From: Bacillus sp. DTU_2020_1000418_1_SI_GHA_SEK_038
GTDB taxonomy: Bacteria; Bacillota; Bacilli; Bacillales; Cytobacillaceae
Length of the DNA: 64,000 nt
Reading direction: 5' to 3'
Assembly: GCF_032341175.1 (NCBI RefSeq)
Contig: NZ_CP135435.1
Coordinates: 2,356,001 to 2,420,000 of the forward strand
This document shows positions 1-64,000 of this stretch, in pieces. The number at the start of each line of letters is the position of its first letter. Within the stretch, counting starts at the first letter, position 1. Under the pieces are notes generated by a model. That model was not told the origin of the DNA. It did not search any database and was given only the letters and a program-made list of their open reading frames with translations. The translations under genes and the position numbers were made by a program.

Positions 1-214
1 CGCTGTCATTCCAAACATCCGATAATTCCATGGAAATCTCACTTTTATTTGTGCTATACTTTAACAGCCCATGCATTTTGTCCGTTTTATAAAATACTTT
101 TAATCTATAAGTGTAAGGTTTTGAACTGCATATTCGTCTATTATAATGAGAGCAAAAGAAGCAATTGAATAGACTTAATATCCCTACATACAAAAAGGAG
201 AATTTCAGAAAAAA

Positions 215-1051
215 ATGATAGTTGATTTTATGATGATTTTAAAAGCAATCATACTTGGATTAGTTGAAGGTTTAACAGAATTTGCTCCAGTTTCATCTAC
301 GGGGCATATGATCATTGTGGATGATATGTGGCTTCATTCAAAGGATTTTTTATCGAAGTCGACAGCGAATACATTTAAGGTTGTTATCCAGTTAGGATCC
401 ATTCTTGCAGTTGTCATCATCTTTAAAGATAGATTTATTGACATGCTCGGTCTTGGGAAACAGAAAAGGGATGCTGCGATTCCAGAAAGCCGTTTGAAGC
501 TGACTCAGGTCATTGTCGGTCTGATTCCGGCTGGTATTCTTGGTGTTTTATTTGAAGATTATATCGATGAATACTTATTTTCCATTGAAACAGTTTTAAT
601 TGGCTTAGTTATTGGGGCTATCTTTATGATCTTTGCAGATATTTTTGGAGGGAAACGGCCAAAAGTGGACACTGTTGACCAAATTACTTATAAACAGGCA
701 TTTTCTATTGGATTGATACAATGCTTTTCACTCTGGCCCGGTTTTTCACGCTCAGGTTCAACGATTTCCGGTGGAGTATTGCTCGGGTTGAGCCACCGTG
801 CAGCAGCTGATTTCACCTTTATCATGGCTGTACCGATTATGGCTGGTGCGAGCTTCATCTCACTATTAAAAAACTGGCAATATTTCACGATCGATGCCCT
901 GCCGTTTTTCATCGCTGGCTTTATTAGCGCCTTTGTTTTTGCCCTTTTGTCTATACGTTTCTTTTTAAAACTGATTAATAAAATCAAACTTGTGCCATTC
1001 GCCATTTACCGAATTGTTTTGGCATTAGTCATCTATATTGTATTTTTCTAA
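215..1051 (+). CDS. uppP: Undecaprenyl-diphosphatase UppP (BacA family)
   Basis: Integral membrane phosphatase that recycles undecaprenyl pyrophosphate to the monophosphate carrier used in peptidoglycan synthesis; overproduction gives bacitracin resistance in known members. Both family signatures are visible: the first active-site region near residues 16-31 (VEGLTEF followed by PVSSTGH) and the second near residue 175 (PGFSRSGST). At 278 aa with about eight hydrophobic segments it has normal family length. An AAAGGAG sits at 194-200. The gene appears monocistronic, ending in a strong terminator. Confidence 0.95.
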   Translation: MIVDFMMILKAIILGLVEGLTEFAPVSSTGHMIIVDDMWLHSKDFLSKSTANTFKVVIQLGSILAVVIIFKDRFIDMLGLGKQKRDAAIPESRLKLTQVIVGLIPAGILGVLFEDYIDEYLFSIETVLIGLVIGAIFMIFADIFGGKRPKVDTVDQITYKQAFSIGLIQCFSLWPGFSRSGSTISGGVLLGLSHRAAADFTFIMAVPIMAGASFISLLKNWQYFTIDALPFFIAGFISAFVFALLSIRFFLKLINKIKLVPFAIYRIVLALVIYIVFF

Positions 1052-1082
1052 AAAAGCGGACTAGCCTTAGTCCGTTTTTTTT
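1051..1082 (+). terminator. Rho-independent terminator after uppP
   Basis: Perfect 7-bp stem CGGACTA (1057-1063) / TAGTCCG (1068-1074) with a 4-nt loop, followed by eight T residues. Confidence 0.9.
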
Positions 1083-1169
1083 GTAAGCATTTCATTATCC
1101 TGATTTCTTATTAATTGATAAAATTGCTTTTAAAGGTAAATCCTTTAAGAGAATATTGTATGAAGGTAG

Positions 1170-2210
1170 ATGAAGAATATGGAAGTACAGTCTGAAAATA
1201 AACCACTTCACGAAATTCACTATTCTGTTTTAGACCTGTCCCCTATCATAGTTGGCGGTACAGCATCTGAAGCGTTTCGAAATACGCTAGATCTTGCTCA
1301 GCAAGCTGAAAAATGGGGTTATCACCGTTACTGGCTTGCCGAGCATCATAATATGCAAGGGATAGCTAGTTCAGCGACTTCAATCGTTATTAGTCATGTG
1401 GCAGCTGGAACTAAGAAAATTCGAGTTGGTTCAGGAGGAATTATGCTTCCCAATCATGCCCCTCTCATTATTGCAGAACAGTTTGGTACATTAGAATCGC
1501 TATTTCCTGGCCGCATTGATCTTGGCCTGGGACGTGCTCCCGGAACAGACCAAATAACTGCAAGAGCATTGAGACGTGACCGAAGATCAGATGGACAGGA
1601 TTTTCCTGAACAGTTGGAAGAATTGCGTACATACTTTGATCCATCAAGAGCTTCAGGTCAAATGCCAGTTAGAGCTGTCCCAGGTGAAGGGTTAGACATT
1701 CCAATTTGGCTGCTTGGTTCGAGTGGTTTCAGTGCACAGCTTGCAGGACTTCTTGGCCTCCCATTTGCATTCGCAAGTCATTTCTCGCCAGAGAACACTT
1801 TGCCAGCCCTTGATTTATATCGAAAAAGCTTCCAGCCCTCCTCTGTTTTGGATAAACCCCATTCTATGGTAGGAACGAATGTGATAGCTGCTGATTCTGA
1901 TGAAAAAGCAGAGTGGCTCGCAACATCTATGCAGCAGCAATTTCTAAACTTAGTCAGGAATACGCCAGGTCAGCTAAACCCTCCTGTCAATAATATGGAT
2001 GAACTTTGGAGCGAATATGAGAAATCCATCTTAGAAAAGCAGCTCGGTTCTTCGATTATTGGCGGACCAGAAAAGGTTAAAGTGAAGCTCCAACAGTTTC
2101 TGAATGAAACTAAAGCAGACGAAATCATGATCAATGGGCAAATTTATTATCATCAGGATCGCCTCCGGTCGTTTGAAATCATATCAAACATTATGAAAGG
2201 CTCCTCTTGA
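1170..2210 (+). CDS. LLM-class flavin-dependent oxidoreductase (luciferase-like)
   Basis: Predicted FMN-dependent monooxygenase with the bacterial luciferase-like TIM-barrel fold, of the YtmO/YvbT-like group; substrate unknown. Typical elements are LAEHHN near residue 51, the [16 protein letters not shown] stretch near residues 87-102, and [15 protein letters not shown] near residues 113-127, a segment characteristic of this subfamily. The 346 aa length is typical. The ribosome binding site is weak (GAAGGT just upstream) and a second ATG at 1179 is equally possible. It stands alone and is convergent with the DUF1836 gene. Confidence 0.88.
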
Positions 2211-2247
2211 GAAGGATGCATTTCAGGTATATAGGCCAGTCGGGAAT

Positions 2248-2273
2248 CATGGGACAGTGTACCTGTCCCCATG
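2248..2273. repeat. GGGACAG...CTGTCCC inverted repeat
   Basis: Stem GGGACAG (2251-2257) / CTGTCCC (2263-2269), extended by CATG-like flanks, between two convergent genes. There is no T-tract, so it is not a classical terminator. A related hairpin (GACAGG / CCTGTC) lies at 32480-32496. Confidence 0.5.
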
Positions 2274-2279
2274 CCCCTT

Positions 2280-2855
2280 CTAATTCTTTTTCTCCCCTAA
2301 CTCATCAATTAGCCTCTCTGCTGTTCGGCGATACAAATTACTCATATGGACGAATGAGGCAATCATAAGGATTTTCTCTAGTTCCCCTGAAGCACTATCT
2401 TCCAGCAGCTTTACCTCATGCTTTACATCCTCTACTTTATTTTCAGCATCATTATAAAAGACTGAAAGGTTCTTTTCAGTAAGATGCAGAAAGCTATCAT
2501 AAAATCGATCCACCTCGAATTCATGGTCGATGATTTTTGCATTAATGTTAGACAATGTATCCTTAATATCATTTATTGAAAGTCCGCCCTTCAACTGATA
2601 AATAAGGCTAATTAATATGAGATGGTCTTTTGAATACTTTTTATTTTTGATTGGGAATAAAAGCTTTCCTTTAGCATAATTATTGATCATTGTTTTTGTC
2701 AGAACCTTTTCATCCTCATTACGCTTCGTGCTGCTAAATTTATTTTCAAACAGCTGGATAACTTGATCCATATAAAGATCAATTTCAGGAATCTCATTTA
2801 AAGAAATTTGTCTGTTTAAGTTAAGTGATTCGATTATTTTTTGCAAGTTTTCCAT
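2280..2855 (-). CDS. DUF1836 domain protein, predicted MerR-like DNA-binding protein
   Basis: A 191 aa soluble protein recognised as DUF1836 from the central block, where TKTMINNYAKGKLL is followed by a KYSKDHLILISLIYQLKGG segment (about residues 53-92). This resembles a MerR-type winged helix and suggests DNA binding. The C-terminal third is helical and acidic/basic, perhaps a dimerisation or sensing region. No regulatory target is known for the family in Bacillaceae. It is transcribed alone, opposite to the TrhA gene. Confidence 0.75.
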   Translation of the reverse strand: MENLQKIIESLNLNRQISLNEIPEIDLYMDQVIQLFENKFSSTKRNEDEKVLTKTMINNYAKGKLLFPIKNKKYSKDHLILISLIYQLKGGLSINDIKDTLSNINAKIIDHEFEVDRFYDSFLHLTEKNLSVFYNDAENKVEDVKHEVKLLEDSASGELEKILMIASFVHMSNLYRRTAERLIDELGEKKN

Positions 2856-2999
2856 ATATATTAACCTCTGAATTCATAATCATTAAGTAAATATTACAGT
2901 ATTAATAAGAGTAAGTAAATGATTGACTATGTATCAGAATGGCTGTATCATTATAAGTAGTTATAGAAACTACATACAGTCACATTAGGGGGATAATTT

Positions 3000-3647
3000 A
3001 TGACATCTTTTATTCGAGAGCCTATTAACGGTCTTACGCATTTAGCTGGAGCGATTCTTTCCTTTGTTGGACTTCTAGCGATGGTGATCAAAGCTTCCAT
3101 AACAACAGCGTCTCCAATTGCGATCACTTCTGTCATTATTTTTGGCATCAGCATGATTCTGCTTTATTCCGCATCAGCTACCTATCATATGGTAGTTGCT
3201 AAGGATAAAGTCATTTCTTTTCTCAGAAGACTTGACCATTCAATGATTTTTGTATTAATTGCTGGATCCTATACACCCTTTTGTCTGATTAGCCTAAAGG
3301 GAACGACAGGCTGGTTAATATTTTCAATTGTTTCTGCCATCGCAGTGGTCGGTGTCCTATTTAAAATGGTCTGGTTTAATTGTCCAAGATGGCTATCTAC
3401 CGCACTTTATGTGGCAGTAGGCTGGATTATTGTGTTTGCCTTCTCCCCTTTGTCTGAATCATTAAGCACGGCTGGCATTCTTCTTCTATTAGCCGGAGGA
3501 ATCCTTTACACAATTGGAGGAGTGATTTACGCGCTAAAGCCAAAGTTTTTGGAGTTTGAACATTTCGGCTTTCACGAAATCTTTCATATTTTTATTATGC
3601 TTGGCAGCATGTCTCATTTTCTATGTGTTTATATGTTTGTAATATAA
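3000..3647 (+). CDS. trhA: TrhA / hemolysin III family membrane protein (PAQR)
   Basis: Seven-helix membrane protein of the PAQR/hemolysin III family (B. subtilis YplQ). Family motifs are present in order: THLAGAILSF near the N-terminus, SATYHM near residue 60, DHSMIFVLIAGSYTPF near residues 80-95, and the C-terminal HEIFHIFIMLGSMSHF carrying the conserved histidines. In Bacilli, TrhA has been linked to membrane fluidity control rather than haemolysis. Length (215 aa) is standard. The start follows AGGGGGAT. It ends at a shared bidirectional terminator. Confidence 0.92.
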   Translation: MTSFIREPINGLTHLAGAILSFVGLLAMVIKASITTASPIAITSVIIFGISMILLYSASATYHMVVAKDKVISFLRRLDHSMIFVLIAGSYTPFCLISLKGTTGWLIFSIVSAIAVVGVLFKMVWFNCPRWLSTALYVAVGWIIVFAFSPLSESLSTAGILLLLAGGILYTIGGVIYALKPKFLEFEHFGFHEIFHIFIMLGSMSHFLCVYMFVI

Positions 3648-3650
3648 TGA

Positions 3651-3677
3651 AAAACCCGCTCTGTGAGCGGGTTTTTC
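3651..3677. terminator. Bidirectional terminator
   Basis: AAAACCCGCTC / GAGCGGGTTT with a 3-nt loop and T/A tracts on both sides, between the convergent trhA and 86-aa membrane protein genes. Confidence 0.9.
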
Positions 3678-3683
3678 TATTCT

Positions 3684-3944
3684 CTAATAGCCCATATTAA
3701 TAAACATCGATAGGAAAAATGCAAAAATAAGAATAATACCAATGATAAGCAAAATAAATAAAACGACAATAATCCAGCCTAACACTTTTCTATTTGTGAC
3801 GATTAAGTAAATCCCCAAGCCTAACAGACCTAATATAAAACCTAGGATTCCCCATAATACCGGACTTTTCCCATGCTTAGGTGCATCAATTACCATATAT
3901 GCCGTAATCGCGATGCTTATAAGTAACCCTATAATATACTCCAT
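3684..3944 (-). CDS. Small three-helix membrane protein, unknown function
   Basis: An 86 aa, almost entirely hydrophobic protein with about three membrane segments (residues 1-18, 28-49 and 54-80) and a short polar loop containing DAPKHGKSP. No catalytic or binding motif is evident. A GGAGGAG-type ribosome binding site lies directly upstream, supporting expression. It shares its terminator with trhA; no functional link can be inferred. Confidence 0.65.
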   Translation of the reverse strand: MEYIIGLLISIAITAYMVIDAPKHGKSPVLWGILGFILGLLGLGIYLIVTNRKVLGWIIVVLFILLIIGIILIFAFFLSMFINMGY

Positions 3945-4140
3945 TGCTCTCCTCCTCTAATAAAACACATATAATAAATTTCTATACAACTTTAACAGAA
4001 TTATGCAATGGATTTAAGATGAAATGAATGGCTAAAAGGGATTATTATGACAACTTCTATATGGAGCCTGACCGATACATAACTTCAAAGAAATTTGGAA
4101 AACTTGTACAGAGGGAGGTGTGTTGCAAATAAAGTGAAAA

Positions 4141-4170
4141 ACGCGGTACCTTAATAAAATAGTACCGCGT
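4141..4170 (-). terminator. Terminator downstream of the Rieske oxygenase gene
   Basis: 9-bp inverted repeat ACGCGGTAC (4141-4149) / GTACCGCGT (4162-4170). On the minus strand it is followed by TTTTTCACTTT. Confidence 0.8.
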
Positions 4171-4181
4171 AAACTTTCTTT

Positions 4182-5156
4182 TTAATTCGTTCCCAAGACT
4201 ACGCCAAGTTCTTTTAAATACTGCCTATAAGCAATACTCATTCTATCACATACAAGTGAAAGCTCAACCTGTAAATCAAGCGGCAGCTCTTCAGGCTTTT
4301 GATTCTCTACGACTGGTTTGTCTTGTAAGAAGATTTCATCTTGGAACTTTATAATCTCCTCATCTTTCAACCCAGTTTCATAGTCGAAGGAAAGGATACC
4401 GTAAGCAACAGAATTATCTTCATCCTTTGGCCGGATCGTTAATAATATCGTCATATGGGTCCCGTTTTCGCGATCTCTCTTCGTAAATAAAACGGTTAAA
4501 GGACGAATAATCTCATATGTGTAATACACATATTTCGGGTTTCCAGACCCATCGGGATCAGGCTGGTAGATAGCAATTTCGTCTGAATAAATTCGGCTCC
4601 CCTCTTTATGGACATAGTAATCCTGAATTTCACGATGAGTTTCTGTGCCAAGGAATCCTTGGTGGACAACCGCTAAGTGACCGACATCAAGGAAATTTTC
4701 TACGATGCGAGGCGGTTTAGCGTTTACTTCCTGCGGTCCCCAAATAACATTACGATAATTAGTTCCTTCCATCTCTTTATAATAGAAAAAATCAGGATTA
4801 TTATTAGCAAGATTCACCCAGATAAAACCATACTTTTCTTGACATGCATATTTAATCGCTTTTGCTTTTTTTGGAATAGCACGCTCCTTAGGAAGCTGCG
4901 GGATCTTGACACAATCTCCATCATGATGAAATTCCCACGCATGATAAGGACAAACTAGGCAGTCATTCTTCACTTCGCCCAATGATAAAGCAGCCCCTCT
5001 ATGAATGCATAAATCCTTAAATGCATGAACCCCTTCACTATTTCTAAAAATAACTAGCCGCTCTCCCATTAAGACCACTTGGATTGGCTTTTCTTTCACA
5101 TCAACAGAACGACAAGCTACAATCCAATCTTCTAACAAAACTTTATCTTGTATCAT
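4182..5156 (-). CDS. Rieske [2Fe-2S] ring-hydroxylating oxygenase, alpha-subunit type
   Basis: Predicted Rieske non-haem iron oxygenase of 324 aa. The Rieske centre is C50-x-H52 and C69-x2-H72. The mononuclear iron site is the NFLDVGHLAVVH motif (D-x2-H-x4-H) in the catalytic domain. No reductase or small subunit is adjacent, so electron transfer partners lie elsewhere. The longest frame starts at 5174, but its third and fourth codons are the AAGGAG ribosome binding site, so ATG at 5156 is the real start. It is divergent from a purine permease with PurR-like boxes between them, so an N-heterocycle or N-methylated purine substrate is conceivable (inference). Confidence 0.85.
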   Translation of the reverse strand: MIQDKVLLEDWIVACRSVDVKEKPIQVVLMGERLVIFRNSEGVHAFKDLCIHRGAALSLGEVKNDCLVCPYHAWEFHHDGDCVKIPQLPKERAIPKKAKAIKYACQEKYGFIWVNLANNNPDFFYYKEMEGTNYRNVIWGPQEVNAKPPRIVENFLDVGHLAVVHQGFLGTETHREIQDYYVHKEGSRIYSDEIAIYQPDPDGSGNPKYVYYTYEIIRPLTVLFTKRDRENGTHMTILLTIRPKDEDNSVAYGILSFDYETGLKDEEIIKFQDEIFLQDKPVVENQKPEELPLDLQVELSLVCDRMSIAYRQYLKELGVVLGTN

Positions 5157-5189
5157 GTTAGTCTCCTTTATCACGTTTTTTCTATTTTC

Positions 5190-5218
5190 ATTGTAATAAG
5201 ATTATTATCTTCGGTCAA
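5190..5218 (-). promoter_or_regulatory. SigA-type promoter of the Rieske gene
   Basis: On the minus strand, TTGACC (5218-5213), a 17-nt spacer and TACAAT (5195-5190) precede the Rieske start by a suitable distance. Confidence 0.65.
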
Positions 5219-5222
5219 TATA

Positions 5223-5266
5223 AAATACGAACGTATTTAAAAAAAATTAAAAAAATGTTCGTTTTT
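5223..5266. promoter_or_regulatory. Candidate pair of inverted PurR boxes
   Basis: CGAAC at 5228-5232 and inverted GTTCG at 5257-5261, each in an A/T-rich context. The right box matches the PurBox consensus (AWWWCCGAACWWT) at all but one position; the left box has three mismatches. The spacing is one or two bases longer than the B. subtilis optimum. They lie between the divergent Rieske and permease promoters. Confidence 0.5.
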
Positions 5267-5268
5267 TA

Positions 5269-5297
5269 TATACAAACGATTTGATTTTTAATATAAT
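5269..5297 (+). promoter_or_regulatory. Probable promoter of the purine permease
   Basis: TATACA (5269-5274), 17-nt spacer, TATAAT (5292-5297), directly downstream of the right PurR-like box. Confidence 0.55.
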
Positions 5298-5342
5298 CCA
5301 CTTGAAAACATGAAAAACACAGATAATCAAGGAGGAATTCTG

Positions 5343-6692
5343 TTGGATAGGAAACCAGAAAATGGGATTATCATCGGAGTAGATGATAAAATTAGTTATG
5401 GCAAGGCACTCCTTCTTGGAGCACAGCACGTGTTAGCTATGGATTTGTATATTGCACCAATCATCATCGCAGGACTTTTATCTTTAGGAACTGAAAATAC
5501 GTCATTCTTTATTCAAATGTGTTTTCTGGCAACAGGGCTTGCTACTTTAATTCAGACAGGTGCAGGAATTAAGCTGCCAGTTGTACAAGGTCCTTCCTAT
5601 GTACCGATTGGAGCCATTGCAGCTATTGGGGGAAAGCTTGGTTTAGGGGCTATTGCAGGAAGTCTTATTCCAGGAGCACTGATTATTGCGCTTCTAGGAT
5701 ATCCAATGAAATGGTTTGCAAAGGTTGTCAAAAGAGTCATTCCCCCTCTTGTCGGAGGAACCGTTATTATTATTGTTGGGATTGCCTTAATGCCTGTCGG
5801 AATAAATAATATCTATATTGCACCTGGTAATGTAGGTGACAACATAATCGTTGCTGCAGTTTCTGCAGGCGTACTGATCGTTTGTATGCTTCTTGGCCGC
5901 AAAGTGAACGGAGTAGGAACCTTTTTCCGCTTGGTTTCTGTGTTAATTGCCATAGTTGCCGGAACTGCAACTGCTAGTTTTTTTGGTACTGTTGATTTCT
6001 CCCCTGTTAAGGAGGCAGCTTGGTTCTCATTGCCATCATTTCTTCCTTTTGGAAAACCGATTTTTAATGTAAGTGCTATTATTACAATGGTTTTAGTTTA
6101 TTTTATTATTTTAATCGAAACGACTGGAACTTGGTTTGTCGTTTCTACCGTTACTGGAAAAGAGCTTGATGAGAAGCGTTTAAACCGTGCATCTGTTGGT
6201 GAAGGTCTAGGATGCTTTGTTGGTGCCCTGTTTGGAAGCACGCCAATGACTGGTTACTCATCTAATGCGGGACTTCTTGCTATCACGGGTGTTGCAAGCA
6301 GATTAGCAATTATGGCCAGTGGTTTCATCCTTGTATGTTTAGGACTTGTACCGAAGCTATCAACTGCCATCACATGCATCCCTGAACCTGTTATAAACGG
6401 GATATTCGGGATTGTCTGTGTCGCCATAGTGACAAATGGAATGAAGGTAATCCAGCCAATTATTATTGATGACCGCAATATGATGATTATTGGGATTCCA
6501 ATTCTTTTAACTCTAGCTGTTACTGTTTTGCCAAAAGAAGTTCTATATAGTGCACCTGAATGGGCAACGTATATCTTATCCTCTGGAATTACAGTTGGCG
6601 CACTTGCCACTGTTATATTGAATTTAGTCATTCCGTCCGGAGAAAAAAAATCTGCTGCTGAACCAGTAAGTGAGATAACCGATACTCCATAA
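5343..6692 (+). CDS. NCS2 family purine (xanthine/uric acid-type) permease
   Basis: Polytopic nucleobase:cation symporter of the NCS2 family, about 12-14 helices, 449 aa. Family features include QTGAGIKLPVVQGPSY near residues 77-92 and the GSTPMTGYSSNAGLLAITGVASR block near residue 300. It resembles B. subtilis PucJ/PucK and PbuX; the exact substrate cannot be read from sequence. The open frame begins at an ATG (5310) upstream of the AAGGAGG at 5329-5335, so the TTG at 5343, seven bases after it, is the true start. Nearby purine-type genes (nucleoside deaminase, PucG-like aminotransferase) fit a purine role. Confidence 0.88.
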   Translation: MDRKPENGIIIGVDDKISYGKALLLGAQHVLAMDLYIAPIIIAGLLSLGTENTSFFIQMCFLATGLATLIQTGAGIKLPVVQGPSYVPIGAIAAIGGKLGLGAIAGSLIPGALIIALLGYPMKWFAKVVKRVIPPLVGGTVIIIVGIALMPVGINNIYIAPGNVGDNIIVAAVSAGVLIVCMLLGRKVNGVGTFFRLVSVLIAIVAGTATASFFGTVDFSPVKEAAWFSLPSFLPFGKPIFNVSAIITMVLVYFIILIETTGTWFVVSTVTGKELDEKRLNRASVGEGLGCFVGALFGSTPMTGYSSNAGLLAITGVASRLAIMASGFILVCLGLVPKLSTAITCIPEPVINGIFGIVCVAIVTNGMKVIQPIIIDDRNMMIIGIPILLTLAVTVLPKEVLYSAPEWATYILSSGITVGALATVILNLVIPSGEKKSAAEPVSEITDTP

Positions 6693-6844
6693 AAAGAGAA
6701 GTTTATTTTGAAGGAACTAATTTTAAAATTAGTTCCTTTTTTTGTATCCATGTTAGTGTTTTCGCTCGGTTTTTTTCAATACAAAGCCCTTCTAGGAATC
6801 TCTTTCATTGACTTTACTTCCTATACAAGATACATTCTATATAT

Positions 6845-6870
6845 AGTATATTCAAATAATCAAATATACT
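6845..6870. promoter_or_regulatory. Shared operator-like element upstream of the first SulP gene
   Basis: Inverted arms AGTATATT (6845-6852) / AATATACT (6863-6870) around a CAAATAATCA-like centre. The sequence 6847-6871 recurs at 9486-9510 upstream of the second SulP gene with one mismatch in 25 bases. The AT-rich TCAAATA pattern is reminiscent of ArsR-family sites, and an ArsR gene follows the second transporter. Confidence 0.55.
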
Positions 6871-6900
6871 AAAATAAAAATATATGAAAAAGGGATGGTT

Positions 6901-8658
6901 ATGCAGCGGAAATCATTTTTTACTGGGAGATATGAGGGTTATTCTTTTCGAGGATTTCAAAAGGATCTTTTATCCGGCCTGGTAGTTGGTATCATTGCTA
7001 TCCCGCTTGGTATGGCATTTGCCATTGCTTCAGGTGTTAAACCGGAATACGGAATTTATACAACCATTTTCGCTGGAATATTAATCTCGCTTTTCGGCGG
7101 TTCGAAGTACCAAATTGGCGGTCCTACTGGGGCATTTATTCCCATTCTATTTGGCATAGTCATGACATACGGATATGAAAATTTATTAATTGCTGGTTTT
7201 TTAGCGGGCATCATTCTTTTGCTCATGGGATTTTTCCGCCTTGGGTCTTTAATTAAATTTATCCCTAAACCTGTCACGATTGGTTTCACTTCGGGCATTG
7301 CTGTGATTATATTTTCTGGACAAATCGCTAATTTTCTTGGCTTGGAGAACATTGAAAAACATGAATATTTTCTGCAAAACATGCGAGAAATCATTGTTCA
7401 TATCGATACAATTAATATCTATAGTCTCTTAACTGCGGGAATTTGCCTTATGACCGTTCTCCTCACTCCGAAGTTTCTTCCGAAAATTCCAGGTCCTCTT
7501 ATCGGTTTATTAGTATCTACCGTCATTGCGTCCATTTTCTACCCTGGCCAAATTGCCACGATTGGCACAGTTTTTGGCGAAATTCCAAGTTCATTGCCCA
7601 GGCTGCAGCTTCCAGAAATTACACTGGAAAAAATCCGACTATTAATCGGACCTGCATTTGTGATCGCTCTTTTAGGAAGTATTGAGTCTTTATTGTCAGC
7701 TGTTGTTGCAGATGGCATGACGAATGGAAAACATAATAGTAACAGGGAGCTTAAGGGACAGGGAATTGCGAATATAATCACCCCATTATTTGGAGGGATT
7801 CCGGCAACTGGAGCGATAGCGAGAACCGCCACAAATATTAAAACAGGGGCAGTTTCTCCTTTTTCTGGAATCATCCATGGTGCTGTTGTTTTACTTGTAC
7901 TTGTTCTATTTGCACCATATGCCTCGACGATTCCACTGGCAAGTATGGCGCCTATTCTTATGGTTGTCGCTTGGAATATGAGTGAAAAACATGTATTCAA
8001 ACATATATTAAAGACTAAGACTGAGGATTCAATTGTTCTCGTTGTTACCTTCCTGCTTACTGTTTTTGTAAATTTAACTATTGCAGTTCAAATAGGCCTA
8101 CTGCTCGCTCTTGTCTTATTTACAAAACGGATGAGTGACATTTTGGTCACAGCTAAGGTTTTGCCTAACCCACTGCATAAGAATAAAAAAGTGGAGTCGA
8201 CTATGGTCACGAAGAACCGTGATTGCCCGCAAATTAGTATTTATAGTGTTGAAGGACCATTATTCTTTGGGGCTGCGCAATCTTTCTCACAGACGATAAT
8301 GAAAACTATTCATTATAAACCTCGGGTCTTACTTTTGAGAATGGGAAAGGTTCCTTTCATGGATATAACGGGTGAAGCCTCACTTGCCTCTATTGTGAGG
8401 CATTTTTCAAAAAGCGGGGTTGTTTTAATTGCAGGCATAAATGCTCAGCCTAAAAGTGTTTTGCAACGAACAGGCTTGTACGATGTGATTGGTGAGGAGC
8501 ATTTCTTTGAGCACACTGGGGATGCCATCAATTTGGCTCTTGCCCTTCTCACTAAAGATAAATGCCTTGGATGCAAGCATTTCGCCTTTAATGAATGTAA
8601 GGCCCTTTCACAAGGAAATGAAATGTTAAGTCAGAAGAAACTTCTCTCTTCATCATAG
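6901..8658 (+). CDS. SulP family anion transporter with STAS domain and cysteine-rich tail (copy 1)
   Basis: SLC26/SulP-type inorganic anion (sulfate, bicarbonate or similar) transporter: membrane domain with the GLVVGIIAIPLGMAFAIASG entry helix near residues 22-41 and a GGIPATGAIARTATNIK block, then a C-terminal STAS domain (about 435-550). After STAS is a short tail with CLGCKHFAFNEC, an unusual possible metal-binding cluster. The paralogue at 9545 is highly similar throughout. ATG 6901 is preferred over 6895 because the AAAAAGGG box then has normal spacing and the paralogue starts at the same point. Confidence 0.88.
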   Translation: MQRKSFFTGRYEGYSFRGFQKDLLSGLVVGIIAIPLGMAFAIASGVKPEYGIYTTIFAGILISLFGGSKYQIGGPTGAFIPILFGIVMTYGYENLLIAGFLAGIILLLMGFFRLGSLIKFIPKPVTIGFTSGIAVIIFSGQIANFLGLENIEKHEYFLQNMREIIVHIDTINIYSLLTAGICLMTVLLTPKFLPKIPGPLIGLLVSTVIASIFYPGQIATIGTVFGEIPSSLPRLQLPEITLEKIRLLIGPAFVIALLGSIESLLSAVVADGMTNGKHNSNRELKGQGIANIITPLFGGIPATGAIARTATNIKTGAVSPFSGIIHGAVVLLVLVLFAPYASTIPLASMAPILMVVAWNMSEKHVFKHILKTKTEDSIVLVVTFLLTVFVNLTIAVQIGLLLALVLFTKRMSDILVTAKVLPNPLHKNKKVESTMVTKNRDCPQISIYSVEGPLFFGAAQSFSQTIMKTIHYKPRVLLLRMGKVPFMDITGEASLASIVRHFSKSGVVLIAGINAQPKSVLQRTGLYDVIGEEHFFEHTGDAINLALALLTKDKCLGCKHFAFNECKALSQGNEMLSQKKLLSSS

Positions 8659-8668
8659 CTATGTCAAA

Positions 8669-8699
8669 AAGGAGCGAACTTGCAAAAGTGCCGCTCCTT
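8669..8699 (-). terminator. Terminator between SulP-1 and the deaminase gene
   Basis: Stem AAGGAGCG (8669-8676) / CGCTCCTT (8692-8699). The T-tract is on the minus strand, so it mainly serves the deaminase gene, though it may also act on the SulP-1 transcript. Confidence 0.75.
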
Positions 8700-8725
8700 C
8701 TTATGTTAATTATATCGACTTGTTC

Positions 8726-9181
8726 CTACTTTTGCTTTTCCTCCCATTGCTCCATCGGATCAGCAATGGACTCGTCATTAGGCATATGAATCATTTTTAT
8801 TTCTCGCTCATTTCGTCCTTTAGCAATATCAAGATAGATCATTTTTGATTTGCCTAGGCCTGCTTTTTCCGCATCATCGATGGAAGCAGCATAGTAAACT
8901 GTCTTAATCCCTGCAAAATACATGGCAGTTAAGCACATTGCACATGGTTCACCACTAGCATACATGGTGCAGTCACTTAAATCTAATGTTTGCAGCTTCT
9001 CTTGAGCCCTTCTGATTGCTAATAATTCTGCATGTCCACTTACATCATAATGAATGTGAAGTTCATTTACTCCTTCAGAAATAACTTCATTGTCTTTTAC
9101 CAAAACAGCACCAAACGGCTGCCCTCCCTGCTCAACATTTTTCAACGCTAATTGAATGGCTTGCTTCATGAATAAATCCAT
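8726..9181 (-). CDS. Nucleoside/guanine deaminase family protein (CDA fold)
   Basis: Zinc-dependent deaminase of 151 aa with H50-A-E52 and PC80-x2-C83, the zinc ligands and proton shuttle of the cytidine deaminase fold. The N-terminal GGQPFGAVLVKDNEVI and C-terminal MPNDESIADPMEQW resemble B. subtilis guanine deaminase (GuaD) more than the tRNA deaminase TadA, so guanine to xanthine is the likeliest reaction; other nucleobase substrates are possible. It sits between two SulP genes on the opposite strand. A purine permease gene lies about 2 kb away, consistent with purine salvage. Confidence 0.82.
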   Translation of the reverse strand: MDLFMKQAIQLALKNVEQGGQPFGAVLVKDNEVISEGVNELHIHYDVSGHAELLAIRRAQEKLQTLDLSDCTMYASGEPCAMCLTAMYFAGIKTVYYAASIDDAEKAGLGKSKMIYLDIAKGRNEREIKMIHMPNDESIADPMEQWEEKQK

Positions 9182-9544
9182 AATAATAAAATCTCCTTTC
9201 TATACTAAACTCATTTCTTATTAACGTATCATAAAAAATGGCAAGGTGAAACTCCAGAAATATTTCTTAAACTCTTTCAATCTATTTACCCCCATGCTTG
9301 TAGAGCTTTGAAGAGAAATTGGGTAATACAGTTTTGTCTAACTTTCACTATCATAATTCTCATTTTTTGAAATATCTTGCATTAGTGAATGCCCATTTCC
9401 CTTTTATACAATCTGTAAAAATCTTTTTATCCAATCAAAATTTTCTTTGACAGGATAAAAAATTGGGTGTACATTTTTAATATGATATATTCAAATAATC
9501 AGATATACTAATTTATGATTATACTAAAATAAAGAAGGGTTAAC
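9182..9544. other. Intergenic region upstream of the second SulP gene
   Basis: AT-rich 363-bp gap between the divergent deaminase and SulP-2 genes. It carries the repeated SulP operator-like element at 9486-9510 and no convincing open frame. Confidence 0.6.
9486..9510. promoter_or_regulatory. Second copy of the SulP operator-like element
   Basis: Matches 6847-6871 at 24 of 25 positions (A to G at 9502), about 35 bases before the SulP-2 start. It is a probable binding site for a shared regulator, possibly the downstream ArsR protein. Confidence 0.55.
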
Positions 9545-11281
9545 ATGAAGCAAGAAAAATGGTTTTTTACAGGCAGGTATAAAGGGTATTCTTTACAGGG
9601 CTTTCAAAAGGATCTATTGTCTGGATTAGTTGTAGGTGTCATAGCTATTCCTCTAGGCATGGCTTTTGCCATTGCATCAGGGGTCAAGCCCGAGTATGGA
9701 ATTTATACTACAATTATTGCCGGAATTTTAATTGCTGTATTTGGGGGTTCAAAATACCAAATTGGCGGTCCAACTGGGGCGTTTATCCCGATATTATTTG
9801 GAGTTGTGATTACCTATGGCTACGAAAACCTTCTAATTGCAGGATTTTTAGCGGGGATTATGCTCTGTTTAATGGGAATATTTCGGTTAGGGGCATTAAT
9901 CAAGTTCATCCCTAGACCTGTCACGATCGGATTTACTTCGGGAATTGCTGTTATTATATTTACAGGGCAAATCGCCAATTTTCTTGGGCTTCAGGACGTG
10001 AAGCAGCATGAATTATTTCACAACAACATTGTAGAAATTTCTAGACATCTTCATACAATTAATTTTTATAGTGTGTTAACTGCTGGAATTTGCTTAGTAA
10101 CTATTATTCTCACACCTAAGCTTTTTCCTCGGGTGCCAGGACCATTAATTGGCTTGCTATTGTCAACGATTGCAGCGTCCATCTTTTATCCAGGAGAGAT
10201 TGCAACCATTGGCTCAACTTACGGGGAGATTTCTAGTACTTTACCGCGGTTCTCCATTCCTGAAATAACCTTTGACAAAATCGTGCAGCTGATTAGACCC
10301 GCGTTCGTCATTGCCATCCTCGGCGCAATTGAATCTTTACTGTCTGCCGTCGTGGCTGATGGAATGACAAATAGCAAACATCACAGCAATCGAGAACTTG
10401 TAGGACAGGGGATCGCCAATATGATTACTCCTTTATTCGGGGGTATTCCAGCAACCGGTGCGATTGCCCGAACAGCCACAAACATAAAAAACGGGGCAGT
10501 ATCCCCATTCTCTGGGATCATTCATGGAATCATGGTATTATTAATACTAGTACTCTTTGCCCCATACGCATCAAGTATTCCATTAGCCAGTATGGCGCCA
10601 ATCTTAATGGTAGTTGCCTGGAATATGAGTGAAAGACATGTATTCTATTATATATTAAAAACAAAAACGGAAGATTCCCTTGTTCTGACCGTCACCTTTC
10701 TTTTAACTGTATTTATTAATTTAACAGTTGCTGTTGAGGTCGGATTATTATTAGCCGTTGTTCTATTTACGAAACGGATGAGTGATGTAATGGTAACTGC
10801 TAAAGCATTGCCAGATCCGAAGAACAAACACGAAAAAGTTCTAACCCATATGGTTACTGATACTCACGATTGCCCCCAAATTAGTATTTATAATATTGAG
10901 GGCCCCTTATTCTTTGGCGCGGCGCAAACCTTTTCACAAACAATCATGAGCACCATCAACTATAAACCAAAGGTATTGCTGCTAAGAATGTCTAAGGTTC
11001 CATTTATGGATACAACAGGAGAAGCTTCTTTAGCCAGCATCATTAAAGAATTCTCCAAGAATGGCACCGTTTTAATTTCTGGAATAAGGCCACAGCCGAA
11101 GAAAGTTATGCTAAAAACCGGTTTATTCGACCTGATCGGAGAAGAGCGATTCTTCGAGCATACAGGCGATGCGATCGATTATGCCTTACAGGATTTAAAT
11201 AAGGTGAAATGCCTAGGCTGCAAACATTTTGCTTTTAAGGAATGCACCGCGTTATCCGGCATGGCACAACAAACCGGTTAA
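9545..11281 (+). CDS. SulP family anion transporter with STAS domain and cysteine-rich tail (copy 2)
   Basis: Paralogue of the gene at 6901, 578 aa, with the same membrane domain, STAS domain and C-terminal CLGCKHFAFKEC cluster. GAAGGG six bases before ATG 9545 sets the start. It is followed after 46 bases by an ArsR-family regulator on the same strand with no terminator between, so the two form an operon. Two near-identical transporters sharing an upstream element suggest co-regulation or a recent duplication; the transported anion is unknown. Confidence 0.88.
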   Translation: MKQEKWFFTGRYKGYSLQGFQKDLLSGLVVGVIAIPLGMAFAIASGVKPEYGIYTTIIAGILIAVFGGSKYQIGGPTGAFIPILFGVVITYGYENLLIAGFLAGIMLCLMGIFRLGALIKFIPRPVTIGFTSGIAVIIFTGQIANFLGLQDVKQHELFHNNIVEISRHLHTINFYSVLTAGICLVTIILTPKLFPRVPGPLIGLLLSTIAASIFYPGEIATIGSTYGEISSTLPRFSIPEITFDKIVQLIRPAFVIAILGAIESLLSAVVADGMTNSKHHSNRELVGQGIANMITPLFGGIPATGAIARTATNIKNGAVSPFSGIIHGIMVLLILVLFAPYASSIPLASMAPILMVVAWNMSERHVFYYILKTKTEDSLVLTVTFLLTVFINLTVAVEVGLLLAVVLFTKRMSDVMVTAKALPDPKNKHEKVLTHMVTDTHDCPQISIYNIEGPLFFGAAQTFSQTIMSTINYKPKVLLLRMSKVPFMDTTGEASLASIIKEFSKNGTVLISGIRPQPKKVMLKTGLFDLIGEERFFEHTGDAIDYALQDLNKVKCLGCKHFAFKECTALSGMAQQTG

Positions 11282-11327
11282 AAGGCATTTACTTCATCAT
11301 TGCACTAAATAAAGAGGGGTTATTGAA

Positions 11328-11675
11328 ATGAACCTTGAAATGCAAAAATTTAAAGCAGATTTCTTTAAAGCCTTAGCTCATCCACTTAGAATACGAATTC
11401 TCGAGCTTCTCTCAGAAGGCGATAAAAGTGTAAACGAAATTCAAACACTCGTCGGCAGTGAAGGCTCAGCGGTCTCCCAGCAGCTAACAGTGTTGCGTTC
11501 GAAAAATATTGTTACGGGTACAAAGGATGGCAATCGGGTGATTTATTCCTTAAGAGATCCATTAATTATTGAATTGCTTCAAGTGGCAAGGCAAATTTTT
11601 AATAATCATCTTGTGGATGCGATATCAATGTTGGATAAATTATCTGAGATGGAGAGCAATGAGGATACAGACTAA
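11328..11675 (+). CDS. ArsR/SmtB family transcriptional regulator lacking cysteines
   Basis: A 115 aa winged-helix protein: FFKALAHPLRIRILELLSEG, the recognition helix around SEGSAVSQQLTVLRSKNIV, and the beta-wing GNRVIYSLRDP are typical ArsR features. It contains no cysteine and no paired histidines in the C-terminal helix, so the known ArsR metal sites (alpha-3 cysteines, alpha-5 His/Asp) and the persulfide-sensing Cys pair of BigR/SqrR are absent. It is co-transcribed with SulP-2 and probably represses both SulP genes through the shared element (inference). Confidence 0.88.
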   Translation: MNLEMQKFKADFFKALAHPLRIRILELLSEGDKSVNEIQTLVGSEGSAVSQQLTVLRSKNIVTGTKDGNRVIYSLRDPLIIELLQVARQIFNNHLVDAISMLDKLSEMESNEDTD

Positions 11676-11702
11676 CACAGCATTTGATTGCTGTGTTTTT
11701 TT
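11675..11702 (+). terminator. Terminator after the SulP-2/ArsR operon
   Basis: ACACAGCA (11675-11682) / TGCTGTGT (11689-11696), 6-nt loop, followed by seven T residues. Confidence 0.9.
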
Positions 11703-11796
11703 ACGGTTAATACAAAGAATAAATCCTTATTGATAGATAAAACTAATGCCAAACCTTCTAAATAGAATTTTCATCCAATTTTATATACAATAGATA

Positions 11797-11821
11797 TTAT
11801 ATTTAGCGTCTCTAAATATAA
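11797..11821. promoter_or_regulatory. Perfect 10-bp inverted repeat upstream of the MFS gene
   Basis: TTATATTTAG (11797-11806), spacer CGTCT, CTAAATATAA (11812-11821), 40 bases before the MFS start. It is a likely operator; the cognate regulator is not identifiable here. Confidence 0.6.
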
Positions 11822-11860
11822 TAAAATATTATTAAAGAGTTACACAGGGGGAAATTTAAA

Positions 11861-13066
11861 ATGAGCCAACATGGAGTGGATGATACAACCGGGAATAGGA
11901 TAAGGCCCGATAAGATTTGGACGCGAGATTTTATCTTAATTGTGATGTCTAATTTTTTGGTTTTCCTTGGGTTTCATATGACTCTGCCAACGATCCCGCT
12001 TTTTGTCGAGGAATTAGGCGGAAATGATCAGCTCATCGGCATTGTAGTCGGAATTTTTACTTTTTCTGCCCTGCTTCTTCGTCCTTATGCTGGGCATGCA
12101 CTAGAATCAAAAGGAAGGCGTTTTGTCTACTTATTTGGGTTAGGGATATTTGTCATTTCCGTAGGATCTTTCGGTTTTGTACCAGGCTTATTTTTTCTGT
12201 TCATAGTTAGAATTGTTCAAGGAGTTGGCTGGGGTTTTTCCACAACTGCGTCTGGAACGATCGCGACCGATCTTATCCCGCCAAGAAGGCGCGGAGAAGG
12301 AATGGGGTATTATGGACTTTCGGGCACCATTGCATTAGCTCTAGGACCTACACTAGGCCTTGCCCTAACAGGATTTATTTCTTTTAAGATCTTATTTTTA
12401 TTTTGCTCACTTCTTGGATTAATGGCCTTTATTCTTTCCTTTAAAATCCGATATAAACAAGTTGACCCTGTAGCTGTGCAGCAGCCTCATAAGAAATGGG
12501 ACATCTATGAAAAAAGCGCTCTTCCGCCATCTTTGCTGTTATTCTTTCTAACCGTTACCTTCGGAGGAATCGCTACATTCCTGCCCCTTTATTCTTCGCA
12601 AAAAGGGATAGAAGGGATCCAATGGTATTTTCTGCTTTATGCCTTAGCCTTAATGCTATCACGAACATTTTCGGGAAAAATATATGACCAAAAAGGACAT
12701 AAAGCCGTTTTTGTCCAAGGTGCCCTTCTTATAGTGATCTCGATGGGATTACTTTCATGGCTACCGAATAGCCTGATTCTATACATAGCTGCCATTCTTT
12801 ATGGCTTAGGCTTTGGGACCGTTCAGCCAGCCTTGCAGGCATGGTCTGTAAAGGAAGCACCCATTCATCGGAGAGGAATGGCCAACGCAACATTTTTCTC
12901 TTTTTTTGATTTAGGAGTGGGAATAGGAGCTATCGCATTCGGGCAGATTGGCCACTGGTTTGGATATAGTGCAATTTATATGGCATCAGCAATATCTGTT
13001 CTATTCTCCATCATTCTTTATCTATTTATAGTCGCTAGAAGCCGTGAACATGCAGTTAGCAGATAG
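11861..13066 (+). CDS. MFS transporter (YwoG/YfkF-like efflux type)
   Basis: Twelve-helix major facilitator protein of 401 aa. The cytoplasmic loop 2-3 motif (LRPYAGHALESKGRR) is near residues 70-85 and its degenerate repeat (SRTFSGKIYDQKGHK) lies in the second half. The conserved arginine-rich segment PPRRRGEGMGYYGL follows helix 4. It resembles small drug or metabolite efflux pumps; the substrate is unknown. A perfect palindrome in its promoter region points to dedicated repression. Confidence 0.85.
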   Translation: MSQHGVDDTTGNRIRPDKIWTRDFILIVMSNFLVFLGFHMTLPTIPLFVEELGGNDQLIGIVVGIFTFSALLLRPYAGHALESKGRRFVYLFGLGIFVISVGSFGFVPGLFFLFIVRIVQGVGWGFSTTASGTIATDLIPPRRRGEGMGYYGLSGTIALALGPTLGLALTGFISFKILFLFCSLLGLMAFILSFKIRYKQVDPVAVQQPHKKWDIYEKSALPPSLLLFFLTVTFGGIATFLPLYSSQKGIEGIQWYFLLYALALMLSRTFSGKIYDQKGHKAVFVQGALLIVISMGLLSWLPNSLILYIAAILYGLGFGTVQPALQAWSVKEAPIHRRGMANATFFSFFDLGVGIGAIAFGQIGHWFGYSAIYMASAISVLFSIILYLFIVARSREHAVSR

Positions 13067-13215
13067 AGGATAAAATAAGAAAGATGGTTTAGACAATTTA
13101 ACCCGTGTGTCCACAAAAATGAGGAATTAACCCCTTTTGCCACGGATAAGGAACTGATGTCCGCTAAGCTTAGAAGAAAATTAACATCTGTCTTCAAAAT
13201 CCTGGTTGAACGAAA
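13067..13215. other. Unexplained segment after the MFS gene
   Basis: About 150 bases without a convincing reading frame, of slightly different texture from its surroundings. It could be a remnant of an older gene or element; nothing was recognised. Confidence 0.3.
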
Positions 13216-13247
13216 AAAGTGCGACAAAATAACTGTTGTCGCACTTT
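13216..13247. terminator. Bidirectional terminator
   Basis: 12-bp stem AAAGTGCGACAA (13216-13227) / TTGTCGCACTTT (13236-13247) between the MFS gene and the convergent aminotransferase gene. The better T-tract is on the minus strand. Confidence 0.85.
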
Positions 13248-13309
13248 CTTATTGCTAAGATTCTTCTCTAGGTGGAACCGCATTAATCACACCTGCAATT
13301 CCTTCCTTA

Positions 13310-14476
13310 TTATACAACCGGTAAAGCAAACTCTCTAAAACGCTCTACTGCCTTTTCTGTATCTCCTTCTAATCCTTGTTCCTTCAGCGTCTCTCCAATT
13401 AAGACGATTGCTTTTTCAAGCATTTGATCAGTCGTGTTCCCCATATGGCCGATTCGGAATGCTTTGCCAGCCAAGTGGGCAAGTGCTCCTGCTACGATTA
13501 GTCCCTTTTCAGCTAAAGCAGCCCGGAATGAAGCATCATCTATGCCCTCTGGATAAAGAATACAGCTTAATGTATCAGCAGCCACTTCTTCTTCTGCTAA
13601 AGCTTTCATGCCATATACAGCAAGGGCAGCCCGAACCGCTTTTCCAAACGCTTTATGACGTTTATAGCGATTTTCCATCCCCTCAGCTAGAACTAGGTTC
13701 ATCCCTTCTTCATAAGCATAAATTAGATTAACAGGCGGGGTAGCAAAATATTTAGAAGGGTCATTCATAATTGGTATCCAATTGTTAATATCACAATAAT
13801 AAGCAGGCACACGTTTAATTTGTTCCCGTGCGGCCAATGCCGTTTTATTAAAGGCAACAATTGCGATTCCCGGCGGTACGCCGATTGCTTTTTGGGAACC
13901 TGTTAAAATAACATCAATCTTTGCATCTTCATCCCCATACGACTTACTCATATCCTCTTCCATTGCAGCTGTAGCACAAACGCCGTCAAGGATGATAAGA
14001 GCTCCGTGCTTTTTAATGATTGGTACAAGTACATCCAAATCAGCTGCTACCCCTGTCGAAGTATCCGCATGTGTAATGGTAACTGCCTTAAAATATCCTG
14101 AATTCAGTTTTTCTTCTACATCTTGAGGATTAACCTGTTTTCCCCATTCAGCTTGAATGACCTCAACCTCAATCCCAAAGGCTTCCCCTATTTTGATGAA
14201 GCGGTCACCAAAAAATCCTTGGCTTATAACAAGAATCTTTTCACCAGCTCCCACTGTATTGACTAGTGCCATTTCCATTGCAATTGTACCTGATCCTGCG
14301 ATCACGAGCACTTCTCCATCGGTTTTAAGCATTTCCCTAGTCTTGTTGATTGCACTCCGATAAATGGCCGTAAATCTTGGATCTGTATGACTTCTTGTTT
14401 CCTCTGCAAGTGCATCATAAATAGAATCGACAACTGGTGTCGGACCCGGAATTAACAGCATTTCTTTGTTTCGCAT
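13310..14476 (-). CDS. Class V PLP aminotransferase, alanine-glyoxylate / PucG-like
   Basis: Fold-type I, class V aminotransferase of 388 aa. The N-terminal PGPTPV signature, the HADTSTG segment, the DGVCATAAMEED aspartate region and the PLP lysine in GSQKAIGVPPG are all present. The group includes alanine-glyoxylate, serine-glyoxylate and (S)-ureidoglycine-glyoxylate aminotransferases (PucG, purine breakdown). With purine genes nearby, PucG-like activity is plausible but unproven. TAGGAGG abuts the first ATG (14482), so the second ATG (14476) at normal spacing is the start. Confidence 0.85.
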   Translation of the reverse strand: MRNKEMLLIPGPTPVVDSIYDALAEETRSHTDPRFTAIYRSAINKTREMLKTDGEVLVIAGSGTIAMEMALVNTVGAGEKILVISQGFFGDRFIKIGEAFGIEVEVIQAEWGKQVNPQDVEEKLNSGYFKAVTITHADTSTGVAADLDVLVPIIKKHGALIILDGVCATAAMEEDMSKSYGDEDAKIDVILTGSQKAIGVPPGIAIVAFNKTALAAREQIKRVPAYYCDINNWIPIMNDPSKYFATPPVNLIYAYEEGMNLVLAEGMENRYKRHKAFGKAVRAALAVYGMKALAEEEVAADTLSCILYPEGIDDASFRAALAEKGLIVAGALAHLAGKAFRIGHMGNTTDQMLEKAIVLIGETLKEQGLEGDTEKAVERFREFALPVV

Positions 14477-14674
14477 GATCATCCTCCTAATTGATTCTAA
14501 TATTTATACTACATACAATTACTACTTCTATACTTATATTAAAAACCCTTCAATTATTAAATAATTCAGATTTAACTCTTTTATTTATAATTATAAGAGA
14601 AAAAATATTGACTTATAAATGATTTTAATAATATCATAGTTTTATACTTGATTACACAAAAGCATAAAAGCATA

Positions 14675-14880
14675 AAAGCGTTGAACTATTTAAGTAGCTG
14701 ATACAAGCTTGAAAAGCAGAGACCTGATGGTGGTGAAAATCAGGCAAGGTGTATAGTGAATTACAGTTAGGGAGCTGTTTTTTCCGGTTTCGGCCGTTAT
14801 CAAAACAAGAGAGCAGAGTAATCTGCTAACTAGGGTGGTACCGCGGAGCTTCCGTCCCTTTTTGGGATGGGGCTTTTTTG
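14675..14880 (+). promoter_or_regulatory. T-box leader, probable tyrosine specificity
   Basis: The T-box sequence AGGGTGGTACCGCG is at 14832-14845, followed by a terminator hairpin (about 14847-14872) and a T-tract. Stem I can be traced: lower stem 14686-14693 with 14767-14774, and a distal hairpin CCTGAT/ATCAGG around 14722-14743. The specifier loop GAAT-TAC-A places TAC (Tyr) at 14762-14764, followed by the usual purine. The UGGU in the T-box predicts an A discriminator base, as in tRNA-Tyr. Uncharged tRNA should switch on the downstream transporter operon. Confidence 0.88.
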
Positions 14881-14907
14881 TTTTTATCTAAGGAAGGAGA
14901 AATTAAT

Positions 14908-16329
14908 ATGAAAAAAGAACTTACGATTGGAATGTCAGTTATCCCCATACTAGCACTAATTATTTCTGCTGCTTTATCGATCTTCTTTTGGAAGGCGGGA
15001 ATGCATATTCCATTAATGATCGGAGTCATCCTTGCAGCAATTGTAGCAAAGGTATGTGGCTGGAACTGGGATGAAATTCAAAAAATGATGGTTCAGGGGG
15101 TTGCGAGAGCTTTACCAGCTGTATTTATTCTGCTCATTATTGGAATGATTGTTGGTTCATGGATCGCAAGCGGGGTTATCCCGACCATCATCTACTATGG
15201 TTTGTCAATCATTAAACCAGAATTGTTCGTACCGATTGTGGCTCTTGTTACTGGAATTGTTTCTGTTACACTAGGAAGCTCCTTTACTTCTATTGCAACT
15301 ATCGGTCTAGCATTTATGGTGATTGGGGAAGGACTTGGATTTTCCCCTGGTCTTGTTGCTGGAGCAGTGATTTCTGGTGCCTATTTTGGAGACAAATTAT
15401 CTCCCGTTTCAGATACTACAAATATTGCACCTGCTATGGCGGAAACGGATTTATTTAGCCATATTAAGCACATGCTTTGGGATACGCTTCCTGCATTTTT
15501 TCTTTCTATTCTTTTGTATTGGATCGTTAGTAATTCCGGAGCGATAAGTGTTGGCGCAGATGCAAGTGTCATTGATACGATCAAGACTGGTCTAAATGAT
15601 GTATTTTTAATTCATCCGCTATTATTGATGATGCCAGTTCTAACGATCATCTTAATGATTATGCGTACACCAGCCATTCCTGCCTTAATGGGAGTTAGTA
15701 TTTTAGGTGGTGTGCTTGCCCTCTTCTTCCAAGGGGCAACCGTATCTTCCATTATCCAAGTTATGACAAGCGGATATTCCGCTGAATCTGGAGTCGCAGC
15801 ATTGGATTCTTTGTTAAATCGCGGCGGCATGATGTCCATGCTTGGTACAATTGCTTTATTAGTCATCGCGACTGCACTTGGAGGAATTTTAGAAGAAACA
15901 GGATCCTTTGAAGTGTTAACACGAAAAATGATGGCGAAGGTCAAATCTGCTGGAACCTTAATTAGTTCAACGATTCTTTCTACTTTTGTTGTAGCCTTTG
16001 CAAGTGGTGCTCAATTTTTGGCCATAATTTTACCGGCCAGAACCTTTGTAAATAAATATAAGGAAATGGGAATAGATACGAAAAACCTTTCAAGATGTGT
16101 AGAAGCAGCTGGAACGGTTGGGATTAACCTCGTACCATGGGGAGTCCCTGCTGTATTTGCGATGAGCATCCTTGGCGTATCCCCGGGCGAATTTATTCCT
16201 TACGCTTTCTTTGTTTTCCTTGTCCCGCTTATCAATATCCTATTCGGCTTCACAGGCTGGACGATTTCAAAGAAGAATTATCATGAAGATACTAAGCTAT
16301 TGAAAGATAAAGGAGAAATTTCACTATGA
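14908..16329 (+). CDS. NhaC-family transporter under a tyrosine T-box (predicted tyrosine transporter)
   Basis: Polytopic membrane protein (473 aa, 11-12 helices) of the NhaC Na+/H+ antiporter family. The GSSFTSIATIGLAFMVIG and GAYFGDKLSPVSDTTNIAPA blocks are characteristic. NhaC-like proteins behind Tyr T-boxes (YheL type) have been predicted to be tyrosine transporters, and the leader here supports that over simple sodium export. GGAAGGAG (14892-14899) places the start at 14908, not at the upstream in-frame ATG inside the terminator. The stop overlaps the next start (ATGA). Confidence 0.85.
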   Translation: MKKELTIGMSVIPILALIISAALSIFFWKAGMHIPLMIGVILAAIVAKVCGWNWDEIQKMMVQGVARALPAVFILLIIGMIVGSWIASGVIPTIIYYGLSIIKPELFVPIVALVTGIVSVTLGSSFTSIATIGLAFMVIGEGLGFSPGLVAGAVISGAYFGDKLSPVSDTTNIAPAMAETDLFSHIKHMLWDTLPAFFLSILLYWIVSNSGAISVGADASVIDTIKTGLNDVFLIHPLLLMMPVLTIILMIMRTPAIPALMGVSILGGVLALFFQGATVSSIIQVMTSGYSAESGVAALDSLLNRGGMMSMLGTIALLVIATALGGILEETGSFEVLTRKMMAKVKSAGTLISSTILSTFVVAFASGAQFLAIILPARTFVNKYKEMGIDTKNLSRCVEAAGTVGINLVPWGVPAVFAMSILGVSPGEFIPYAFFVFLVPLINILFGFTGWTISKKNYHEDTKLLKDKGEISL

Positions 16330-17192
16330 GCGAAGTGATTTTACATGTATTAGGAACGGCACAAGATGCTGGACTGCCACATCCGAATTGTTATTGTAAA
16401 AATTGTACTGATGCGATTAACAATCCAAAGCTTCGCCGCTTTGCCGCCTCATTAGCCATCGTTCTTCTGAATGATCGAAAATGGCATTTAATTGATGCGA
16501 CACCTGATTTAAAAGAACAGATGGTAAATCTGCAATTAAAATACGGCTTGCAGGGCCAGCTTATGGATAGCATCCTTTTAACACATGCCCATTTAGGTCA
16601 TTATCCAGGATTACTATTTTTGGGACGTGAGGCAATTGGTGCTGCTGGAGTTCCTGTATTTGCAGGTCAAAAAATGAATCAACTGCTAAAAGAACAGGCG
16701 CCATGGAGTCAATTAACTAAGCTTAAGAACATCATGAATCATGAAATTAGGAATGGACAACCCCTTCCCATTGCTCAGCAGGTTTCGATTATTCCAATCG
16801 AGGTTCCACATAGAAATGAATTCTCTGAGACTTTTGGATTTGTGATTAAGGGACCAAATAAAAAAGTACTGTACATCCCGGATATCGATCGCTGGAATGA
16901 ATGGGAAAAAGACATATACAAGGCTTGTCAAGAGGTTGACATCTGCCTGCTTGATGGGACCTTTCATTCACCAAAGGACCTTGAAAAAATTGGCCGTGAT
17001 TTCAGAGAAATCCCCCACCCTCTTATGACAGAAACAATGGATAGGCTTCAAGATTTAGCTGGTGAAAAAGAAATTTATTTTACCCATCTTAATCATTCGA
17101 ACCCAGCTCTTGACGCTGATCGCCAAATTAGAAGCCAAATTGAGGATAGAGGCTTTTTTGTCGCTGATGATGGGATGGAAATTAGATTGTGA
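16326..17192 (+). CDS. PqqB-like metallo-beta-lactamase-fold protein
   Basis: A 288 aa MBL-fold protein resembling PqqB: an N-terminal structural zinc knuckle C22-x-C24-x2-C27, then the LIDATPDLKEQ strand-helix and an H87-A-H89-L-G91-H92 metal motif. This differs from the canonical HxHxDH by glycine in place of aspartate. PqqB is an iron-dependent hydroxylase acting on the tyrosine moiety during PQQ synthesis, but no pqqA/C/D/E genes are present here. It starts at ATGA overlapping the transporter stop, so it is translationally coupled and under the same tyrosine T-box. The actual reaction is unknown. Confidence 0.8.
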   Translation: MSEVILHVLGTAQDAGLPHPNCYCKNCTDAINNPKLRRFAASLAIVLLNDRKWHLIDATPDLKEQMVNLQLKYGLQGQLMDSILLTHAHLGHYPGLLFLGREAIGAAGVPVFAGQKMNQLLKEQAPWSQLTKLKNIMNHEIRNGQPLPIAQQVSIIPIEVPHRNEFSETFGFVIKGPNKKVLYIPDIDRWNEWEKDIYKACQEVDICLLDGTFHSPKDLEKIGRDFREIPHPLMTETMDRLQDLAGEKEIYFTHLNHSNPALDADRQIRSQIEDRGFFVADDGMEIRL

Positions 17193-17282
17193 TTTTCTTT
17201 ATAGCCCTTATGTCACTGACATTTTTCAGTAACAGTGTCTAAGAAGTTCATTCATTAGTAAATGTCCAAGTTCTGCATATAA

Positions 17283-17323
17283 ATGGCCAGCCTCAAGAAT
17301 TTATAATACGTGAGGCTGGCCAT
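17283..17323. terminator. Bidirectional terminator
   Basis: 13-bp perfect stem ATGGCCAGCCTCA (17283-17295) / TGAGGCTGGCCAT (17311-17323) between the convergent PqqB-like and redoxin genes; ATTTTTG follows on the plus strand. Confidence 0.9.
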
Positions 17324-17333
17324 ATTTTTGTAT

Positions 17334-17843
17334 TTACTTTATTTTTTTATATTCTTCTTCAATATCTTGTACAGTTTGTTCTATCTGTTCGCCCCAATGA
17401 TCATTTACTTTTTTGAAAATGATTTTCCCATTTTGATCCAAAATTCCGTAGCCGCGATAAGCAACATCGCCATTCTTCATTCCGAATCGGTCAATCAATT
17501 CCAGTTTCGGGTCAGAAATAAATGGCAAACTTGTACCAAAATAGTCTTTTAGATGGCTGTATAATTCCTTTTGCTGTTCCGGTGTATCATGGCTGATAAT
17601 AAACATTTCCATATCCATATCATCTAACATGTCAAGATTTCCATGCAACTCAACTAGTTGCTGCTGACAAAGTCCTCAGGTGTATGTTGTAATAAAAAAG
17701 AACAATGCTGGCTTCTCTAACGGAAATGTAACTTCATTATTATCTTGATCTGATAATGTAATTGGATCTTCTAAACCCTTTTGTCCACATGCAGCAAGAA
17801 AAAGCACTGCTGCTAGTGTCAATAAAACCATTCGTAATTTCAT
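17334..17843 (-). CDS. Redoxin-domain lipoprotein, candidate selenoprotein (in-frame TGA at the active site)
   Basis: Thioredoxin-fold AhpC/TSA-like lipoprotein of 169 codons. ATG 17843 follows AAAGGAG with a 5-nt gap. It encodes a lipoprotein signal ending LAAC19, a beta-strand FFFITTYT, then TGA (17678-17676) at position 56, followed by GLC59 and an intact redoxin domain (HDTPEQQ, LPFISDP, GYGILDQNGKIIF). The stop is exactly where the CxxC/TxxC active-site cysteine belongs, giving T-x-x-U-G-L-C. Everything else (signal, ribosome site, frame, terminator) is intact. A hairpin suited to a bacterial SECIS starts 14 bases after the TGA. The alternative is a recent TGC/TGT to TGA pseudogene. Confidence 0.7.
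17645..17661 (-). promoter_or_regulatory. Candidate bacterial SECIS hairpin
   Basis: On the minus strand GCAACT (17661-17656), loop AGTTG, AGTTGC (17650-17645). The apical loop begins 20 nt after the TGA and has G at its second position. Both fit the published bSECIS model (16-37 nt, G in the first two loop bases). The 6-bp stem can extend by two pairs past a bulged A. Confidence 0.5.
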
Positions 17844-18215
17844 AATGTCTCCTTTCTAGGTGCATGAAAAATAAACCATCTAATCCTGGCGATGTAGGAA
17901 ATTGGCATTTTGGCATTCACCTGCATCGTATTACTTAAGATATTGTATAATAGATATCTATCCGAATCCACTAACAAGAATCCAAGTGTATTATAAAAAA
18001 ACTATCCCCAGTGCTTAATTAATCATTCTTAATAATCAAGTATAAATTAAGCAAGAAGCTGCTTTCTAATATTTTTACCTCAAAATTTTTTTCAGATATC
18101 AGCAAAAATTTGAGATAATTAGTTTACATAATAAAATTACAATTAACTATGATTAGATAAAGTTCGAATTTTTACCTTAAACGGTTCTGTGAAATGGAAA
18201 ATTATTAATTAAAAG

Positions 18216-18244
18216 TTGTCAGTCGTTACTATCCATGATATTAT
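18216..18244 (+). promoter_or_regulatory. SigA-type promoter of the ring-cleaving dioxygenase
   Basis: TTGTCA (18216-18221), 17-nt spacer, TATTAT (18239-18244), immediately followed by the MhqR-like box. The rest of the gap 17844-18356 is AT-rich with no reading frame recognised. Confidence 0.65.
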
Positions 18245-18262
18245 TATCTCGAATTAAAGATA
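18245..18262 (+). promoter_or_regulatory. MhqR-box-like operator
   Basis: TATCTCGAATTAAAGATA closely matches the B. subtilis MhqR operator (TATCTcgaAtTcgAGATA). It sits just after the -10 element, a position suited to repression. MhqR releases DNA on exposure to quinones and electrophiles. Confidence 0.65.
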
Positions 18263-18356
18263 GTTTTATTAAAGGTAAAATTTAATTCATGTGTACGAAT
18301 CGCAGGGGAAAAGTAATTTATATAGGAAAATAAATAGTATTATAGGAGGAAGAATG

Positions 18357-19337
18357 ATGAACGAACTAAAAGGCATCCATCATGTAACAGCCATAACAAG
18401 CAGTGCTGAAAAGATCTATGATTTTTTTACTTTTGTTTTAGGAATGCGCTTAGTAAAGAAAACAGTTAACCAGGATGATATAAAAACATATCACTTATTT
18501 TTCGCAGATGACGCTGGAAATGCAGGGACAGATATGACTTTCTTTGACTTTCCTGGTATTCCTAAAGGCGTACACGGAACAAATGAAATTTCAAAAACAT
18601 CCTTTCGTGTCCCCAGTGACGCAGCATTAGAATATTGGGTGAACAGATTTGACCGTCTAGAAATTAATCATACAGGGATTACCGAGCAATTCGGAAAAAG
18701 GACATTATCCTTTATTGATTTTGATGAACAGCATTATCAATTGATTTCCGATGAACATAATAATGGGGTGGAATCTGGGACACCTTGGCAAAATGGTCCT
18801 ATTCCTTTAGAATATGCGATTACTGGCCTAGGTCCAATCTTTGTTCGCATCGCAAATTTTCCCCATTTTAAAGAAATGATGGAAAAGGTCCTCTTATTCA
18901 GAGAAAGCGCTCAGGAAGGATCATTTCATTTATTTGAAGTTGGAGAAGGTGGAAATGGCGCCCAAGTTATCGTAGAAGATAATCCTAATCTCCATCAGGC
19001 TCAACAAGGGTTTGGCACCGTTCATCATGCCGCATTCCGTGTTGAAGACCGCTCTGTTCTAGAAGAGTGGGATAAACGAATTCGCAGCTTCAGAATTCCT
19101 ACATCTGGTTTCATTGACCGTTTCTTTTTTGGGTCCTTGTACTCAAGAGTAGCACCCCAAATATTATTCGAGTACGCCACAGATGGACCTGGATTTATGG
19201 GAGATGAACCGTATGAAACACTTGGAGAAAAATTATCCCTACCACCGTTTTTAGAAGGAAAACGTGAACAAATTGAAAAAATGGTTAGACCAATTGATAC
19301 GATTAGAAGTACGAAGAAAATAGAAAAGGAATATTAA
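18357..19337 (+). CDS. Ring-cleaving (extradiol) dioxygenase, VOC family, MhqO/MhqA-like
   Basis: Two-domain vicinal-oxygen-chelate protein of 326 aa. The N-terminal module starts GIHHVTAIT (first metal histidine). The second module carries GTVHHAAFRVED and the glutamate in ILFEYATDGPGF, completing a 2-His-1-Glu site. The family cleaves hydroquinone-type substrates and protects against quinones in Bacillus. The open frame begins at 18291, but AGGAGG at 18344-18349 points to ATG 18357 (18354 is the alternative). The upstream MhqR-like box supports quinone-inducible expression. Confidence 0.87.
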   Translation: MNELKGIHHVTAITSSAEKIYDFFTFVLGMRLVKKTVNQDDIKTYHLFFADDAGNAGTDMTFFDFPGIPKGVHGTNEISKTSFRVPSDAALEYWVNRFDRLEINHTGITEQFGKRTLSFIDFDEQHYQLISDEHNNGVESGTPWQNGPIPLEYAITGLGPIFVRIANFPHFKEMMEKVLLFRESAQEGSFHLFEVGEGGNGAQVIVEDNPNLHQAQQGFGTVHHAAFRVEDRSVLEEWDKRIRSFRIPTSGFIDRFFFGSLYSRVAPQILFEYATDGPGFMGDEPYETLGEKLSLPPFLEGKREQIEKMVRPIDTIRSTKKIEKEY

Positions 19338-19355
19338 GTTTTAAATCTTTAAAAG

Positions 19356-19391
19356 ATTGCCTGATTTTTTCATTTTGGAAAATCAGGCAAT
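19356..19391 (+). terminator. Terminator after the dioxygenase
   Basis: 13-bp stem ATTGCCTGATTTT (19356-19368) / AAAATCAGGCAAT (19379-19391), then CACTTTTTAT. Confidence 0.8.
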
Positions 19392-19548
19392 ATCACTTTT
19401 TATAACTTACTTATCATAAATTGCCTTTCTTTATCTTCAAAAGGATGCATACTTCTTTTATACATAGCTTCCCCTTCCTTAAATATGCTTTTTTAATACT
19501 TATAATTTTCCCTATCAGAAGCAACCTATTGATACAGGAGGTGCAGAT

Positions 19549-19758
19549 ATGACAGAGCCAAGCCAGCCAGGAAGCAAAAAACTGCCAGATTTTGATAGTC
19601 TTAATGATCGAATAATAGCCCCACAACGATCTTCTGGTCCCACTTTGGTCATTAAAACGAATCTGGATCCAAAAGACTCAACAGTCGAAAATCCCTATTT
19701 TGTAAATGATAAATCAACAGATATGAAAGAATTTAGAGATTTCTTTGAGGATGTTTAA
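19549..19758 (+). CDS. Small acidic protein of unknown function
   Basis: A 69 aa hydrophilic protein rich in Asp, Pro and Ser, without membrane segments or recognised domain. A strong ACAGGAGG site seven bases before the ATG supports translation. It may be largely disordered; no function can be assigned and its neighbours are not obviously related. A GC-rich hairpin without a T-tract follows at about 19781-19805. Confidence 0.6.
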   Translation: MTEPSQPGSKKLPDFDSLNDRIIAPQRSSGPTLVIKTNLDPKDSTVENPYFVNDKSTDMKEFRDFFEDV

Positions 19759-19829
19759 CTAGTAATAATACGAGTAGTCGGAGCCGGTATTTTGAATATC
19801 GGCTCTCCTAGCAGACTCAGATGATTTAT

Positions 19830-20036
19830 TTACTTTTGAAAGGTCATCTCCTTTTCCTTTAGAGCATGTCTAATTTGCTCCAAAGCTTTAGGTCCCATTC
19901 CATGAAGCTGTAATATTTCATCCTCACTCACTTTCTTGAATTGCTCAAGTCTAAAGTAACCAGCGCCTTCCAGAGCACGTCTTGCTGGTTTTGCTAATCC
20001 GGTGGGAAGGTCGCTTTTCATTTTATCTTCATTCAT
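19830..20036 (-). CDS. Small helix-hairpin-helix DNA-binding protein (RpoA-CTD-like)
   Basis: A 68 aa protein whose sequence LPTGLAKPARRALEGAGYFRLEQFKKVSEDEILQLHGMGPKALEQI (given in part) is the helix-hairpin-helix fold shared with the RNA polymerase alpha C-terminal domain. LHGMGPKAL is the hairpin. It probably binds nucleic acid. A G-rich ribosome site (GAGGGGGG) precedes the start. It may be co-transcribed with the membrane hydrolase gene just upstream. Confidence 0.75.
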   Translation of the reverse strand: MNEDKMKSDLPTGLAKPARRALEGAGYFRLEQFKKVSEDEILQLHGMGPKALEQIRHALKEKEMTFQK

Positions 20037-20066
20037 TTTGAGCCCCCCTCTTTTATAGTGTAACTG

Positions 20067-20693
20067 TTAAAATTCCTTCTTCGAAAATGGCAAAAAGAAT
20101 TTAATCCCTCTCTTGTTAAAGGGCAGTATCTTCATGTCGGCAATTATATGACTTACATAGCCCATAAGACACGTAATAAATACACCTTCATGCCCAATTG
20201 CTATTTCGAACTGAACGGATATGTATGCAAAAAAGAGAACACCTAATAATGAATGTGTATAGCTTCTATGAGGAACAAATGAAGCTGCGATAATATAAAT
20301 GCCTAACAGCCATAACCAATTTTCTTGAAGTGATAAACCTCCAAATAGGACACCCATTCCTGTAATTGTCAGCATCCGTCTTTGTGTGATAAACGAGGAT
20401 ATGATGATAATAAGCATTCCTATTCCAATACCTATCCATTTGTTCATTCCTGTACTTGTAAAATAACTATACAAAACCAACAGTACAGCAATGAATTGAG
20501 CTGCTGTTCTTACGATGTTATGGGAAATTGTGATTTTATTACTTAACTTTCCGTCAATATCGATATCAGGCATTAAACCCGAAATTGCCCCTATACCTAT
20601 TAATAAGACGGTTCCGGTTGGATCTGTATGCAGCAAATTAGCTGTCAAAAAGCCTGTTGCTGCGCCGATGACTGTATGTGATGTACCGTTCAA
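20067..20693 (-). CDS. YdjM/DUF457 family membrane-bound metal-dependent hydrolase
   Basis: Membrane protein of 208 aa with about five to six helices and the DUF457 metal motifs: N-terminal SHTVIGAATG, GLMPDIDIDG near residue 40, VPHRSYTHSLLG near residue 145, and a C-terminal SHIIADM. Conserved His/Asp residues suggest a zinc-dependent phospholipase- or hydrolase-like site. E. coli YdjM is LexA-controlled; no LexA box was noted here. Confidence 0.83.
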   Translation of the reverse strand: MNGTSHTVIGAATGFLTANLLHTDPTGTVLLIGIGAISGLMPDIDIDGKLSNKITISHNIVRTAAQFIAVLLVLYSYFTSTGMNKWIGIGIGMLIIIISSFITQRRMLTITGMGVLFGGLSLQENWLWLLGIYIIAASFVPHRSYTHSLLGVLFFAYISVQFEIAIGHEGVFITCLMGYVSHIIADMKILPFNKRGIKFFLPFSKKEF

Positions 20694-20839
20694 TTTTTCA
20701 CCTGTTTCTTTAATTTACCTGCTTAAATTTATTAATGAAAAAAGGAAACTACTTTTAGAACGTATGTTCCAAAAATGAATTATACTCTTAATTTCTATCA
20801 ATCGCAAGGAAGATTCTTCATATTTTTCCCAACATAAAA

Positions 20840-20878
20840 GGAGATTCTAATTTGTCATCCTGACCAACGAGAATCTCC
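20840..20878 (-). terminator. Terminator after fabI
   Basis: GGAGATTCT (20840-20848) / AGAATCTCC (20870-20878), followed on the minus strand by TTTTATG. Confidence 0.75.
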
Positions 20879-20892
20879 CTCTATTTAAAGCA

Positions 20893-21672
20893 TTATCCCA
20901 TAATATTATATCCCGCATCTACATAAACAATTTCACCAGTAACCCCTCTTGAAAGATGGCTCATTAAGGCAAGTGTCATATCCCCAACTTCCTCTTGAGT
21001 AACATTTCTTTTCAAAGGTGCTGTCTCTTCAATTTTGTGAAGGATTTGGTTAAAGGACGGAACTCCTTTTGCAGCAAGCGTACGAATGGCACCAGCTGAA
21101 ATCGCATTGACACGGATATTGTCTTTCCCTAATTCAGAAGCTAAATATTTCACTGATGCTTCAAGGGAAGCTTTTGCAATCGCCATTACATTATACCCAG
21201 AAACCACACGCTCTGCGCCAAGATAAGACATCGCAATGATGGTGCCTCCTTCAGTCATGAGAGGCTTAGCGGCTTTCGCAACAGCAATTAACGAGTACGC
21301 ACTTGTGTCTTGGGCAAAAGCATAACCGCTTCTTGTCGTATCGATAAAATCACCCTTTAAGTCTTCAGCATGCGCAAAAGCAACGGAATGGAGCACTCCA
21401 TGAACGGTACCTGCTTCCTCTCCAATTTTATTAAAGGCTTCAGCAATACTTTCATCACTGTTCACATCGCATTGTACGATTAATTTCGCTTCTAAGTTAT
21501 TATCACTTAGAAGTTTTGTCAGTTTTCCAAGAGAACGTTCTTTTCGATATGTAAAAATGACATTCGCTCCTGCTTGATAAAGAGATCTTGCTACTCCCCA
21601 AGCGATGCTCCGTTCATTTGCCACTCCCATAACAACAATATTTTTGTCTTTTAATTTAAGTAAATCTTCCAT
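20893..21672 (-). CDS. fabI: Enoyl-[acyl-carrier-protein] reductase FabI
   Basis: NADH/NADPH-dependent reductase for the last step of each fatty acid elongation cycle, 259 aa. The NAD-binding GVANERSIAWGVA motif (about residues 16-28) replaces the usual GxxxGxG, as in all FabI. The catalytic pair is Y160-x6-K167 (YNVMAIAK). The longest frame starts with TTG 21684, but that codon overlaps the GGAGG ribosome site, so ATG 21672 is chosen. Monocistronic with its own terminator. FabI is the triclosan/isoniazid-type target. Confidence 0.95.
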   Translation of the reverse strand: MEDLLKLKDKNIVVMGVANERSIAWGVARSLYQAGANVIFTYRKERSLGKLTKLLSDNNLEAKLIVQCDVNSDESIAEAFNKIGEEAGTVHGVLHSVAFAHAEDLKGDFIDTTRSGYAFAQDTSAYSLIAVAKAAKPLMTEGGTIIAMSYLGAERVVSGYNVMAIAKASLEASVKYLASELGKDNIRVNAISAGAIRTLAAKGVPSFNQILHKIEETAPLKRNVTQEEVGDMTLALMSHLSRGVTGEIVYVDAGYNIMG

Positions 21673-22091
21673 GTTAGCCTCCAAAGCGCAAGAAATTTAT
21701 TTCAGCAAATCATAGAATTTGCTCTTAAATATTCATTATACCATAATACTTTCTATTTCAATGTTATTAAATGTGAGGATAAAGATGTTGCAATGAAAAT
21801 GGAATAGGTCCCAGTATTGAAAGTTACTGAGCAGCTACATTGACCTAATGCGGATAAGAAATTTTTTTGGAGAGTAGTTTGAGGTAGATTATCCAAGAGC
21901 CTTACCAAGTTTGAGAATTTGGGATACATCAAGGGAAAACTCATTTTTAATAAAAAGAGTTTCCCTACATCCAAATAACATTTATTAAAAAGCGTTTCTT
22001 CAATAGTGCGTACTCTTAAAGTGAGGAAATTGAACAATTCTTGAAAAATAATAGTCTTTAATGAAGTAATCGAGGATTCTTGCTGCAGTTT
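21673..22091. other. Gap upstream of fabI
   Basis: About 420 bases with no supported gene. The minus-strand frame at 21753-22037 lacks a ribosome binding site and a recognisable domain. The left part must contain the fabI promoter. Confidence 0.4.
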
Positions 22092-22618
22092 TTAATGATT
22101 TTTTAACTTGTAAATTTGCCTGGAGTGCTCAGAAATCATTTGATCATAGTATTCCAGATCATGTTTAGTGGCCATTGAATTTTTGATTTCTTTTACTTCG
22201 TCAATAACCTTGTCTACTTTCTTTTCAAGAGCATCTATGTTTCTGAAATTTTTACATTCGTTGCTGCTACTGTTTCACTTAATGAAATTACCTTTTGATC
22301 CAATGTGTTTACTTTTTGATCCAGCGCGTTTACCTTTTGATCCAGGGCGTTTACTTTTTGATCCAGAACGTTTACCTTCTGATCCAGCGCGTTTACTTTT
22401 TGATCCAGAACGTTTACCTTCTGATCCAGGGCGTTTACTTTTTGATCCAGAACGTTTACCTTCTGATCCAGCGCGTTTACTTTTTGATCCAGGGCGTTTA
22501 CCTTTTGATCCAGCGCGTTTACTTTTTGATCCAGCGCGTTTACTTTTTGATCTAAATTGGTTACCTTTTGATCCAAATTATCAAGTTTAGTCAAAATCAA
22601 TTGAAGTGTTTTTTCCAT
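22092..22618 (-). pseudogene. Coiled-coil protein with 14 LDQKV heptad repeats, frameshifted C-terminus
   Basis: ATG 22618 follows AAGGAGGTG. The first frame (22618-22235) encodes MEKTLQLILTKLDN, then 14 consecutive seven-residue repeats (LDQKVNA/V), then LSETVAATNVKISET and a stop. Just before the stop, in a GTAAAAATTT run near 22248-22257, a second frame continues sensibly: NIDALEKKVDKVIDEVKEI, then MATKHDLEYYDQMIS and a tail ending KLKNH at 22092. Adding one A to the A5 run joins the two. The whole would be a long parallel coiled coil. The break may be mutation, phase variation, ribosomal slippage or a sequencing error. Confidence 0.6.
22285..22580 (-). repeat. 21-bp tandem repeats encoding LDQKVNx heptads
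   Basis: About 14 direct repeats of a 21-base unit (TTTTGATCCA..., plus strand), nearly identical and multiples of three, so changes in copy number keep the frame. Alternate copies share the same variant (A/V at the seventh residue), suggesting duplication of two-unit blocks. Confidence 0.9.
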
Positions 22619-22691
22619 GATTTTCACCTCCTTCTTATATTCCTGCCTATTATAACAGAATCCTGTAGAGATTTGTCGGTATAGCTAATAA

Positions 22692-23252
22692 TTACCCTTT
22701 CCGACAAAATATTGTTTGCCGCCCCTCTTGTTCATTTTCTTCAAAATAAAGAATGCCCCAATCTTTAAACTCCTTTAATAACTCGTTCGGCTGTAGTTTA
22801 AATTGGTCAGAAATCTGCTTATTTTCGCTATGCGGTGAGTAGAAGTAGGTTTCCATGAAGAAATAACCACTATCTTTTATAAGGTTCTTTACAATCGGAA
22901 ACAGTTTTCTATCCAGATAATAAGTAATAACAATTAGATCAAATGGTTCTTTAAGCCACTGACGGTCCATCATTTCCGTAAGATCACCAATACGTGTTTC
23001 GATGTTGAGATGATCTTTGGCAGCCTGTTCATTAACAAATTCGATGGCAACGTCTGAAATGTCAATAGCTTGAACTTGATAGTTTAGACCCGCAAGGAAC
23101 AAACTGTTTCCCCCAAGACCACAGGCAAGATCCAGCGCAGTGCCACCACGAAGATAATCAGACAGCTTCTCTAATCTTGGATTGGCTACAGATGCCCTTA
23201 ACTGCTTAATGCGTTCCTGATGTTTCATGTTCCATTTGTTTCGAATGTTCAT
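22692..23252 (-). CDS. Class I SAM-dependent methyltransferase
   Basis: A 186 aa methyltransferase with the SAM-binding motif I ALDLACGLGGNSLFLA (about residues 39-54), the acidic ribose-binding position in VQAIDIS, and motif IV FDLIVITYYLDR. It resembles the TehB/UbiG-like small-molecule methyltransferases. The substrate is unknown. A GAAAGGAT site precedes the ATG. It stands alone between the coiled-coil gene and the cyclophilin gene. Confidence 0.82.
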   Translation of the reverse strand: MNIRNKWNMKHQERIKQLRASVANPRLEKLSDYLRGGTALDLACGLGGNSLFLAGLNYQVQAIDISDVAIEFVNEQAAKDHLNIETRIGDLTEMMDRQWLKEPFDLIVITYYLDRKLFPIVKNLIKDSGYFFMETYFYSPHSENKQISDQFKLQPNELLKEFKDWGILYFEENEQEGRQTIFCRKG

Positions 23253-23574
23253 TTGAAAATATCCTTTCCAAACCGTTAAGTGATTTGTTTAGCTTATTGG
23301 TCGTGCTTGTTCCATCTCAGCTATTCTATTCCCTTTACAATGGCACGTAGGGACTCGAGATGACTGTTTAATTCCCATTTCTCTAAATTTTTTAATTATT
23401 TTTGATTGTCTCAGTTTAAGATTAAAACAGCAAGGACAGATATCAAGTACTATAGTGATATTAAACACCATTAGTTTACATAATATTATTATGGGATAGA
23501 AGATGCGATTAATAATAAGAGCCTGACTCCTGCCGCGTTATTTCATTAACGGACCATGAGTCAGGCGCTATGTA
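23253..23574. other. Intergenic gap with terminator hairpin
   Basis: 322 bases without a supported gene; a 60-codon minus-strand frame here has no ribosome binding site. The hairpin GCCTGACTC (23521-23529) / GAGTCAGGC (23558-23566) probably ends the cyclophilin transcript. Confidence 0.5.
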
Positions 23575-24249
23575 TTATTGAATTTTTTTTGGTTCTGGAT
23601 AGTCAAAGCCTTTAGTATCAACGTTCACCGTTTTCATTTTCTGATCTTGTAATGGCTTGTCCATATCTCCAGTTTCAACGGCCACGATTGAATCAACTGT
23701 TTCCATTCCTTCAATGACTTTCCCGAAAGCAGCATATTCACCATCGAGATGTGGAGCTTCTTTAACCATGATAAAAAATTGCGATCCAGCTGAATTCGGG
23801 TCGGGAGTCCGTGCCATTGAAATGACGCCACGCTCATGTGTGATGTTATTTTCGAATCCGTTTGAAGTAAATTCACCTTCAATGGAGTATCCGGGGCCAC
23901 CAGAGCCATTTCCCTCAGGATCTCCCCCTTGAATCATAAAATCAGGGATAACCCGATGGAAAATAAGTCCATCATAAAATCCATCTTCAATTAATGAAAT
24001 GAAATTTGCTACAGTATTTGGTGCTGCAGCCGGATCCAATTCAATCACAATCTCTTTTCCATCTTCCATTGTTATTGTAACAATTGGTTTCTCTTGAACA
24101 GATGCTGGATAATCTGTATTTTCTGCAGATTCTTTAGCGGTATTTTCTTTTGTCTTCTCATTTTCCGCTTGCGTGCCACAGCCTGTCAAAACGAAAGCTG
24201 AAACCACTATTGCAAAAATAAAATAAAATGCTTTATTACTTAAAAACAT
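23575..24249 (-). CDS. Cyclophilin-type peptidyl-prolyl isomerase, lipoprotein
   Basis: Extracytoplasmic PPIase of 224 aa. The N-terminus is a lipoprotein signal (hydrophobic stretch ending VLTGC at residue 24), then a low-complexity Glu/Lys/Asn linker, then a complete cyclophilin domain (about 50-215). It includes FISLIEDGFYDGLIFHRVIPDFMIQGGDP (given in part), GPGYSIEGEF, GVISMAR and SQFFIM with the catalytic Arg and the Phe/Met pocket residues. It probably assists folding at the outer face of the membrane. Two purine-rich boxes (AGGAGG, AAAGGGA) lie upstream of the ATG. Confidence 0.92.
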   Translation of the reverse strand: MFLSNKAFYFIFAIVVSAFVLTGCGTQAENEKTKENTAKESAENTDYPASVQEKPIVTITMEDGKEIVIELDPAAAPNTVANFISLIEDGFYDGLIFHRVIPDFMIQGGDPEGNGSGGPGYSIEGEFTSNGFENNITHERGVISMARTPDPNSAGSQFFIMVKEAPHLDGEYAAFGKVIEGMETVDSIVAVETGDMDKPLQDQKMKTVNVDTKGFDYPEPKKIQ

Positions 24250-24706
24250 ATCCCTTTATATACCTCCTGCTGAAGAAATTGGCATAACTATTACTGATTT
24301 ATTATAGCATTATTTTAAATGCTAAGAAGACCAATCTTACAAAAAACAACTACTCTCCATACTAAATATTTGTATCTTCTTTGTAACCTTAATTAATCTT
24401 TCATTAACTACTTTCCACCTTAACCAATATAAAATAAAGATAGATCATAATAGGAAAGAAGATAAGAAAATCAGTATGCCGATCGCCCAGACAGTATTGA
24501 ATATAAGGAATTTGAGAAAATGAGCCTTGATTTTCAACTGCTAAAGAAAACCTTTATGTTTATCACATATTTACGTTTCTACAAGCTTCACTTTATCCTA
24601 ACGTTAAAAGACAATCATCCGAGTTTCACGTTTTATCACATAGGCAAAAATCATCACGGGCATCCAAAAACATCATATGGAGCCCGTGTTGTGCCTTTTA
24701 TCGTAA
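24250..24706. other. Gap between cyclophilin and a small gene
   Basis: About 457 bases. A plus-strand frame at 24520-24729 has a poor ribosome site and overlaps the end of the supported 46-codon gene. Nothing else recognised. Confidence 0.4.
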
Positions 24707-24847
24707 TTATTGACCCTGTGCACCATTAGAAGTTACTCGGCGAACATGATCGTCTTTAAATCCATTTTTTCGGAGAGCTTCAACTTTGTCCTCGAGTAAT
24801 TGCTTTTGATCGACTTGACTTGAGGGTGTTTGCTTGTTTTTTGCCAC
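24707..24847 (-). CDS. Short 46-aa hydrophilic protein, unknown function
   Basis: A small gene starting with GTG 24847, seven bases after GGGAGG on the minus strand. It encodes a charged protein of 46 residues with a predicted helix QLLEDKVEALRKNGF and the segment DDHVRRVTSNGAQG, ending at TAA 24707. The clean ribosome site and protein-like composition support it. It shares the strand of selO upstream but lies about 120 bases after it. The function is not recognised; a spore-type small protein is only a guess. Confidence 0.55.
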   Translation of the reverse strand: MAKNKQTPSSQVDQKQLLEDKVEALRKNGFKDDHVRRVTSNGAQGQ

Positions 24848-24970
24848 CTAAAAAACCTCCCTTGAAAAAATTCAATTAACGCCTTCTTATTTTGCTAGAT
24901 TTAATAAAAATTAACCTCATTTGATGGATTTTGCAATTACTAGCAAATCAAAAATATTTTACTAAATGTA

Positions 24971-26449
24971 TCAAGTTCCACAATAAGTTCTGTACGGAAG
25001 GTTTGAAGGTTCAGGTGTTGTGCAATATTCATTCTGTTCGGATGTATACGCAAAAGGATTTGAAAGAGCTTGGAGCAATCGTTCCATCACACTATAATCC
25101 CCATTGTTTACTGCAGCCTCAAGCGCTTCCTCCACCCGGTGGTTCCGCGGGATGACAGCAGGATTACTGTCACGCATCAACTGTTGAGAGGATTCTTTCG
25201 ATGTTTGCTGCCTCGTCAATCTCGCCGTCCAGAGCTCATGCCACAGATTATAATCAGGGGTGCCGATAAGCGGAGTATCCTCCATCTTGTCTGTTGTTAA
25301 AGCACGGAAGGTATTCGTATAATCCGCTTTAACCTTCTGCATGATGCTCAAAAGTTTTTCTATCATTAATGTATCTCCTGGTTCTTCATTCGTTAATCCA
25401 AGTTTTGCCCTCATGCCAGCAAGCCAGTTTGATTGATAGATTTCACTATATTTTGAAATCTCATCCTGCGCCAGCTTAAGAGCCTGTTCTTCATCATCAT
25501 GCAGCAGCGGGAGAATAGCTTCCGCAAAACGTGCGAGGTTCCAACCGCCTATAATTGGCTGATTACGGTAGGCATAGCGTCCTTGTCTGTCAATGGAACT
25601 GAATACTGTGTCAGGATCATACACATCCATAAAGGCGCAAGGTCCGTAATCAATCGTTTCTCCACTGATGGTCATATTGTCAGTATTCATTACCCCGTGT
25701 ATGAAGCCAACTGATTGCCATTTAGCAATCAATGCGGCCTGTCGCTTAATCAATTGCTGAAGAAATGCAAGATATCTATTTTCATCCTGTTCAATTTCTG
25801 GATAATGACGATTTATCGTATAATCGGCAAGGATTCTTAACTCTTCTACTGGTCTCCAGTTTGCAGCAAATTGAAAGGTTCCAACGCGCAGATGACTGGC
25901 AGCAATACGGGTTAAAATAGCTCCTGGAAGTCCCGTTTCACGAATCACCTTTTCCCCCGTTGTCACAACTGCTAGACTTCGGGTTGTTGGTATACCAAGT
26001 GCATGCATAGCTTCGCTGATTATATACTCACGAAGCATCGGCCCTAATGCCGCTCGGCCATCACCCCCGCGGGAATATGGTGTTCTCCCCGAACCCTTAA
26101 GCTGCACATCAAATCGCTCACCATGTGGCGTCATTTGCTCGCCAATCAAAATGGCACGTCCATCCCCTAACATTGTAAAGTGGCCAAATTGATGACCTGC
26201 ATAGGCTTGGGCTAGCGAATGCGCATGTTCAGGAACCTGGTTGCCAGCAAACACTGCCACTCCATCTTCACTTTTCAGTAACTGAGTATTTAAACCGAGT
26301 GCCTCCACCAATGATTCATTAAATTTGACCATTTTAGGTGTGCGTACAGGTGTCGGCTTAATGCTAGTAAAAAATGCTTGCGGCAATCGGCCATAACTAT
26401 TGTCAAAATTCCAGCCAGCCGCTGTTGCTCCCTCTTCCTTATTTAACAT
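24971..26449 (-). CDS. selO: Protein adenylyltransferase SelO (YdiU family)
   Basis: Pseudokinase-fold AMPylator of 492 aa that transfers AMP to Ser/Thr/Tyr of redox-related proteins. Hallmarks include YAGHQFGHF with the [10 protein letters not shown] strand, [20 protein letters not shown] (nucleotide-binding loop and lysine), [20 protein letters not shown], and the catalytic [24 protein letters not shown] with the metal-binding Asn/Asp. It ends YCGT. Human SELENOO carries selenocysteine near this C-terminus; here the position is an ordinary cysteine codon and no in-frame TGA occurs. Length is normal. Confidence 0.95.
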
Positions 26450-26556
26450 TTAATCACCATCCTTCTTTTTGCTACCTACTTATATAATTTTCTGCCTCTA
26501 TAAGTTTATTATACCTTTTGTATTAGCACATAGGGTCCGGTTAAGTGTCTACAGAA

Positions 26557-26584
26557 TAAAAAAAATCCCACTTAAAGTGAGATT
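26557..26584 (-). terminator. Terminator after the second LLM monooxygenase
   Basis: AATCCCACTT (26564-26573) / AAGTGAGATT (26575-26584). On the minus strand it is followed by eight or more T residues. Confidence 0.85.
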
Positions 26585-26623
26585 CCAAATTTATTACATA
26601 TAATTGTTCAATTGTATGTAAAT

Positions 26624-27685
26624 TTATTTCCGCCCTTCCATTTCCGCTTCCCATCTTTCAACTTCTTCCCTTACTATTGGGGCCACTTCTTTTCCGAGCA
26701 GCTCAATGGCTCTCATTACCTCATCATGAGGCATCGTGCCTAATGGGACATGAAGCATGAACCGGGTAATCCCAACGTTCTTTCTCAGATAGATGATTTT
26801 ATCAGCAACGGTTTGTGGGTCACCGACATACAGAGCACCTTCCAAGCTGCGGGCAGCATCGAAGCTGGAGCGAGTATAAGGAGCCCAACCTCTTTCTCTT
26901 CCTAGTTTATTCATCACCTGCTGAGTGGAAGGGAAAAATTTTTCGGCTGCGTCTTCTGAACTCTCAGCAATAAAACCATGCGAATGCGAAGCAACAGATA
27001 GCTTGGACAAATCATGTCCAGCATGAGTTGCTGCTTTTTTATACAGCTGTACAAGCGGCTCAAAATGGAGAGGACTGCCGCCAATGATCGCAAGGACAAG
27101 AGGGAGTCCAAGCAGGCCAGCACGAACAACTGATTCAGAATTTCCGCCGCTTCCAATCCATACTGGCAATGGATCCTGAACTGGGCGAGGGTACACCCCG
27201 CGATCATGTATAGCTGGCCGATGCCCGCCTTTCCATGTCACCTTTTCAGTTGCTCGGATTTTTAGCAATAGCTCCAATTTCTCTTCGAACAACTCATCAT
27301 AATCCTTCAAATCATAGCCGAATAACGGAAATGATTCGATAAATGATCCTCTGCCAGCCATAATTTCTGCACGGCCATTTGAAATCGCATCCACCGTTGC
27401 AAAATCCTGAAACACCCGAACTGGGTCAGCTGACGAAAGCACTGTGACCGCACTTGTCAGCCTGATATTTTTCGTTCTAGAAGCTGCTGCTGCCAAAATA
27501 ATAGCTGGGGAAGACGCAGCAAAATCCTCGCGATGATGTTCTCCCACTCCATATACATCCAAACCTACCTGATCCGCTAATACAATTTCCTCAACGACTT
27601 CACGAATGCGCTCAGCATGGCTGATTACCTCACCCGTTTTGATATCTGGTGTTGTTTCTACAAACGTGCTAATACCTAGTTCCAC
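26624..27685 (-). CDS. LLM-class flavin-dependent oxidoreductase (Atu2307/SP_0267-like)
   Basis: Luciferase-like FMN monooxygenase of 353 aa. Segments typical of this subgroup are GVGEHHREDFAASSPA near residues 46-61, SAVTVLSSADPVRVFQDFATVDAISNGRAEI (given in part), the GRGSFIESFPLFGYDL motif, and PVWIGSGGNSESVVRAG. Substrate unknown. The start is GTG 27685, preceded by AGGAGG. Only distantly related to the LLM protein at 1170, so not a recent duplication. Monocistronic. Confidence 0.88.
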   Translation of the reverse strand: MELGISTFVETTPDIKTGEVISHAERIREVVEEIVLADQVGLDVYGVGEHHREDFAASSPAIILAAAASRTKNIRLTSAVTVLSSADPVRVFQDFATVDAISNGRAEIMAGRGSFIESFPLFGYDLKDYDELFEEKLELLLKIRATEKVTWKGGHRPAIHDRGVYPRPVQDPLPVWIGSGGNSESVVRAGLLGLPLVLAIIGGSPLHFEPLVQLYKKAATHAGHDLSKLSVASHSHGFIAESSEDAAEKFFPSTQQVMNKLGRERGWAPYTRSSFDAARSLEGALYVGDPQTVADKIIYLRKNVGITRFMLHVPLGTMPHDEVMRAIELLGKEVAPIVREEVERWEAEMEGRK

Positions 27686-27729
27686 TTAAATTTCCTCCTG
27701 TTTCGAGATTTAGAGACAGGGCCTCCAAA

Positions 27730-28431
27730 TTACCACACTAATTCTTCATCTTCTTGATACAGGCTGCTTGCATAGTCAATAAATTCCATTAATTTATCTT
27801 TATTAATTGCATCAATACTGATTCGATATGTCTTGTCATATTTCATGTTAAGTTCTAATGCTGTAATATCCACACCAAGAAAACGATCTTCATTCATATA
27901 TGTATAGTCGATATCCTCATATTTTGCAATGAACCTGGAGGTGCTGTTGGCAGCATCCTTCACACAAACAGAATCGATGGTTAAAACTAAGCCTGCTTTA
28001 CCATTGCTGGATAAGCTCGTATCTGTTATATCAATCATTTCTTCTTTTTTATACTTACCTTGACAAATGATTTCCCGAGCATTCTTAACTCTCGGTGCAT
28101 AATCATCCCCAGGCGCGTACCCAAATATCTCTTCAAATTTATTAATTAATGCATCCTTTATATCGCTCACTCTAATATTCTCCCTTTCCTTCAATATCTC
28201 ACAAGACCGATAATTTAACCTGTAGTACTCATCCAGCGAGATTTTTGTTTTAAAAAATGCCTCATAGGCGTCATCTATCCGGCAAATAAGTGGTCGATTT
28301 TCATAGATATTGCAATGGTTCGTCTCCAAATTAAAGTGGATGCACACTCCATCTCCACGATCTAAATGCTGATAGATCTCAGATGCACCAACAGCCTTAC
28401 AGCATAATCCACATTGATCACACTGAAACAT
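27730..28431 (-). CDS. YkgJ-type cysteine-cluster protein with C-terminal PH-like domain
   Basis: A 233 aa protein. The N-terminal 80 residues form the YkgJ cysteine cluster (C4, C7, C10, C11, C30, C40, C50), thought to bind zinc or an iron-sulfur centre. Residues about 140-225 are a separate beta-rich domain (GKAGLVLTIDSVCV, FIAKYEDIDYTYM, YDKTYRISIDAI) reminiscent of bacterial PH-like domains; this second assignment is tentative. It starts two bases after the stop of the glycine-zipper membrane protein, so it is coupled to it. Third gene of an uncharacterised cassette. Confidence 0.7.
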   Translation of the reverse strand: MFQCDQCGLCCKAVGASEIYQHLDRGDGVCIHFNLETNHCNIYENRPLICRIDDAYEAFFKTKISLDEYYRLNYRSCEILKERENIRVSDIKDALINKFEEIFGYAPGDDYAPRVKNAREIICQGKYKKEEMIDITDTSLSSNGKAGLVLTIDSVCVKDAANSTSRFIAKYEDIDYTYMNEDRFLGVDITALELNMKYDKTYRISIDAINKDKLMEFIDYASSLYQEDEELVW

Positions 28432-28433
28432 CT

Positions 28434-29468
28434 CTAAACTTGTGAAAGCATTTGCAGATATTTATTTCCATCTTCAAGAACTTTATCGGTAGCCTCATCT
28501 AATTGGCCTTCCTGCTTCAATAAAGGGGCATCTAGTATCAGCTTAATTGTCTGCGCTAGCTGGACACATTTATAAATGTCCTGCTGTTCATGCATTGTGT
28601 AATCCTGCCAATCCAGACCTCGACGGTTTATAATATCCTTCATTTCTGTTACTCCCTTAGAAAAATGGATATCTAATTTTTGCAGTAGCTCCGTTAATTG
28701 ATTCGCACGTGTAAAAATCCCTTTCAAAGCTATGCCGATATTTTTCGCCTGTTTCTTGAATACCTTAGCCTTATCAAAATTTCCATAAGCATCATTTAAG
28801 GCAGCTTTAGCTTGGCTAGCAAAAATCGTTCCCCCAATAGCAAGCGCTGGCCCTGCTACTAAACCGCCTAATACAACCATTCCACCTGCCATACCAAAGC
28901 CACCAGCTGTTAATGCCCCGCCACCAAGCCAAGCTAATGTTGCATTTGTTGCTGCAACACCTGTCAAGGATGTAAGAGCCGTTCCCGTAGTAGCTGTTAC
29001 TAAAAGACCCCCAAGTCCTCCCATAACAACACTATACGTTCCATATGCAAGGAGAGCTCCGGATCCAATTGCAGCAATCCCATTTATCGCAACTTGCTTT
29101 GCTTCAAAGGATGCCTCCTTTAATTGTTTAAAGCTTTCACTAGTAGGATTGAAATTTTTCAATTCATCAATCCCTTCACTATTTTTGAGATTAATATTTT
29201 TAATTTTTTCATAGTGAATAACAAATTCATTAATAGATGTAGTCAAAATTCTTATTTTTTCCTGACCTAAATTAGTAATTGCCTCATTCGTATTCTCTTT
29301 TGCCATTTCAATAAACTTTTCAGCTTCCTTGGCCATCTCTTGTGAAGTTGCGTTTAGAGATTTTGCTTCATTCATATCACGTTTTGCATCTAAACCTTTT
29401 TTAACTCCTGTTGCTGCCGTAGCTGCGGCTATTCCTGCAATAATTGCCGGTACTAGTGGTAGTGGCAT
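28434..29468 (-). CDS. Glycine-zipper membrane protein with coiled coils, unknown function
   Basis: A 344 aa protein: N-terminal hydrophobic segment (PLPLVPAIIAGIAAATAATG), a helical coiled region (about 30-130), a long Gly/Ala-rich membrane region (about 133-230) containing repeated GG and GxxxG patterns, and a helical C-terminal tail. The architecture suggests oligomeric membrane insertion, as in pore-forming or membrane-remodelling proteins, but no family was recognised. The open frame begins at 29579; GGAGG at 29477-29481 shows that ATG 29468 is the start. Second gene of the cassette. Confidence 0.65.
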   Translation of the reverse strand: MPLPLVPAIIAGIAAATAATGVKKGLDAKRDMNEAKSLNATSQEMAKEAEKFIEMAKENTNEAITNLGQEKIRILTTSINEFVIHYEKIKNINLKNSEGIDELKNFNPTSESFKQLKEASFEAKQVAINGIAAIGSGALLAYGTYSVVMGGLGGLLVTATTGTALTSLTGVAATNATLAWLGGGALTAGGFGMAGGMVVLGGLVAGPALAIGGTIFASQAKAALNDAYGNFDKAKVFKKQAKNIGIALKGIFTRANQLTELLQKLDIHFSKGVTEMKDIINRRGLDWQDYTMHEQQDIYKCVQLAQTIKLILDAPLLKQEGQLDEATDKVLEDGNKYLQMLSQV

Positions 29469-29621
29469 ATCTAATTCCTCCAGTTGTAATTTATCATTTA
29501 AAGGCGATTTAAATAACAAACCGCCATGTACACATGTTCTCACTTGTTTTCGTCTCGAATAAAACCCTTTCACTTGCAAACAAAAGGCGAATTCAACATC
29601 AATTACCTAACATAGCCTTAT

Positions 29622-31166
29622 TTAAAATTCTAAAACGGCTTCGTTATCCAACATAAATTGATTAAATTCATTAAAATCTTTAAATTGCAGTGCTCCGCCC
29701 ATTTCAAGGGCAATTTGATTAAGGCCAGCTGTAAATAGGTCCAAATTCCCCTCTTTCGCAGCGGAATCAATTTTTAATAGACCTTCTGAGAACACTTTTG
29801 ATCTATTCGAATAAAATTCATTCATTAATGCTAATAATTCTTTTCCTTGCAATTCCATTGCCTCAATTGCTGCTGTTGCTATCGAATGAATTTGGTTCCT
29901 TCTTGCTAGTGAAAGCTGCTCTTCATGTAAAACCTGCATACAAGCCTGGTAGATGGTAGAGCTTGTCATATAGCCAACCATCCCGCCAACCACTGTTCCA
30001 ACCCCAGGAAAAATGGCTGTTCCAATAGCAGCCCCAAAGCTCGCTGCCATCATCCCTGTTCCCTTTTCCCCTAATTCCTCGGCGAGCTGAAGACTATCAA
30101 TCTCACCTTTCGCATAACGAATCAGTGATTTACTTACTTGAACGGTAGTTGTTGCAATCATCGCTGGCACATTCGATTTTGACAAATGAACATACACACT
30201 CTTTTTACTAGCTGCCATAAATCCTCTGATAGCCGTATCCCCTGCTCCGATGACATAAGCAGTGGCAGCACCGCTAGCCGTATCTTTGGCAACATCTTTC
30301 ACCGCTTCTTTAGCACTTTTGTCTCCACGAATAAGACTGGTCACATTTTGGGCTGAAGAAATAGCGACTGATATGATTGCTGCACTCTTTGCATTTTCCA
30401 TTCCTGAACGATGAGCGGTTTTGGCTACATATTTGGCAGTAGCCAACTTTGGATGTTCACGAATAAAAAGAGCTTCCTTTGATGTAATCCCGCTATTTTC
30501 TAAATCTTTGGATACTTGCAGGTATTTTTGTGCCTTTTGATCCAGTAAATCAGCTTTCTCTAGATGCCCTTGTTGTCTAAATTTATCTGCCTGTTCAGTC
30601 AAGCTTTTGGCAGTGTCCTCTGCATACTTTTTTGCTAGATCGTATTGTTCTTTTGGCACTAAAACTTTGTTTCCTCTGTATCTTTCCCATTTATCTCCAG
30701 TCATTTTTTTAACAAGATCCTCTGAGCTTGCCTTAATCTCTTCAGGGGTACTAAACTTTCCGCAAAACTTCATTTGCGCACCCCAGGTTGGGTTCCCGTG
30801 ATCATCTACTGACAAAATATCAAATACGGGATCATTACCTCTGCCTATATCATTAGAGCGATGTACACGCTCCGGATTTCGATTTATAATATTTTCCGCA
30901 TTTGTACGATCAGTGTAATGTATTTCAGCGGAAAAACCAGATTGCTGTTTGATATTTTGGTATTGATAGTCAGGATGAACATTGGACTCTGAAACATGCT
31001 TAAGTCCTTTTTTCACGATATTCCCACTATCATCCACAATACCTTTATAACCCTTCAAATATTCCGATGCTGCCCGGCCAAATCTTTCGACATTTTCAGT
31101 TGTTGCTGATCCGATGACGGAATCAATGGGACCGCTATGATTCTTTTTATCTTCTTTTTTAGTCAT
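29622..31166 (-). CDS. Large cassette protein with C-terminal glycine-rich membrane region, unknown function
   Basis: A 514 aa protein with a polar N-terminal half and a membrane-prone C-terminal half. The first half contains IHYTDRTNAENIIN near residue 77, a FDILSVDDHGNPTWGAQMKF beta-segment near residues 99-118, and a helical Lys/Glu/Gln-rich part. The second half contains ELGEKGTGMMAASFGAAIGTAIFPGVGTVVGGMVGYM (given in part, about 360-396), a glycine-zipper hairpin, followed by an amphipathic tail. I recall similar C-terminal domains in unannotated proteins of other bacteria. It is the first gene of the three-gene operon; a defence or toxin-like role is only a hypothesis. Confidence 0.65.
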   Translation of the reverse strand: MTKKEDKKNHSGPIDSVIGSATTENVERFGRAASEYLKGYKGIVDDSGNIVKKGLKHVSESNVHPDYQYQNIKQQSGFSAEIHYTDRTNAENIINRNPERVHRSNDIGRGNDPVFDILSVDDHGNPTWGAQMKFCGKFSTPEEIKASSEDLVKKMTGDKWERYRGNKVLVPKEQYDLAKKYAEDTAKSLTEQADKFRQQGHLEKADLLDQKAQKYLQVSKDLENSGITSKEALFIREHPKLATAKYVAKTAHRSGMENAKSAAIISVAISSAQNVTSLIRGDKSAKEAVKDVAKDTASGAATAYVIGAGDTAIRGFMAASKKSVYVHLSKSNVPAMIATTTVQVSKSLIRYAKGEIDSLQLAEELGEKGTGMMAASFGAAIGTAIFPGVGTVVGGMVGYMTSSTIYQACMQVLHEEQLSLARRNQIHSIATAAIEAMELQGKELLALMNEFYSNRSKVFSEGLLKIDSAAKEGNLDLFTAGLNQIALEMGGALQFKDFNEFNQFMLDNEAVLEF

Positions 31167-31453
31167 AATAGTGAGATCCTTTCAAGAAGAAGTCAAATTA
31201 GGTTTATATGTATCATTTTTTTAAGGGGTCTAGATTAGATTATTTTTCCAATATATAACCTTATAGTCTGAAAGTCTATGTACATTTTACAACCTTTAAT
31301 AAAAAAATGAAAACTTTTTTCCTATTTTTCCATAGAATCTCAAATTGTTGGTAAGGAAAAGGGGTATATTTATACTGGGAATTTCCCTATATGACTCGCT
31401 TCCCATAAAAACACTTCTACTGCCGATATAAATTTTAGGAAAAAAATGAAAAG
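31167..31453. other. Upstream region of the three-gene cassette
   Basis: Strongly AT-rich segment with long A/T runs and no gene; it probably carries the cassette promoter. The low GC content compared with the flanking operons would fit horizontal acquisition. Confidence 0.4.
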
Positions 31454-31484
31454 GACCGAACATGATTGATTCATGCCCGATCCA
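31454..31484 (-). terminator. Terminator after the alpha/beta hydrolase gene
   Basis: Imperfect stem GGACCGAACATG / CATGCCCGATCC. On the minus strand it is followed by TTTTCATTTTTTT. Confidence 0.65.
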
Positions 31485-31518
31485 ATAGCTGAGTTTATAG
31501 GCTTCATTTTTTTAATTG

Positions 31519-32388
31519 TTATTCCACACTATTTAAGAATGCACGTATCACCTTCAAAAATTCTGCCTCTTCCTCTATATAAGGCATATGAGCACTGTTC
31601 TCAAACACATGGAATTTCGCTTTCGGAGTGAGTTTGCTGAAATATTCCGTTGATTGTGGAGTTGCTTCATCATAACGGCCACATGTATATAGTGCTGGGA
31701 TATGAATTTCATTCAAACGAGCCGTGCAATCAAAGTTTTTCAAATTACCGGTAACATGAAATTCTGATGGTCCCCACATGATATTGTACACTACTGGATT
31801 TTTGTACTGTGCTCCCTGTTTTAAAAATTCCGGGAAAGGATCAAGACGGCAGACGAACCGCTTGTTAAATTCTGTAGTTGCCTCTTGGTACTCTTCTGAA
31901 TCGGTTGTCCCATTTTGCTCACATTCCCTTAGCGTAGCTTGAATATCTTCCGGCAATAAGGAGCGATTTCGTTCTTGATCCTCTGCCCAAAGCGGTGCGC
32001 TTAAACACGGACTTGAAAAAATGACACTCTTGACTCCCTCAGGTATTGTTAATAAATAAGCAGCAGCTAATGTCGTCCCCCATGAATGTCCAAGAATGTG
32101 CATATCATCAAGTGATAGAGCTTTTCTGATCTGCCCCAATTCCTCAACAAAGCGATCAATCGTCCATAATGATTCATCATTAGGCCGGTCTGACTTCCCA
32201 CAGCCCAATTGATCATAAAAAAGAACCGGTCGCTCATCCGCCAGTACTCTTAATCCTTGCAATGAATAATGTGACGAGCCAGGGCCTCCGTGTAAGATGA
32301 TCACTGGTGTTTTCTTTGAGTTGCTATCATGATACTGATACCAGACCTTTCCGCCCGTTACTTCAATAAACCCTTCTTGGATTGCCAT
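31519..32388 (-). CDS. Proline iminopeptidase-family alpha/beta hydrolase (S33)
   Basis: Cytoplasmic alpha/beta hydrolase of 289 aa resembling proline iminopeptidase and tricorn-interacting factor F1. The oxyanion-hole HGGPG motif lies near residues 33-37, the nucleophile elbow GHSWG near residues 99-103, the acid in YTCGRYDEATPQ, and the catalytic histidine in FENSAHMPYIEE. It would release N-terminal proline or hydrophobic residues from peptides. Start with an AAGGAT/GGGGGA purine box. Monocistronic. Confidence 0.85.
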   Translation of the reverse strand: MAIQEGFIEVTGGKVWYQYHDSNSKKTPVIILHGGPGSSHYSLQGLRVLADERPVLFYDQLGCGKSDRPNDESLWTIDRFVEELGQIRKALSLDDMHILGHSWGTTLAAAYLLTIPEGVKSVIFSSPCLSAPLWAEDQERNRSLLPEDIQATLRECEQNGTTDSEEYQEATTEFNKRFVCRLDPFPEFLKQGAQYKNPVVYNIMWGPSEFHVTGNLKNFDCTARLNEIHIPALYTCGRYDEATPQSTEYFSKLTPKAKFHVFENSAHMPYIEEEAEFLKVIRAFLNSVE

Positions 32389-32479
32389 ATCCTTATCCCC
32401 CTAAAGCTTTAGCGTTTTGAAGGGGCCGATTATGAATCATTGTACTTCAGACCCGGCCCCTTCTCCCATTATAAATCGT

Positions 32480-32496
32480 GACAGGGTTCCTGTCCC
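32480..32496. repeat. GACAGG...CCTGTC inverted repeat
   Basis: GACAGG (32480-32485) / CCTGTC (32489-32494), a relative of the hairpin at 2248-2273. It lies in the intergenic gap just after the carboxyltransferase stop. Confidence 0.45.
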
Positions 32497-32507
32497 TCTG
32501 TTACGCC

Positions 32508-34046
32508 TTATACAGGGTAAACTCCGTGCTTGCGCTCAGTGAATACGAGATATTTTGACATATAAACATCCAGTCTAGCTGCGAGTTCCTCTCGCAGATG
32601 GTTTGGCTCAACAACATCATCAATAATCAATTCGGAAGCGAGTCTGTAAATATCGATATCTTCACGGTATTCTTCACGCTTTTCGGCAATAAAGGCAGCT
32701 CTTTCCTCTTCCGGAAGTTCAGCGATTTTATTCGCATAAACGGCATTGACCGCGGCCTCAGGACCCATAACGGCAATTGAAGCTGTCGGAAGCGCAATAC
32801 AGCAGTCCGGTTCAAAAGCAGGACCTGCCATTGCATATAATCCAGCCCCGTATGCCTTACGGACAATAACAGTCATCTTCGGAACAGTCGCTTCACTCAT
32901 CGCGGAAATCATTTTCGCCCCATGGCGGATGATTCCTGCTTTTTCCACATTTGTACCAATCATAAAACCTGGCACATCAGCAAGGAACAGGAGCGGAATA
33001 TGGTAGGCATCACAAAGGTTGATAAATTTCGCTGCCTTATCTGCACTGTCATGGAAGAGTACCCCGCCTTTAACACGCGGCTGGTTAGCGATGATCCCAA
33101 TTGGCTGTCCATTAATCCTACCAAGACATGTAATTAACTCAGCGGCAAACAGCTTTTTGATTTCACACATGGATCCCTCGTCAATTAAGCGATCAATCAG
33201 CTGATACATATCAAACGGCGCATTTTGGTTTTTCGGAATCAGTTCCTCAATTGTTTTTTCGAATGTTGCTGGTGCTTTTGCTTCCGCTTTTGCAGGCTTT
33301 TCGGAAAAATTATTAGGGAAATAAGTTAAATATTTGCGGGCATAGGCAATGGCTTCTTCCTCGGTTTTTGCAAGCACATCTCCACAGCCAGAAATAGAGC
33401 AATGCATTTTGGCGCCGCCCATTTGCTCAAGCGTTACTTTTTCACCGATTACCATTTCAGCCATGCGTGGGGATCCAAGGTACATGGAGGCATTACCTTC
33501 AACCATGACGACAATGTCACAAAATGCTGGGATGTATGCACCACCAGCTGCTGAAGGTCCAAACAATAAGCAAATTTGTGGCACTTTTCCTGAAAGCTTA
33601 ACCTGATTGTAAAAAATTCTTCCCGCCCCTCTGCGTCCCGGAAACATTTCAAGCTGATCAGTGATACGGGCACCGGCAGAGTCAACTAAATAAAGAAGCG
33701 GACAGCGAAGCTTTTCAGCTGTCTCCTGAATGCGAATAATTTTCTCTACCGTTCTTTTTCCCCAGGAACCGGCCTTAACGGTCGAGTCATTCGCCATTAC
33801 ACAAACAGTGCGTCCATGGATTTTACCAATTCCAGTGACAACACCGTCAGCCGGCAGATCTCCAGCAAGGATATTGGCAAACATCCCATCCTCTGCCTGC
33901 AAACCATTATCAAACAGCATATTCAGGCGCTCACGAACAAAGAGTTTCCCTTTCTCCTGGTTTTTTTCATGGTATTTTTCATGTCCGCCCTGCAGGACAG
34001 AATTCTTTTTTATTTGATATTCGGACTTTGCTTCAGTTTCGTTCAT
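32508..34046 (-). CDS. yngE: Acyl-CoA carboxylase beta subunit (methylcrotonyl-CoA type carboxyltransferase)
   Basis: Carboxyltransferase of 512 aa that moves CO2 from biotin to an acyl-CoA, probably 3-methylcrotonyl-CoA in leucine breakdown. Both crotonase-like halves are visible: GGAYIPAFCDIVVMVEG with the SAGARITDQ loop in the N-half, and the PGFMIGTNVEKAGIIRHGAKM acyl-CoA site in the C-half. The start is set by AAGGAGGG. It is the last gene of the yng-like operon, separated from HMG-CoA lyase by about 670 bases that hold a repeat array instead of a hydratase gene. Confidence 0.9.
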   Translation of the reverse strand: MNETEAKSEYQIKKNSVLQGGHEKYHEKNQEKGKLFVRERLNMLFDNGLQAEDGMFANILAGDLPADGVVTGIGKIHGRTVCVMANDSTVKAGSWGKRTVEKIIRIQETAEKLRCPLLYLVDSAGARITDQLEMFPGRRGAGRIFYNQVKLSGKVPQICLLFGPSAAGGAYIPAFCDIVVMVEGNASMYLGSPRMAEMVIGEKVTLEQMGGAKMHCSISGCGDVLAKTEEEAIAYARKYLTYFPNNFSEKPAKAEAKAPATFEKTIEELIPKNQNAPFDMYQLIDRLIDEGSMCEIKKLFAAELITCLGRINGQPIGIIANQPRVKGGVLFHDSADKAAKFINLCDAYHIPLLFLADVPGFMIGTNVEKAGIIRHGAKMISAMSEATVPKMTVIVRKAYGAGLYAMAGPAFEPDCCIALPTASIAVMGPEAAVNAVYANKIAELPEEERAAFIAEKREEYREDIDIYRLASELIIDDVVEPNHLREELAARLDVYMSKYLVFTERKHGVYPV

Positions 34047-34235
34047 CTTGCACCCTCCTTAAATTTCTACAACTGCTGAACCTAATAAGACTGCCTCAAC
34101 AGAATCGATTCGAAGTAACATGCCACTTACGGAACTCCATATACCACTTTTTCAGGTTATGGTAGAAGTTTTTAATTTATATTTGTATAGCAACTGTTTT
34201 CTACTAAATTTAATCAAAACATGAGTTATGATCTT
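34047..34235. other. Non-coding segment upstream of the carboxyltransferase gene
   Basis: No full gene. On the minus strand a short frame just before the yngE ribosome site reads VSGMLLRIDSVEAVLLGSAVVEI and stops. It could be a remnant of a lost gene in this operon; evidence is weak. Confidence 0.3.
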
Positions 34236-34680
34236 TTTATAGTGAGTGTTTTCTACTTGGGCCATTCAAAATGCGCGTTATGAGTGTTTCATTGTGCGTG
34301 TTTTCCGCTGAAACTCATCTAAACGCTCTCCATGAACACTTCATAGTGCGCGTTTTTTCGCTGAAACTCATCAAAATGCTCTCCATGAACGATCCATAGT
34401 GCGCATTTTCGGCTGTGCCCCATCAAAATGCTCTCCATGAACAATCCATAGTGCGCGTTTTCGGCTGTGCCTCATCAAAATGCTCTCCATGAACGATCCA
34501 TAGTGCGCGTTTTCGGCTGTACCTCATTAAAATGCTCTCCATGAACAATCCATAGTGCGTGTTTTCGGCTGTACCTCATCAAAATGCTCTTCATGAACGA
34601 TCCATAGTGAGCGTTTTCGGCTGAACCTCATCAAAATGCTCTCCATGAACAATTCAAAGTACGTCTTTTCACTCGAACAC
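34236..34680. repeat. 52-bp tandem repeat array 1 (about eight units)
   Basis: Units containing ATGAACGATCCATAGTGCGC begin at 34332, 34385, 34437, 34489, 34541, 34593 and 34645, i.e. a 52-base period (one step of 53), with a degenerate unit further left. The unit is not a multiple of three and has no long frame. The ATGAA-x3-TTCAT-like core is partly palindromic. It is related to array 2 at 52512-53010, which has the same period. Confidence 0.9.
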
Positions 34681-34713
34681 TATTAAAAATACCGTCAATC
34701 ACGAGATGCACTC

Positions 34714-35619
34714 TTACTCTTCCGCGTGAAATATATCCATCTGCCGACTTTTTAATCGCTTTCCAAGTGTTCCTTCAATCAGCAGGGCCGATTTTAAAAG
34801 TTGATCAAGGTTGATCCCTGTTTCAATCCCCATTTCATGAAGCATATACAACAAGTCCTCTGTAGCGACATTTCCTGATGCACCTTTCGCATAAGGGCAG
34901 CCGCCCAATCCGCCAATCGCACTGTCAAAAATGGTAATGCCCATTTCAAGGGATTTGACTATATTGGCAAGTGCCGTTCCCCTTGTATCATGGAAATGCA
35001 TTGCAAGCTTTCCTGAATCAAAATGCGGCAAAAGCTCTTCCAAAAGGGATTCCACCTGACTTGGCACGCCAACCCCAATCGTTTCACCGAGCGAAAGCTC
35101 ATCAATGCCCATCGAAAACAGTCGGTCCGCCACTTCCCTAACCTTTGATGGGGCAATGGCCCCATCATACGGGCAGGCAATCACTGTAGACACATAGCCT
35201 CGAACAGATTTTCCAGCCTGCTTTGCTTCTTTGACTACTTCCTCAAGAATAGGATATGTTTCTTCCATTGACTTATTGATATTGCTCCGGTTATGCCCCT
35301 CGCTTGCGGACATAAAGACGCTCACTTCATCGACTTCGGCTTCAAGCGCACGTTCAAGTCCTCTAAGATTAGGAACAAGGGCGGCATATGTGACGCCCTG
35401 TTTTCTTTTTATCGTCTTAAGCACATCATAGGCATCCGCTAGCTGAGGAATCCATTTAGGGTGGACAAAAGAGCTGACCTCGATGTAGGAGAGCCCCGTT
35501 TCTGATAGAGAATCAATCCATGAGATTTTATCTTCCGTAGGAACGAGCATTTTTTCATTCTGCAATCCATCCCGAGGTCCTACTTCTTTAATTATGACTT
35601 TTTCTGGAAGTTTCAACAT
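34714..35619 (-). CDS. yngG: Hydroxymethylglutaryl-CoA lyase
   Basis: TIM-barrel lyase of 301 aa converting HMG-CoA to acetyl-CoA and acetoacetate, the last step of leucine degradation. Diagnostic motifs are GPRDGLQNE near residues 14-22, the metal-binding HFHDTRGTALANI near residue 208, and the active-site signature GGLGGCPYAKGASGNVATED near residues 236-255 with the catalytic cysteine. The start follows AGGGGG. It forms part of the yng-type operon downstream of the BCCP gene. Confidence 0.94.
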   Translation of the reverse strand: MLKLPEKVIIKEVGPRDGLQNEKMLVPTEDKISWIDSLSETGLSYIEVSSFVHPKWIPQLADAYDVLKTIKRKQGVTYAALVPNLRGLERALEAEVDEVSVFMSASEGHNRSNINKSMEETYPILEEVVKEAKQAGKSVRGYVSTVIACPYDGAIAPSKVREVADRLFSMGIDELSLGETIGVGVPSQVESLLEELLPHFDSGKLAMHFHDTRGTALANIVKSLEMGITIFDSAIGGLGGCPYAKGASGNVATEDLLYMLHEMGIETGINLDQLLKSALLIEGTLGKRLKSRQMDIFHAEE

Positions 35620-35698
35620 TTCACCCCCTGGATGCTTTTTTGACCGTTCTTCAAGTCCACTCTAATTTCGCATAGCAAGCCAGTGGACCATAATCAAC

Positions 35699-35911
35699 CT
35701 ACTCAGTTTCTACAAGCAAATCAGAGTCGTTAACAAATTCCCCTTCCTGGGCATGGACCTTTGTCACGATGCCATCTTCCTCAGCTGCAATCGGAATTTC
35801 CATTTTCATGGACTCAAGGATGACTACGTCTTGACCCGCCTTCACCTCGTCACCTTCTTTAACTAATACCTTCCAGACATTTCCAGCCATACTTGCTTCG
35901 ATTTTCGCCAT
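35699..35911 (-). CDS. yngHB: Biotin carboxyl carrier protein (free BCCP domain)
   Basis: A 70 aa single biotinyl domain. The biotin attachment site is ESMKMEI with lysine 36, flanked by the two halves of the barrel (AGNVWKVLVKEGDEV and DGIVTKVHAQEGEFV). It would carry carboxybiotin between the biotin carboxylase just upstream and the YngE-type carboxyltransferase. GAGGAG with nine-base spacing precedes the ATG, 13 bases after the carboxylase stop. Confidence 0.94.
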   Translation of the reverse strand: MAKIEASMAGNVWKVLVKEGDEVKAGQDVVILESMKMEIPIAAEEDGIVTKVHAQEGEFVNDSDLLVETE

Positions 35912-35924
35912 CTGTCATTTCTCC

Positions 35925-37283
35925 TCACTTAGTTGATGTAATGAACGGTAAATAATATTCGTTTACAAATTGGGTCGTAGTGTAACCTGATAAAAACTGC
36001 TCATGGGTTACAGTTTTAAGCAGCATCGGGATATTTGTCTTTATTCCAACAATTTTATAATTTTCAAGAGCCGTCTTCATTCGTGCTGCAGCCTCATCCC
36101 TTGTTTCGCCCCATGCTATCAATTTAGCAATCATCGGATCATAAAAGGGTGTCACTTGAGAACCTGCTTCAATTGCACATTCATTCCTGATTCCTTCACC
36201 GTGAGGCAGCTGGAATTCGGTTATTTTTCCAGGTGATGGGAAGAAGGTGTTTGGGTCTTCTGCATAGATTCTGACCTCAATGGCATGCCCCTTCCGTATT
36301 ACCTCTTCACGGGTAAAAGAAAGCAGTTGACCCGTTGCCACTTTCAGCTGTTCCTCGACAAGATCGAGTCCGGTAATTTCTTCTGTAACCGGATGCTCAA
36401 CTTGCAATCTTGTATTCATTTCAAGAAAATAATAATTTTGTTCCTTATCTACTAAGAACTCAATCGTGCCTGCGTTTGAATAGCCAATATGCTTTGCTGC
36501 TAAAACAGCTGAATCCAGCATTTTCAAGCGTGTATCTTCGCTAATAAAAGGGGACGGTGCTTCTTCAACTACCTTCTGATTGCGGCGTTGGATAGAGCAT
36601 TCCCTCTCCCAAAGCGGGACAACATTTCCATACGTATCAGCCAGGATTTGAACTTCAATATGATGTGGCTCTGGAATATATTTTTCTAGAAACATAGCCC
36701 CATTGCCAAAAAAGGACTCAGCCCGCTTTTTATTGCCAGCGAAAGCTTTGACAAGCTCTTCCTCCGAATGAACGAGCTGCATACCAATCCCACCGCCGCC
36801 TGCAGATGCCTTCAGCATAAGAGGATAACCGATCTTTTCGGCAGCCAATTTGGCTTCCTCTTCGTCCGCAAGGGCAGTGTTGATCCCTTCAATAATCGGA
36901 ACTCCGGCTTCCTTCATCATCTTACGCGCTTCGATTTTGCTGCCCATTGAAGCAATTATTTCAGGTGCTGGGCCGATAAAAACAAGGCCTTCATTCTTGC
37001 ATCTAGCTGCAAATGCCGCATTTTCCGATAAAAGTCCGTAGCCTGGATGAACGGCCTCTGCCCCACTTTCTTTAGCAACCCGAATTATTTCGTCCACATT
37101 CAAATAACTCTGGTTTACTTGTGGCTTGCCCACACAATAAGCTTCATCCGCGTTTCGAACAAAAAGGGAATCGGCATCAGCCTCTGAATAGATGGCAACT
37201 GTTTTAATTCCAAGCTTTTGGCATGTACGGATCACCCGTAAAGCGATTTCGCCGCGGTTTGCGATCAATATTTTTGAAAACAA
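35925..37283 (-). CDS. yngH: Biotin carboxylase subunit of acyl-CoA carboxylase
   Basis: ATP-grasp biotin carboxylase of 452 aa: ATP- and bicarbonate-dependent carboxylation of the BCCP biotin. It shows FSKILIANRGEIALRVIR at the N-terminus, the glycine-rich KASAGGGGIGMQ loop near residue 160, ERECSIQRRNQKVVEEAPS near residues 230-248, and EMNTRLQVEHPVTE. The open frame starts at 37292, but AAGGAG overlaps those first codons; TTG 37283, eight bases after it, gives the family-standard MFSKILIANRGE start. Confidence 0.93.
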   Translation of the reverse strand: MFSKILIANRGEIALRVIRTCQKLGIKTVAIYSEADADSLFVRNADEAYCVGKPQVNQSYLNVDEIIRVAKESGAEAVHPGYGLLSENAAFAARCKNEGLVFIGPAPEIIASMGSKIEARKMMKEAGVPIIEGINTALADEEEAKLAAEKIGYPLMLKASAGGGGIGMQLVHSEEELVKAFAGNKKRAESFFGNGAMFLEKYIPEPHHIEVQILADTYGNVVPLWERECSIQRRNQKVVEEAPSPFISEDTRLKMLDSAVLAAKHIGYSNAGTIEFLVDKEQNYYFLEMNTRLQVEHPVTEEITGLDLVEEQLKVATGQLLSFTREEVIRKGHAIEVRIYAEDPNTFFPSPGKITEFQLPHGEGIRNECAIEAGSQVTPFYDPMIAKLIAWGETRDEAAARMKTALENYKIVGIKTNIPMLLKTVTHEQFLSGYTTTQFVNEYYLPFITSTK

Positions 37284-37347
37284 GAACATCACTCCTTCCG
37301 GTTGCTGGATTAATCGTTGTTATAGGGCACTTGCCCACAGCACTTAA

Positions 37348-38985
37348 TTAAATGGTTAATAGATTTATAGATTGCTCGCGAAGCTTGAACTTTTGGATTT
37401 TCCCGGAAGCGGTCATAGGGTAGGCATCTGTGAAATAGATATATTTAGGAATCTTGTGGCGTGCCACTTTGTTTTTAAAATATTCTTTGATTTCTTCAGC
37501 AGTTGCCGTTTCGCCATCCTTCAAAATCAGCCAAGCCATTACTTCTTCGCCATATTTCTCATCAGGAATCCCGATTACTTGGGCGTCAAGCACCTTCGGA
37601 TAGGTGTAAAGATACTCCTCAATTTCCCGTGGATAGATGTTCTCTCCCCCACGAATAATCATATCCTTCAGGCGACCTGTAACCCGGCAATAGCCATTTT
37701 CATCCATAACAGCTAGATCACCAGTATGCAGCCAGCCATCTTCATCAATGGCCTCCCTCGTTGCATCATCATTCCTGTAATAGCCCTTCATCACATGGTA
37801 GCCCCTCGTGCAAAGCTCGCCTTGCTGATTAGCCAGCAGTTCGTTGCTTGTTCCAGGTTCTACAATCTTTACTTCCACATTCGGAAGAGCTCTGCCAATC
37901 GTTTCTACCCGCAGCTCGATCGGATCATCTGTCCGAGTCTGTGTTATGACCGGAGATGCTTCGGTTTGGCCGTAACAAATCGTAATTTCCGTCATATTCA
38001 TTTTGTTCATAACCGCCTTCATCACTTCAACCGGACAGTTAGAACCAGCCATCACACCAGTACGAAGTGTAGAAAGGTCATATTTTGCAAAATTAGGATG
38101 ATTGAGCTCAGCAATAAACATTGTCGGTACCCCGTGAAGTGCTGTGCATTTTTCCATTTCAACTGTTCGAAGCACCGTTTCAGGGTCGAATTCTTGAACA
38201 GGGACCATCGTTGCCCCAACACTGACACAGGCTAGCGTACCAATGACACACCCGAAACAATGGAAAAATGGAACAGGAATACAGAGCCGATCTTCTTTCG
38301 TGAGCTCCATGCACTTTGCAATGTTATACCCATTATTTGTTAAATTACTATGTGTCAGCATGACTCCTTTTGGAAAACCGGTCGTGCCAGATGTGTATTG
38401 CATATTGATAACATCATCTGGCTCCAAAGTGGCCATTCTCTTCTTTAATTCTTCATCAGTGATCTGACTAGCCATTTCAATGATATCGGACCAGTTAAAA
38501 GCCCCATCATACTTCTTGTCACCAAGGATAACTACGTTTTTCAATAATGGAAGTCTCTTCGACTCGAGCTTTCCAGGTTCAGATGTTTTCAGTTCTGGAC
38601 ACAGGTCATAAATAGTATCAATATAAGAGTTTCCTCTGTAATCTTCAATTAAAAATAGAGTAGTGCTGTCTGATTGTTTTAAAAGATATTCAAGTTCTGA
38701 GGAGCGGTAGTTCGTGTTGACCGTAACTAAAACAGCACCCATTTTTCCTGAGCCAAATTGCAGGCTTACCCATTCCGGTACATTTGTCGCCCAAACAGCA
38801 ACGTTTTCTCCCTTTTGAACACCTAGTGCCATTAAGCCCTTTGCTACCTGCTCACATACATCATTAAACTCACGGTATGAGTAGCGCAGGCCCCGGTCGG
38901 GATAAACAAGGGCATCATGGTCTGGCATTTCCTCTGCTCTGTCTGCTAAAAGCTGTCCTACACTTTTTCGGATCAATTCGGTCAT
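37348..38985 (-). CDS. yngI: AMP-binding acyl-CoA synthetase
   Basis: Acyl-adenylate/CoA ligase of the ANL superfamily, 545 aa. Core motifs are YTSGTTGFPKGVMLTHSNL (AMP/ATP binding), the CYGQTEASPV aromatic motif, HTGDLAVMDENGYCRVTGRLKDMIIRGGENIYP hinge (given in part), and the catalytic lysine in TASGKIQKFKLRE. In this operon it probably activates a branched or medium-chain acid for breakdown. AGGAGG precedes two adjacent ATGs; 38985 has the better spacing. Confidence 0.9.
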   Translation of the reverse strand: MTELIRKSVGQLLADRAEEMPDHDALVYPDRGLRYSYREFNDVCEQVAKGLMALGVQKGENVAVWATNVPEWVSLQFGSGKMGAVLVTVNTNYRSSELEYLLKQSDSTTLFLIEDYRGNSYIDTIYDLCPELKTSEPGKLESKRLPLLKNVVILGDKKYDGAFNWSDIIEMASQITDEELKKRMATLEPDDVINMQYTSGTTGFPKGVMLTHSNLTNNGYNIAKCMELTKEDRLCIPVPFFHCFGCVIGTLACVSVGATMVPVQEFDPETVLRTVEMEKCTALHGVPTMFIAELNHPNFAKYDLSTLRTGVMAGSNCPVEVMKAVMNKMNMTEITICYGQTEASPVITQTRTDDPIELRVETIGRALPNVEVKIVEPGTSNELLANQQGELCTRGYHVMKGYYRNDDATREAIDEDGWLHTGDLAVMDENGYCRVTGRLKDMIIRGGENIYPREIEEYLYTYPKVLDAQVIGIPDEKYGEEVMAWLILKDGETATAEEIKEYFKNKVARHKIPKYIYFTDAYPMTASGKIQKFKLREQSINLLTI

Positions 38986-39003
38986 CATTATTCCTCCTGC
39001 CTA

Positions 39004-40146
39004 TTAACAACCTAAATGGCGCGCAATGACCAAACGCTGGATTTCGGACGTCCCTTCCCCGATTTCCATTAATTTGATGTCGCGCAAATGGCGTTCAACA
39101 TCATATTCTTTCATATAGCCATAGCCGCCATGAATTTGGATTGCCTGGTTGCAGACGCGGAAACCTGCCTCTGATGCATACAGCTTAGCAAAGGCGGATT
39201 CCTTGCCAAATGGTTTACCCTGATCCTTAAGCCATGCTGATTTGTAAACCATATTGCGGGCCAATTCAATTTCCATCGCCATATCAGCCAATTTAAACTG
39301 AATCGCCTGAAAGTTAGAAATGGATTTCCCGAACTGCTGCCTCTCCTTTGAATATTGAAGGGCTTTCTCATAAGCAGCCTGCGCTATGCCAACAGAAAGG
39401 GCTGCTATCGAAATTCTTCCGCCATCTAGCGTATATAAAAATTGGCTAAAGCCTTTTTTCTCATCGCCAAGCAAGTTTTCCCTCGGAACTCGCACATTTT
39501 CAAGAACAATTTCACACGTATTGGATCCCCGGACCCCCATCTTGTCATAATTGCAGGAAATCCTTACTCCCGGTGCATCCGTTGGCACGATAATTGCAGA
39601 AACAATATTGCGGCCGTTGTCTTTTTTCCCAGTGACAGCGGTTACAATTACTTGCCTAGAATAACCAGCATTTGTAATCCAGCATTTTTCACCATTAATG
39701 ACCCACTCGTCACCATCAAGCACAGCTCTTGTTCTAGTTCCGCCAGCATCAGACCCTGCATTTGGCTCCGTCAAACCAAAGGCACCCATCGTTTCACCTT
39801 TCGCCATCGGCACAAGCCATTCCTGCTTTTGTTCCTCAGTTCCGAAATAATAAATTGGGCTCGCTCCAAGACTGGTGTTTGCTGCATAGCTTAATCCAGT
39901 TCCTCCGCATGCTCTCCCAATTTCCTCCACTGCGATGATATAGGACATCGTATCCCCGCCAGCACCGCCGTATTTTTCAGGAAAAGGAATGCCCAGTAAA
40001 CCAAGTTCCCCTAGCTTTTTAAAAGTTTCATAGCGCATTTGCGAAGTTTCATCCACTTCTTTTGCATATGGCTTGATTTCTTTCTCTGCAAAATCCCTTA
40101 CCATTTCCTTAAGCATTTGCTGTTCATTCGTTAATTCGAAATTCAC
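39004..40146 (-). CDS. yngJ: Acyl-CoA dehydrogenase (isovaleryl-CoA type)
   Basis: FAD-dependent dehydrogenase of 380 aa, first enzyme of the leucine/isovalerate operon. It contains the GAFGLTEPNAGSD flavin-binding segment near residues 126-138, CWITNAGYS, the DGGRISIAALSVGIAQAAYE region, and the C-terminal QIHGGYGYMKEYDVERHLRDIKL. The first-half glutamate in GEGTSEIQRLVIARHL is typical of short-chain enzymes. Start codon GTG 40146 after GAGGAGG. A TetR-type operator lies directly upstream. Confidence 0.92.
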   Translation of the reverse strand: MNFELTNEQQMLKEMVRDFAEKEIKPYAKEVDETSQMRYETFKKLGELGLLGIPFPEKYGGAGGDTMSYIIAVEEIGRACGGTGLSYAANTSLGASPIYYFGTEEQKQEWLVPMAKGETMGAFGLTEPNAGSDAGGTRTRAVLDGDEWVINGEKCWITNAGYSRQVIVTAVTGKKDNGRNIVSAIIVPTDAPGVRISCNYDKMGVRGSNTCEIVLENVRVPRENLLGDEKKGFSQFLYTLDGGRISIAALSVGIAQAAYEKALQYSKERQQFGKSISNFQAIQFKLADMAMEIELARNMVYKSAWLKDQGKPFGKESAFAKLYASEAGFRVCNQAIQIHGGYGYMKEYDVERHLRDIKLMEIGEGTSEIQRLVIARHLGC

Positions 40147-40167
40147 GTTTTTTCCTCCTCTTTTTAA

Positions 40168-40185
40168 AGACCGACCAGTTGGTCT
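40168..40185. promoter_or_regulatory. TetR-type operator 1
   Basis: AGACCGACCAGTTGGTCT, an imperfect palindrome 22 bases before the acyl-CoA dehydrogenase start. It shares AGACCGACYAGTYGGT with operator 2. Confidence 0.7.
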
Positions 40186-40261
40186 GCATAGAGTTTAGAT
40201 AATGCTTCGAATTGGGATCATGTTGTGCGGATCTTTTGTACTGGCTGTTCCAATTGAAAAT

Positions 40262-40275
40262 ACCGACTAGTCGGT
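40262..40275. promoter_or_regulatory. TetR-type operator 2
   Basis: ACCGACTAGTCGGT, a perfect 14-bp palindrome between the TetR gene and its target operon. Its reverse strand matches operator 1 at all but two positions. Confidence 0.7.
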
Positions 40276-40300
40276 CTGTCCTTTGTTTTTTAATAGCCAG

Positions 40301-40939
40301 CTAGAATGATAGAGGCTGACTTTTGAGTAAATATGTGTTGACTGCTTCATCCTTCATGCCCTTTTCCGTTAAAAGTGAATGAAGTATCAAGTCATTAAAG
40401 ACCAGTGCAATTTCATCAATCGACAGTGGACCTTCTTTGCTAAACCATTTGTATGTCCAGTTAATCATGCCAATAATTGACATCGTTGAGATTTCAGCCG
40501 GAACTTCAGAGCGAAAATCGCCGTTTACTTGCCCTTCCTTAATCACTTGAACGATTATTTTCCGGTACTCATCACGCTTTTCATTAATTTTCTGATAAAA
40601 GTCTCCAACTAAATAAGTGCTTTCCTGGTAAAAAACTGTAATATGAGGTTTGTATAAATCAAATACTTTTGTAAAAGATTGAATGATGGCACATAAGCGA
40701 GAAACAGGTGTATCAAAATTATCATATGCTTCTCTGGCTTTATCGAGAACATAGGAGATAAAAACATCGTGGATGTGATAAAGCAATTCATCTTTCGATT
40801 TAAAATTGTGATAAAACCCCCCTTTGGACGTCCCGCACTCATCAACAATTTGACCAACAGTCACTCCGTGGTAACCATGCTTTTCAAACATAACGAGTGC
40901 CGTCTCAACAATCCTTTCCTTGAGTGGCAGCTTCTTCAT
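40301..40939 (-). CDS. TetR family regulator of the acyl-CoA/leucine catabolic operon
   Basis: TetR/AcrR repressor of 212 aa. The N-terminal helix-turn-helix is FEKHGYHGVTVGQIVDECGTSKGGFYHNFKSKDEL (given in part, about 18-52); the remainder is a helical ligand-binding domain. It resembles FadR-like repressors that sense acyl-CoAs. It lies directly upstream of the operon on the same strand, with two matching palindromes in the gap, so it is the probable local repressor. AAAGGA with eight-base spacing selects ATG 40939 over the ATGs at 40948 and 40945. Confidence 0.88.
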   Translation of the reverse strand: MKKLPLKERIVETALVMFEKHGYHGVTVGQIVDECGTSKGGFYHNFKSKDELLYHIHDVFISYVLDKAREAYDNFDTPVSRLCAIIQSFTKVFDLYKPHITVFYQESTYLVGDFYQKINEKRDEYRKIIVQVIKEGQVNGDFRSEVPAEISTMSIIGMINWTYKWFSKEGPLSIDEIALVFNDLILHSLLTEKGMKDEAVNTYLLKSQPLSF

Positions 40940-41304
40940 ATACATCATCCTTTGAAAAATATAGTAACATAGCAGATTAGAAGTATCAATTGAAATTTCA
41001 GAAAAGACAATAATATTCAGAAAAGAACAACGACGGGATAAAGAAAGTCGCTGCGAATGTGGGTTTTTTTGGGTTAATGACAGAATGGCTACGATAATAC
41101 CATTTTATAAAAAAGTTAGAATTTAATAGCGATCTTCCCTTATAGACATTATACAGCCTGTACCTAGATTTACTTTGATTGAAAACAACTCTAAATAATT
41201 TTTAATAATAAGGAAAAAATAAACTTGTCATGTTTAAAAAGGAATTTTCACTAATAAATTACCACTAATTTTAGAAATAGCCTTGAAAGGCGGTCTTAAA
41301 TACC
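40940..41304. other. Gap between TetR and an MFS gene
   Basis: 365 AT-rich bases upstream of two divergent genes; no reading frame or recognised regulatory motif. Confidence 0.4.
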
Positions 41305-42507
41305 ATGGGTATAAAAAAAGTTAAACTATGGACTAACCAATATGTAATTATTATTTTATTGTCTTTAGTAATGTTTTGTGCTTTTTATATGATTACAGCA
41401 GGTTTCCCCATTTTTGTATCAACTATTAGTGATAACCCTGCGATTGCAGGAATCATGACCACTACCTTAATGTTGGCATCACTCATTACGCGCTTCTTTG
41501 CAAGTGTCATTATCCAAAAAGTGAATATGAAATTGCTGCTTATTATTTCTCTCCTTTATTTTTTGGGTACAATCGGTCTCACTTTTGTAAACCAATCAAT
41601 CGGATTTTTAATATTCATTCGAGCACTACAAGGTATCGGATTTAGTATGCTTACGATTTTAGTCTTTACAATATCAAGTAATATTGTTCCTAAATCTCGG
41701 TTAGGTGAGGGCATTGTTTTTTTCGCAATGTCTACAAGCGTTGGGACGACAATTGGGCCACTAATCGCAATTTCCTATCTCGCAAATTATTCATTTAGGT
41801 CGATGATGATGATAACTCTCGGACTTATGTGTTTTTCACTTGTGTGCAGTTTTTTCACAAAGACTTCAACGGTAAAAGAAGAAAAGGAAAGTCCTCAGGC
41901 GACAAATAATGAACCTTTTTATAAGTACATGTTCGATAAGCGTGTCCTTCTTCCATGTATTTTGGTATCGTTAAATTATATGACAATTGCAGGAACAGTT
42001 AACTTTATGGGGGCGTTTGGTAAAGAGATCCATGTTGGCGGAAGGATTTCACAGTTTTTTATCGCACAGGGGATTGCGATGGTCATTTTTCGAGCATTCT
42101 CTGGTAAAATTTTCGATAAATTCGGTCACAGAATCCTTATTATTCCAGCCGCTATTTCAGGGGCTGTAGGTTTGATTCTTTTAGGCTTTTCTACTAGTAT
42201 GGTGATGGTTTTGATTTCAGGGGCATTATTTGGAATCGCGTTTGCCATCATCCATCCAATTATCCAAGCCTGGGCATTAACTCTTGTTCCACCCGAGAAA
42301 AAAGCAACAGCCAATTCTATGCTTCTTATTTTTATTGATTTTGGTTTGGCCATTGGGTCAGTTGGCCTCGGATTCTTAGCAAAAAGTGTTGGGTACGGTA
42401 TGACCTTTAGTTGTTCTGCAGCTTTTATGATTATTATTTTGTTATTGTATCTAATTGGGAGCAAGAAAATGGTAACATTAGATGCTAAAAAAGATAAATC
42501 ATCCTGA
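41305..42507 (+). CDS. MFS transporter, efflux type
   Basis: Twelve-helix major facilitator of 400 aa. The loop 2-3 region is degenerate (ITRFFASVIIQKVNMK), while the second-half repeat FRAFSGKIFDKFGHR is well preserved. Arg in RALQGIGFSMLT (helix 4) and the VPKSRLGEGIVFFAMSTSVG block match drug-efflux-type MFS proteins. It resembles the MFS gene at 11861 in overall layout but not closely. Substrate unknown. A hairpin at about 42561-42602 followed by TTTTTT probably ends the transcript. Confidence 0.83.
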   Translation: MGIKKVKLWTNQYVIIILLSLVMFCAFYMITAGFPIFVSTISDNPAIAGIMTTTLMLASLITRFFASVIIQKVNMKLLLIISLLYFLGTIGLTFVNQSIGFLIFIRALQGIGFSMLTILVFTISSNIVPKSRLGEGIVFFAMSTSVGTTIGPLIAISYLANYSFRSMMMITLGLMCFSLVCSFFTKTSTVKEEKESPQATNNEPFYKYMFDKRVLLPCILVSLNYMTIAGTVNFMGAFGKEIHVGGRISQFFIAQGIAMVIFRAFSGKIFDKFGHRILIIPAAISGAVGLILLGFSTSMVMVLISGALFGIAFAIIHPIIQAWALTLVPPEKKATANSMLLIFIDFGLAIGSVGLGFLAKSVGYGMTFSCSAAFMIIILLLYLIGSKKMVTLDAKKDKSS

Positions 42508-42560
42508 GCTTATAGATACAAGAATATAATAAAAACCACTTGTGATAAAATAACGGGCGT

Positions 42561-42602
42561 ATAATCCACCTGAGCTCTTCTAGCTAAAGGTCGGATTTTT
42601 TG
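42561..42602 (+). terminator. Probable terminator after the MFS gene
   Basis: Imperfect stem AATCCACCTGAGCT / AGCTAAAGGTCGGATT followed by TTTTT. Confidence 0.55.
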
Positions 42603-42698
42603 TTAAATTTACCCTTTACGCTATAATAAATGAATGGGCGAATTCTTGCATCTACTATTGCCCTAATTATTATTTTGTTATTTCTAAGGAGCGATCAT

Positions 42699-43415
42699 AT
42701 GATTTCACTAAGCGGAAAAACTGCCCTGATTACTGGAGCTGGCAGAGGGATTGGCCGTGCTACTGCCATTGCATTAGCAAAAGAAGGTGTCAATATCGGA
42801 TTAATCGGTTTAAATATGTCAAATCTTGAAAAGGTCAGTGCGGAATTGGACCAATATGATGTGAAGGTTTCAGGTGCTGCAGCTAACGTTGCAGATCTTG
42901 AATCGGTTCAACACGCGGTTGACCATATTAAGTCCGATCTAGGAACAATCGATATTCTTATTAATAACGCGGGAGTAGCCAAATTTGGAGGGTTTCTTGA
43001 GCTAACACCAGAGGAATGGGAAAACATTGTTCGCGTTAATTTAATGGGTGTATATAATGTGACAAGAGCGATTCTACCGGACATGATTGACAGGAAATCT
43101 GGTGATATCGTAAATATCGCATCAACTGCCGGCCTGAAAGGAGCACCCGTTACAAGTGCTTATAGCGCATCCAAATTTGCAGTGCTAGGGCTAACTGAGT
43201 CGTTAATGTTAGAGGTTAGAAAGCATAACATTCGTGTAACAGCTTTAACGCCTAGCACTGTCGCTACTGACTTAGCCATTGAAAACAATCTTATTCAGGA
43301 AAATGCTGACAATGTCATGCAGCCAGAAGATCTCGCTGAGCTCATTGTTGCGGGCTTAAAGCTGCATCCGCGAGTTTTTGTGAAAACAGCAGGTTTATGG
43401 GCGACCAATCCGTAA
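42699..43415 (+). CDS. yoxD: YoxD-like short-chain dehydrogenase (3-ketoacyl reductase-like)
   Basis: Classical SDR of 238 aa very like B. subtilis YoxD: TGAGRGIG cofactor loop (residues 12-19), [11 protein letters not shown], catalytic serine in [16 protein letters not shown] catalytic tetrad, and a C-terminus ending [12 protein letters not shown]. The physiological substrate is not known; often labelled 3-ketoacyl-ACP reductase. The open frame starts at 42630 with a hydrophobic stretch, but AAGGAG at 42686-42691 shows ATG 42699 is the start. Confidence 0.9.
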
Positions 43416-43445
43416 TAATACATAAAATGCACAAATTTTATTAAA

Positions 43446-43471
43446 ATAATCCACCGGACCAGGTGGATTAT
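43446..43471. terminator. Terminator between yoxD and the PfkB kinase
   Basis: ATAATCCACC (43446-43455) / GGTGGATTAT (43462-43471), between convergent genes; TATTATTG follows. Confidence 0.7.
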
Positions 43472-43527
43472 TATTATTGTAATTTAATTGAAACATTAAC
43501 CTTTTTCTTTAATTCCACAGAAAACCA

Positions 43528-44424
43528 CTATAATGCTCCAATCCTAGTGGTCGCATTTGCACCAGCTTGATTTGCAAAATGAATGAACTCTTCCATTAGT
43601 ACATCCGTGACGGGTCTGCCTTTTTCATGAAAACAAAATAATAACGCCGCTAGAAACGCATCTCCCGCACCAGTTGTATCTATTGCTTGTACCTCCACTC
43701 CTTTCACACATAACTCTTTTCCACCATAATAAACACATGCCCCAGCTGAACCTTTTGTAATAAATAGATATGGAATATTAAATTTACTAATCTTAATAAT
43801 CGCTTCATCCATTACTTTCGATTCTGTTAAAAATAGAAGTTCTTCTTCTGTCATCTTAACTAAATCGGCTCGATTCAGGAATGAACAAATTGTGTTTCTG
43901 CATTCTTCTTCGCATCCCCATCGTTTTTGGCGGATATTTACATCAAATGCTACTAATAAATTGGTTTCCTTTGCATAATCTAGGGCCTTTTCTGTAGTCT
44001 TCCTGGCTGTTTCATGAAAAAGCGTCCCCGACCCAATATAAAAGATTTTTCCTGTTTCAAACAGCTCTTTCTCTATTTCATTTTCCGTCAGCCATTCGTC
44101 AGGTGTTGGATTCACGTATGAATGAAACACTCTATCACCGCTACTATCTTGCTGAACATACACTAAACAGATCTTCTTTGTAGAAGAACGCACACAATAA
44201 TCGAGACAAACCTCCTCTTTTTTAAAGGCCTTCTCAACGAATACACTTGTTTCATCCATACCTATTTTACAAAGATAATAGGATTTTACACCTAATCTTT
44301 TCACGCCTACAGCTAAATTAACCGTTGCCCCACCGAGGAACGGCTGAAAATTTTTATTCGTTTTATCTTGAGAAATCATATCTACTATGACCTCTCCGAA
44401 TGAAATAATTCCATTTTTATTCAT
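43528..44424 (-). CDS. PfkB family carbohydrate kinase
   Basis: Ribokinase-fold sugar kinase of 298 aa. The N-terminal GEVIVDMIS and GGATVNLAVGVKRLG substrate/lid motif and the C-terminal DTTGAGDAFLAALL anion-hole signature with the catalytic aspartate are clear. It resembles fructokinases and 5-dehydro-2-deoxygluconokinases; the substrate cannot be fixed. No sugar transporter is adjacent. AAGGAG precedes the ATG. Confidence 0.85.
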   Translation of the reverse strand: MNKNGIISFGEVIVDMISQDKTNKNFQPFLGGATVNLAVGVKRLGVKSYYLCKIGMDETSVFVEKAFKKEEVCLDYCVRSSTKKICLVYVQQDSSGDRVFHSYVNPTPDEWLTENEIEKELFETGKIFYIGSGTLFHETARKTTEKALDYAKETNLLVAFDVNIRQKRWGCEEECRNTICSFLNRADLVKMTEEELLFLTESKVMDEAIIKISKFNIPYLFITKGSAGACVYYGGKELCVKGVEVQAIDTTGAGDAFLAALLFCFHEKGRPVTDVLMEEFIHFANQAGANATTRIGAL

Positions 44425-44505
44425 TTTGGTTACTCCTTGGGGACTATTGATTTATTTCCTTTTTCAACAACAATGGTTATGTAAGTACATCGTTTATGAA
44501 CAAAG

Positions 44506-44532
44506 ACTGAACATGCCTGCGACATGTTCAGT
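44506..44532 (-). terminator. Terminator-like hairpin after the DoxX-like gene
   Basis: ACTGAACATG (44506-44515) / CATGTTCAGT (44523-44532); weak T-tract on the minus strand. Confidence 0.55.
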
Positions 44533-44587
44533 TTAGTAATGATATTAGTAGAACAACTATTAACTCAGAACCTTTTTAACAACTATA

Positions 44588-45583
44588 TCATGCAAACCGA
44601 TAATATATTAACACAAATGTAGCTAGAACAAAGATAAAATTTAAAAATACAAAGATAAACTGATCGACTTTAGTATTATGCATTTTAATCGGAGGATTGT
44701 AAAAGGAAACCCCTTCAATTATAAAGACGATTAATACAATATGAATCATAAAATGACCGATAATTTCTGTCATACCAAATAACATGGTTGTCATGATAAA
44801 TATAACGGTTACAACAAATCCCAAAACCCGATTCAATATTCCGACCACTAATAAATACCCAACCACGAACTCAATAAAGGCGGCCATAACAATAAATGCA
44901 TCTGGCGGAAAACCAAAAGTTGGAACACTGTGGCTTGCAACGATATCTAAAGTCATCGCTGGGTATACCCACTTTTCAACTGCCACCCAGCATAGAGATA
45001 AACCCGTGCCTAAATATAAGAAAGGAAAACCAATATCCTCTAGTTTCGTATTTCCTACTAATAAGACACCAATAATGGCGACATAAAATCCGTAATCCAA
45101 CATGTGGAAAATACCGTTATCAATTGTTATAAATACGAATAAGCCTAATAATAAAACTGCCCCAAGTTTTGTGGGAATATGATGTGGAATAAGCAATAAT
45201 CCGATTATTACCCAAACCAGAACTATAATGCTTGTATTTTCGAGTAGAAATTCTGGCGCAAACAATGTGCCGTTTGATACTTGGATGATTAAAGAAACAG
45301 CAGTTCCATATTTCAAAATATTTCTGCTGTACTTTCTTAAGCTAGAAAGTCTTTTATCTATTTTCTTGATGGTGCTCCATTCAGTTGTTTTTGGAATAAT
45401 AATCGCCAGTAGAGCCAACGCAATTGCTGCGATAATGGCTAACAAAATAAATAATGGCGATAATATATTTTCAATCGATTCTTTTAGAGGGGCAACCTCT
45501 GTGAACCACTTTACATGTGCATGCGTAAAAAACGGAGAAAATATGATGCCTAACAATAATAGAAGTTGAAATATCCTTTTCAT
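44588..45583 (-). CDS. DoxX-like polytopic membrane protein
   Basis: A 331 aa membrane protein with an N-terminal signal-like segment ending in HAHVKWF, then eight or more hydrophobic helices. The segment SLCWVAVEKWVYPAMTL and the region FIEFVVGYLLVVGILNRVLGFVVTVIF (given in part) match DoxX family proteins, which occur with quinol oxidases and thiosulfate oxidation. It lies about 600 bases after the qox operon. A TGTGA-N6-TCACA box upstream matches one in front of qoxA, suggesting common oxygen or redox control. Confidence 0.72.
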   Translation of the reverse strand: MKRIFQLLLLLGIIFSPFFTHAHVKWFTEVAPLKESIENILSPLFILLAIIAAIALALLAIIIPKTTEWSTIKKIDKRLSSLRKYSRNILKYGTAVSLIIQVSNGTLFAPEFLLENTSIIVLVWVIIGLLLIPHHIPTKLGAVLLLGLFVFITIDNGIFHMLDYGFYVAIIGVLLVGNTKLEDIGFPFLYLGTGLSLCWVAVEKWVYPAMTLDIVASHSVPTFGFPPDAFIVMAAFIEFVVGYLLVVGILNRVLGFVVTVIFIMTTMLFGMTEIIGHFMIHIVLIVFIIEGVSFYNPPIKMHNTKVDQFIFVFLNFIFVLATFVLIYYRFA

Positions 45584-45675
45584 TATAAGACTCCTCTTCT
45601 CTATATAAACAAGATGAATACATTAATAATATACCCCAATTATGATTTTTACGTATGGATTAAAACTGACTTTTA

Positions 45676-45691
45676 TGTGAAGTTTATCACA
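45676..45691. promoter_or_regulatory. Fnr/Rex-like box upstream of the DoxX-like gene
   Basis: TGTGA-AGTTTA-TCACA, a perfect match to the B. subtilis Fnr pattern TGTGA-N6-TCACA and close to a Rex site, 93 bases from the DoxX-like start. Confidence 0.6.
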
Positions 45692-45823
45692 TAACAAACA
45701 GGTGACACTTGAATTCTTCTGCAAATGAACTTTGCCAGACAGTCTGTCCCTCCCTCTTTAACAAAAAGTATTTGACAAATTTGTGAACAAAATGAATAAT
45801 GTATGAAAAGGGGGATGAAATAA

Positions 45824-46054
45824 ATGGATTCTAAGTTAAAAATACTTAATGCTGCTAAATCTGTTGGTTACACAGTACTTGCAATTGGGATAGCAATTTT
45901 CTTATACGGGTTTTTTGTAAGCGATTACAGCATAGTTACAGGAATTGGTATTGGAACTGTAATGGGGGCTATTTTTATCTTCCTTATAGGGGTATTCTTC
46001 GTTGCGACAGAAGAAATGAATGAAAAAACAGATAAGGGCATCAAAATTTTTTAG
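45824..46054 (+). CDS. Small two-helix membrane protein, unknown function
   Basis: A 76 aa protein with two hydrophobic helices (about 13-31 and 36-60) and a charged C-terminal tail (EEMNEKTDKGIK). AAAAGGGGGATGAAATAA before ATG 45824 gives a usable ribosome site. No family recognised. It lies between the DoxX-like and qox genes in the opposite direction and might share the Fnr/Rex-like box at 45676. Confidence 0.55.
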   Translation: MDSKLKILNAAKSVGYTVLAIGIAIFLYGFFVSDYSIVTGIGIGTVMGAIFIFLIGVFFVATEEMNEKTDKGIKIF

Positions 46055-46156
46055 CGAGATAGAACGAACACTGGTAAATCTAGGGGTAGTTTGCCATGAC
46101 GATTTCATATTTAAGTACAATTCTATTAATCTTTAACGTTTACTAAAACAAATAAA

Positions 46157-46178
46157 GGAGCGCCATAATTGACGCTCC
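46157..46178 (-). terminator. Terminator of the qox operon
   Basis: GGAGCG (46157-46162) / CGCTCC (46173-46178); on the minus strand followed by TTTATTTG. Confidence 0.65.
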
Positions 46179-46188
46179 CTTACATATT

Positions 46189-46473
46189 TTATGCCATATC
46201 CCAAATCAAAATGAGTAACGTACCGAAAATGGTCACTAAGGCGATGGCAAATGCATAATAAATATTCGTATAAATCGAACCTTTGTCTCCTGTTTCACCA
46301 GCGTGCATAAAGACAACGAGTTGAACACCTGCTTGCACGAATGCTGTTATTAATAGAATGGTCATACCCATTGCAAATGATAAATCAAAGAAGTAAACAG
46401 CAAGCGCCACAGCAGTAAGAACTAACGAAAATACAAAACCAATGACTTGTTTGCGCGGGAATAATTCACTCAT
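46189..46473 (-). CDS. qoxD: Cytochrome aa3 quinol oxidase subunit IV
   Basis: A 94 aa three-helix CyoD/QoxD-type subunit: MSELFPRKQVIGFVFSL at the start, the FVQAGVQLVVFMHAGE segment in the second helix, and a final hydrophobic helix. It stabilises the quinol oxidase complex. The open frame extends upstream to 46521 inside qoxC, but the ATG at 46473, two bases after the qoxC stop with GAAAGGA upstream, is the standard start. Confidence 0.92.
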   Translation of the reverse strand: MSELFPRKQVIGFVFSLVLTAVALAVYFFDLSFAMGMTILLITAFVQAGVQLVVFMHAGETGDKGSIYTNIYYAFAIALVTIFGTLLILIWDMA

Positions 46474-46475
46474 TT

Positions 46476-47072
46476 TTACATCAATCCTTTCAAGTAGACG
46501 AAGCTGAAGATGAAAATCCAAACAACGTCTAGGAAATGCCAGTAAAGTGAAAAGATAAACGCTTTATTCGTTGTTTTCGGTGTCAAACCTTGTTTTTTCA
46601 CTTGGAGAATGATGAATAATCCCCAGAATAAACCAAGCGTAACGTGCGCTCCATGCGTTCCTAATGTTGTTAATAAGGCCGCAGTAAAGGCACTCGTTTG
46701 CAGACCTGCTCCAACGTGAACATAGTGTACGAATTCATAAATCTCAACGCCTAAGAAGATTAGGCCAAGAATGAGTGTGATGGCAAAAAAGGTCATCATC
46801 GCCTTTTTACGGCCAATGCGCATCGCATGAACACCAAGACCGATCGTGAAACTACTTGTTAAAAGCACGAATGTTTCAATGAGCACTGGTGCAATTTCAA
46901 AAATCTCGGCTCCTGATGGCCCGCTTCCTGTCCGATCTACTAATGTGAAGTAGGTTGCAAAAAGTGTGCCAAAGAGCATAATTTCAGCTCCAAGGAAAAT
47001 CCAGAAGCCTAAAATATTCATTTGATTTTGCTCAGTACTATATTCAAGTGGAAGCGCGTGATCTATTTTCAT
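46476..47072 (-). CDS. qoxC: Cytochrome aa3 quinol oxidase subunit III
   Basis: Membrane subunit of 198 aa with five helices. It has the typical LGFWIFLGAEIMLFGTLFATYFTL start, the LGTHGAHVTLGLFWGLF segment and the terminal YWHFLDVVWIFIFSFVYLKGL. Subunit III stabilises the catalytic subunit. Its ATG overlaps the qoxB stop codon by one base (TAATG), indicating translational coupling. Confidence 0.95.
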   Translation of the reverse strand: MKIDHALPLEYSTEQNQMNILGFWIFLGAEIMLFGTLFATYFTLVDRTGSGPSGAEIFEIAPVLIETFVLLTSSFTIGLGVHAMRIGRKKAMMTFFAITLILGLIFLGVEIYEFVHYVHVGAGLQTSAFTAALLTTLGTHGAHVTLGLFWGLFIILQVKKQGLTPKTTNKAFIFSLYWHFLDVVWIFIFSFVYLKGLM

Positions 47073-49018
47073 TAGCTAGCACCTCGCAATTTTTTTTCTG
47101 TGTCTTCAACTTCTTTTACGGAAATATAAAATCCGTCATCCTTCTCAAATGAACGATGAGCCATACAAGCAAAAATACCAATCGTAGTAATGATTAATGG
47201 AATCCACATGCTAAATACAAAACAGAAGCCCCATACGAAGAAAATACTACTCATAATAAACGGAACGCCACTGCTATTTGGCATATGAATTTTTTCAATT
47301 TTATCTTTATAAATTGGTGTACCTTTTTTCTTATGATCCCATAATGGTTCAATCGAATCCACTTGCGGTGTTACGGCAAAGTTATATGATGGTACAGGGG
47401 TATGTGTAGCCCACTCAAGTGTACGAGCATTCCAAGGATCCGCACTGATATCTCTTGAAGCATAACGTGTGCTGTAATAAACGTTATAGACAATTAACGC
47501 GAAGCCAATTGCAAGTCCAATTGCCCCGGCAAATGATAGTAAGTTAAGCGGTCCAAATCCAGTTTCTTCAGAGTATGTGTACATACGGCGTGCTTGCCCA
47601 TCTAACCCAGTGAAGAACATCGGGAAGAATGTCACGTTAAAGCCAATCGCGATAAACCAGAATGCCCATTTTCCGATTCTTTCACTAAGCATGAATCCGA
47701 ACATTTTTGGCCACCAGTAAGTGAGACCTGCAAGCATCGCAAATACGACACCAGGAATAATTGTATAGTGGAAGTGAGCAACTAGGAACATTGTATTATG
47801 GTACTGATAGTCGGCGCTTGCCATACCTAACATAACCCCAGTTACCCCACCGATTGTGAAAATCGGAATAAATCCTACTGAATAAAGCATTGGAACAGTA
47901 AATTCAATTTTTCCTTTATACATCGTTAACAGCCAGTTAAAGATTTTAATTCCGGTCGGAATTGCAATCGCCATTGTTGTAATCGAGAAAATACTATTCG
48001 TTAATGGTCCCTGCCCCATTGTAAAGAAATGGTGTGTCCAAACTAGGAATGATAAAAACGAAATAATTACAATGGAAGCAACCATTGATTTGTAGCCATA
48101 TAGATTTCTACGTGCAAAAGTGGAAATTACTTCACTGTAAACTCCGAATGCCGGTAAAATTAATATATAAACCTCTGGATGTCCCCAAACCCAGAATAGG
48201 TTCGCCCAAAGCATATCCATGCCGCCATTTGTTGTTGTAAAGAAGTTTGCTCCAAATAATCGGTCCATTGTTCCTAGAAGTAGTGCAACTGTTAGTACTG
48301 GGAAAGCAAATACAACGATAACGTTCGCAATAAACGCAGTCCATGTGAACATAGGCATCTTCATTAATGTCATGCCCGGTGCTCTCATTTTTAAAATCGT
48401 CGTGATAAAGTTAATTCCTGAAATTAATGTCCCGATCCCTGCAATCTGAATCGCTATCATATAATAATTCGTTCCTACTGATTGACTGAAATCATTTCCT
48501 GCTAGAGGGAAATATGAAGTCCAGCCTGCATCAGGAGATCCCCCGATGACGAAGGAAATGTTGAATAACATCGCACCCATAAAGAATAACCAGAAGCTTA
48601 GCGCATTAAGACGCGGGAATGCTACGTCACGAGCACCAATTTGTAATGGAACAACGAAGTTCATTAAGGCATAAATAAATGGCATCGCCATAAAAATGAT
48701 CATTACCACCCCATGGGTAGTGAATACTTCATTGTAATGCTGAGCATCAAGCAGCGTATTGTCAGGTACAGCCGTTTGTGCCCTCATCATAATCGCATCT
48801 ACCCCACCACGGAAAAGCATGAGGAGAGCAGCTATCAAATACATAATACCGATCTTCTTATGGTCAACCGTTGTCAACCATTCACGCCATAAGTAACCCC
48901 ATTTTTTAAAATAGGTAAGACCGGCGATGATCGCGATAACGGTCAGACCAATTGCAACCATCGATGCATAAATCGCTGGACTTGGATGAGGTATGGCAAA
49001 TCGATCAAAGTAATCCAT
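47072..49018 (-). CDS. qoxB: Cytochrome aa3 quinol oxidase subunit I
   Basis: Catalytic haem-copper oxidase subunit of 648 aa with about 14-15 helices. Haem and copper ligands are visible: [13 protein letters not shown] (low-spin haem histidine), [15 protein letters not shown] (CuB histidine and the cross-linked tyrosine), WTHHFFTMG (two CuB histidines), and VAHFHYT (both haem histidines). It reduces O2 with electrons from menaquinol and pumps protons. The frame opens at 49057, but AAGGAG with ten-base spacing favours ATG 49018. Confidence 0.95.
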
Positions 49019-49187
49019 ATTTATTTGACTCCTTTCAGGAAATATTGATAATTTCACTAGATGTAAACTTTGAATCTAGCATTTATTTTGGTGCACAGTA
49101 TTTTTTGTCATATCTTAAGGTGAATCATTCGAACTGTGATATTGTCCCACTTGTTCATGTTTTGATTCTTCATGTAATTGATTCCTG

Positions 49188-50102
49188 TTAATGACCAGCG
49201 TGTTGATCTTCATGAGAATCATTTGATTCCTGCTTATCACCAGCATGTTGACCTTCATGAGTATCATTTGATCCATGATTATGTTCAGGAGCAGGTCTGA
49301 ATTCTAAATGTGTATTGCTAAACGTTAATTGACCAAGGTGGCCTGGTTCGAGTAATTTATCGAATTTTTCTTCTGTTAAAGGCTCTGCAGTCTCTTTCAC
49401 TTCTTCTACCCATTTATCAAACTCAGTTTCAGGCATCGCTTTCACATTGAATGTGTTTTCAGCGAATCCTTTCCCGCTAAAGTTTGAATTACGTCCCATA
49501 TATTCTCCAGGAACATCTGCTGCTAAGTGCAACGTAGTTACCATGTCTGACATGGCGTATTTTTGTCCTCCTAACTGTGGAATCCAGAAGGCCGTGATTG
49601 GTCCAAATGAGTATAGCTTAAATTCTAACGCCCGATCAGTCGGGATATATAGGTAGTTAACCGTTTCGATCCCTTCTTCCGGATAACTAAAATGCCACTT
49701 CCAGTTAGAAGTTGATGCATAAACAACTAAAGGCTCCTTATCTTCATATCCCTTCGGAGTAGCTTCCACCTCATACGTGGATTTTACTGTAATGACAGAC
49801 AGGAAAATGATGATTATAACGGGAATCCCTACACAGATTGCTTCAACAATCGGATTTCCTTCGATATGTGGAGGTTCATAATCCTCACTTTGTTTCGATG
49901 CACGGTATTTTAGTAGAACAAATACTAGCAGAGCAAAAACCGCAATGACAATGATCGCCATCATCGCAATCGATATCCAAATGACATTGGCTGTCGTTTC
50001 GGCTTGAGGTCCTTTAGGATCTAAAACCATTAATGATTCACAACCTGTTAACACAGTGAGAATAGTAATAACTAAACATAAAAAAGCCCATTTTATTTTC
50101 AT
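49188..50102 (-). CDS. qoxA: Cytochrome aa3 quinol oxidase subunit II, His-rich tail
   Basis: Lipoprotein subunit II of 304 aa. The signal ends LTGC20, followed by two membrane helices and an extracytoplasmic cupredoxin domain with NWKWHFSYPEEGI and YSFGPITAFWIPQLGGQKYAM. It lacks the CuA cysteine/histidine ligand set, so this is a quinol rather than cytochrome c oxidase. Unusually, the C-terminus carries a His-rich repeat (two copies of HE-x-QHAG) of about 30 residues that could bind copper or other metals. First gene of qoxABCD. Confidence 0.93.
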   Translation of the reverse strand: MKIKWAFLCLVITILTVLTGCESLMVLDPKGPQAETTANVIWISIAMMAIIVIAVFALLVFVLLKYRASKQSEDYEPPHIEGNPIVEAICVGIPVIIIIFLSVITVKSTYEVEATPKGYEDKEPLVVYASTSNWKWHFSYPEEGIETVNYLYIPTDRALEFKLYSFGPITAFWIPQLGGQKYAMSDMVTTLHLAADVPGEYMGRNSNFSGKGFAENTFNVKAMPETEFDKWVEEVKETAEPLTEEKFDKLLEPGHLGQLTFSNTHLEFRPAPEHNHGSNDTHEGQHAGDKQESNDSHEDQHAGH

Positions 50103-50157
50103 TGAGGGTGCCCCTTTCTTTTAAATTCAGCTTTGAAGCATTAAATAAAAGTTTATC

Positions 50158-50173
50158 TGTGATTTATATCACA
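50158..50173. promoter_or_regulatory. Fnr/Rex-like box upstream of qoxA
   Basis: TGTGA-TTTATA-TCACA, a perfect TGTGA-N6-TCACA palindrome 56 bases before qoxA, the same pattern as at 45676. The rest of 50103-50453 is AT-rich with no gene. Confidence 0.6.
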
Positions 50174-50453
50174 TTTAACAACTATCTTATTCTCATAAAA
50201 CATTTAAAACAATAAATAAAGCACGATGTCACAAAATGTTCATGATATAACGGCGAGAAAATTCACAAAAAGTTCAAAGATCGCAAACAACTAATATATT
50301 CATATAATAAATACTGGCATTATAAGAAGTAAGTGGATTAAAAAGAAAAATTAATTAATGGAAATTAAAAAAGACCAAACATAGAGAAATATGTCCAGTC
50401 CATTGAAATAGGTTTCCTTTAATTTCAATATAATGAGAAACAGCCTCCCTCCC

Positions 50454-51818
50454 CTATAACCACGCCTCTTGTAATCTTTGAATGCCTTCTTTAATTTCTT
50501 CTATAGTAAGCCCCCCATATCCAAGGATCACCATATGTGTTTTCGGTCTTTTTATAAATGATATGGATGCCGGGTATATCCGGACCCCTCTCTCTGCTGC
50601 TTGATGGATTGCGTATTGCTCTGTTAGGTTGGGAGGCAGCTTTAGGACAATATGCAGGCCAGAATTTTCCCCAATCAACTCAAAATCTTCGGGAAGATGG
50701 TATTCTATAGCTTGTAATAATGCTTGATGTTTTTTCCGATATGTAGTGCGCATTTTGGCGAGATGGCGATCAAAATAGCCTTCTTTCATAAAATCTGCTA
50801 CTGCTAACTGATCGATACGTGAAACCGTTGACTTTCTGTGAATATTATATTTTTCAAACTCTTCAACTAAAGTTATTGGCAGAATCATATAGCTCATGCG
50901 GATGGATGGAATGAAAGATTTGGAAAATGAACCAAAATAAATAACATGCTGAAGTTGATCAATCTGAGTTAATGACGGAATCGGCAGCCCATTATAGCGA
51001 AATTCTGAGTCATAATCGTCTTCAATAATAAAACTTTTATGTTCATTTGCCCATTTTAATAATTTTATTCTCCTTTCAATGGACATAATCATTCCTAAAG
51101 GAAACTGGTGGGCCGGTGTTGTATACAATAAATCTATTTTTCTATCAGGTATTGATACTCCGTAATCATCAACTGGAATGGGGATCATTTTAATAACTAA
51201 ATTTGCAAGTACAGCCTTTGCCCGAATAAAACCAGGATCTTCCATGCCAACACGTATATCTAAGCCAAAAAACTGGCATATATCCTGTAGCTGCATTTGT
51301 GTTCCGCTATAAAGAAATACTTGCCCGGCTTCGCATTGAACTCCGCGAGAACGTCCCACATATTTTGCTATCTCACTGCGTAACGCCCATTCCCCTTGCC
51401 ACGGACTACTCACTAAGAATGATTCTTCAATGTACCGACGAATCATCCGTTTCCAAATATGATAAGGAAAATTGGCTGTATCCACATGTCCTGAATTGAA
51501 ATCAATGGGCAATTGATTATTCGGATACATGGCTAAATCCTTATTTGGTATATTTATCGTTTTAGGCAGCCATTCCTGTTCAAAAGATGATACAAAATAG
51601 CCCGACCGCTCCCGGCTCATTATATAGCCTTCCGCTAATAATTGTTCATACGCTTCGCGCACGGTATGAATACTTACACCCAGTTGAGTAGAAAGCTCGC
51701 GTTTAGAAGGAAGTTTACTATGAGCAGCTACTGTTTTATTAAGAATGGCTGTTTTAATTTGCTCATAAATTTGGATATACTTAGCCTTTCCATGCTCTAA
51801 ATAAATCGGCAGTTCCAT
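50454..51818 (-). CDS. MocR/PdxR-type regulator (GntR HTH fused to aminotransferase domain)
   Basis: A 454 aa MocR-family protein: an N-terminal GntR winged helix (LPSKRELSTQLGVSIHTVREAYEQLLAEGY, given in part, about 40-69) joined to a class I aminotransferase-like domain (about 110-454). The PLP lysine is in GSFSKSFIPSIRMSYMI and the PLP-contacting aspartate/tyrosine in IIEDDYDSEFRYNG. Such regulators (GabR, PdxR) use PLP adducts as effectors. It is divergent from an acetyltransferase with an inverted repeat between, so it probably controls that gene and itself. Confidence 0.88.
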   Translation of the reverse strand: MELPIYLEHGKAKYIQIYEQIKTAILNKTVAAHSKLPSKRELSTQLGVSIHTVREAYEQLLAEGYIMSRERSGYFVSSFEQEWLPKTINIPNKDLAMYPNNQLPIDFNSGHVDTANFPYHIWKRMIRRYIEESFLVSSPWQGEWALRSEIAKYVGRSRGVQCEAGQVFLYSGTQMQLQDICQFFGLDIRVGMEDPGFIRAKAVLANLVIKMIPIPVDDYGVSIPDRKIDLLYTTPAHQFPLGMIMSIERRIKLLKWANEHKSFIIEDDYDSEFRYNGLPIPSLTQIDQLQHVIYFGSFSKSFIPSIRMSYMILPITLVEEFEKYNIHRKSTVSRIDQLAVADFMKEGYFDRHLAKMRTTYRKKHQALLQAIEYHLPEDFELIGENSGLHIVLKLPPNLTEQYAIHQAAERGVRIYPASISFIKRPKTHMVILGYGGLTIEEIKEGIQRLQEAWL

Positions 51819-51829
51819 TGGCTTCTCCT

Positions 51830-51877
51830 TTTGGTATGGCTAATATTTTTCATTTTGGTTATTTTTATCATACCAAA
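51830..51877. promoter_or_regulatory. Operator-like repeats between the MocR regulator and acetyltransferase
   Basis: Inverted arms TTTGGTATG (51830-51838) / CATACCAAA (51869-51877), with an additional TTTTGGTTA in between. Mixed direct and inverted repeats are typical of MocR binding regions. Confidence 0.55.
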
Positions 51878-51912
51878 TTTTCATTTTAATGGAGGCAAGG
51901 AGTGATTAAATC

Positions 51913-52488
51913 ATGGAAAATATTAATTTAGAAAATGACATTGTTTTGTTAAGAGAAATGAATCAAAATGACGTGGAAGGAATTTATGAAGCTTCACAGG
52001 ATGAATTAATTTGGAAGCATATGACGTTGAACATCGCAACTAAAGGCGATGCGGTGGAATTTGTGGAAATAGCACTAAGTTTAAAGGAACAAGGGACAGA
52101 ATATCCATTTGTCATCATTGATCAAAAAACAAAGGAAATCATCGGATCGACTAGATTTTTAGATTTACATTTAGAGCATAAACGATTAGAGATTGGCTAT
52201 ACATGGCTGAATCCAAAGTATTGGCGTACAAGTATCAATACAAATTGTAAGTATTTGCTGCTAGAATATTGCTTTGAAAAACTGAATCTTCACCGCGTTC
52301 AACTTAAAACAGATCACGAGAATTTCCGATCGCAAAAGGCCATTGAACGAATCGGTGGAAAAAAAGAAGGCATTCTGCGCAACCATATGATTCGCCAAGA
52401 TGGCACTGCCCGTCATACGGTCATGTACAGTATCACGCACGAAGAATGGCCATCTGTTAAGGAACATCTCCAGCAATTACTGGAATAG
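51913..52488 (+). CDS. GNAT family N-acetyltransferase (RimJ/RimL-like)
   Basis: A 191 aa GNAT protein of the RimJ/RimL type. It shows LREMNQNDVEGIYEA near the N-terminus, IIGSTRFLDLHLEHKRLEIGYTWLNPKYW in the centre (given in part), and the acetyl-CoA loop NFRSQKAIERIGGKKEG near residues 136-152. It would acetylate an amine, perhaps an amino acid, peptide or antibiotic. AAGGAG lies upstream of ATG 51913. Its divergent MocR neighbour suggests control by an amine- or PLP-linked signal. Confidence 0.85.
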   Translation: MENINLENDIVLLREMNQNDVEGIYEASQDELIWKHMTLNIATKGDAVEFVEIALSLKEQGTEYPFVIIDQKTKEIIGSTRFLDLHLEHKRLEIGYTWLNPKYWRTSINTNCKYLLLEYCFEKLNLHRVQLKTDHENFRSQKAIERIGGKKEGILRNHMIRQDGTARHTVMYSITHEEWPSVKEHLQQLLE

Positions 52489-52511
52489 TTGAGTAGTCCA
52501 TTGGGGAGTTT

Positions 52512-53010
52512 TGGAGGAATTCCAGTTAATATGAATACTATAAAGGTTTCATGGTGCACGTTTTGGTGGAGCCGCAGTTAAAATGGTAACTATGAACGAT
52601 ACATAACGCGCGTTTTGGAGGAACTTCAGCTAAAACGAGCACTATGAAGACTTCATAACACGCGTTTTGGAGGAATTCCAGTTAAAACGGACACTATGAA
52701 GACTTCATAACACGCGTTTTGGAGGAGCTTCAGTTAAAACGGTCACTATGAAGACTTAATAACACGCGTTTTGGAGGAGCCGCAGTTAAAACGGTCACTA
52801 TGAAGACTTCATAACACGCGTTTTGGAGGAGCTACAGTTAAAACGGCCACTATGAACGATTCATAACACGCGTTTTGGAGGAGCCGCAGTTAAAACGGTC
52901 ACTATGAACGTTTCATAACACGCATTCTGGAGGAACTCCAGTTAAAACGAACACTATGAAGTCCTCATGACGCAGGTTCTGTAGGAGATCCAGTTAAAAC
53001 GAACACTTTG
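52512..53010. repeat. 52-bp tandem repeat array 2 (about ten units)
   Basis: Units with an ATGAA core at 52592, 52644, 52696, 52748, 52800, 52852, 52904 and 52956 give an exact 52-base period, with degenerate units at both ends (about 52540 and 53006). Several cores are perfect palindromes (ATGAAGACTTCAT, ATGAACGATTCAT), followed by AACACGCGTTTTGGAGGAG. The same family as array 1 (34236-34680). It lies between convergent genes with no reading frame. Confidence 0.92.
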
Positions 53011-53016
53011 GGGATC

Positions 53017-53811
53017 TTATTCCCAGGTCTCTTTCAATATATCCCTGAAAAGCTGATTAAGCTCATTTGTTGGATTCGGACCATCCCGATGTATCTTTTT
53101 TGCAAATCCTTCGAGATGTTCAATTTCTGCCAGAATAAATGAATGGAGAATATCAATGTTCAAGTCAGCGCCAAACTCTTCTCCGTTCATTTTATATTGA
53201 ATTATTTTTACAACTTCATCTGCCAGCTCTCCTGGTGAAATAAGCATATCTAACAAAATATGAAAGTTAACGGGAGGTATGGTTTGAAATGTTTCAATCC
53301 ATTTGGCTGCTAGAAGTGGTCTTAATACATTGATATATTTTTTATTTTTTCGTTCAATCCTTTTAAGACAGTCACGGAAATTCCCTTTTGCCATTTTTAC
53401 ATAATGATTGACCCCAATTACAGGCAAAAATGCATTCTGTGCTATCAACCTCATTCGGTCGATGGTTGAATAGGATTGATGATAAATAATACTAGAATGA
53501 AGCCATTCGAAAAGAGACGGATTAGATTTCCTTAACAATCTCAATGCCTTTGTCAGCTCCCAGCCACTTAAATCCAATTGATCGTCAATTGGAATTGAAA
53601 CGGCATCCCGATTCGGAATTTCAATCGTATCCCTCTGTTGATCAATAGATAAATACCAATCCATCCGGTGTACATAAATGAAACGAACATCGTAGTCACT
53701 AACTTTTGACGGGAACCCCCATGCTCGGCTACCCGCTTCACATGCATAAAGGACCTTTATATCATAATCCACTTCCAGTTGATGGATTACCTGCTCGATA
53801 TGGTCTAACAT
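53017..53811 (-). CDS. ycgL: YcgL-type nucleotidyltransferase-superfamily protein
   Basis: A 264 aa protein of the DNA polymerase beta-like nucleotidyltransferase superfamily, close to B. subtilis YcgL. The GSRAWGFPSKVSDYDVRFIYV motif (about residues 27-47) contains the GS and DxD catalytic core; the rest is helical. Substrate unknown (nucleotide transfer to a protein or RNA is possible). GGGGGC before ATG 53811. The stop lies at the edge of repeat array 2. Confidence 0.85.
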   Translation of the reverse strand: MLDHIEQVIHQLEVDYDIKVLYACEAGSRAWGFPSKVSDYDVRFIYVHRMDWYLSIDQQRDTIEIPNRDAVSIPIDDQLDLSGWELTKALRLLRKSNPSLFEWLHSSIIYHQSYSTIDRMRLIAQNAFLPVIGVNHYVKMAKGNFRDCLKRIERKNKKYINVLRPLLAAKWIETFQTIPPVNFHILLDMLISPGELADEVVKIIQYKMNGEEFGADLNIDILHSFILAEIEHLEGFAKKIHRDGPNPTNELNQLFRDILKETWE

Positions 53812-53997
53812 TTGGATGCCCCCGATCTAATCATGATTAAGTATAGTCTTGGAACAATACCTATTTTTTTAGTATGACAATATTAATGTGACATAAGCAA
53901 ATATAAGGAGATCATTCAATTTCAATTCAATTAAAAAATAAAAAAATTATATTGACATATTATTTTCTGTCTGCTAAATTTACTGTAATAACAAAAT

Positions 53998-54262
53998 CAG
54001 TGACGAGAAAGAGTAAGATAAGCAACCCTGTTCAACAGAGAATCGGTATTTGGTGAGAGCCGATGTTCAGAACTTATCCGAAAATCATCTCCGAGATGCA
54101 AAGCTGAAATCAGTAAGCTTTGACGGGTTTCCGCCGTTACCATGGATCACGTATGATTGTACGTTGACTTAAGAGCCGTAATTTTTTTGTTTATTTTTAC
54201 GGAATAAGGGTGGTAACGCGAGCGATAACTCGTCCCTACTATAGGGACGAGTTTTTTTGTTA
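53998..54262 (+). promoter_or_regulatory. T-box leader, isoleucine specificity
   Basis: T-box AGGGTGGTAACGCG at 54207-54220. Stem I upper helix GATAAG (54017-54022) / CTTATC (54073-54078) encloses an AG-bulge region and a distal ATCGG/CCGAT hairpin. The specifier loop GAAA-ATC-A places ATC (Ile) at 54084-54086. The terminator is CTCGTCCC (54229-54236) / GGGACGAG (54244-54251) plus seven T residues. UGGU in the T-box predicts discriminator A, as in tRNA-Ile. It controls brnQ. Confidence 0.92.
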
Positions 54263-54290
54263 TTCAAATATAAAAAAGGAGAGAGTTTTA

Positions 54291-55625
54291 ATGAAAAAGT
54301 TAGACACATTATTTATTGGCCTTATGTTATTTTCAATGTTTTTTGGGGCTGGAAACCTGATTTTCCCTCCAGTTCTAGGTTCTCAGTCGGGCACAACCTT
54401 TTGGTTTGCTATGGCCGGTTTTATCCTAACAGCTGTTGGGCTGCCATTTGCTGTCCTCTTTGCCGTATCACTAGTTAAGGATGGCGCAACAACAATTGGA
54501 AATCGAGTGCATCCAGTATTTAGCACTGTTTTCATGGTTGCTGTCTATCTATCAATCGGGCCATTTCTTGCAATTCCGAGAAACGCTAATGTTGCTTACG
54601 AAATGGGCGTGAAACCATTTTTACAAGAATCGTGGAACAGTTCAGTTGTACTACTTCTATTTTCAGTCGTGTTTTTCGCGCTAGTTTATGTAGTTAGCTT
54701 AAACCCTGCTAAAATGGAAAAATATATGGGGCGTTTTATCACACCAGTACTGCTACTATCAATGGTTATCTTATGTACAATTGGCTTTATGAAATTGGAT
54801 GCACCACTCGGTACGCCAACTGCTGATTATCAAGATGGCGCATTCTCTAAAGGATTTATTGAAGGTTATAATACAATGGACGCCTTAGCTGCGTTAGCAT
54901 TCGGGATTGTCATTCTTAGCGCAATTAAGAAAAAAGGGATTACTGACAGAAAACAATTAACTAGCTTTACATTAAAGGCTGGAGTCATTGCTGGGGGATT
55001 ATTATCTCTTGTCTATGTAAGCATTGGTTTAATCGGAGGAAAAATGACAGATGCTTCTTCCTTTGAAGCGGGAACAGACATTTTAACAGCTGCTTCTACC
55101 CTATTATTAGGTTCTGGCGGAGTAGCTTTACTAGGCCTGATCTTTACTTTAGCATGTTTCACAACTTGTGTAGGATTAACAACAGCTTGCGGGCAATACT
55201 TTTCCAAAGTAATTCCTTCTGCCAGCTATAAAACACTCGTCTTAGCCGTAACAATTGTAGGGTTTACACTCTCAAACCTTGGTTTAAATCAAATTCTTAA
55301 ATTCTCAGTGCCATTCCTTGTAACAGCATACCCATTAACAATTGTGTTAGTGACTTTGACATTCTTCAATCGTTTCTTTAAAAATTCAAGAAAAGTATAC
55401 GGCAGCACGGTGTTATTTACAGGGGTATTTGCATTAATGGGTGGATTAAAAACCTTTGGTCTAGACTTAGGACCTCTAGAATCAGTCAGAGCAATCCTTC
55501 CATTCTCCTCGGCTGGATTAGAATGGGTCGTACCGGCCATTGCTGGGGCAGTTATTGGTATTTTATTGAGCGGGTTTGATAGAAAAGTAGAAACGTCAAA
55601 AACTGCAGATGTTAAAGGGTATTAG
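54291..55625 (+). CDS. brnQ: Branched-chain amino acid transporter BrnQ (LIVCS family)
   Basis: Sodium-coupled Ile/Leu/Val uptake carrier of 444 aa with 12 helices. The N-terminal MLFSMFFGAGNLIFPPVLG and the later TACGQYFSKVIP segments are characteristic of LIVCS carriers. The isoleucine T-box upstream indicates induction when tRNA-Ile is uncharged. The open frame starts in the T-box terminator (54210), but AAAGGAG upstream of ATG 54291 gives the true start. Confidence 0.93.
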   Translation: MKKLDTLFIGLMLFSMFFGAGNLIFPPVLGSQSGTTFWFAMAGFILTAVGLPFAVLFAVSLVKDGATTIGNRVHPVFSTVFMVAVYLSIGPFLAIPRNANVAYEMGVKPFLQESWNSSVVLLLFSVVFFALVYVVSLNPAKMEKYMGRFITPVLLLSMVILCTIGFMKLDAPLGTPTADYQDGAFSKGFIEGYNTMDALAALAFGIVILSAIKKKGITDRKQLTSFTLKAGVIAGGLLSLVYVSIGLIGGKMTDASSFEAGTDILTAASTLLLGSGGVALLGLIFTLACFTTCVGLTTACGQYFSKVIPSASYKTLVLAVTIVGFTLSNLGLNQILKFSVPFLVTAYPLTIVLVTLTFFNRFFKNSRKVYGSTVLFTGVFALMGGLKTFGLDLGPLESVRAILPFSSAGLEWVVPAIAGAVIGILLSGFDRKVETSKTADVKGY

Positions 55626-55691
55626 GATTTTATGTGTGATTTATATTTTTATGGTTCAGAAGATTTTGAAGTATAGAAATGGACAAATATA

Positions 55692-55725
55692 AAAGGCGAA
55701 CGCAGATTATCATTGTTCGCCTTTT
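55692..55725. terminator. Bidirectional terminator after brnQ
   Basis: AAAGGCGAAC (55692-55701) / GTTCGCCTTT (55715-55724) with flanking T/A runs, between convergent brnQ and the EamA gene. Confidence 0.85.
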
Positions 55726-55775
55726 TACCATTTTCCCTTAAAAGTGACTTTAGGACAGGTTCTTTGTGTCAAAAG

Positions 55776-56669
55776 TTATTGAAGTTTAACCTTACTATTT
55801 ATTAATTGTTTAATAGGTGTTACGGATATTCCTAAAAGAATAAGCAGTACTCCTCCCCATTGAAGAAAAGATACATATTCTTTTAATATAATAATGGAAG
55901 CAATAATGGCAGTAGGAAGCTCGGCACCGCCTAGAATAGTAGCCAATCCAGATCCTGTTTTCGGAGAACCAATAGCAAAAAAACTAATTGGAATAACTAC
56001 TCCTAATAAGCCTAATAAAACACCATATTTCCATAATCCCTCTGTCATTGAACCATTATATAAAAATGAAGGTGAAAAAGAGATCATTAATATGATAACT
56101 GCTCCAGTTGTCATTAATGCTCCCCGATTTAGAAAGGGAACATCAGCTTCGATTCTTCCGCTGCTAAAAATAAATAAGGAAAATGTAATGGCTGACAATA
56201 ATCCAAAAATAATCCCCTTCATATCGAGCGCCGAAAAACTGTTACCTATCATCCCACTAGCCATAATAGTACCAATTAATAGAATCACAACAGACAAAAT
56301 TTTCTCTTTGCTTGGCAGTCGTTTATCAACCAGGCTTTCTATTAATATACCAATCCATGTAAATTGGAATAATAGTACAATTGCTATAGAAGCCGGAATT
56401 GTCATAAGGGATATTCCATAAAACATACCAGTAAAGCTTGATGAAGTTCCTGCAAGGATTAAAATTAGGGATTTTTTGAATGAAATACGTTTTCTAGAAA
56501 AAATTAGGCTTAACATCAGCAGCATTAACCAGCCAAAAAAATATTGACTGGTAATAACTTCCCCAACCGTAAAGCCATCCTGATAAGCAAGTTTTATAAT
56601 AGATGCAATCACTCCATAGCTGCATGCCCCAAGAAAAACAAGAAGTGAATATTTATATGTTTTAAGCAC
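55776..56669 (-). CDS. EamA/DMT family transporter
   Basis: Ten-helix drug/metabolite transporter of 297 aa with two EamA repeats (about 1-135 and 150-290). The GTSSSFTGMFYGISLMTIPASIAIVLLFQFTWIGIL segment (given in part) and the C-terminal GGAELPTAIIASIIILKEYVSFLQWGGVLLILLGI (given in part) are typical. Probably exports an amino acid or metabolite. GTG start after AAGGAGAGG. Confidence 0.83.
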   Translation of the reverse strand: MLKTYKYSLLVFLGACSYGVIASIIKLAYQDGFTVGEVITSQYFFGWLMLLMLSLIFSRKRISFKKSLILILAGTSSSFTGMFYGISLMTIPASIAIVLLFQFTWIGILIESLVDKRLPSKEKILSVVILLIGTIMASGMIGNSFSALDMKGIIFGLLSAITFSLFIFSSGRIEADVPFLNRGALMTTGAVIILMISFSPSFLYNGSMTEGLWKYGVLLGLLGVVIPISFFAIGSPKTGSGLATILGGAELPTAIIASIIILKEYVSFLQWGGVLLILLGISVTPIKQLINSKVKLQ

Positions 56670-56704
56670 GTATACCTCTCCTTAAGTTGTAAAAATAACG
56701 AATA

Positions 56705-56724
56705 CCCACCTAAAAAAAGGTGGG
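56705..56724. terminator. Hairpin after the nucleoside hydrolase operon
   Basis: CCCACC (56705-56710) / GGTGGG (56719-56724) with an A/T-rich loop, downstream of the last gene of the nucleoside operon; weak T-tract. Confidence 0.5.
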
Positions 56725-56739
56725 CAATTAAAATGATAT

Positions 56740-57672
56740 CTATTTTTTCAAATATTCGATAAAACGTTCAAGAAATCTTTCGTGATCTACATCTACACAA
56801 ATGTTTACATTTGGTTCTTTTTTCAATAAATTTCTAAAGTCACAGATTGTCTGTCCATAGCTTAAATCACTTTTTGTCTCTACGTCAACATAATATTTTT
56901 CTGTCTTTACAAGACTTTTGTCTAATGCCACAGCAACGGCTAGTGGATCATGTAAAGCACAAGCATTGACGCCATATAGGTCTAAAGAAAATTCCCTGTA
57001 CACGCCTGTACTATTTTTGACAAACTCATAATATTTGGTACCCTTTAATCCATTAATATGTTCTTCAGAAAGCATCACTTGTCGAGTCACATCTAAACTA
57101 ACTAAAGTAATGTCCATGCCTGAATGGAAGACAATTTTCGCTGACTCTGGATCCCCATAAATATTAAACTCAGAAGTCGGCAACGTATTTCCTCTACCGG
57201 AAGATTGAACGATTCCCCCCATAATCACAACATCTTTAACCCATTCGGCCAATCTAGGTTCTTTACGAAGGGCTAGAGCGAGGTTTGTCAATGGAGCAAC
57301 CATAATGAGAGTGAGTTCTCCCTTATATTTTTCTGCTTGTTCGATAATGAAATCAGCAGCAAAAATATTATTTTCTTGGATGACTGTATCGATATGATCA
57401 AGCGCACCACCGATCCCATCTTCTCCATGAACTCTAAATTCATGAAAAGGTTCTCTTAGAAGAGGACGAGAAGCACCTTTATATACATTAATCTTGTTTT
57501 CGATGCCGAGTAATTTCAACATTCTATTCGTATTAATATTTACTTGATCAAGTGGAACATTTCCGCAAACCGTTGTAATTCCTAAAATATCTAACTGTTC
57601 GCTCTGTGTCGCATACAAAATGGCAAGTGCGTCATCTACTCCAGTATCCACATCGATAATTACCTTTTTCAC
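56740..57672 (-). CDS. Inosine/uridine-preferring nucleoside hydrolase
   Basis: Nucleoside hydrolase of 310 aa that splits ribonucleosides into base and ribose. The calcium-binding DVDTGVDDALAIL motif lies near residues 7-19, followed by GITTVCGNV, the ALRKEP/VIMGG segment and HDPLAVAVAL near the active-site histidine. The first in-frame GTG (57681) overlaps AAGGAG, so GTG 57672, eight bases after it, is the start. Last gene of the LacI-rbsK-transporter operon; its ribose product would be phosphorylated by the neighbouring ribokinase. Confidence 0.9.
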   Translation of the reverse strand: MKKVIIDVDTGVDDALAILYATQSEQLDILGITTVCGNVPLDQVNINTNRMLKLLGIENKINVYKGASRPLLREPFHEFRVHGEDGIGGALDHIDTVIQENNIFAADFIIEQAEKYKGELTLIMVAPLTNLALALRKEPRLAEWVKDVVIMGGIVQSSGRGNTLPTSEFNIYGDPESAKIVFHSGMDITLVSLDVTRQVMLSEEHINGLKGTKYYEFVKNSTGVYREFSLDLYGVNACALHDPLAVAVALDKSLVKTEKYYVDVETKSDLSYGQTICDFRNLLKKEPNVNICVDVDHERFLERFIEYLKK

Positions 57673-57738
57673 ATCGATCACTCCTTATTTCACATGTACA
57701 CAAAAGACTTTTATTCACCTTAAATTATTTACATAGAC

Positions 57739-58965
57739 TTAGAAATAAATTCCTGCAATAGCTCCACTCATTAAATTTGCCAATGAAGCGGCAATTAACG
57801 CACGAAAGGCTAATTTCTGAATAACATCTTTTTTATTTGGAGCCATGGTTGATAATGCTCCTACTAATATTCCAATAGAGCCTAAGTTTGCAAATCCGCA
57901 TAATGTAAACGTGATAACGGCTTGGGCTTTTTGTGAAAATTCAGCTGTTTCCCCAGCGAATGAAGCAAAGGCAACAAATTCATTAAATACTAATTTTTGC
58001 CCAATTAAGTTCCCTGCCATTACTGCTTCGCTCCAAGGAATTCCAATAATAAAAGCAAGCGGTGCAAATAAATAACCAAAGATCATTTCTAAAGATAGAC
58101 CTTCAAATCCGAACAGTCCTCCGATTCCGCCAAGGACACCATTTGTGAATGCAACTAATCCAAGAATAGCCATTAGCATAACGGCAACACCAAACGCTAT
58201 TTTGGCACCATCAAATGCACCATCCGTAATGACTTCTAAAATATTTCTTTTCTTCGGATTTTCACCATCGTTTGCTAATTTCTTCAAGTCAATCTCCGTG
58301 TTCTCTTCTGTTTCCGGCATTAATATTTTAGCCATGACAAGCCCTGCTGGAGCGGACATGAAACTCGCAGCAATTAAATATTCAATAGATACACCCATAG
58401 TAGCTAGTCCAATCATGACAGCTCCAGAAACAGATGCTAATCCTCCAACCATGACAGCAAAAATTTGCGATTTAGTCATATGTGGCAGATAAGGCTTAAT
58501 AACAAGTGGTGCTTCTGACATCCCAACGAAAATATTAGCTGTAGCTGACATTGACTCAGTCTTGCTAACTTTTAAGAGTCTTGAGATAAACCCGCCGATA
58601 ATTCGGACAAAAATCTGCATGATTCCTAAGTGATATAAAAGAGAAATTAAAGCTGATAAAAAGATAATTATTGCTAATACTCTAACCGCAAAAATTGAGC
58701 CTGCCGGACCAGTCTTATCTGCAAGACTGCCGAATACGAACGCAACACCTACATCTCCATAATGGATAACCTTGTTAACCCCAGCTGAAACTGCTTGTAA
58801 TGCTTCTTGACCCAATTTTGATTTAAGAACGATATACCCAAAGACGAGCTGTAATAGAAATCCTAAACCAACTGTACGAAAATTAATCGCTTTCCTGTTT
58901 GAAGAAACTAGGTAAGCAATAAAAAATATGATTGAGCATCCGATTAGACCCCATAGAATATTCAA
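57739..58965 (-). CDS. NupC/CNT family nucleoside transporter
   Basis: Concentrative nucleoside transporter of 408 aa. Motifs include FVFGSLADKTG with the FAVRVLAIIIFLSALISLLYHLGIMQ region (given in part), the EAPLVIKPYLPHMTKSQ signature and FNEFVAFASF near the nucleoside site. It imports nucleosides with H+ or Na+. TTG 58965, eight bases after GAGAGG, is preferred to the GTG at 58974. It lies between ribokinase and nucleoside hydrolase genes in one operon. Confidence 0.88.
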   Translation of the reverse strand: MNILWGLIGCSIIFFIAYLVSSNRKAINFRTVGLGFLLQLVFGYIVLKSKLGQEALQAVSAGVNKVIHYGDVGVAFVFGSLADKTGPAGSIFAVRVLAIIIFLSALISLLYHLGIMQIFVRIIGGFISRLLKVSKTESMSATANIFVGMSEAPLVIKPYLPHMTKSQIFAVMVGGLASVSGAVMIGLATMGVSIEYLIAASFMSAPAGLVMAKILMPETEENTEIDLKKLANDGENPKKRNILEVITDGAFDGAKIAFGVAVMLMAILGLVAFTNGVLGGIGGLFGFEGLSLEMIFGYLFAPLAFIIGIPWSEAVMAGNLIGQKLVFNEFVAFASFAGETAEFSQKAQAVITFTLCGFANLGSIGILVGALSTMAPNKKDVIQKLAFRALIAASLANLMSGAIAGIYF

Positions 58966-59025
58966 TTCCTTCACCTCTCAAAAGTTTTTTAATTGTTTAG
59001 ATTACACTTATTAATCCCAATATGC

Positions 59026-59910
59026 CTACTCGTTAGTTTTGATAAAATCATTAACTTCAATTTCCGTTGGCATGCCCGTTTGCGCACCGAGCTTTGTTGT
59101 AGATAACGCAGCAACTGCATTTCCATATTTACACGCAGCATTCAACGTAAGCCCTTTGCTTAGTGCAACCGCAAATCCGGCGTTGAATGAATCTCCAGCA
59201 CCAGTAGTGTCTACAACATTTACTTGGAAAGCTGGTATATTTACTTCTTTTTCATCTAGATAGAAACTAACACCTTGGCTCCCTTTTGTAAGGATTACTT
59301 TTTCTTTTAAGACTTTTTCATCCATTCCATTTACTAATTCCTTAAACTCATGTTCATTCGGTGTTAGATAATCAATTTTTTCAATAAGATCTGTTGGCAG
59401 CTCTTGAATGGGAGCAGGATTTAAAATGACTTTGACCCCATTTTCTTTGGCAATTTCCACTGCTTTTAGTACCCCTTCAAGTGGGATTTCTAGCTGAAGA
59501 ATGAGAATGTCACTGGCAGCAATCACATCTCTTTTTGATTCAACGAACGCTGCCGTCACATGTTCGTTTGCTGCAGGAACGACAATAATACTATTATCTT
59601 GATTGGATACAATGATCGTAGCCGTTCCCGTTGAACCTGTAACCGGTTCCACATTACTTACATCAACACCTTCGTCATTTAGATGTTGAAGAAGCTCTTT
59701 CCCAAAAGTATCATTTCCAACGCACCCTATCATGTTGACATTTGCCCCTAATCGGGCTGCTGCCACTGCTTGGTTTGCGCCTTTTCCCCCAGGATTCGTT
59801 TGAAATCGATTTCCTAATAGGGTTTCGCCTATTTGGGGAATTTGATCGGTTATCGTCACTAAATCCATATTAATGCTGCCGACAACCGTTATTTTCGGTT
59901 CAATGGCCAT
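59026..59910 (-). CDS. rbsK: Ribokinase
   Basis: PfkB-family ribokinase of 294 aa making ribose 5-phosphate from ribose and ATP. The N-terminal GSINMDLV, NPGGKGANQAVAAARLG and the C-terminal DTTGAGDSFNAGFAVAL motif with the catalytic aspartate are diagnostic. The open frame extends upstream into the regulator gene; ATG 59910, with AAGGGGG upstream, is the start. In this operon its ribose probably comes from nucleoside hydrolysis rather than a ribose ABC transporter, which is absent. Confidence 0.92.
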   Translation of the reverse strand: MAIEPKITVVGSINMDLVTITDQIPQIGETLLGNRFQTNPGGKGANQAVAAARLGANVNMIGCVGNDTFGKELLQHLNDEGVDVSNVEPVTGSTGTATIIVSNQDNSIIVVPAANEHVTAAFVESKRDVIAASDILILQLEIPLEGVLKAVEIAKENGVKVILNPAPIQELPTDLIEKIDYLTPNEHEFKELVNGMDEKVLKEKVILTKGSQGVSFYLDEKEVNIPAFQVNVVDTTGAGDSFNAGFAVALSKGLTLNAACKYGNAVAALSTTKLGAQTGMPTEIEVNDFIKTNE

Positions 59911-59926
59911 TCTAATGTTAACCCCC

Positions 59927-60901
59927 TTAAGTTGATTGCCTTTCAACAAGATGAACATCTAATGTATAGAATGTTTCCTTAATTGGCTGCTTCTCGATTA
60001 ATTGAACGAGCAATGTAGCTGCTTTTTCTCCTAATTCATAGATCGGCTGGACAATTGTTGTTAATTCAGGCGTTGTAGCAACAGACATCATGATTCCATC
60101 AAATCCAACAATCGCAATATCCTCGGGCACTTTTTTCCCAAGCATATGCACAGCTTTAATCGTTCCAATGGCACTTGTATCATTCGCTGCAAATATCCCA
60201 TCAATTTCAGGATGCAATTGCAAAAGCTTAACGGTTGCCTCTATAGAGGTTTGCATGGCAAAATCTCCATCAATGATGAACGATTCTTTAAACCAAGGCT
60301 CATGACTTATAACTTCTAGATATCCTTTACACCGCTCATCTGCAGTAAAAATACCGTGCGGACCCCTAATATGTGCAATCCGATTTCGCCCTATTTCTTT
60401 CAAAAAATTTGCAGCAAGTCTTGCGCCTTTTCTATTTTCAACAACGATAGTAGGCAGCCCCTTACTAATTTCCCGGTCAAGGCTGACAACAGGGATATTA
60501 AGCATCTCAATCTGCTCAGCACTTAAAGTATTAGATGCAACAATTAAGCCATCTACGTACTTCTGCATCATCATATCCAAATAACTCTGTTCTTTATCCC
60601 TATTCTCATCTGAATTGCATAGAATCACCGTATAGCCAAGCTTTATTGCTACGTCTTCAACAGCTCGAGCAAGCTCTGGGAAGAATGGATTCATTATATC
60701 CGGGAGCATTAAGCCTAATGTTTTCGATTGTTTCTTAAATAGACTCCTTGCTACTGCATTAGGTTTGTAGTTCAATTCGCTAATTGCCCGCTCGATCTTT
60801 TTTCTGGAATCTTCACTTACATAACCTTTATTATTTAATACTCTTGAAACAGTAGCTACGGAAAGACCTGCATGCTTTGCGACATCCTTGATTGATACCA
60901 T
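59927..60901 (-). CDS. LacI family regulator of the nucleoside/ribose operon
   Basis: LacI/GalR repressor of 324 aa: helix-turn-helix and hinge at residues 1-60 (VSIKDVAKHAGLSVATVSRVLNNKG, given in part, with the ARSL hinge), then a periplasmic-binding-protein-like effector domain. Similar to RbsR. First gene of the operon, 16 bases before rbsK, with a perfect operator in its own promoter, so it is probably autoregulated and relieved by ribose or a nucleoside-derived signal. Confidence 0.9.
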   Translation of the reverse strand: MVSIKDVAKHAGLSVATVSRVLNNKGYVSEDSRKKIERAISELNYKPNAVARSLFKKQSKTLGLMLPDIMNPFFPELARAVEDVAIKLGYTVILCNSDENRDKEQSYLDMMMQKYVDGLIVASNTLSAEQIEMLNIPVVSLDREISKGLPTIVVENRKGARLAANFLKEIGRNRIAHIRGPHGIFTADERCKGYLEVISHEPWFKESFIIDGDFAMQTSIEATVKLLQLHPEIDGIFAANDTSAIGTIKAVHMLGKKVPEDIAIVGFDGIMMSVATTPELTTIVQPIYELGEKAATLLVQLIEKQPIKETFYTLDVHLVERQST

Positions 60902-60919
60902 TTTGTCACCTCATTAACC

Positions 60920-60933
60920 TGTAACCGGTTACA
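60920..60933. promoter_or_regulatory. LacI-type operator
   Basis: TGTAACCGGTTACA, a perfect 14-bp palindrome with the central CG typical of LacI/GalR sites, between the promoter and start of the LacI gene. Confidence 0.8.
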
Positions 60934-60938
60934 CATAT

Positions 60939-60966
60939 TTTATAGTATAATCATTTTATTAGTCAA
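60939..60966 (-). promoter_or_regulatory. Promoter of the LacI-rbsK-nucleoside operon
   Basis: On the minus strand, TTGACT (60966-60961), 16-nt spacer, TATAAA (60944-60939), immediately upstream of the operator. Confidence 0.6.
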
Positions 60967-61092
60967 TAAAAATTTTGTCGAAAACCGTATAATGTGTCAT
61001 ACAAAATAAATGAATATGACACATTTATTTACATTCACACTGTTCTTTTTCATCATAAATCCATATTTAGTTATTAATGGCTGGACATTAAA

Positions 61093-61123
61093 ATAGCGAA
61101 CAGTGACATTCTCTGTTCGCTAT
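61093..61123 (-). terminator. Hairpin downstream of the Spo0M-like remnant
   Basis: ATAGCGAACAG (61093-61103) / CTGTTCGCTAT (61113-61123), with TTTTAATG on the minus strand. Confidence 0.6.
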
Positions 61124-61245
61124 TAAACACCCTATTACAATCATTTTGCTATAAAAACCTTACAGATTTTCTGAACGAGAAAGACTTGCAGGTCGCAGAC
61201 GATCTTTAGATATTGGATGATAGTGAGATCAAATTGATAAGCTCA

Positions 61246-61584
61246 CTAATCTTGAATAATCCGAATGGCGTCCTGATCTAAGCTTTCCACCCCTTGTTTG
61301 AAGGCCAGTCTTGTTTTAAATCGATAGGATAAAGTGTCTGTCGATAGTCTGGCATTGTTTGGCAAAAGGAAAGAGAATGGAATTTTGTTTACGGCTTCAG
61401 ACTGAATAATTTTAGTAGTTAAAATAGAGATAGAATCCACAATTTCTTCTCTTTCATCTGTCCTATTAAAGGTGACCAAATCGCAATCTATCCTTTTGAG
61501 TTCTTGTGAGATTGTGCCGCCCTTAATCAAGAAATGACCCTTTACGACTTCACCAGACCTATTTATTTCCACTCCCTTTTCCAA
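61246..61584 (-). pseudogene. Spo0M-like (arrestin-fold sporulation protein) fragment
   Basis: A 112-codon frame similar to the N-terminal arrestin domain of Spo0M: LEKGVEINRSGEVVKGHFLIKGG corresponds to the LEKD..PGEEV.G..H.KGG region, and KIPFSFLLPNNARL to the PFxFxLP strand. Full Spo0M is about 258 aa, so the N-terminal MSFFKK part and the entire C-terminal domain are missing. The first codon is TTG with stop codons directly upstream and no ribosome site. It appears to be a decayed or truncated copy lying behind an orphan riboswitch. Confidence 0.6.
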
Positions 61585-61687
61585 TTAAAGTTAGCGATTT
61601 ATCAAATCCTAAAAGCTTTTGTTTGTTATGAGTAGTGATCATTTTGACACTTGTAGCTAAATCAATATATTGCAGAATAATAGACAC
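61559..61687 (-). other. 42-codon frame with good ribosome site, probable gene remnant
   Basis: GTG 61687 follows AAGGAGAG and opens a 42-aa frame (SIILQYIDLATSVKMITTHNK...) that overlaps the start of the Spo0M-like fragment. It resembles neither a complete protein nor a TerC/P-type ATPase N-terminus. It is the first frame after the manganese riboswitch; possibly what is left of the original controlled gene. Confidence 0.35.
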
Positions 61688-61722
61688 CTCTCCTTGTATA
61701 TGTGTAACGAACAATCAAAAAA

Positions 61723-61753
61723 AGACGTTATAACCGATTTTCTGGTTATAACG
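61723..61753 (-). terminator. Second terminator after the riboswitch
   Basis: CGTTATAACC (61726-61735) / GGTTATAACG (61744-61753), followed on the minus strand by CTTTTTTTG. Confidence 0.8.
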
Positions 61754-61762
61754 CCTTATACA

Positions 61763-61880
61763 AAAAGACCTTACCAAAAAATCGGTAAGGTCTCGCAAAC
61801 AATTTAAAATTGCCAATAAAGCCGAGGAATAAATCCCGTAATGACGACTTTATTGTACTGCTACTCCCCTTAGACGGAAG
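61763..61880 (-). promoter_or_regulatory. yybP-ykoY manganese riboswitch
   Basis: On the minus strand AAGGGGAGTAGC (61871-61860), then GTCGTCATTACGGG, CTCGGCTTTATTGGC and GCGAGACCTTACC appear in the order and spacing of the yybP-ykoY class. The expression platform is the hairpin AGACCTTACC / GGTAAGGTCT with TTTTTG. Mn2+ binding normally switches on exporters (YkoY/MntP-like or P-type ATPases). No such gene follows here. Confidence 0.88.
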
Positions 61881-61963
61881 AATTATTCGTATTAGTTAAT
61901 CATAGTATAATAGCAATCTTTGAATGAGTCAAATATCCAGCCCAGTTTTTATAGATGAATTCC

Positions 61964-62515
61964 TTACTTAATAATCGTAGCACCTAGTGTTTTCTCAAAA
62001 TGAGTAAGCGCCCATTCGTGCCCGTTTGGATTGAAAGACGCAACTGCGTCCTCGTAAATAAAAATTTTGTATCCTTCATTATAGGCACCAATAGCCGTAT
62101 GGAGTACACAAATATCTGTACATACCCCCACTATATATATATCTGTAATCCCCCTCTCTCTAAGTTTTATAGAGAGATCTGTTCCGGCAAAAGCGGAATA
62201 TCTTGTTTTATCCATATATTGAACATTCTTTTTGCTCTTATTTTCATCATATACTTCTTTCAAGGCACCATACAAGTCTCTACCTTTTGTACCACGAATA
62301 TTATGGGGCGGAAACAATTTCGTTTCTGGATGACATGGATCCCCTTTTTCATGGACATCGATGGCAAAAACGACATAATCATCATTTTCAATAAACTCTT
62401 TTGTAATTTCTGTAATTCTTTCTTCTAAAGCCTGACCGGGTTTTCCGCATGTTAATGCGCCGTCTTCTGCAACAAAATCATAGGTGTAATCTACATTAAT
62501 TAATGCCTTTTTCAT
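61964..62515 (-). CDS. pncA: Nicotinamidase PncA (isochorismatase superfamily)
   Basis: Cysteine hydrolase of 183 aa converting nicotinamide to nicotinate for NAD salvage. The catalytic triad is D9, K103 and C136 (within GVCTDICVLHTA), with metal ligands D53, H55 and H71. Very like B. subtilis PncA throughout (KTRYSAFAGTDL, LFPPHNI). The open frame starts with GTG 62527 overlapping AGGAG; ATG 62515 (MKKALINVDYTYDF) matches the family start. Confidence 0.93.
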   Translation of the reverse strand: MKKALINVDYTYDFVAEDGALTCGKPGQALEERITEITKEFIENDDYVVFAIDVHEKGDPCHPETKLFPPHNIRGTKGRDLYGALKEVYDENKSKKNVQYMDKTRYSAFAGTDLSIKLRERGITDIYIVGVCTDICVLHTAIGAYNEGYKIFIYEDAVASFNPNGHEWALTHFEKTLGATIIK

Positions 62516-62722
62516 AGCAATACTCACTCCTATTATTTTGATTACTTTAATTTATCTTTCAATTCAATCTTATCTTTGCCCCTCCTAATATTCAACTAAG
62601 GAGTTCTTCGAAATAAAGTTTTTTAGAATTTGATTGAGCCTAAACCCCTTATTACCGATTCTGGAGATACAAATAAGGAAGTCGAAAACATCAACTTCCT
62701 TTCATTACATGATCCCCCATGA

Positions 62723-63673
62723 TTATTCAAATAACGGGCTCACAGCTTTTTCATTGTGAATACGGTCGATTGCTTCTACTAGTAATGGCGCAACAGATAA
62801 TGGTGTAATTTTATCTAGTCGTTTTTTCTCTGACAGGTTAATTGTATTTGTTATGACTAATTCTTTAATCGGTGAAGACTCGATTCGCTCAATAGCTGGG
62901 CCCGAAAGAACAGCATGAGTGCAGCAGGCGTATACTGCTTTTGCCCCATTCTCGAATAAAGCATTTGCACCTGTCGTAATAGTTCCAGCTGTATCAATTA
63001 AATCATCAACAATTATTGCGTTTTTCCCTTCAATATTGCCGATAATGTGCATGATTTCAGTTTCATCATGCTCCGGACGACGGCGATCAATAAGAGCGAG
63101 TGGCACATTAAGCAAATTAGCCATCTTTCTTGCCCTAACAACGCCTCCATTGTGCGGGGCCACAATGACAAGATCCTCCAATGCTTTTTTCTTAAAGTAG
63201 TCTGCCAGAATTGGAATCCCGGTTAGATGATCCACTGGTATGTCAAAAAAGCCTTGTACTTGCGGAGAATGAAAGTCGATCGTCAGGACTCTAGCTGCTC
63301 CTGCCATTTCCAAAAGATTAGCAATGAGTCTGGCTGTAATCGGCTCCCGAGAACGGGCTTTTCGGTCTTGCCGCGCATAGCTATAGTAAGGCATCACAAC
63401 ATTGATCATTTTAGCGGAAGCTCTTTTTAAGGCATCAATCATAATAAGGAGTTCCATAATATGTTCATTCGTCGGCTCTGAAGCCGATTGAACTAAAAAT
63501 ACCTCACTTCCTCTCACACTTTCTTCAATTTGAATTTGAATCTCGCCATCACTAAATTGTCTACTTGAGCATTTCCCAAGCTCACAACCTAGAAGTTGTG
63601 CCATTTCTTCAGCAAGCTCTCGATTTGAGTTTAAGGTAAACATTTTGAAATTATCTTTTAATATGTATGACAC
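62723..63673 (-). CDS. prs: Ribose-phosphate pyrophosphokinase (PRPP synthetase), possibly a second copy
   Basis: PRPP synthetase of 316 aa: [22 protein letters not shown] (given in part), the PRPP-binding loop [15 protein letters not shown], and RRRPEHDE at the flexible catalytic loop position. The usual PDHGG motif reads PHNGGV. B. subtilis prs lies in the glmU/gcaD operon with core genes; here the gene is alone beside pncA and a nucleoside operon, suggesting a paralogue for nucleotide/NAD salvage. Start codon GTG 63673 after TTGGAGG. Confidence 0.87.
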
Positions 63674-64000
63674 CGTTTTTCCTCCAAGGTTTCATTTTTA
63701 TTAATTTACTTTATATTACATGAAATGGAATGAGCAAGAAAGCATTTACTGCTTTTATTTACTTATGAAACGAGCAATGAACCAACAATTCAACTCTGCT
63801 TTTTTCTCTTCATAGCAAACCTATTTTCACCAAAAAACATAGATCATTACAAGTACGCAATAATTTTTTGCGCCAAATACTCTTTTTCGGAGCAAAAAAA
63901 CCTTGCATACAGATCTATAATAATCCATTGTACATCATATTTCCCTGAGTTAATAGGCTTGGCATACTTCTTGCAATATTGTATGGTAAAGATTGTGAGT
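63674..64000. other. Terminal gap upstream of prs
   Basis: AT-rich; a hairpin TTTTTTGC / GCAAAAAA at about 63867-63900 is terminator-like in both directions. No gene recognised up to the window end. Confidence 0.4.

Follow-up and report, generated by a model that had tools for sequence, protein, structure and literature searches.

We found that a gene on the minus strand of the window (positions 17334-17843; the window is the whole stretch of 64,000 nucleotides that was analysed) very probably encodes a complete selenoprotein, a redoxin with selenocysteine (Sec) at residue 56. We put the probability of this reading at roughly 95%. It is based on conservation of the TGA codon, the presence of sel genes, covariation in a SECIS-like hairpin, purifying selection, and the UxxC and lipobox motifs in the predicted protein.

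The reading frame runs from an ATG at 17843 to a TAA ending at 17334 and contains a single in-frame TGA (17678-17676, codon 56). Read through, it gives a product of 169 residues with U56. As stated in the original prediction, the frame is otherwise intact and conventional gene callers see only a fragment of it: ORF calling with table 11 gave only a 104-aa piece that starts at a TTG (17648-17334). A ribosome-binding site (AAAGGAGA, 17848-17855, minus strand, 5 nt before the ATG) and a lipobox (L-A-A-C19, at the end of a predicted lipoprotein signal peptide encoded by 17787-17843) are both present and undamaged, again as described. The terminator that was also thought to be undamaged is less clear. 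There is an 11-bp inverted repeat past the stop codon (17285-17321, minus strand; arms 17321-17311 and 17295-17285, read by eye) that is terminator-like, but its loop is 15 nt, its T tail is weak, and it is absent from the list produced by a terminator scan. A promoter scan found 6 sites where 5.8 were expected, and no promoter was assigned to the redoxin gene.

The TGA is conserved throughout the family. Of 119 loci, 115 fit the motif used for anchoring, and these represent 83 distinct genes (the window's own included) with identities to it as low as 46%. All 115 have TGA at codon 56, always as U-x-x-C. None has TGC or TGT, the alternative that the original prediction had asked of the homologues. 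The four loci that did not fit the motif (L075-L078) were read separately. Three (L076-L078) have TGA with UxxC. The fourth, L075 in genome G011, is frameshifted just before the TGA, yet keeps the TGA with UxxC; in genome G211 there is only a C-terminal remnant (L193). Both genomes have SelA. Thus, the gene can be lost. Ten low-scoring, distant redoxins (L174-L183, E of 1e-6 or better) also have TGA, UxxC and the same hairpin, with QLVxL in 10 of 10, and their sequences suggest that the order has additional subfamilies of selenoproteins.

The family is widespread. Some match to the redoxin protein was present in 66 of 121 genomes (host included), and a scan of named genomes gave 60 loci, from Cytobacillus, Neobacillus, Mesobacillus, Planococcus, Aquibacillus, Salinibacillus and others. 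A search of the order with a 19-member alignment matched 73 of 397 genomes at E of 1e-6 or better. In 29 of 135 sampled genera there was a member of this subfamily, a member of a related TGA subfamily, or a fragment. The order-wide matches that had no TGA were the C-terminal fragment in G211, the N-terminal piece of the frameshifted gene in G011, and an ordinary AhpC-like protein (G289, L186). A search of the phylum matched 2 of 398 genomes, the host and one other member of its family; since few of these 398 genomes belong to the order, this only suggests that the family is restricted to the order. Records titled Pseudomonas sp. ISL-84, Sporosarcina globispora and Paenibacillus sp. FSL R5-0490 (L092, L110 and L121) also carry the gene. 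Over the frame, all three are identical to copies in genomes that belong to the genus of the window, so the records are probably misnamed.

The relatives present in the protein databases searched are either pieces of 92-135 aa or full-length proteins that have Trp in place of Sec. We gathered 134 proteins. Twenty-three cover the codon-56 site (the window's own, with Sec written as Cys, and 22 from databases) and 111 do not. All 22 database proteins have Trp there and none has Cys. The Trp is best explained by gene callers having translated TGA under code 4, on short contigs. No Cys form of the family was found, either among the best 120 of 202 profile hits or in a region search that scored 5 candidates, 4 of which matched.

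The host genome (one contig, 4,468,467 bases) has the four sel genes that the original prediction had proposed to look for. We found selA (482 bits), selB (357.8 bits; cut-off 242.25), the gene for tRNA-Sec, selC (56.7; cut-off 47), and selD (411.8; cut-off 125), which lies beside selA and is divergent from it. The host selD has an in-frame TGA of its own, in the context KAG-U-GCK, and the gene for the formate dehydrogenase alpha subunit (806.9 bits) has one TGA. Thus, the genome probably holds at least three selenoprotein genes: those for the redoxin, SelD and formate dehydrogenase.

The presence of the redoxin gene was fully linked to that of SelA. All 51 genomes with a clear TGA redoxin had SelA, compared to 89 of 121 genomes overall (Fisher p = 5e-10). 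Likewise, in the order, a TGA redoxin (of this subfamily or a related one) was always accompanied by SelA (72 of 72 genomes), which was present in 181 of 397 genomes overall (p = 2e-29). These p values ignore kinship and are therefore inflated. A counter-example could have occurred in any of the 32 and 216 SelA-negative genomes of the two sets, and none was seen. Many SelA-positive genomes had no redoxin gene (38 of 89 and 109 of 181). The presence of tRNA-Sec and of full-length SelA agreed in the 14 genomes checked (8 above the cut-off for tRNA-Sec and 6 not).

A hairpin just downstream of the TGA (GCAACT-AGTTG-AGTTGC, 17661-17645, minus strand) has a stem of 6 bp and a loop of 5 nt (17655-17651) with G at loop position 2; the loop is 20 nt from the TGA. 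The bacterial SECIS model, as given in the legend to Fig. 2 of PMC13188914, calls for a loop of 3-9 nt, a stem of 4-16 bp, G at loop position 1 or 2, a distance of 16-37 nt between UGA and loop, and a minimum free energy of at most -7.5 kcal/mol. The redoxin hairpin falls within all of these limits (-10.2 kcal/mol over 60 nt), and the claim that it fits the model was correct. The folding energy itself is ordinary (z of 0.19; 102 of 200 shuffled sequences folded as well), so the case for the hairpin rests on comparison of homologues.

Among the 83 genes, loop position 2 is always G, and all six pairs are formed in 80; in the other 3, one stem pair is broken. Across 73 distinct stretches of 48 nt, 99.3% of the cells were paired and there were 17 double changes. 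Neither value was reached by any of 500 shuffles, and versions of the hairpin slid along the alignment paired at most 37.9%. Two of the five measures in this test (the number of pairs with a double change and the number of pair types) were reached by every shuffle, because only one pair varies on both sides. That pair is A-U in 57 genes, G-C in 19, G-U in 7 and A-C in none, with about 18 changes by parsimony. Its two members, the third position of a Gln codon and the first position of a Leu codon, are both silent. When all 3003 pairings of variable transition sites in the gene are ranked by correlation, this one comes first (r = 0.81; the next is 0.77). In addition, neither of the stem's two Leu codons is ever TTA (0 of 83 for each), compared to 522 TTA among 1531 Leu codons elsewhere. 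A wider set, made of 14 more distant sequences and 41 of the 73 rows, had covariation at three of the six pairs, two beyond the variable pair, a result reached by 1 of 500 shuffles. This set had 33 double-change cells (0 of 500 shuffles), and its number of pair types was reached by 73 of 500.

Purifying selection acts on both sides of the TGA. Compared to the closest relative (in G027, 93% identity), dN and dS were 0.028 and 0.351 upstream of the TGA and 0.031 and 0.316 downstream (dN/dS of 0.08 and 0.10). Compared to the gene in G022, they were 0.155 and 0.75 upstream and 0.086 and 0.618 downstream (dN/dS of 0.21 and 0.14). The 12 codons after the TGA are the same as those in G027. In the more distant L014, 6.0 of 7.7 silent sites in these codons differ, indicating that silent change there is shaped rather than suppressed.

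These results bear on two explanations that do without selenium. The first is that the window's gene is an ordinary Cys redoxin gene that has recently become a nonsense pseudogene; the only points in its favour are that TGA is a stop codon by the standard table and that there is a frameshifted copy in G011 and a fragment in G211. We consider this extremely improbable: 83 distinct genes share the TGA, even at 46% identity, there is purifying selection on both sides of it, the hairpin covaries, and the linkage to SelA is complete. It is scarcely more credible that the TGA is read as Trp, or leakily without selenium, or that the real product is the 104-aa downstream piece. The 22 of 22 database proteins with Trp over the site and the TTG start at 17648 would fit such readings, but neither predicts the linkage to SelA or the hairpin. 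The downstream piece would be without the signal peptide, U56 and Cys59, and TGA is an ordinary stop in this genome: the SelO gene of the window ends at TGA where 21 of 30 SelO genes have TAA. The original prediction of a selenoprotein is supported. Neither of the findings that it took as signs of a recent nonsense pseudogene (a genome that lacks selABCD, or Cys codons in all homologues from close strains together with further disabling mutations in this copy) was observed.

We also considered this SelO gene (24962-26449, minus strand) as a second candidate. It ends in YCGT-TGA-Tyr-Ile-stop, with TGA where the Sec of a CxxU motif could sit. We rejected it because the TGA behaves as an ordinary stop: among 30 SelO genes (its own included), 21 have TAA and 9 have TGA, the latter also in SelA-positive genomes.

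The predicted protein matches the Pfam family AhpC-TSA (PF00578) over residues 29-142 with 52.1 bits (cut-off 26), and also PF08534 (37.9 bits; cut-off 26.6), and is assigned the peroxiredoxin fold. The active-site motif PxxxTxxC (or TxxU) is absent; T52-x-x-x-U56-x-x-C59 stands in its place. In profile alignments to solved peroxiredoxins, Cys59 (codon 17667-17669, minus strand) aligns with the peroxidatic Cys, and U56 aligns with the Thr/Ser of PxxxTxxC. Based on these alignments, U56 is the first residue of a CxxC-type pair. The original prediction had put the TGA at the peroxidatic or CxxC cysteine; the TGA does encode the N-terminal residue of such a pair, but the peroxidatic position belongs to Cys59. 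Both UxxC and Cys59 are kept in 83 of 83 genes, and Cys59 and Arg130 occupy the positions of the peroxidatic Cys and the Arg of peroxiredoxins.

Bacterial lipoproteins have a signal peptide that ends in a lipobox Cys. The window's redoxin has such a sequence, LAAC19, and 78 of 83 relatives have a lipobox-like motif ending in Cys by a pattern defined for this analysis. One more has LEAC and four have Phe in place of Cys. The four (L111, L126, L127 and L133, Neobacillus and Bacillus copies with LSAFG) keep the TGA and UxxC, and their change from Cys to Phe suggests that lipidation may have been lost there. Judging from its sequence, the window's redoxin is predicted to combine a peroxiredoxin fold with a UxxC pair of the thioredoxin type and to be lipid-anchored outside the membrane.

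We propose that ribosomes would reach the UGA at codon 56, that SelB, docked on the hairpin that follows 20 nt later, would bring Sec-tRNA-Sec, and that translation would then run on to residue 169. After export, lipidation at Cys19 would anchor the product to the cell membrane, on its outer face. Sec56 and Cys59 of the peroxiredoxin-fold domain would form a selenol-thiol or selenenylsulfide pair there. The most likely role of this pair is the reduction of disulfides (or peroxides) outside the membrane, with recharging by a putative membrane donor. Slightly better than even odds, in our view, favour thiol:disulfide exchange as the main activity. It is also quite possible, at a little under even odds, that the selenoprotein is chiefly an extracytoplasmic peroxidase. 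In that case, peroxide would be attacked by Sec56 (or Cys59), and the resulting Sec-Cys bond would be reduced by a membrane or thioredoxin-type donor. The absence of both the Pro and the Thr of PxxxTxxC (all 83 genes have Thr at residue 52, and the position of the motif's Thr is Sec) argues against it, as does the thioredoxin-type arrangement of UxxC.

We found no conserved operon: the widest families of non-redoxin neighbours reach 11 of 60 loci, and no partner was named. A gene of the glyoxalase/dioxygenase superfamily (18291-19337, plus strand) is divergent from the redoxin gene in the window. Relatives of this gene are within 3 kb of the redoxin gene at 6 of 60 loci, and at L113, L125 and L130 they are directly upstream on the same strand. 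At eight loci (L080-L087), a gene for a small lipoprotein, labelled c-type-cytochrome-like from its sequence, ends shortly upstream of the redoxin gene on the same strand. It is possible that this lipoprotein is an electron partner, in those genomes only.

More tentatively, and with the odds against the picture as a whole, we suggest a Sec-only family in the Bacillales of membrane-anchored extracytoplasmic redox enzymes with a hybrid active site. Sec would have replaced Thr in the peroxiredoxin motif, with both the peroxidatic Cys and the Arg retained. The hairpin, which encodes the near-fixed QLVxL, would predate the split into subfamilies and would help to lock the family to Sec. A genome that lost the Sec machinery would then lose the gene as well instead of converting it to a Cys form. 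The redoxin adds a selenoprotein that is present (counting related TGA subfamilies and fragments) in 29 of the 135 genera and is misannotated in the databases searched. It is a likely reason, besides formate dehydrogenase and SelD, for SelA-positive Bacillales to retain the Sec machinery. A family in which no Cys form was found offers a clean test of why some enzymes retain selenium, and the hairpin alignment, with its compensatory changes, is a ready bSECIS reference.

We found no paper on this Bacillales redoxin lipoprotein in the open-access literature, and this widespread and apparently Sec-only lipoprotein family seems to be undescribed in the literature searched. None of the 8 NCBIfam families listed for the redoxin reached its cut-off, and there was no match in PHROGs. 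Two of these families, NF053656 (TUGYCR redoxin) and NF040769 (SelL-related redox protein), are thioredoxin-fold (seleno)proteins with distant similarity. The redoxin is not a member of either (14.6 bits, cut-off 100, and 28.8 bits, cut-off 120). PrxU and other TxxU peroxiredoxins share with it the peroxiredoxin fold and the positions of Cys59 and Arg130. However, the Sec of PrxU is the peroxidatic residue (TxxU), whereas in the window's redoxin Sec is at the position of the Thr and the Cys is kept. The PrxU model NF040737 matched 1 of 58 members (E of 0.0007).

Selenoproteins of the Prx-like UxxC type are already known. Excerpts of PMC13188914 and PMC9312934 list a Prx-like thiol:disulfide oxidoreductase (PF00578, with UxxC or UxxU) and also a Redoxin family protein (PF08534, UxxC). 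The window's redoxin resembles the latter, as well as GOS Prx-like 1 and Prx-like 3, in its match to PF08534 and its UxxC. As described in PMC2398784, the two GOS families came from metagenomes and have thousands of Cys homologues, unlike the family of the window's redoxin, for which no Cys homologue was found. Going by these excerpts, the redoxin falls within the PF00578 UxxC kind, with the PF08534 UxxC kind next. It scores above the PF00578 cut-off and has UxxC, a likeness of domain and motif rather than one drawn through the representative WP_010940744.1. It differs from the Prx-like oxidoreductase, as described there, in its lipoprotein anchor and its apparent lack of Cys forms.
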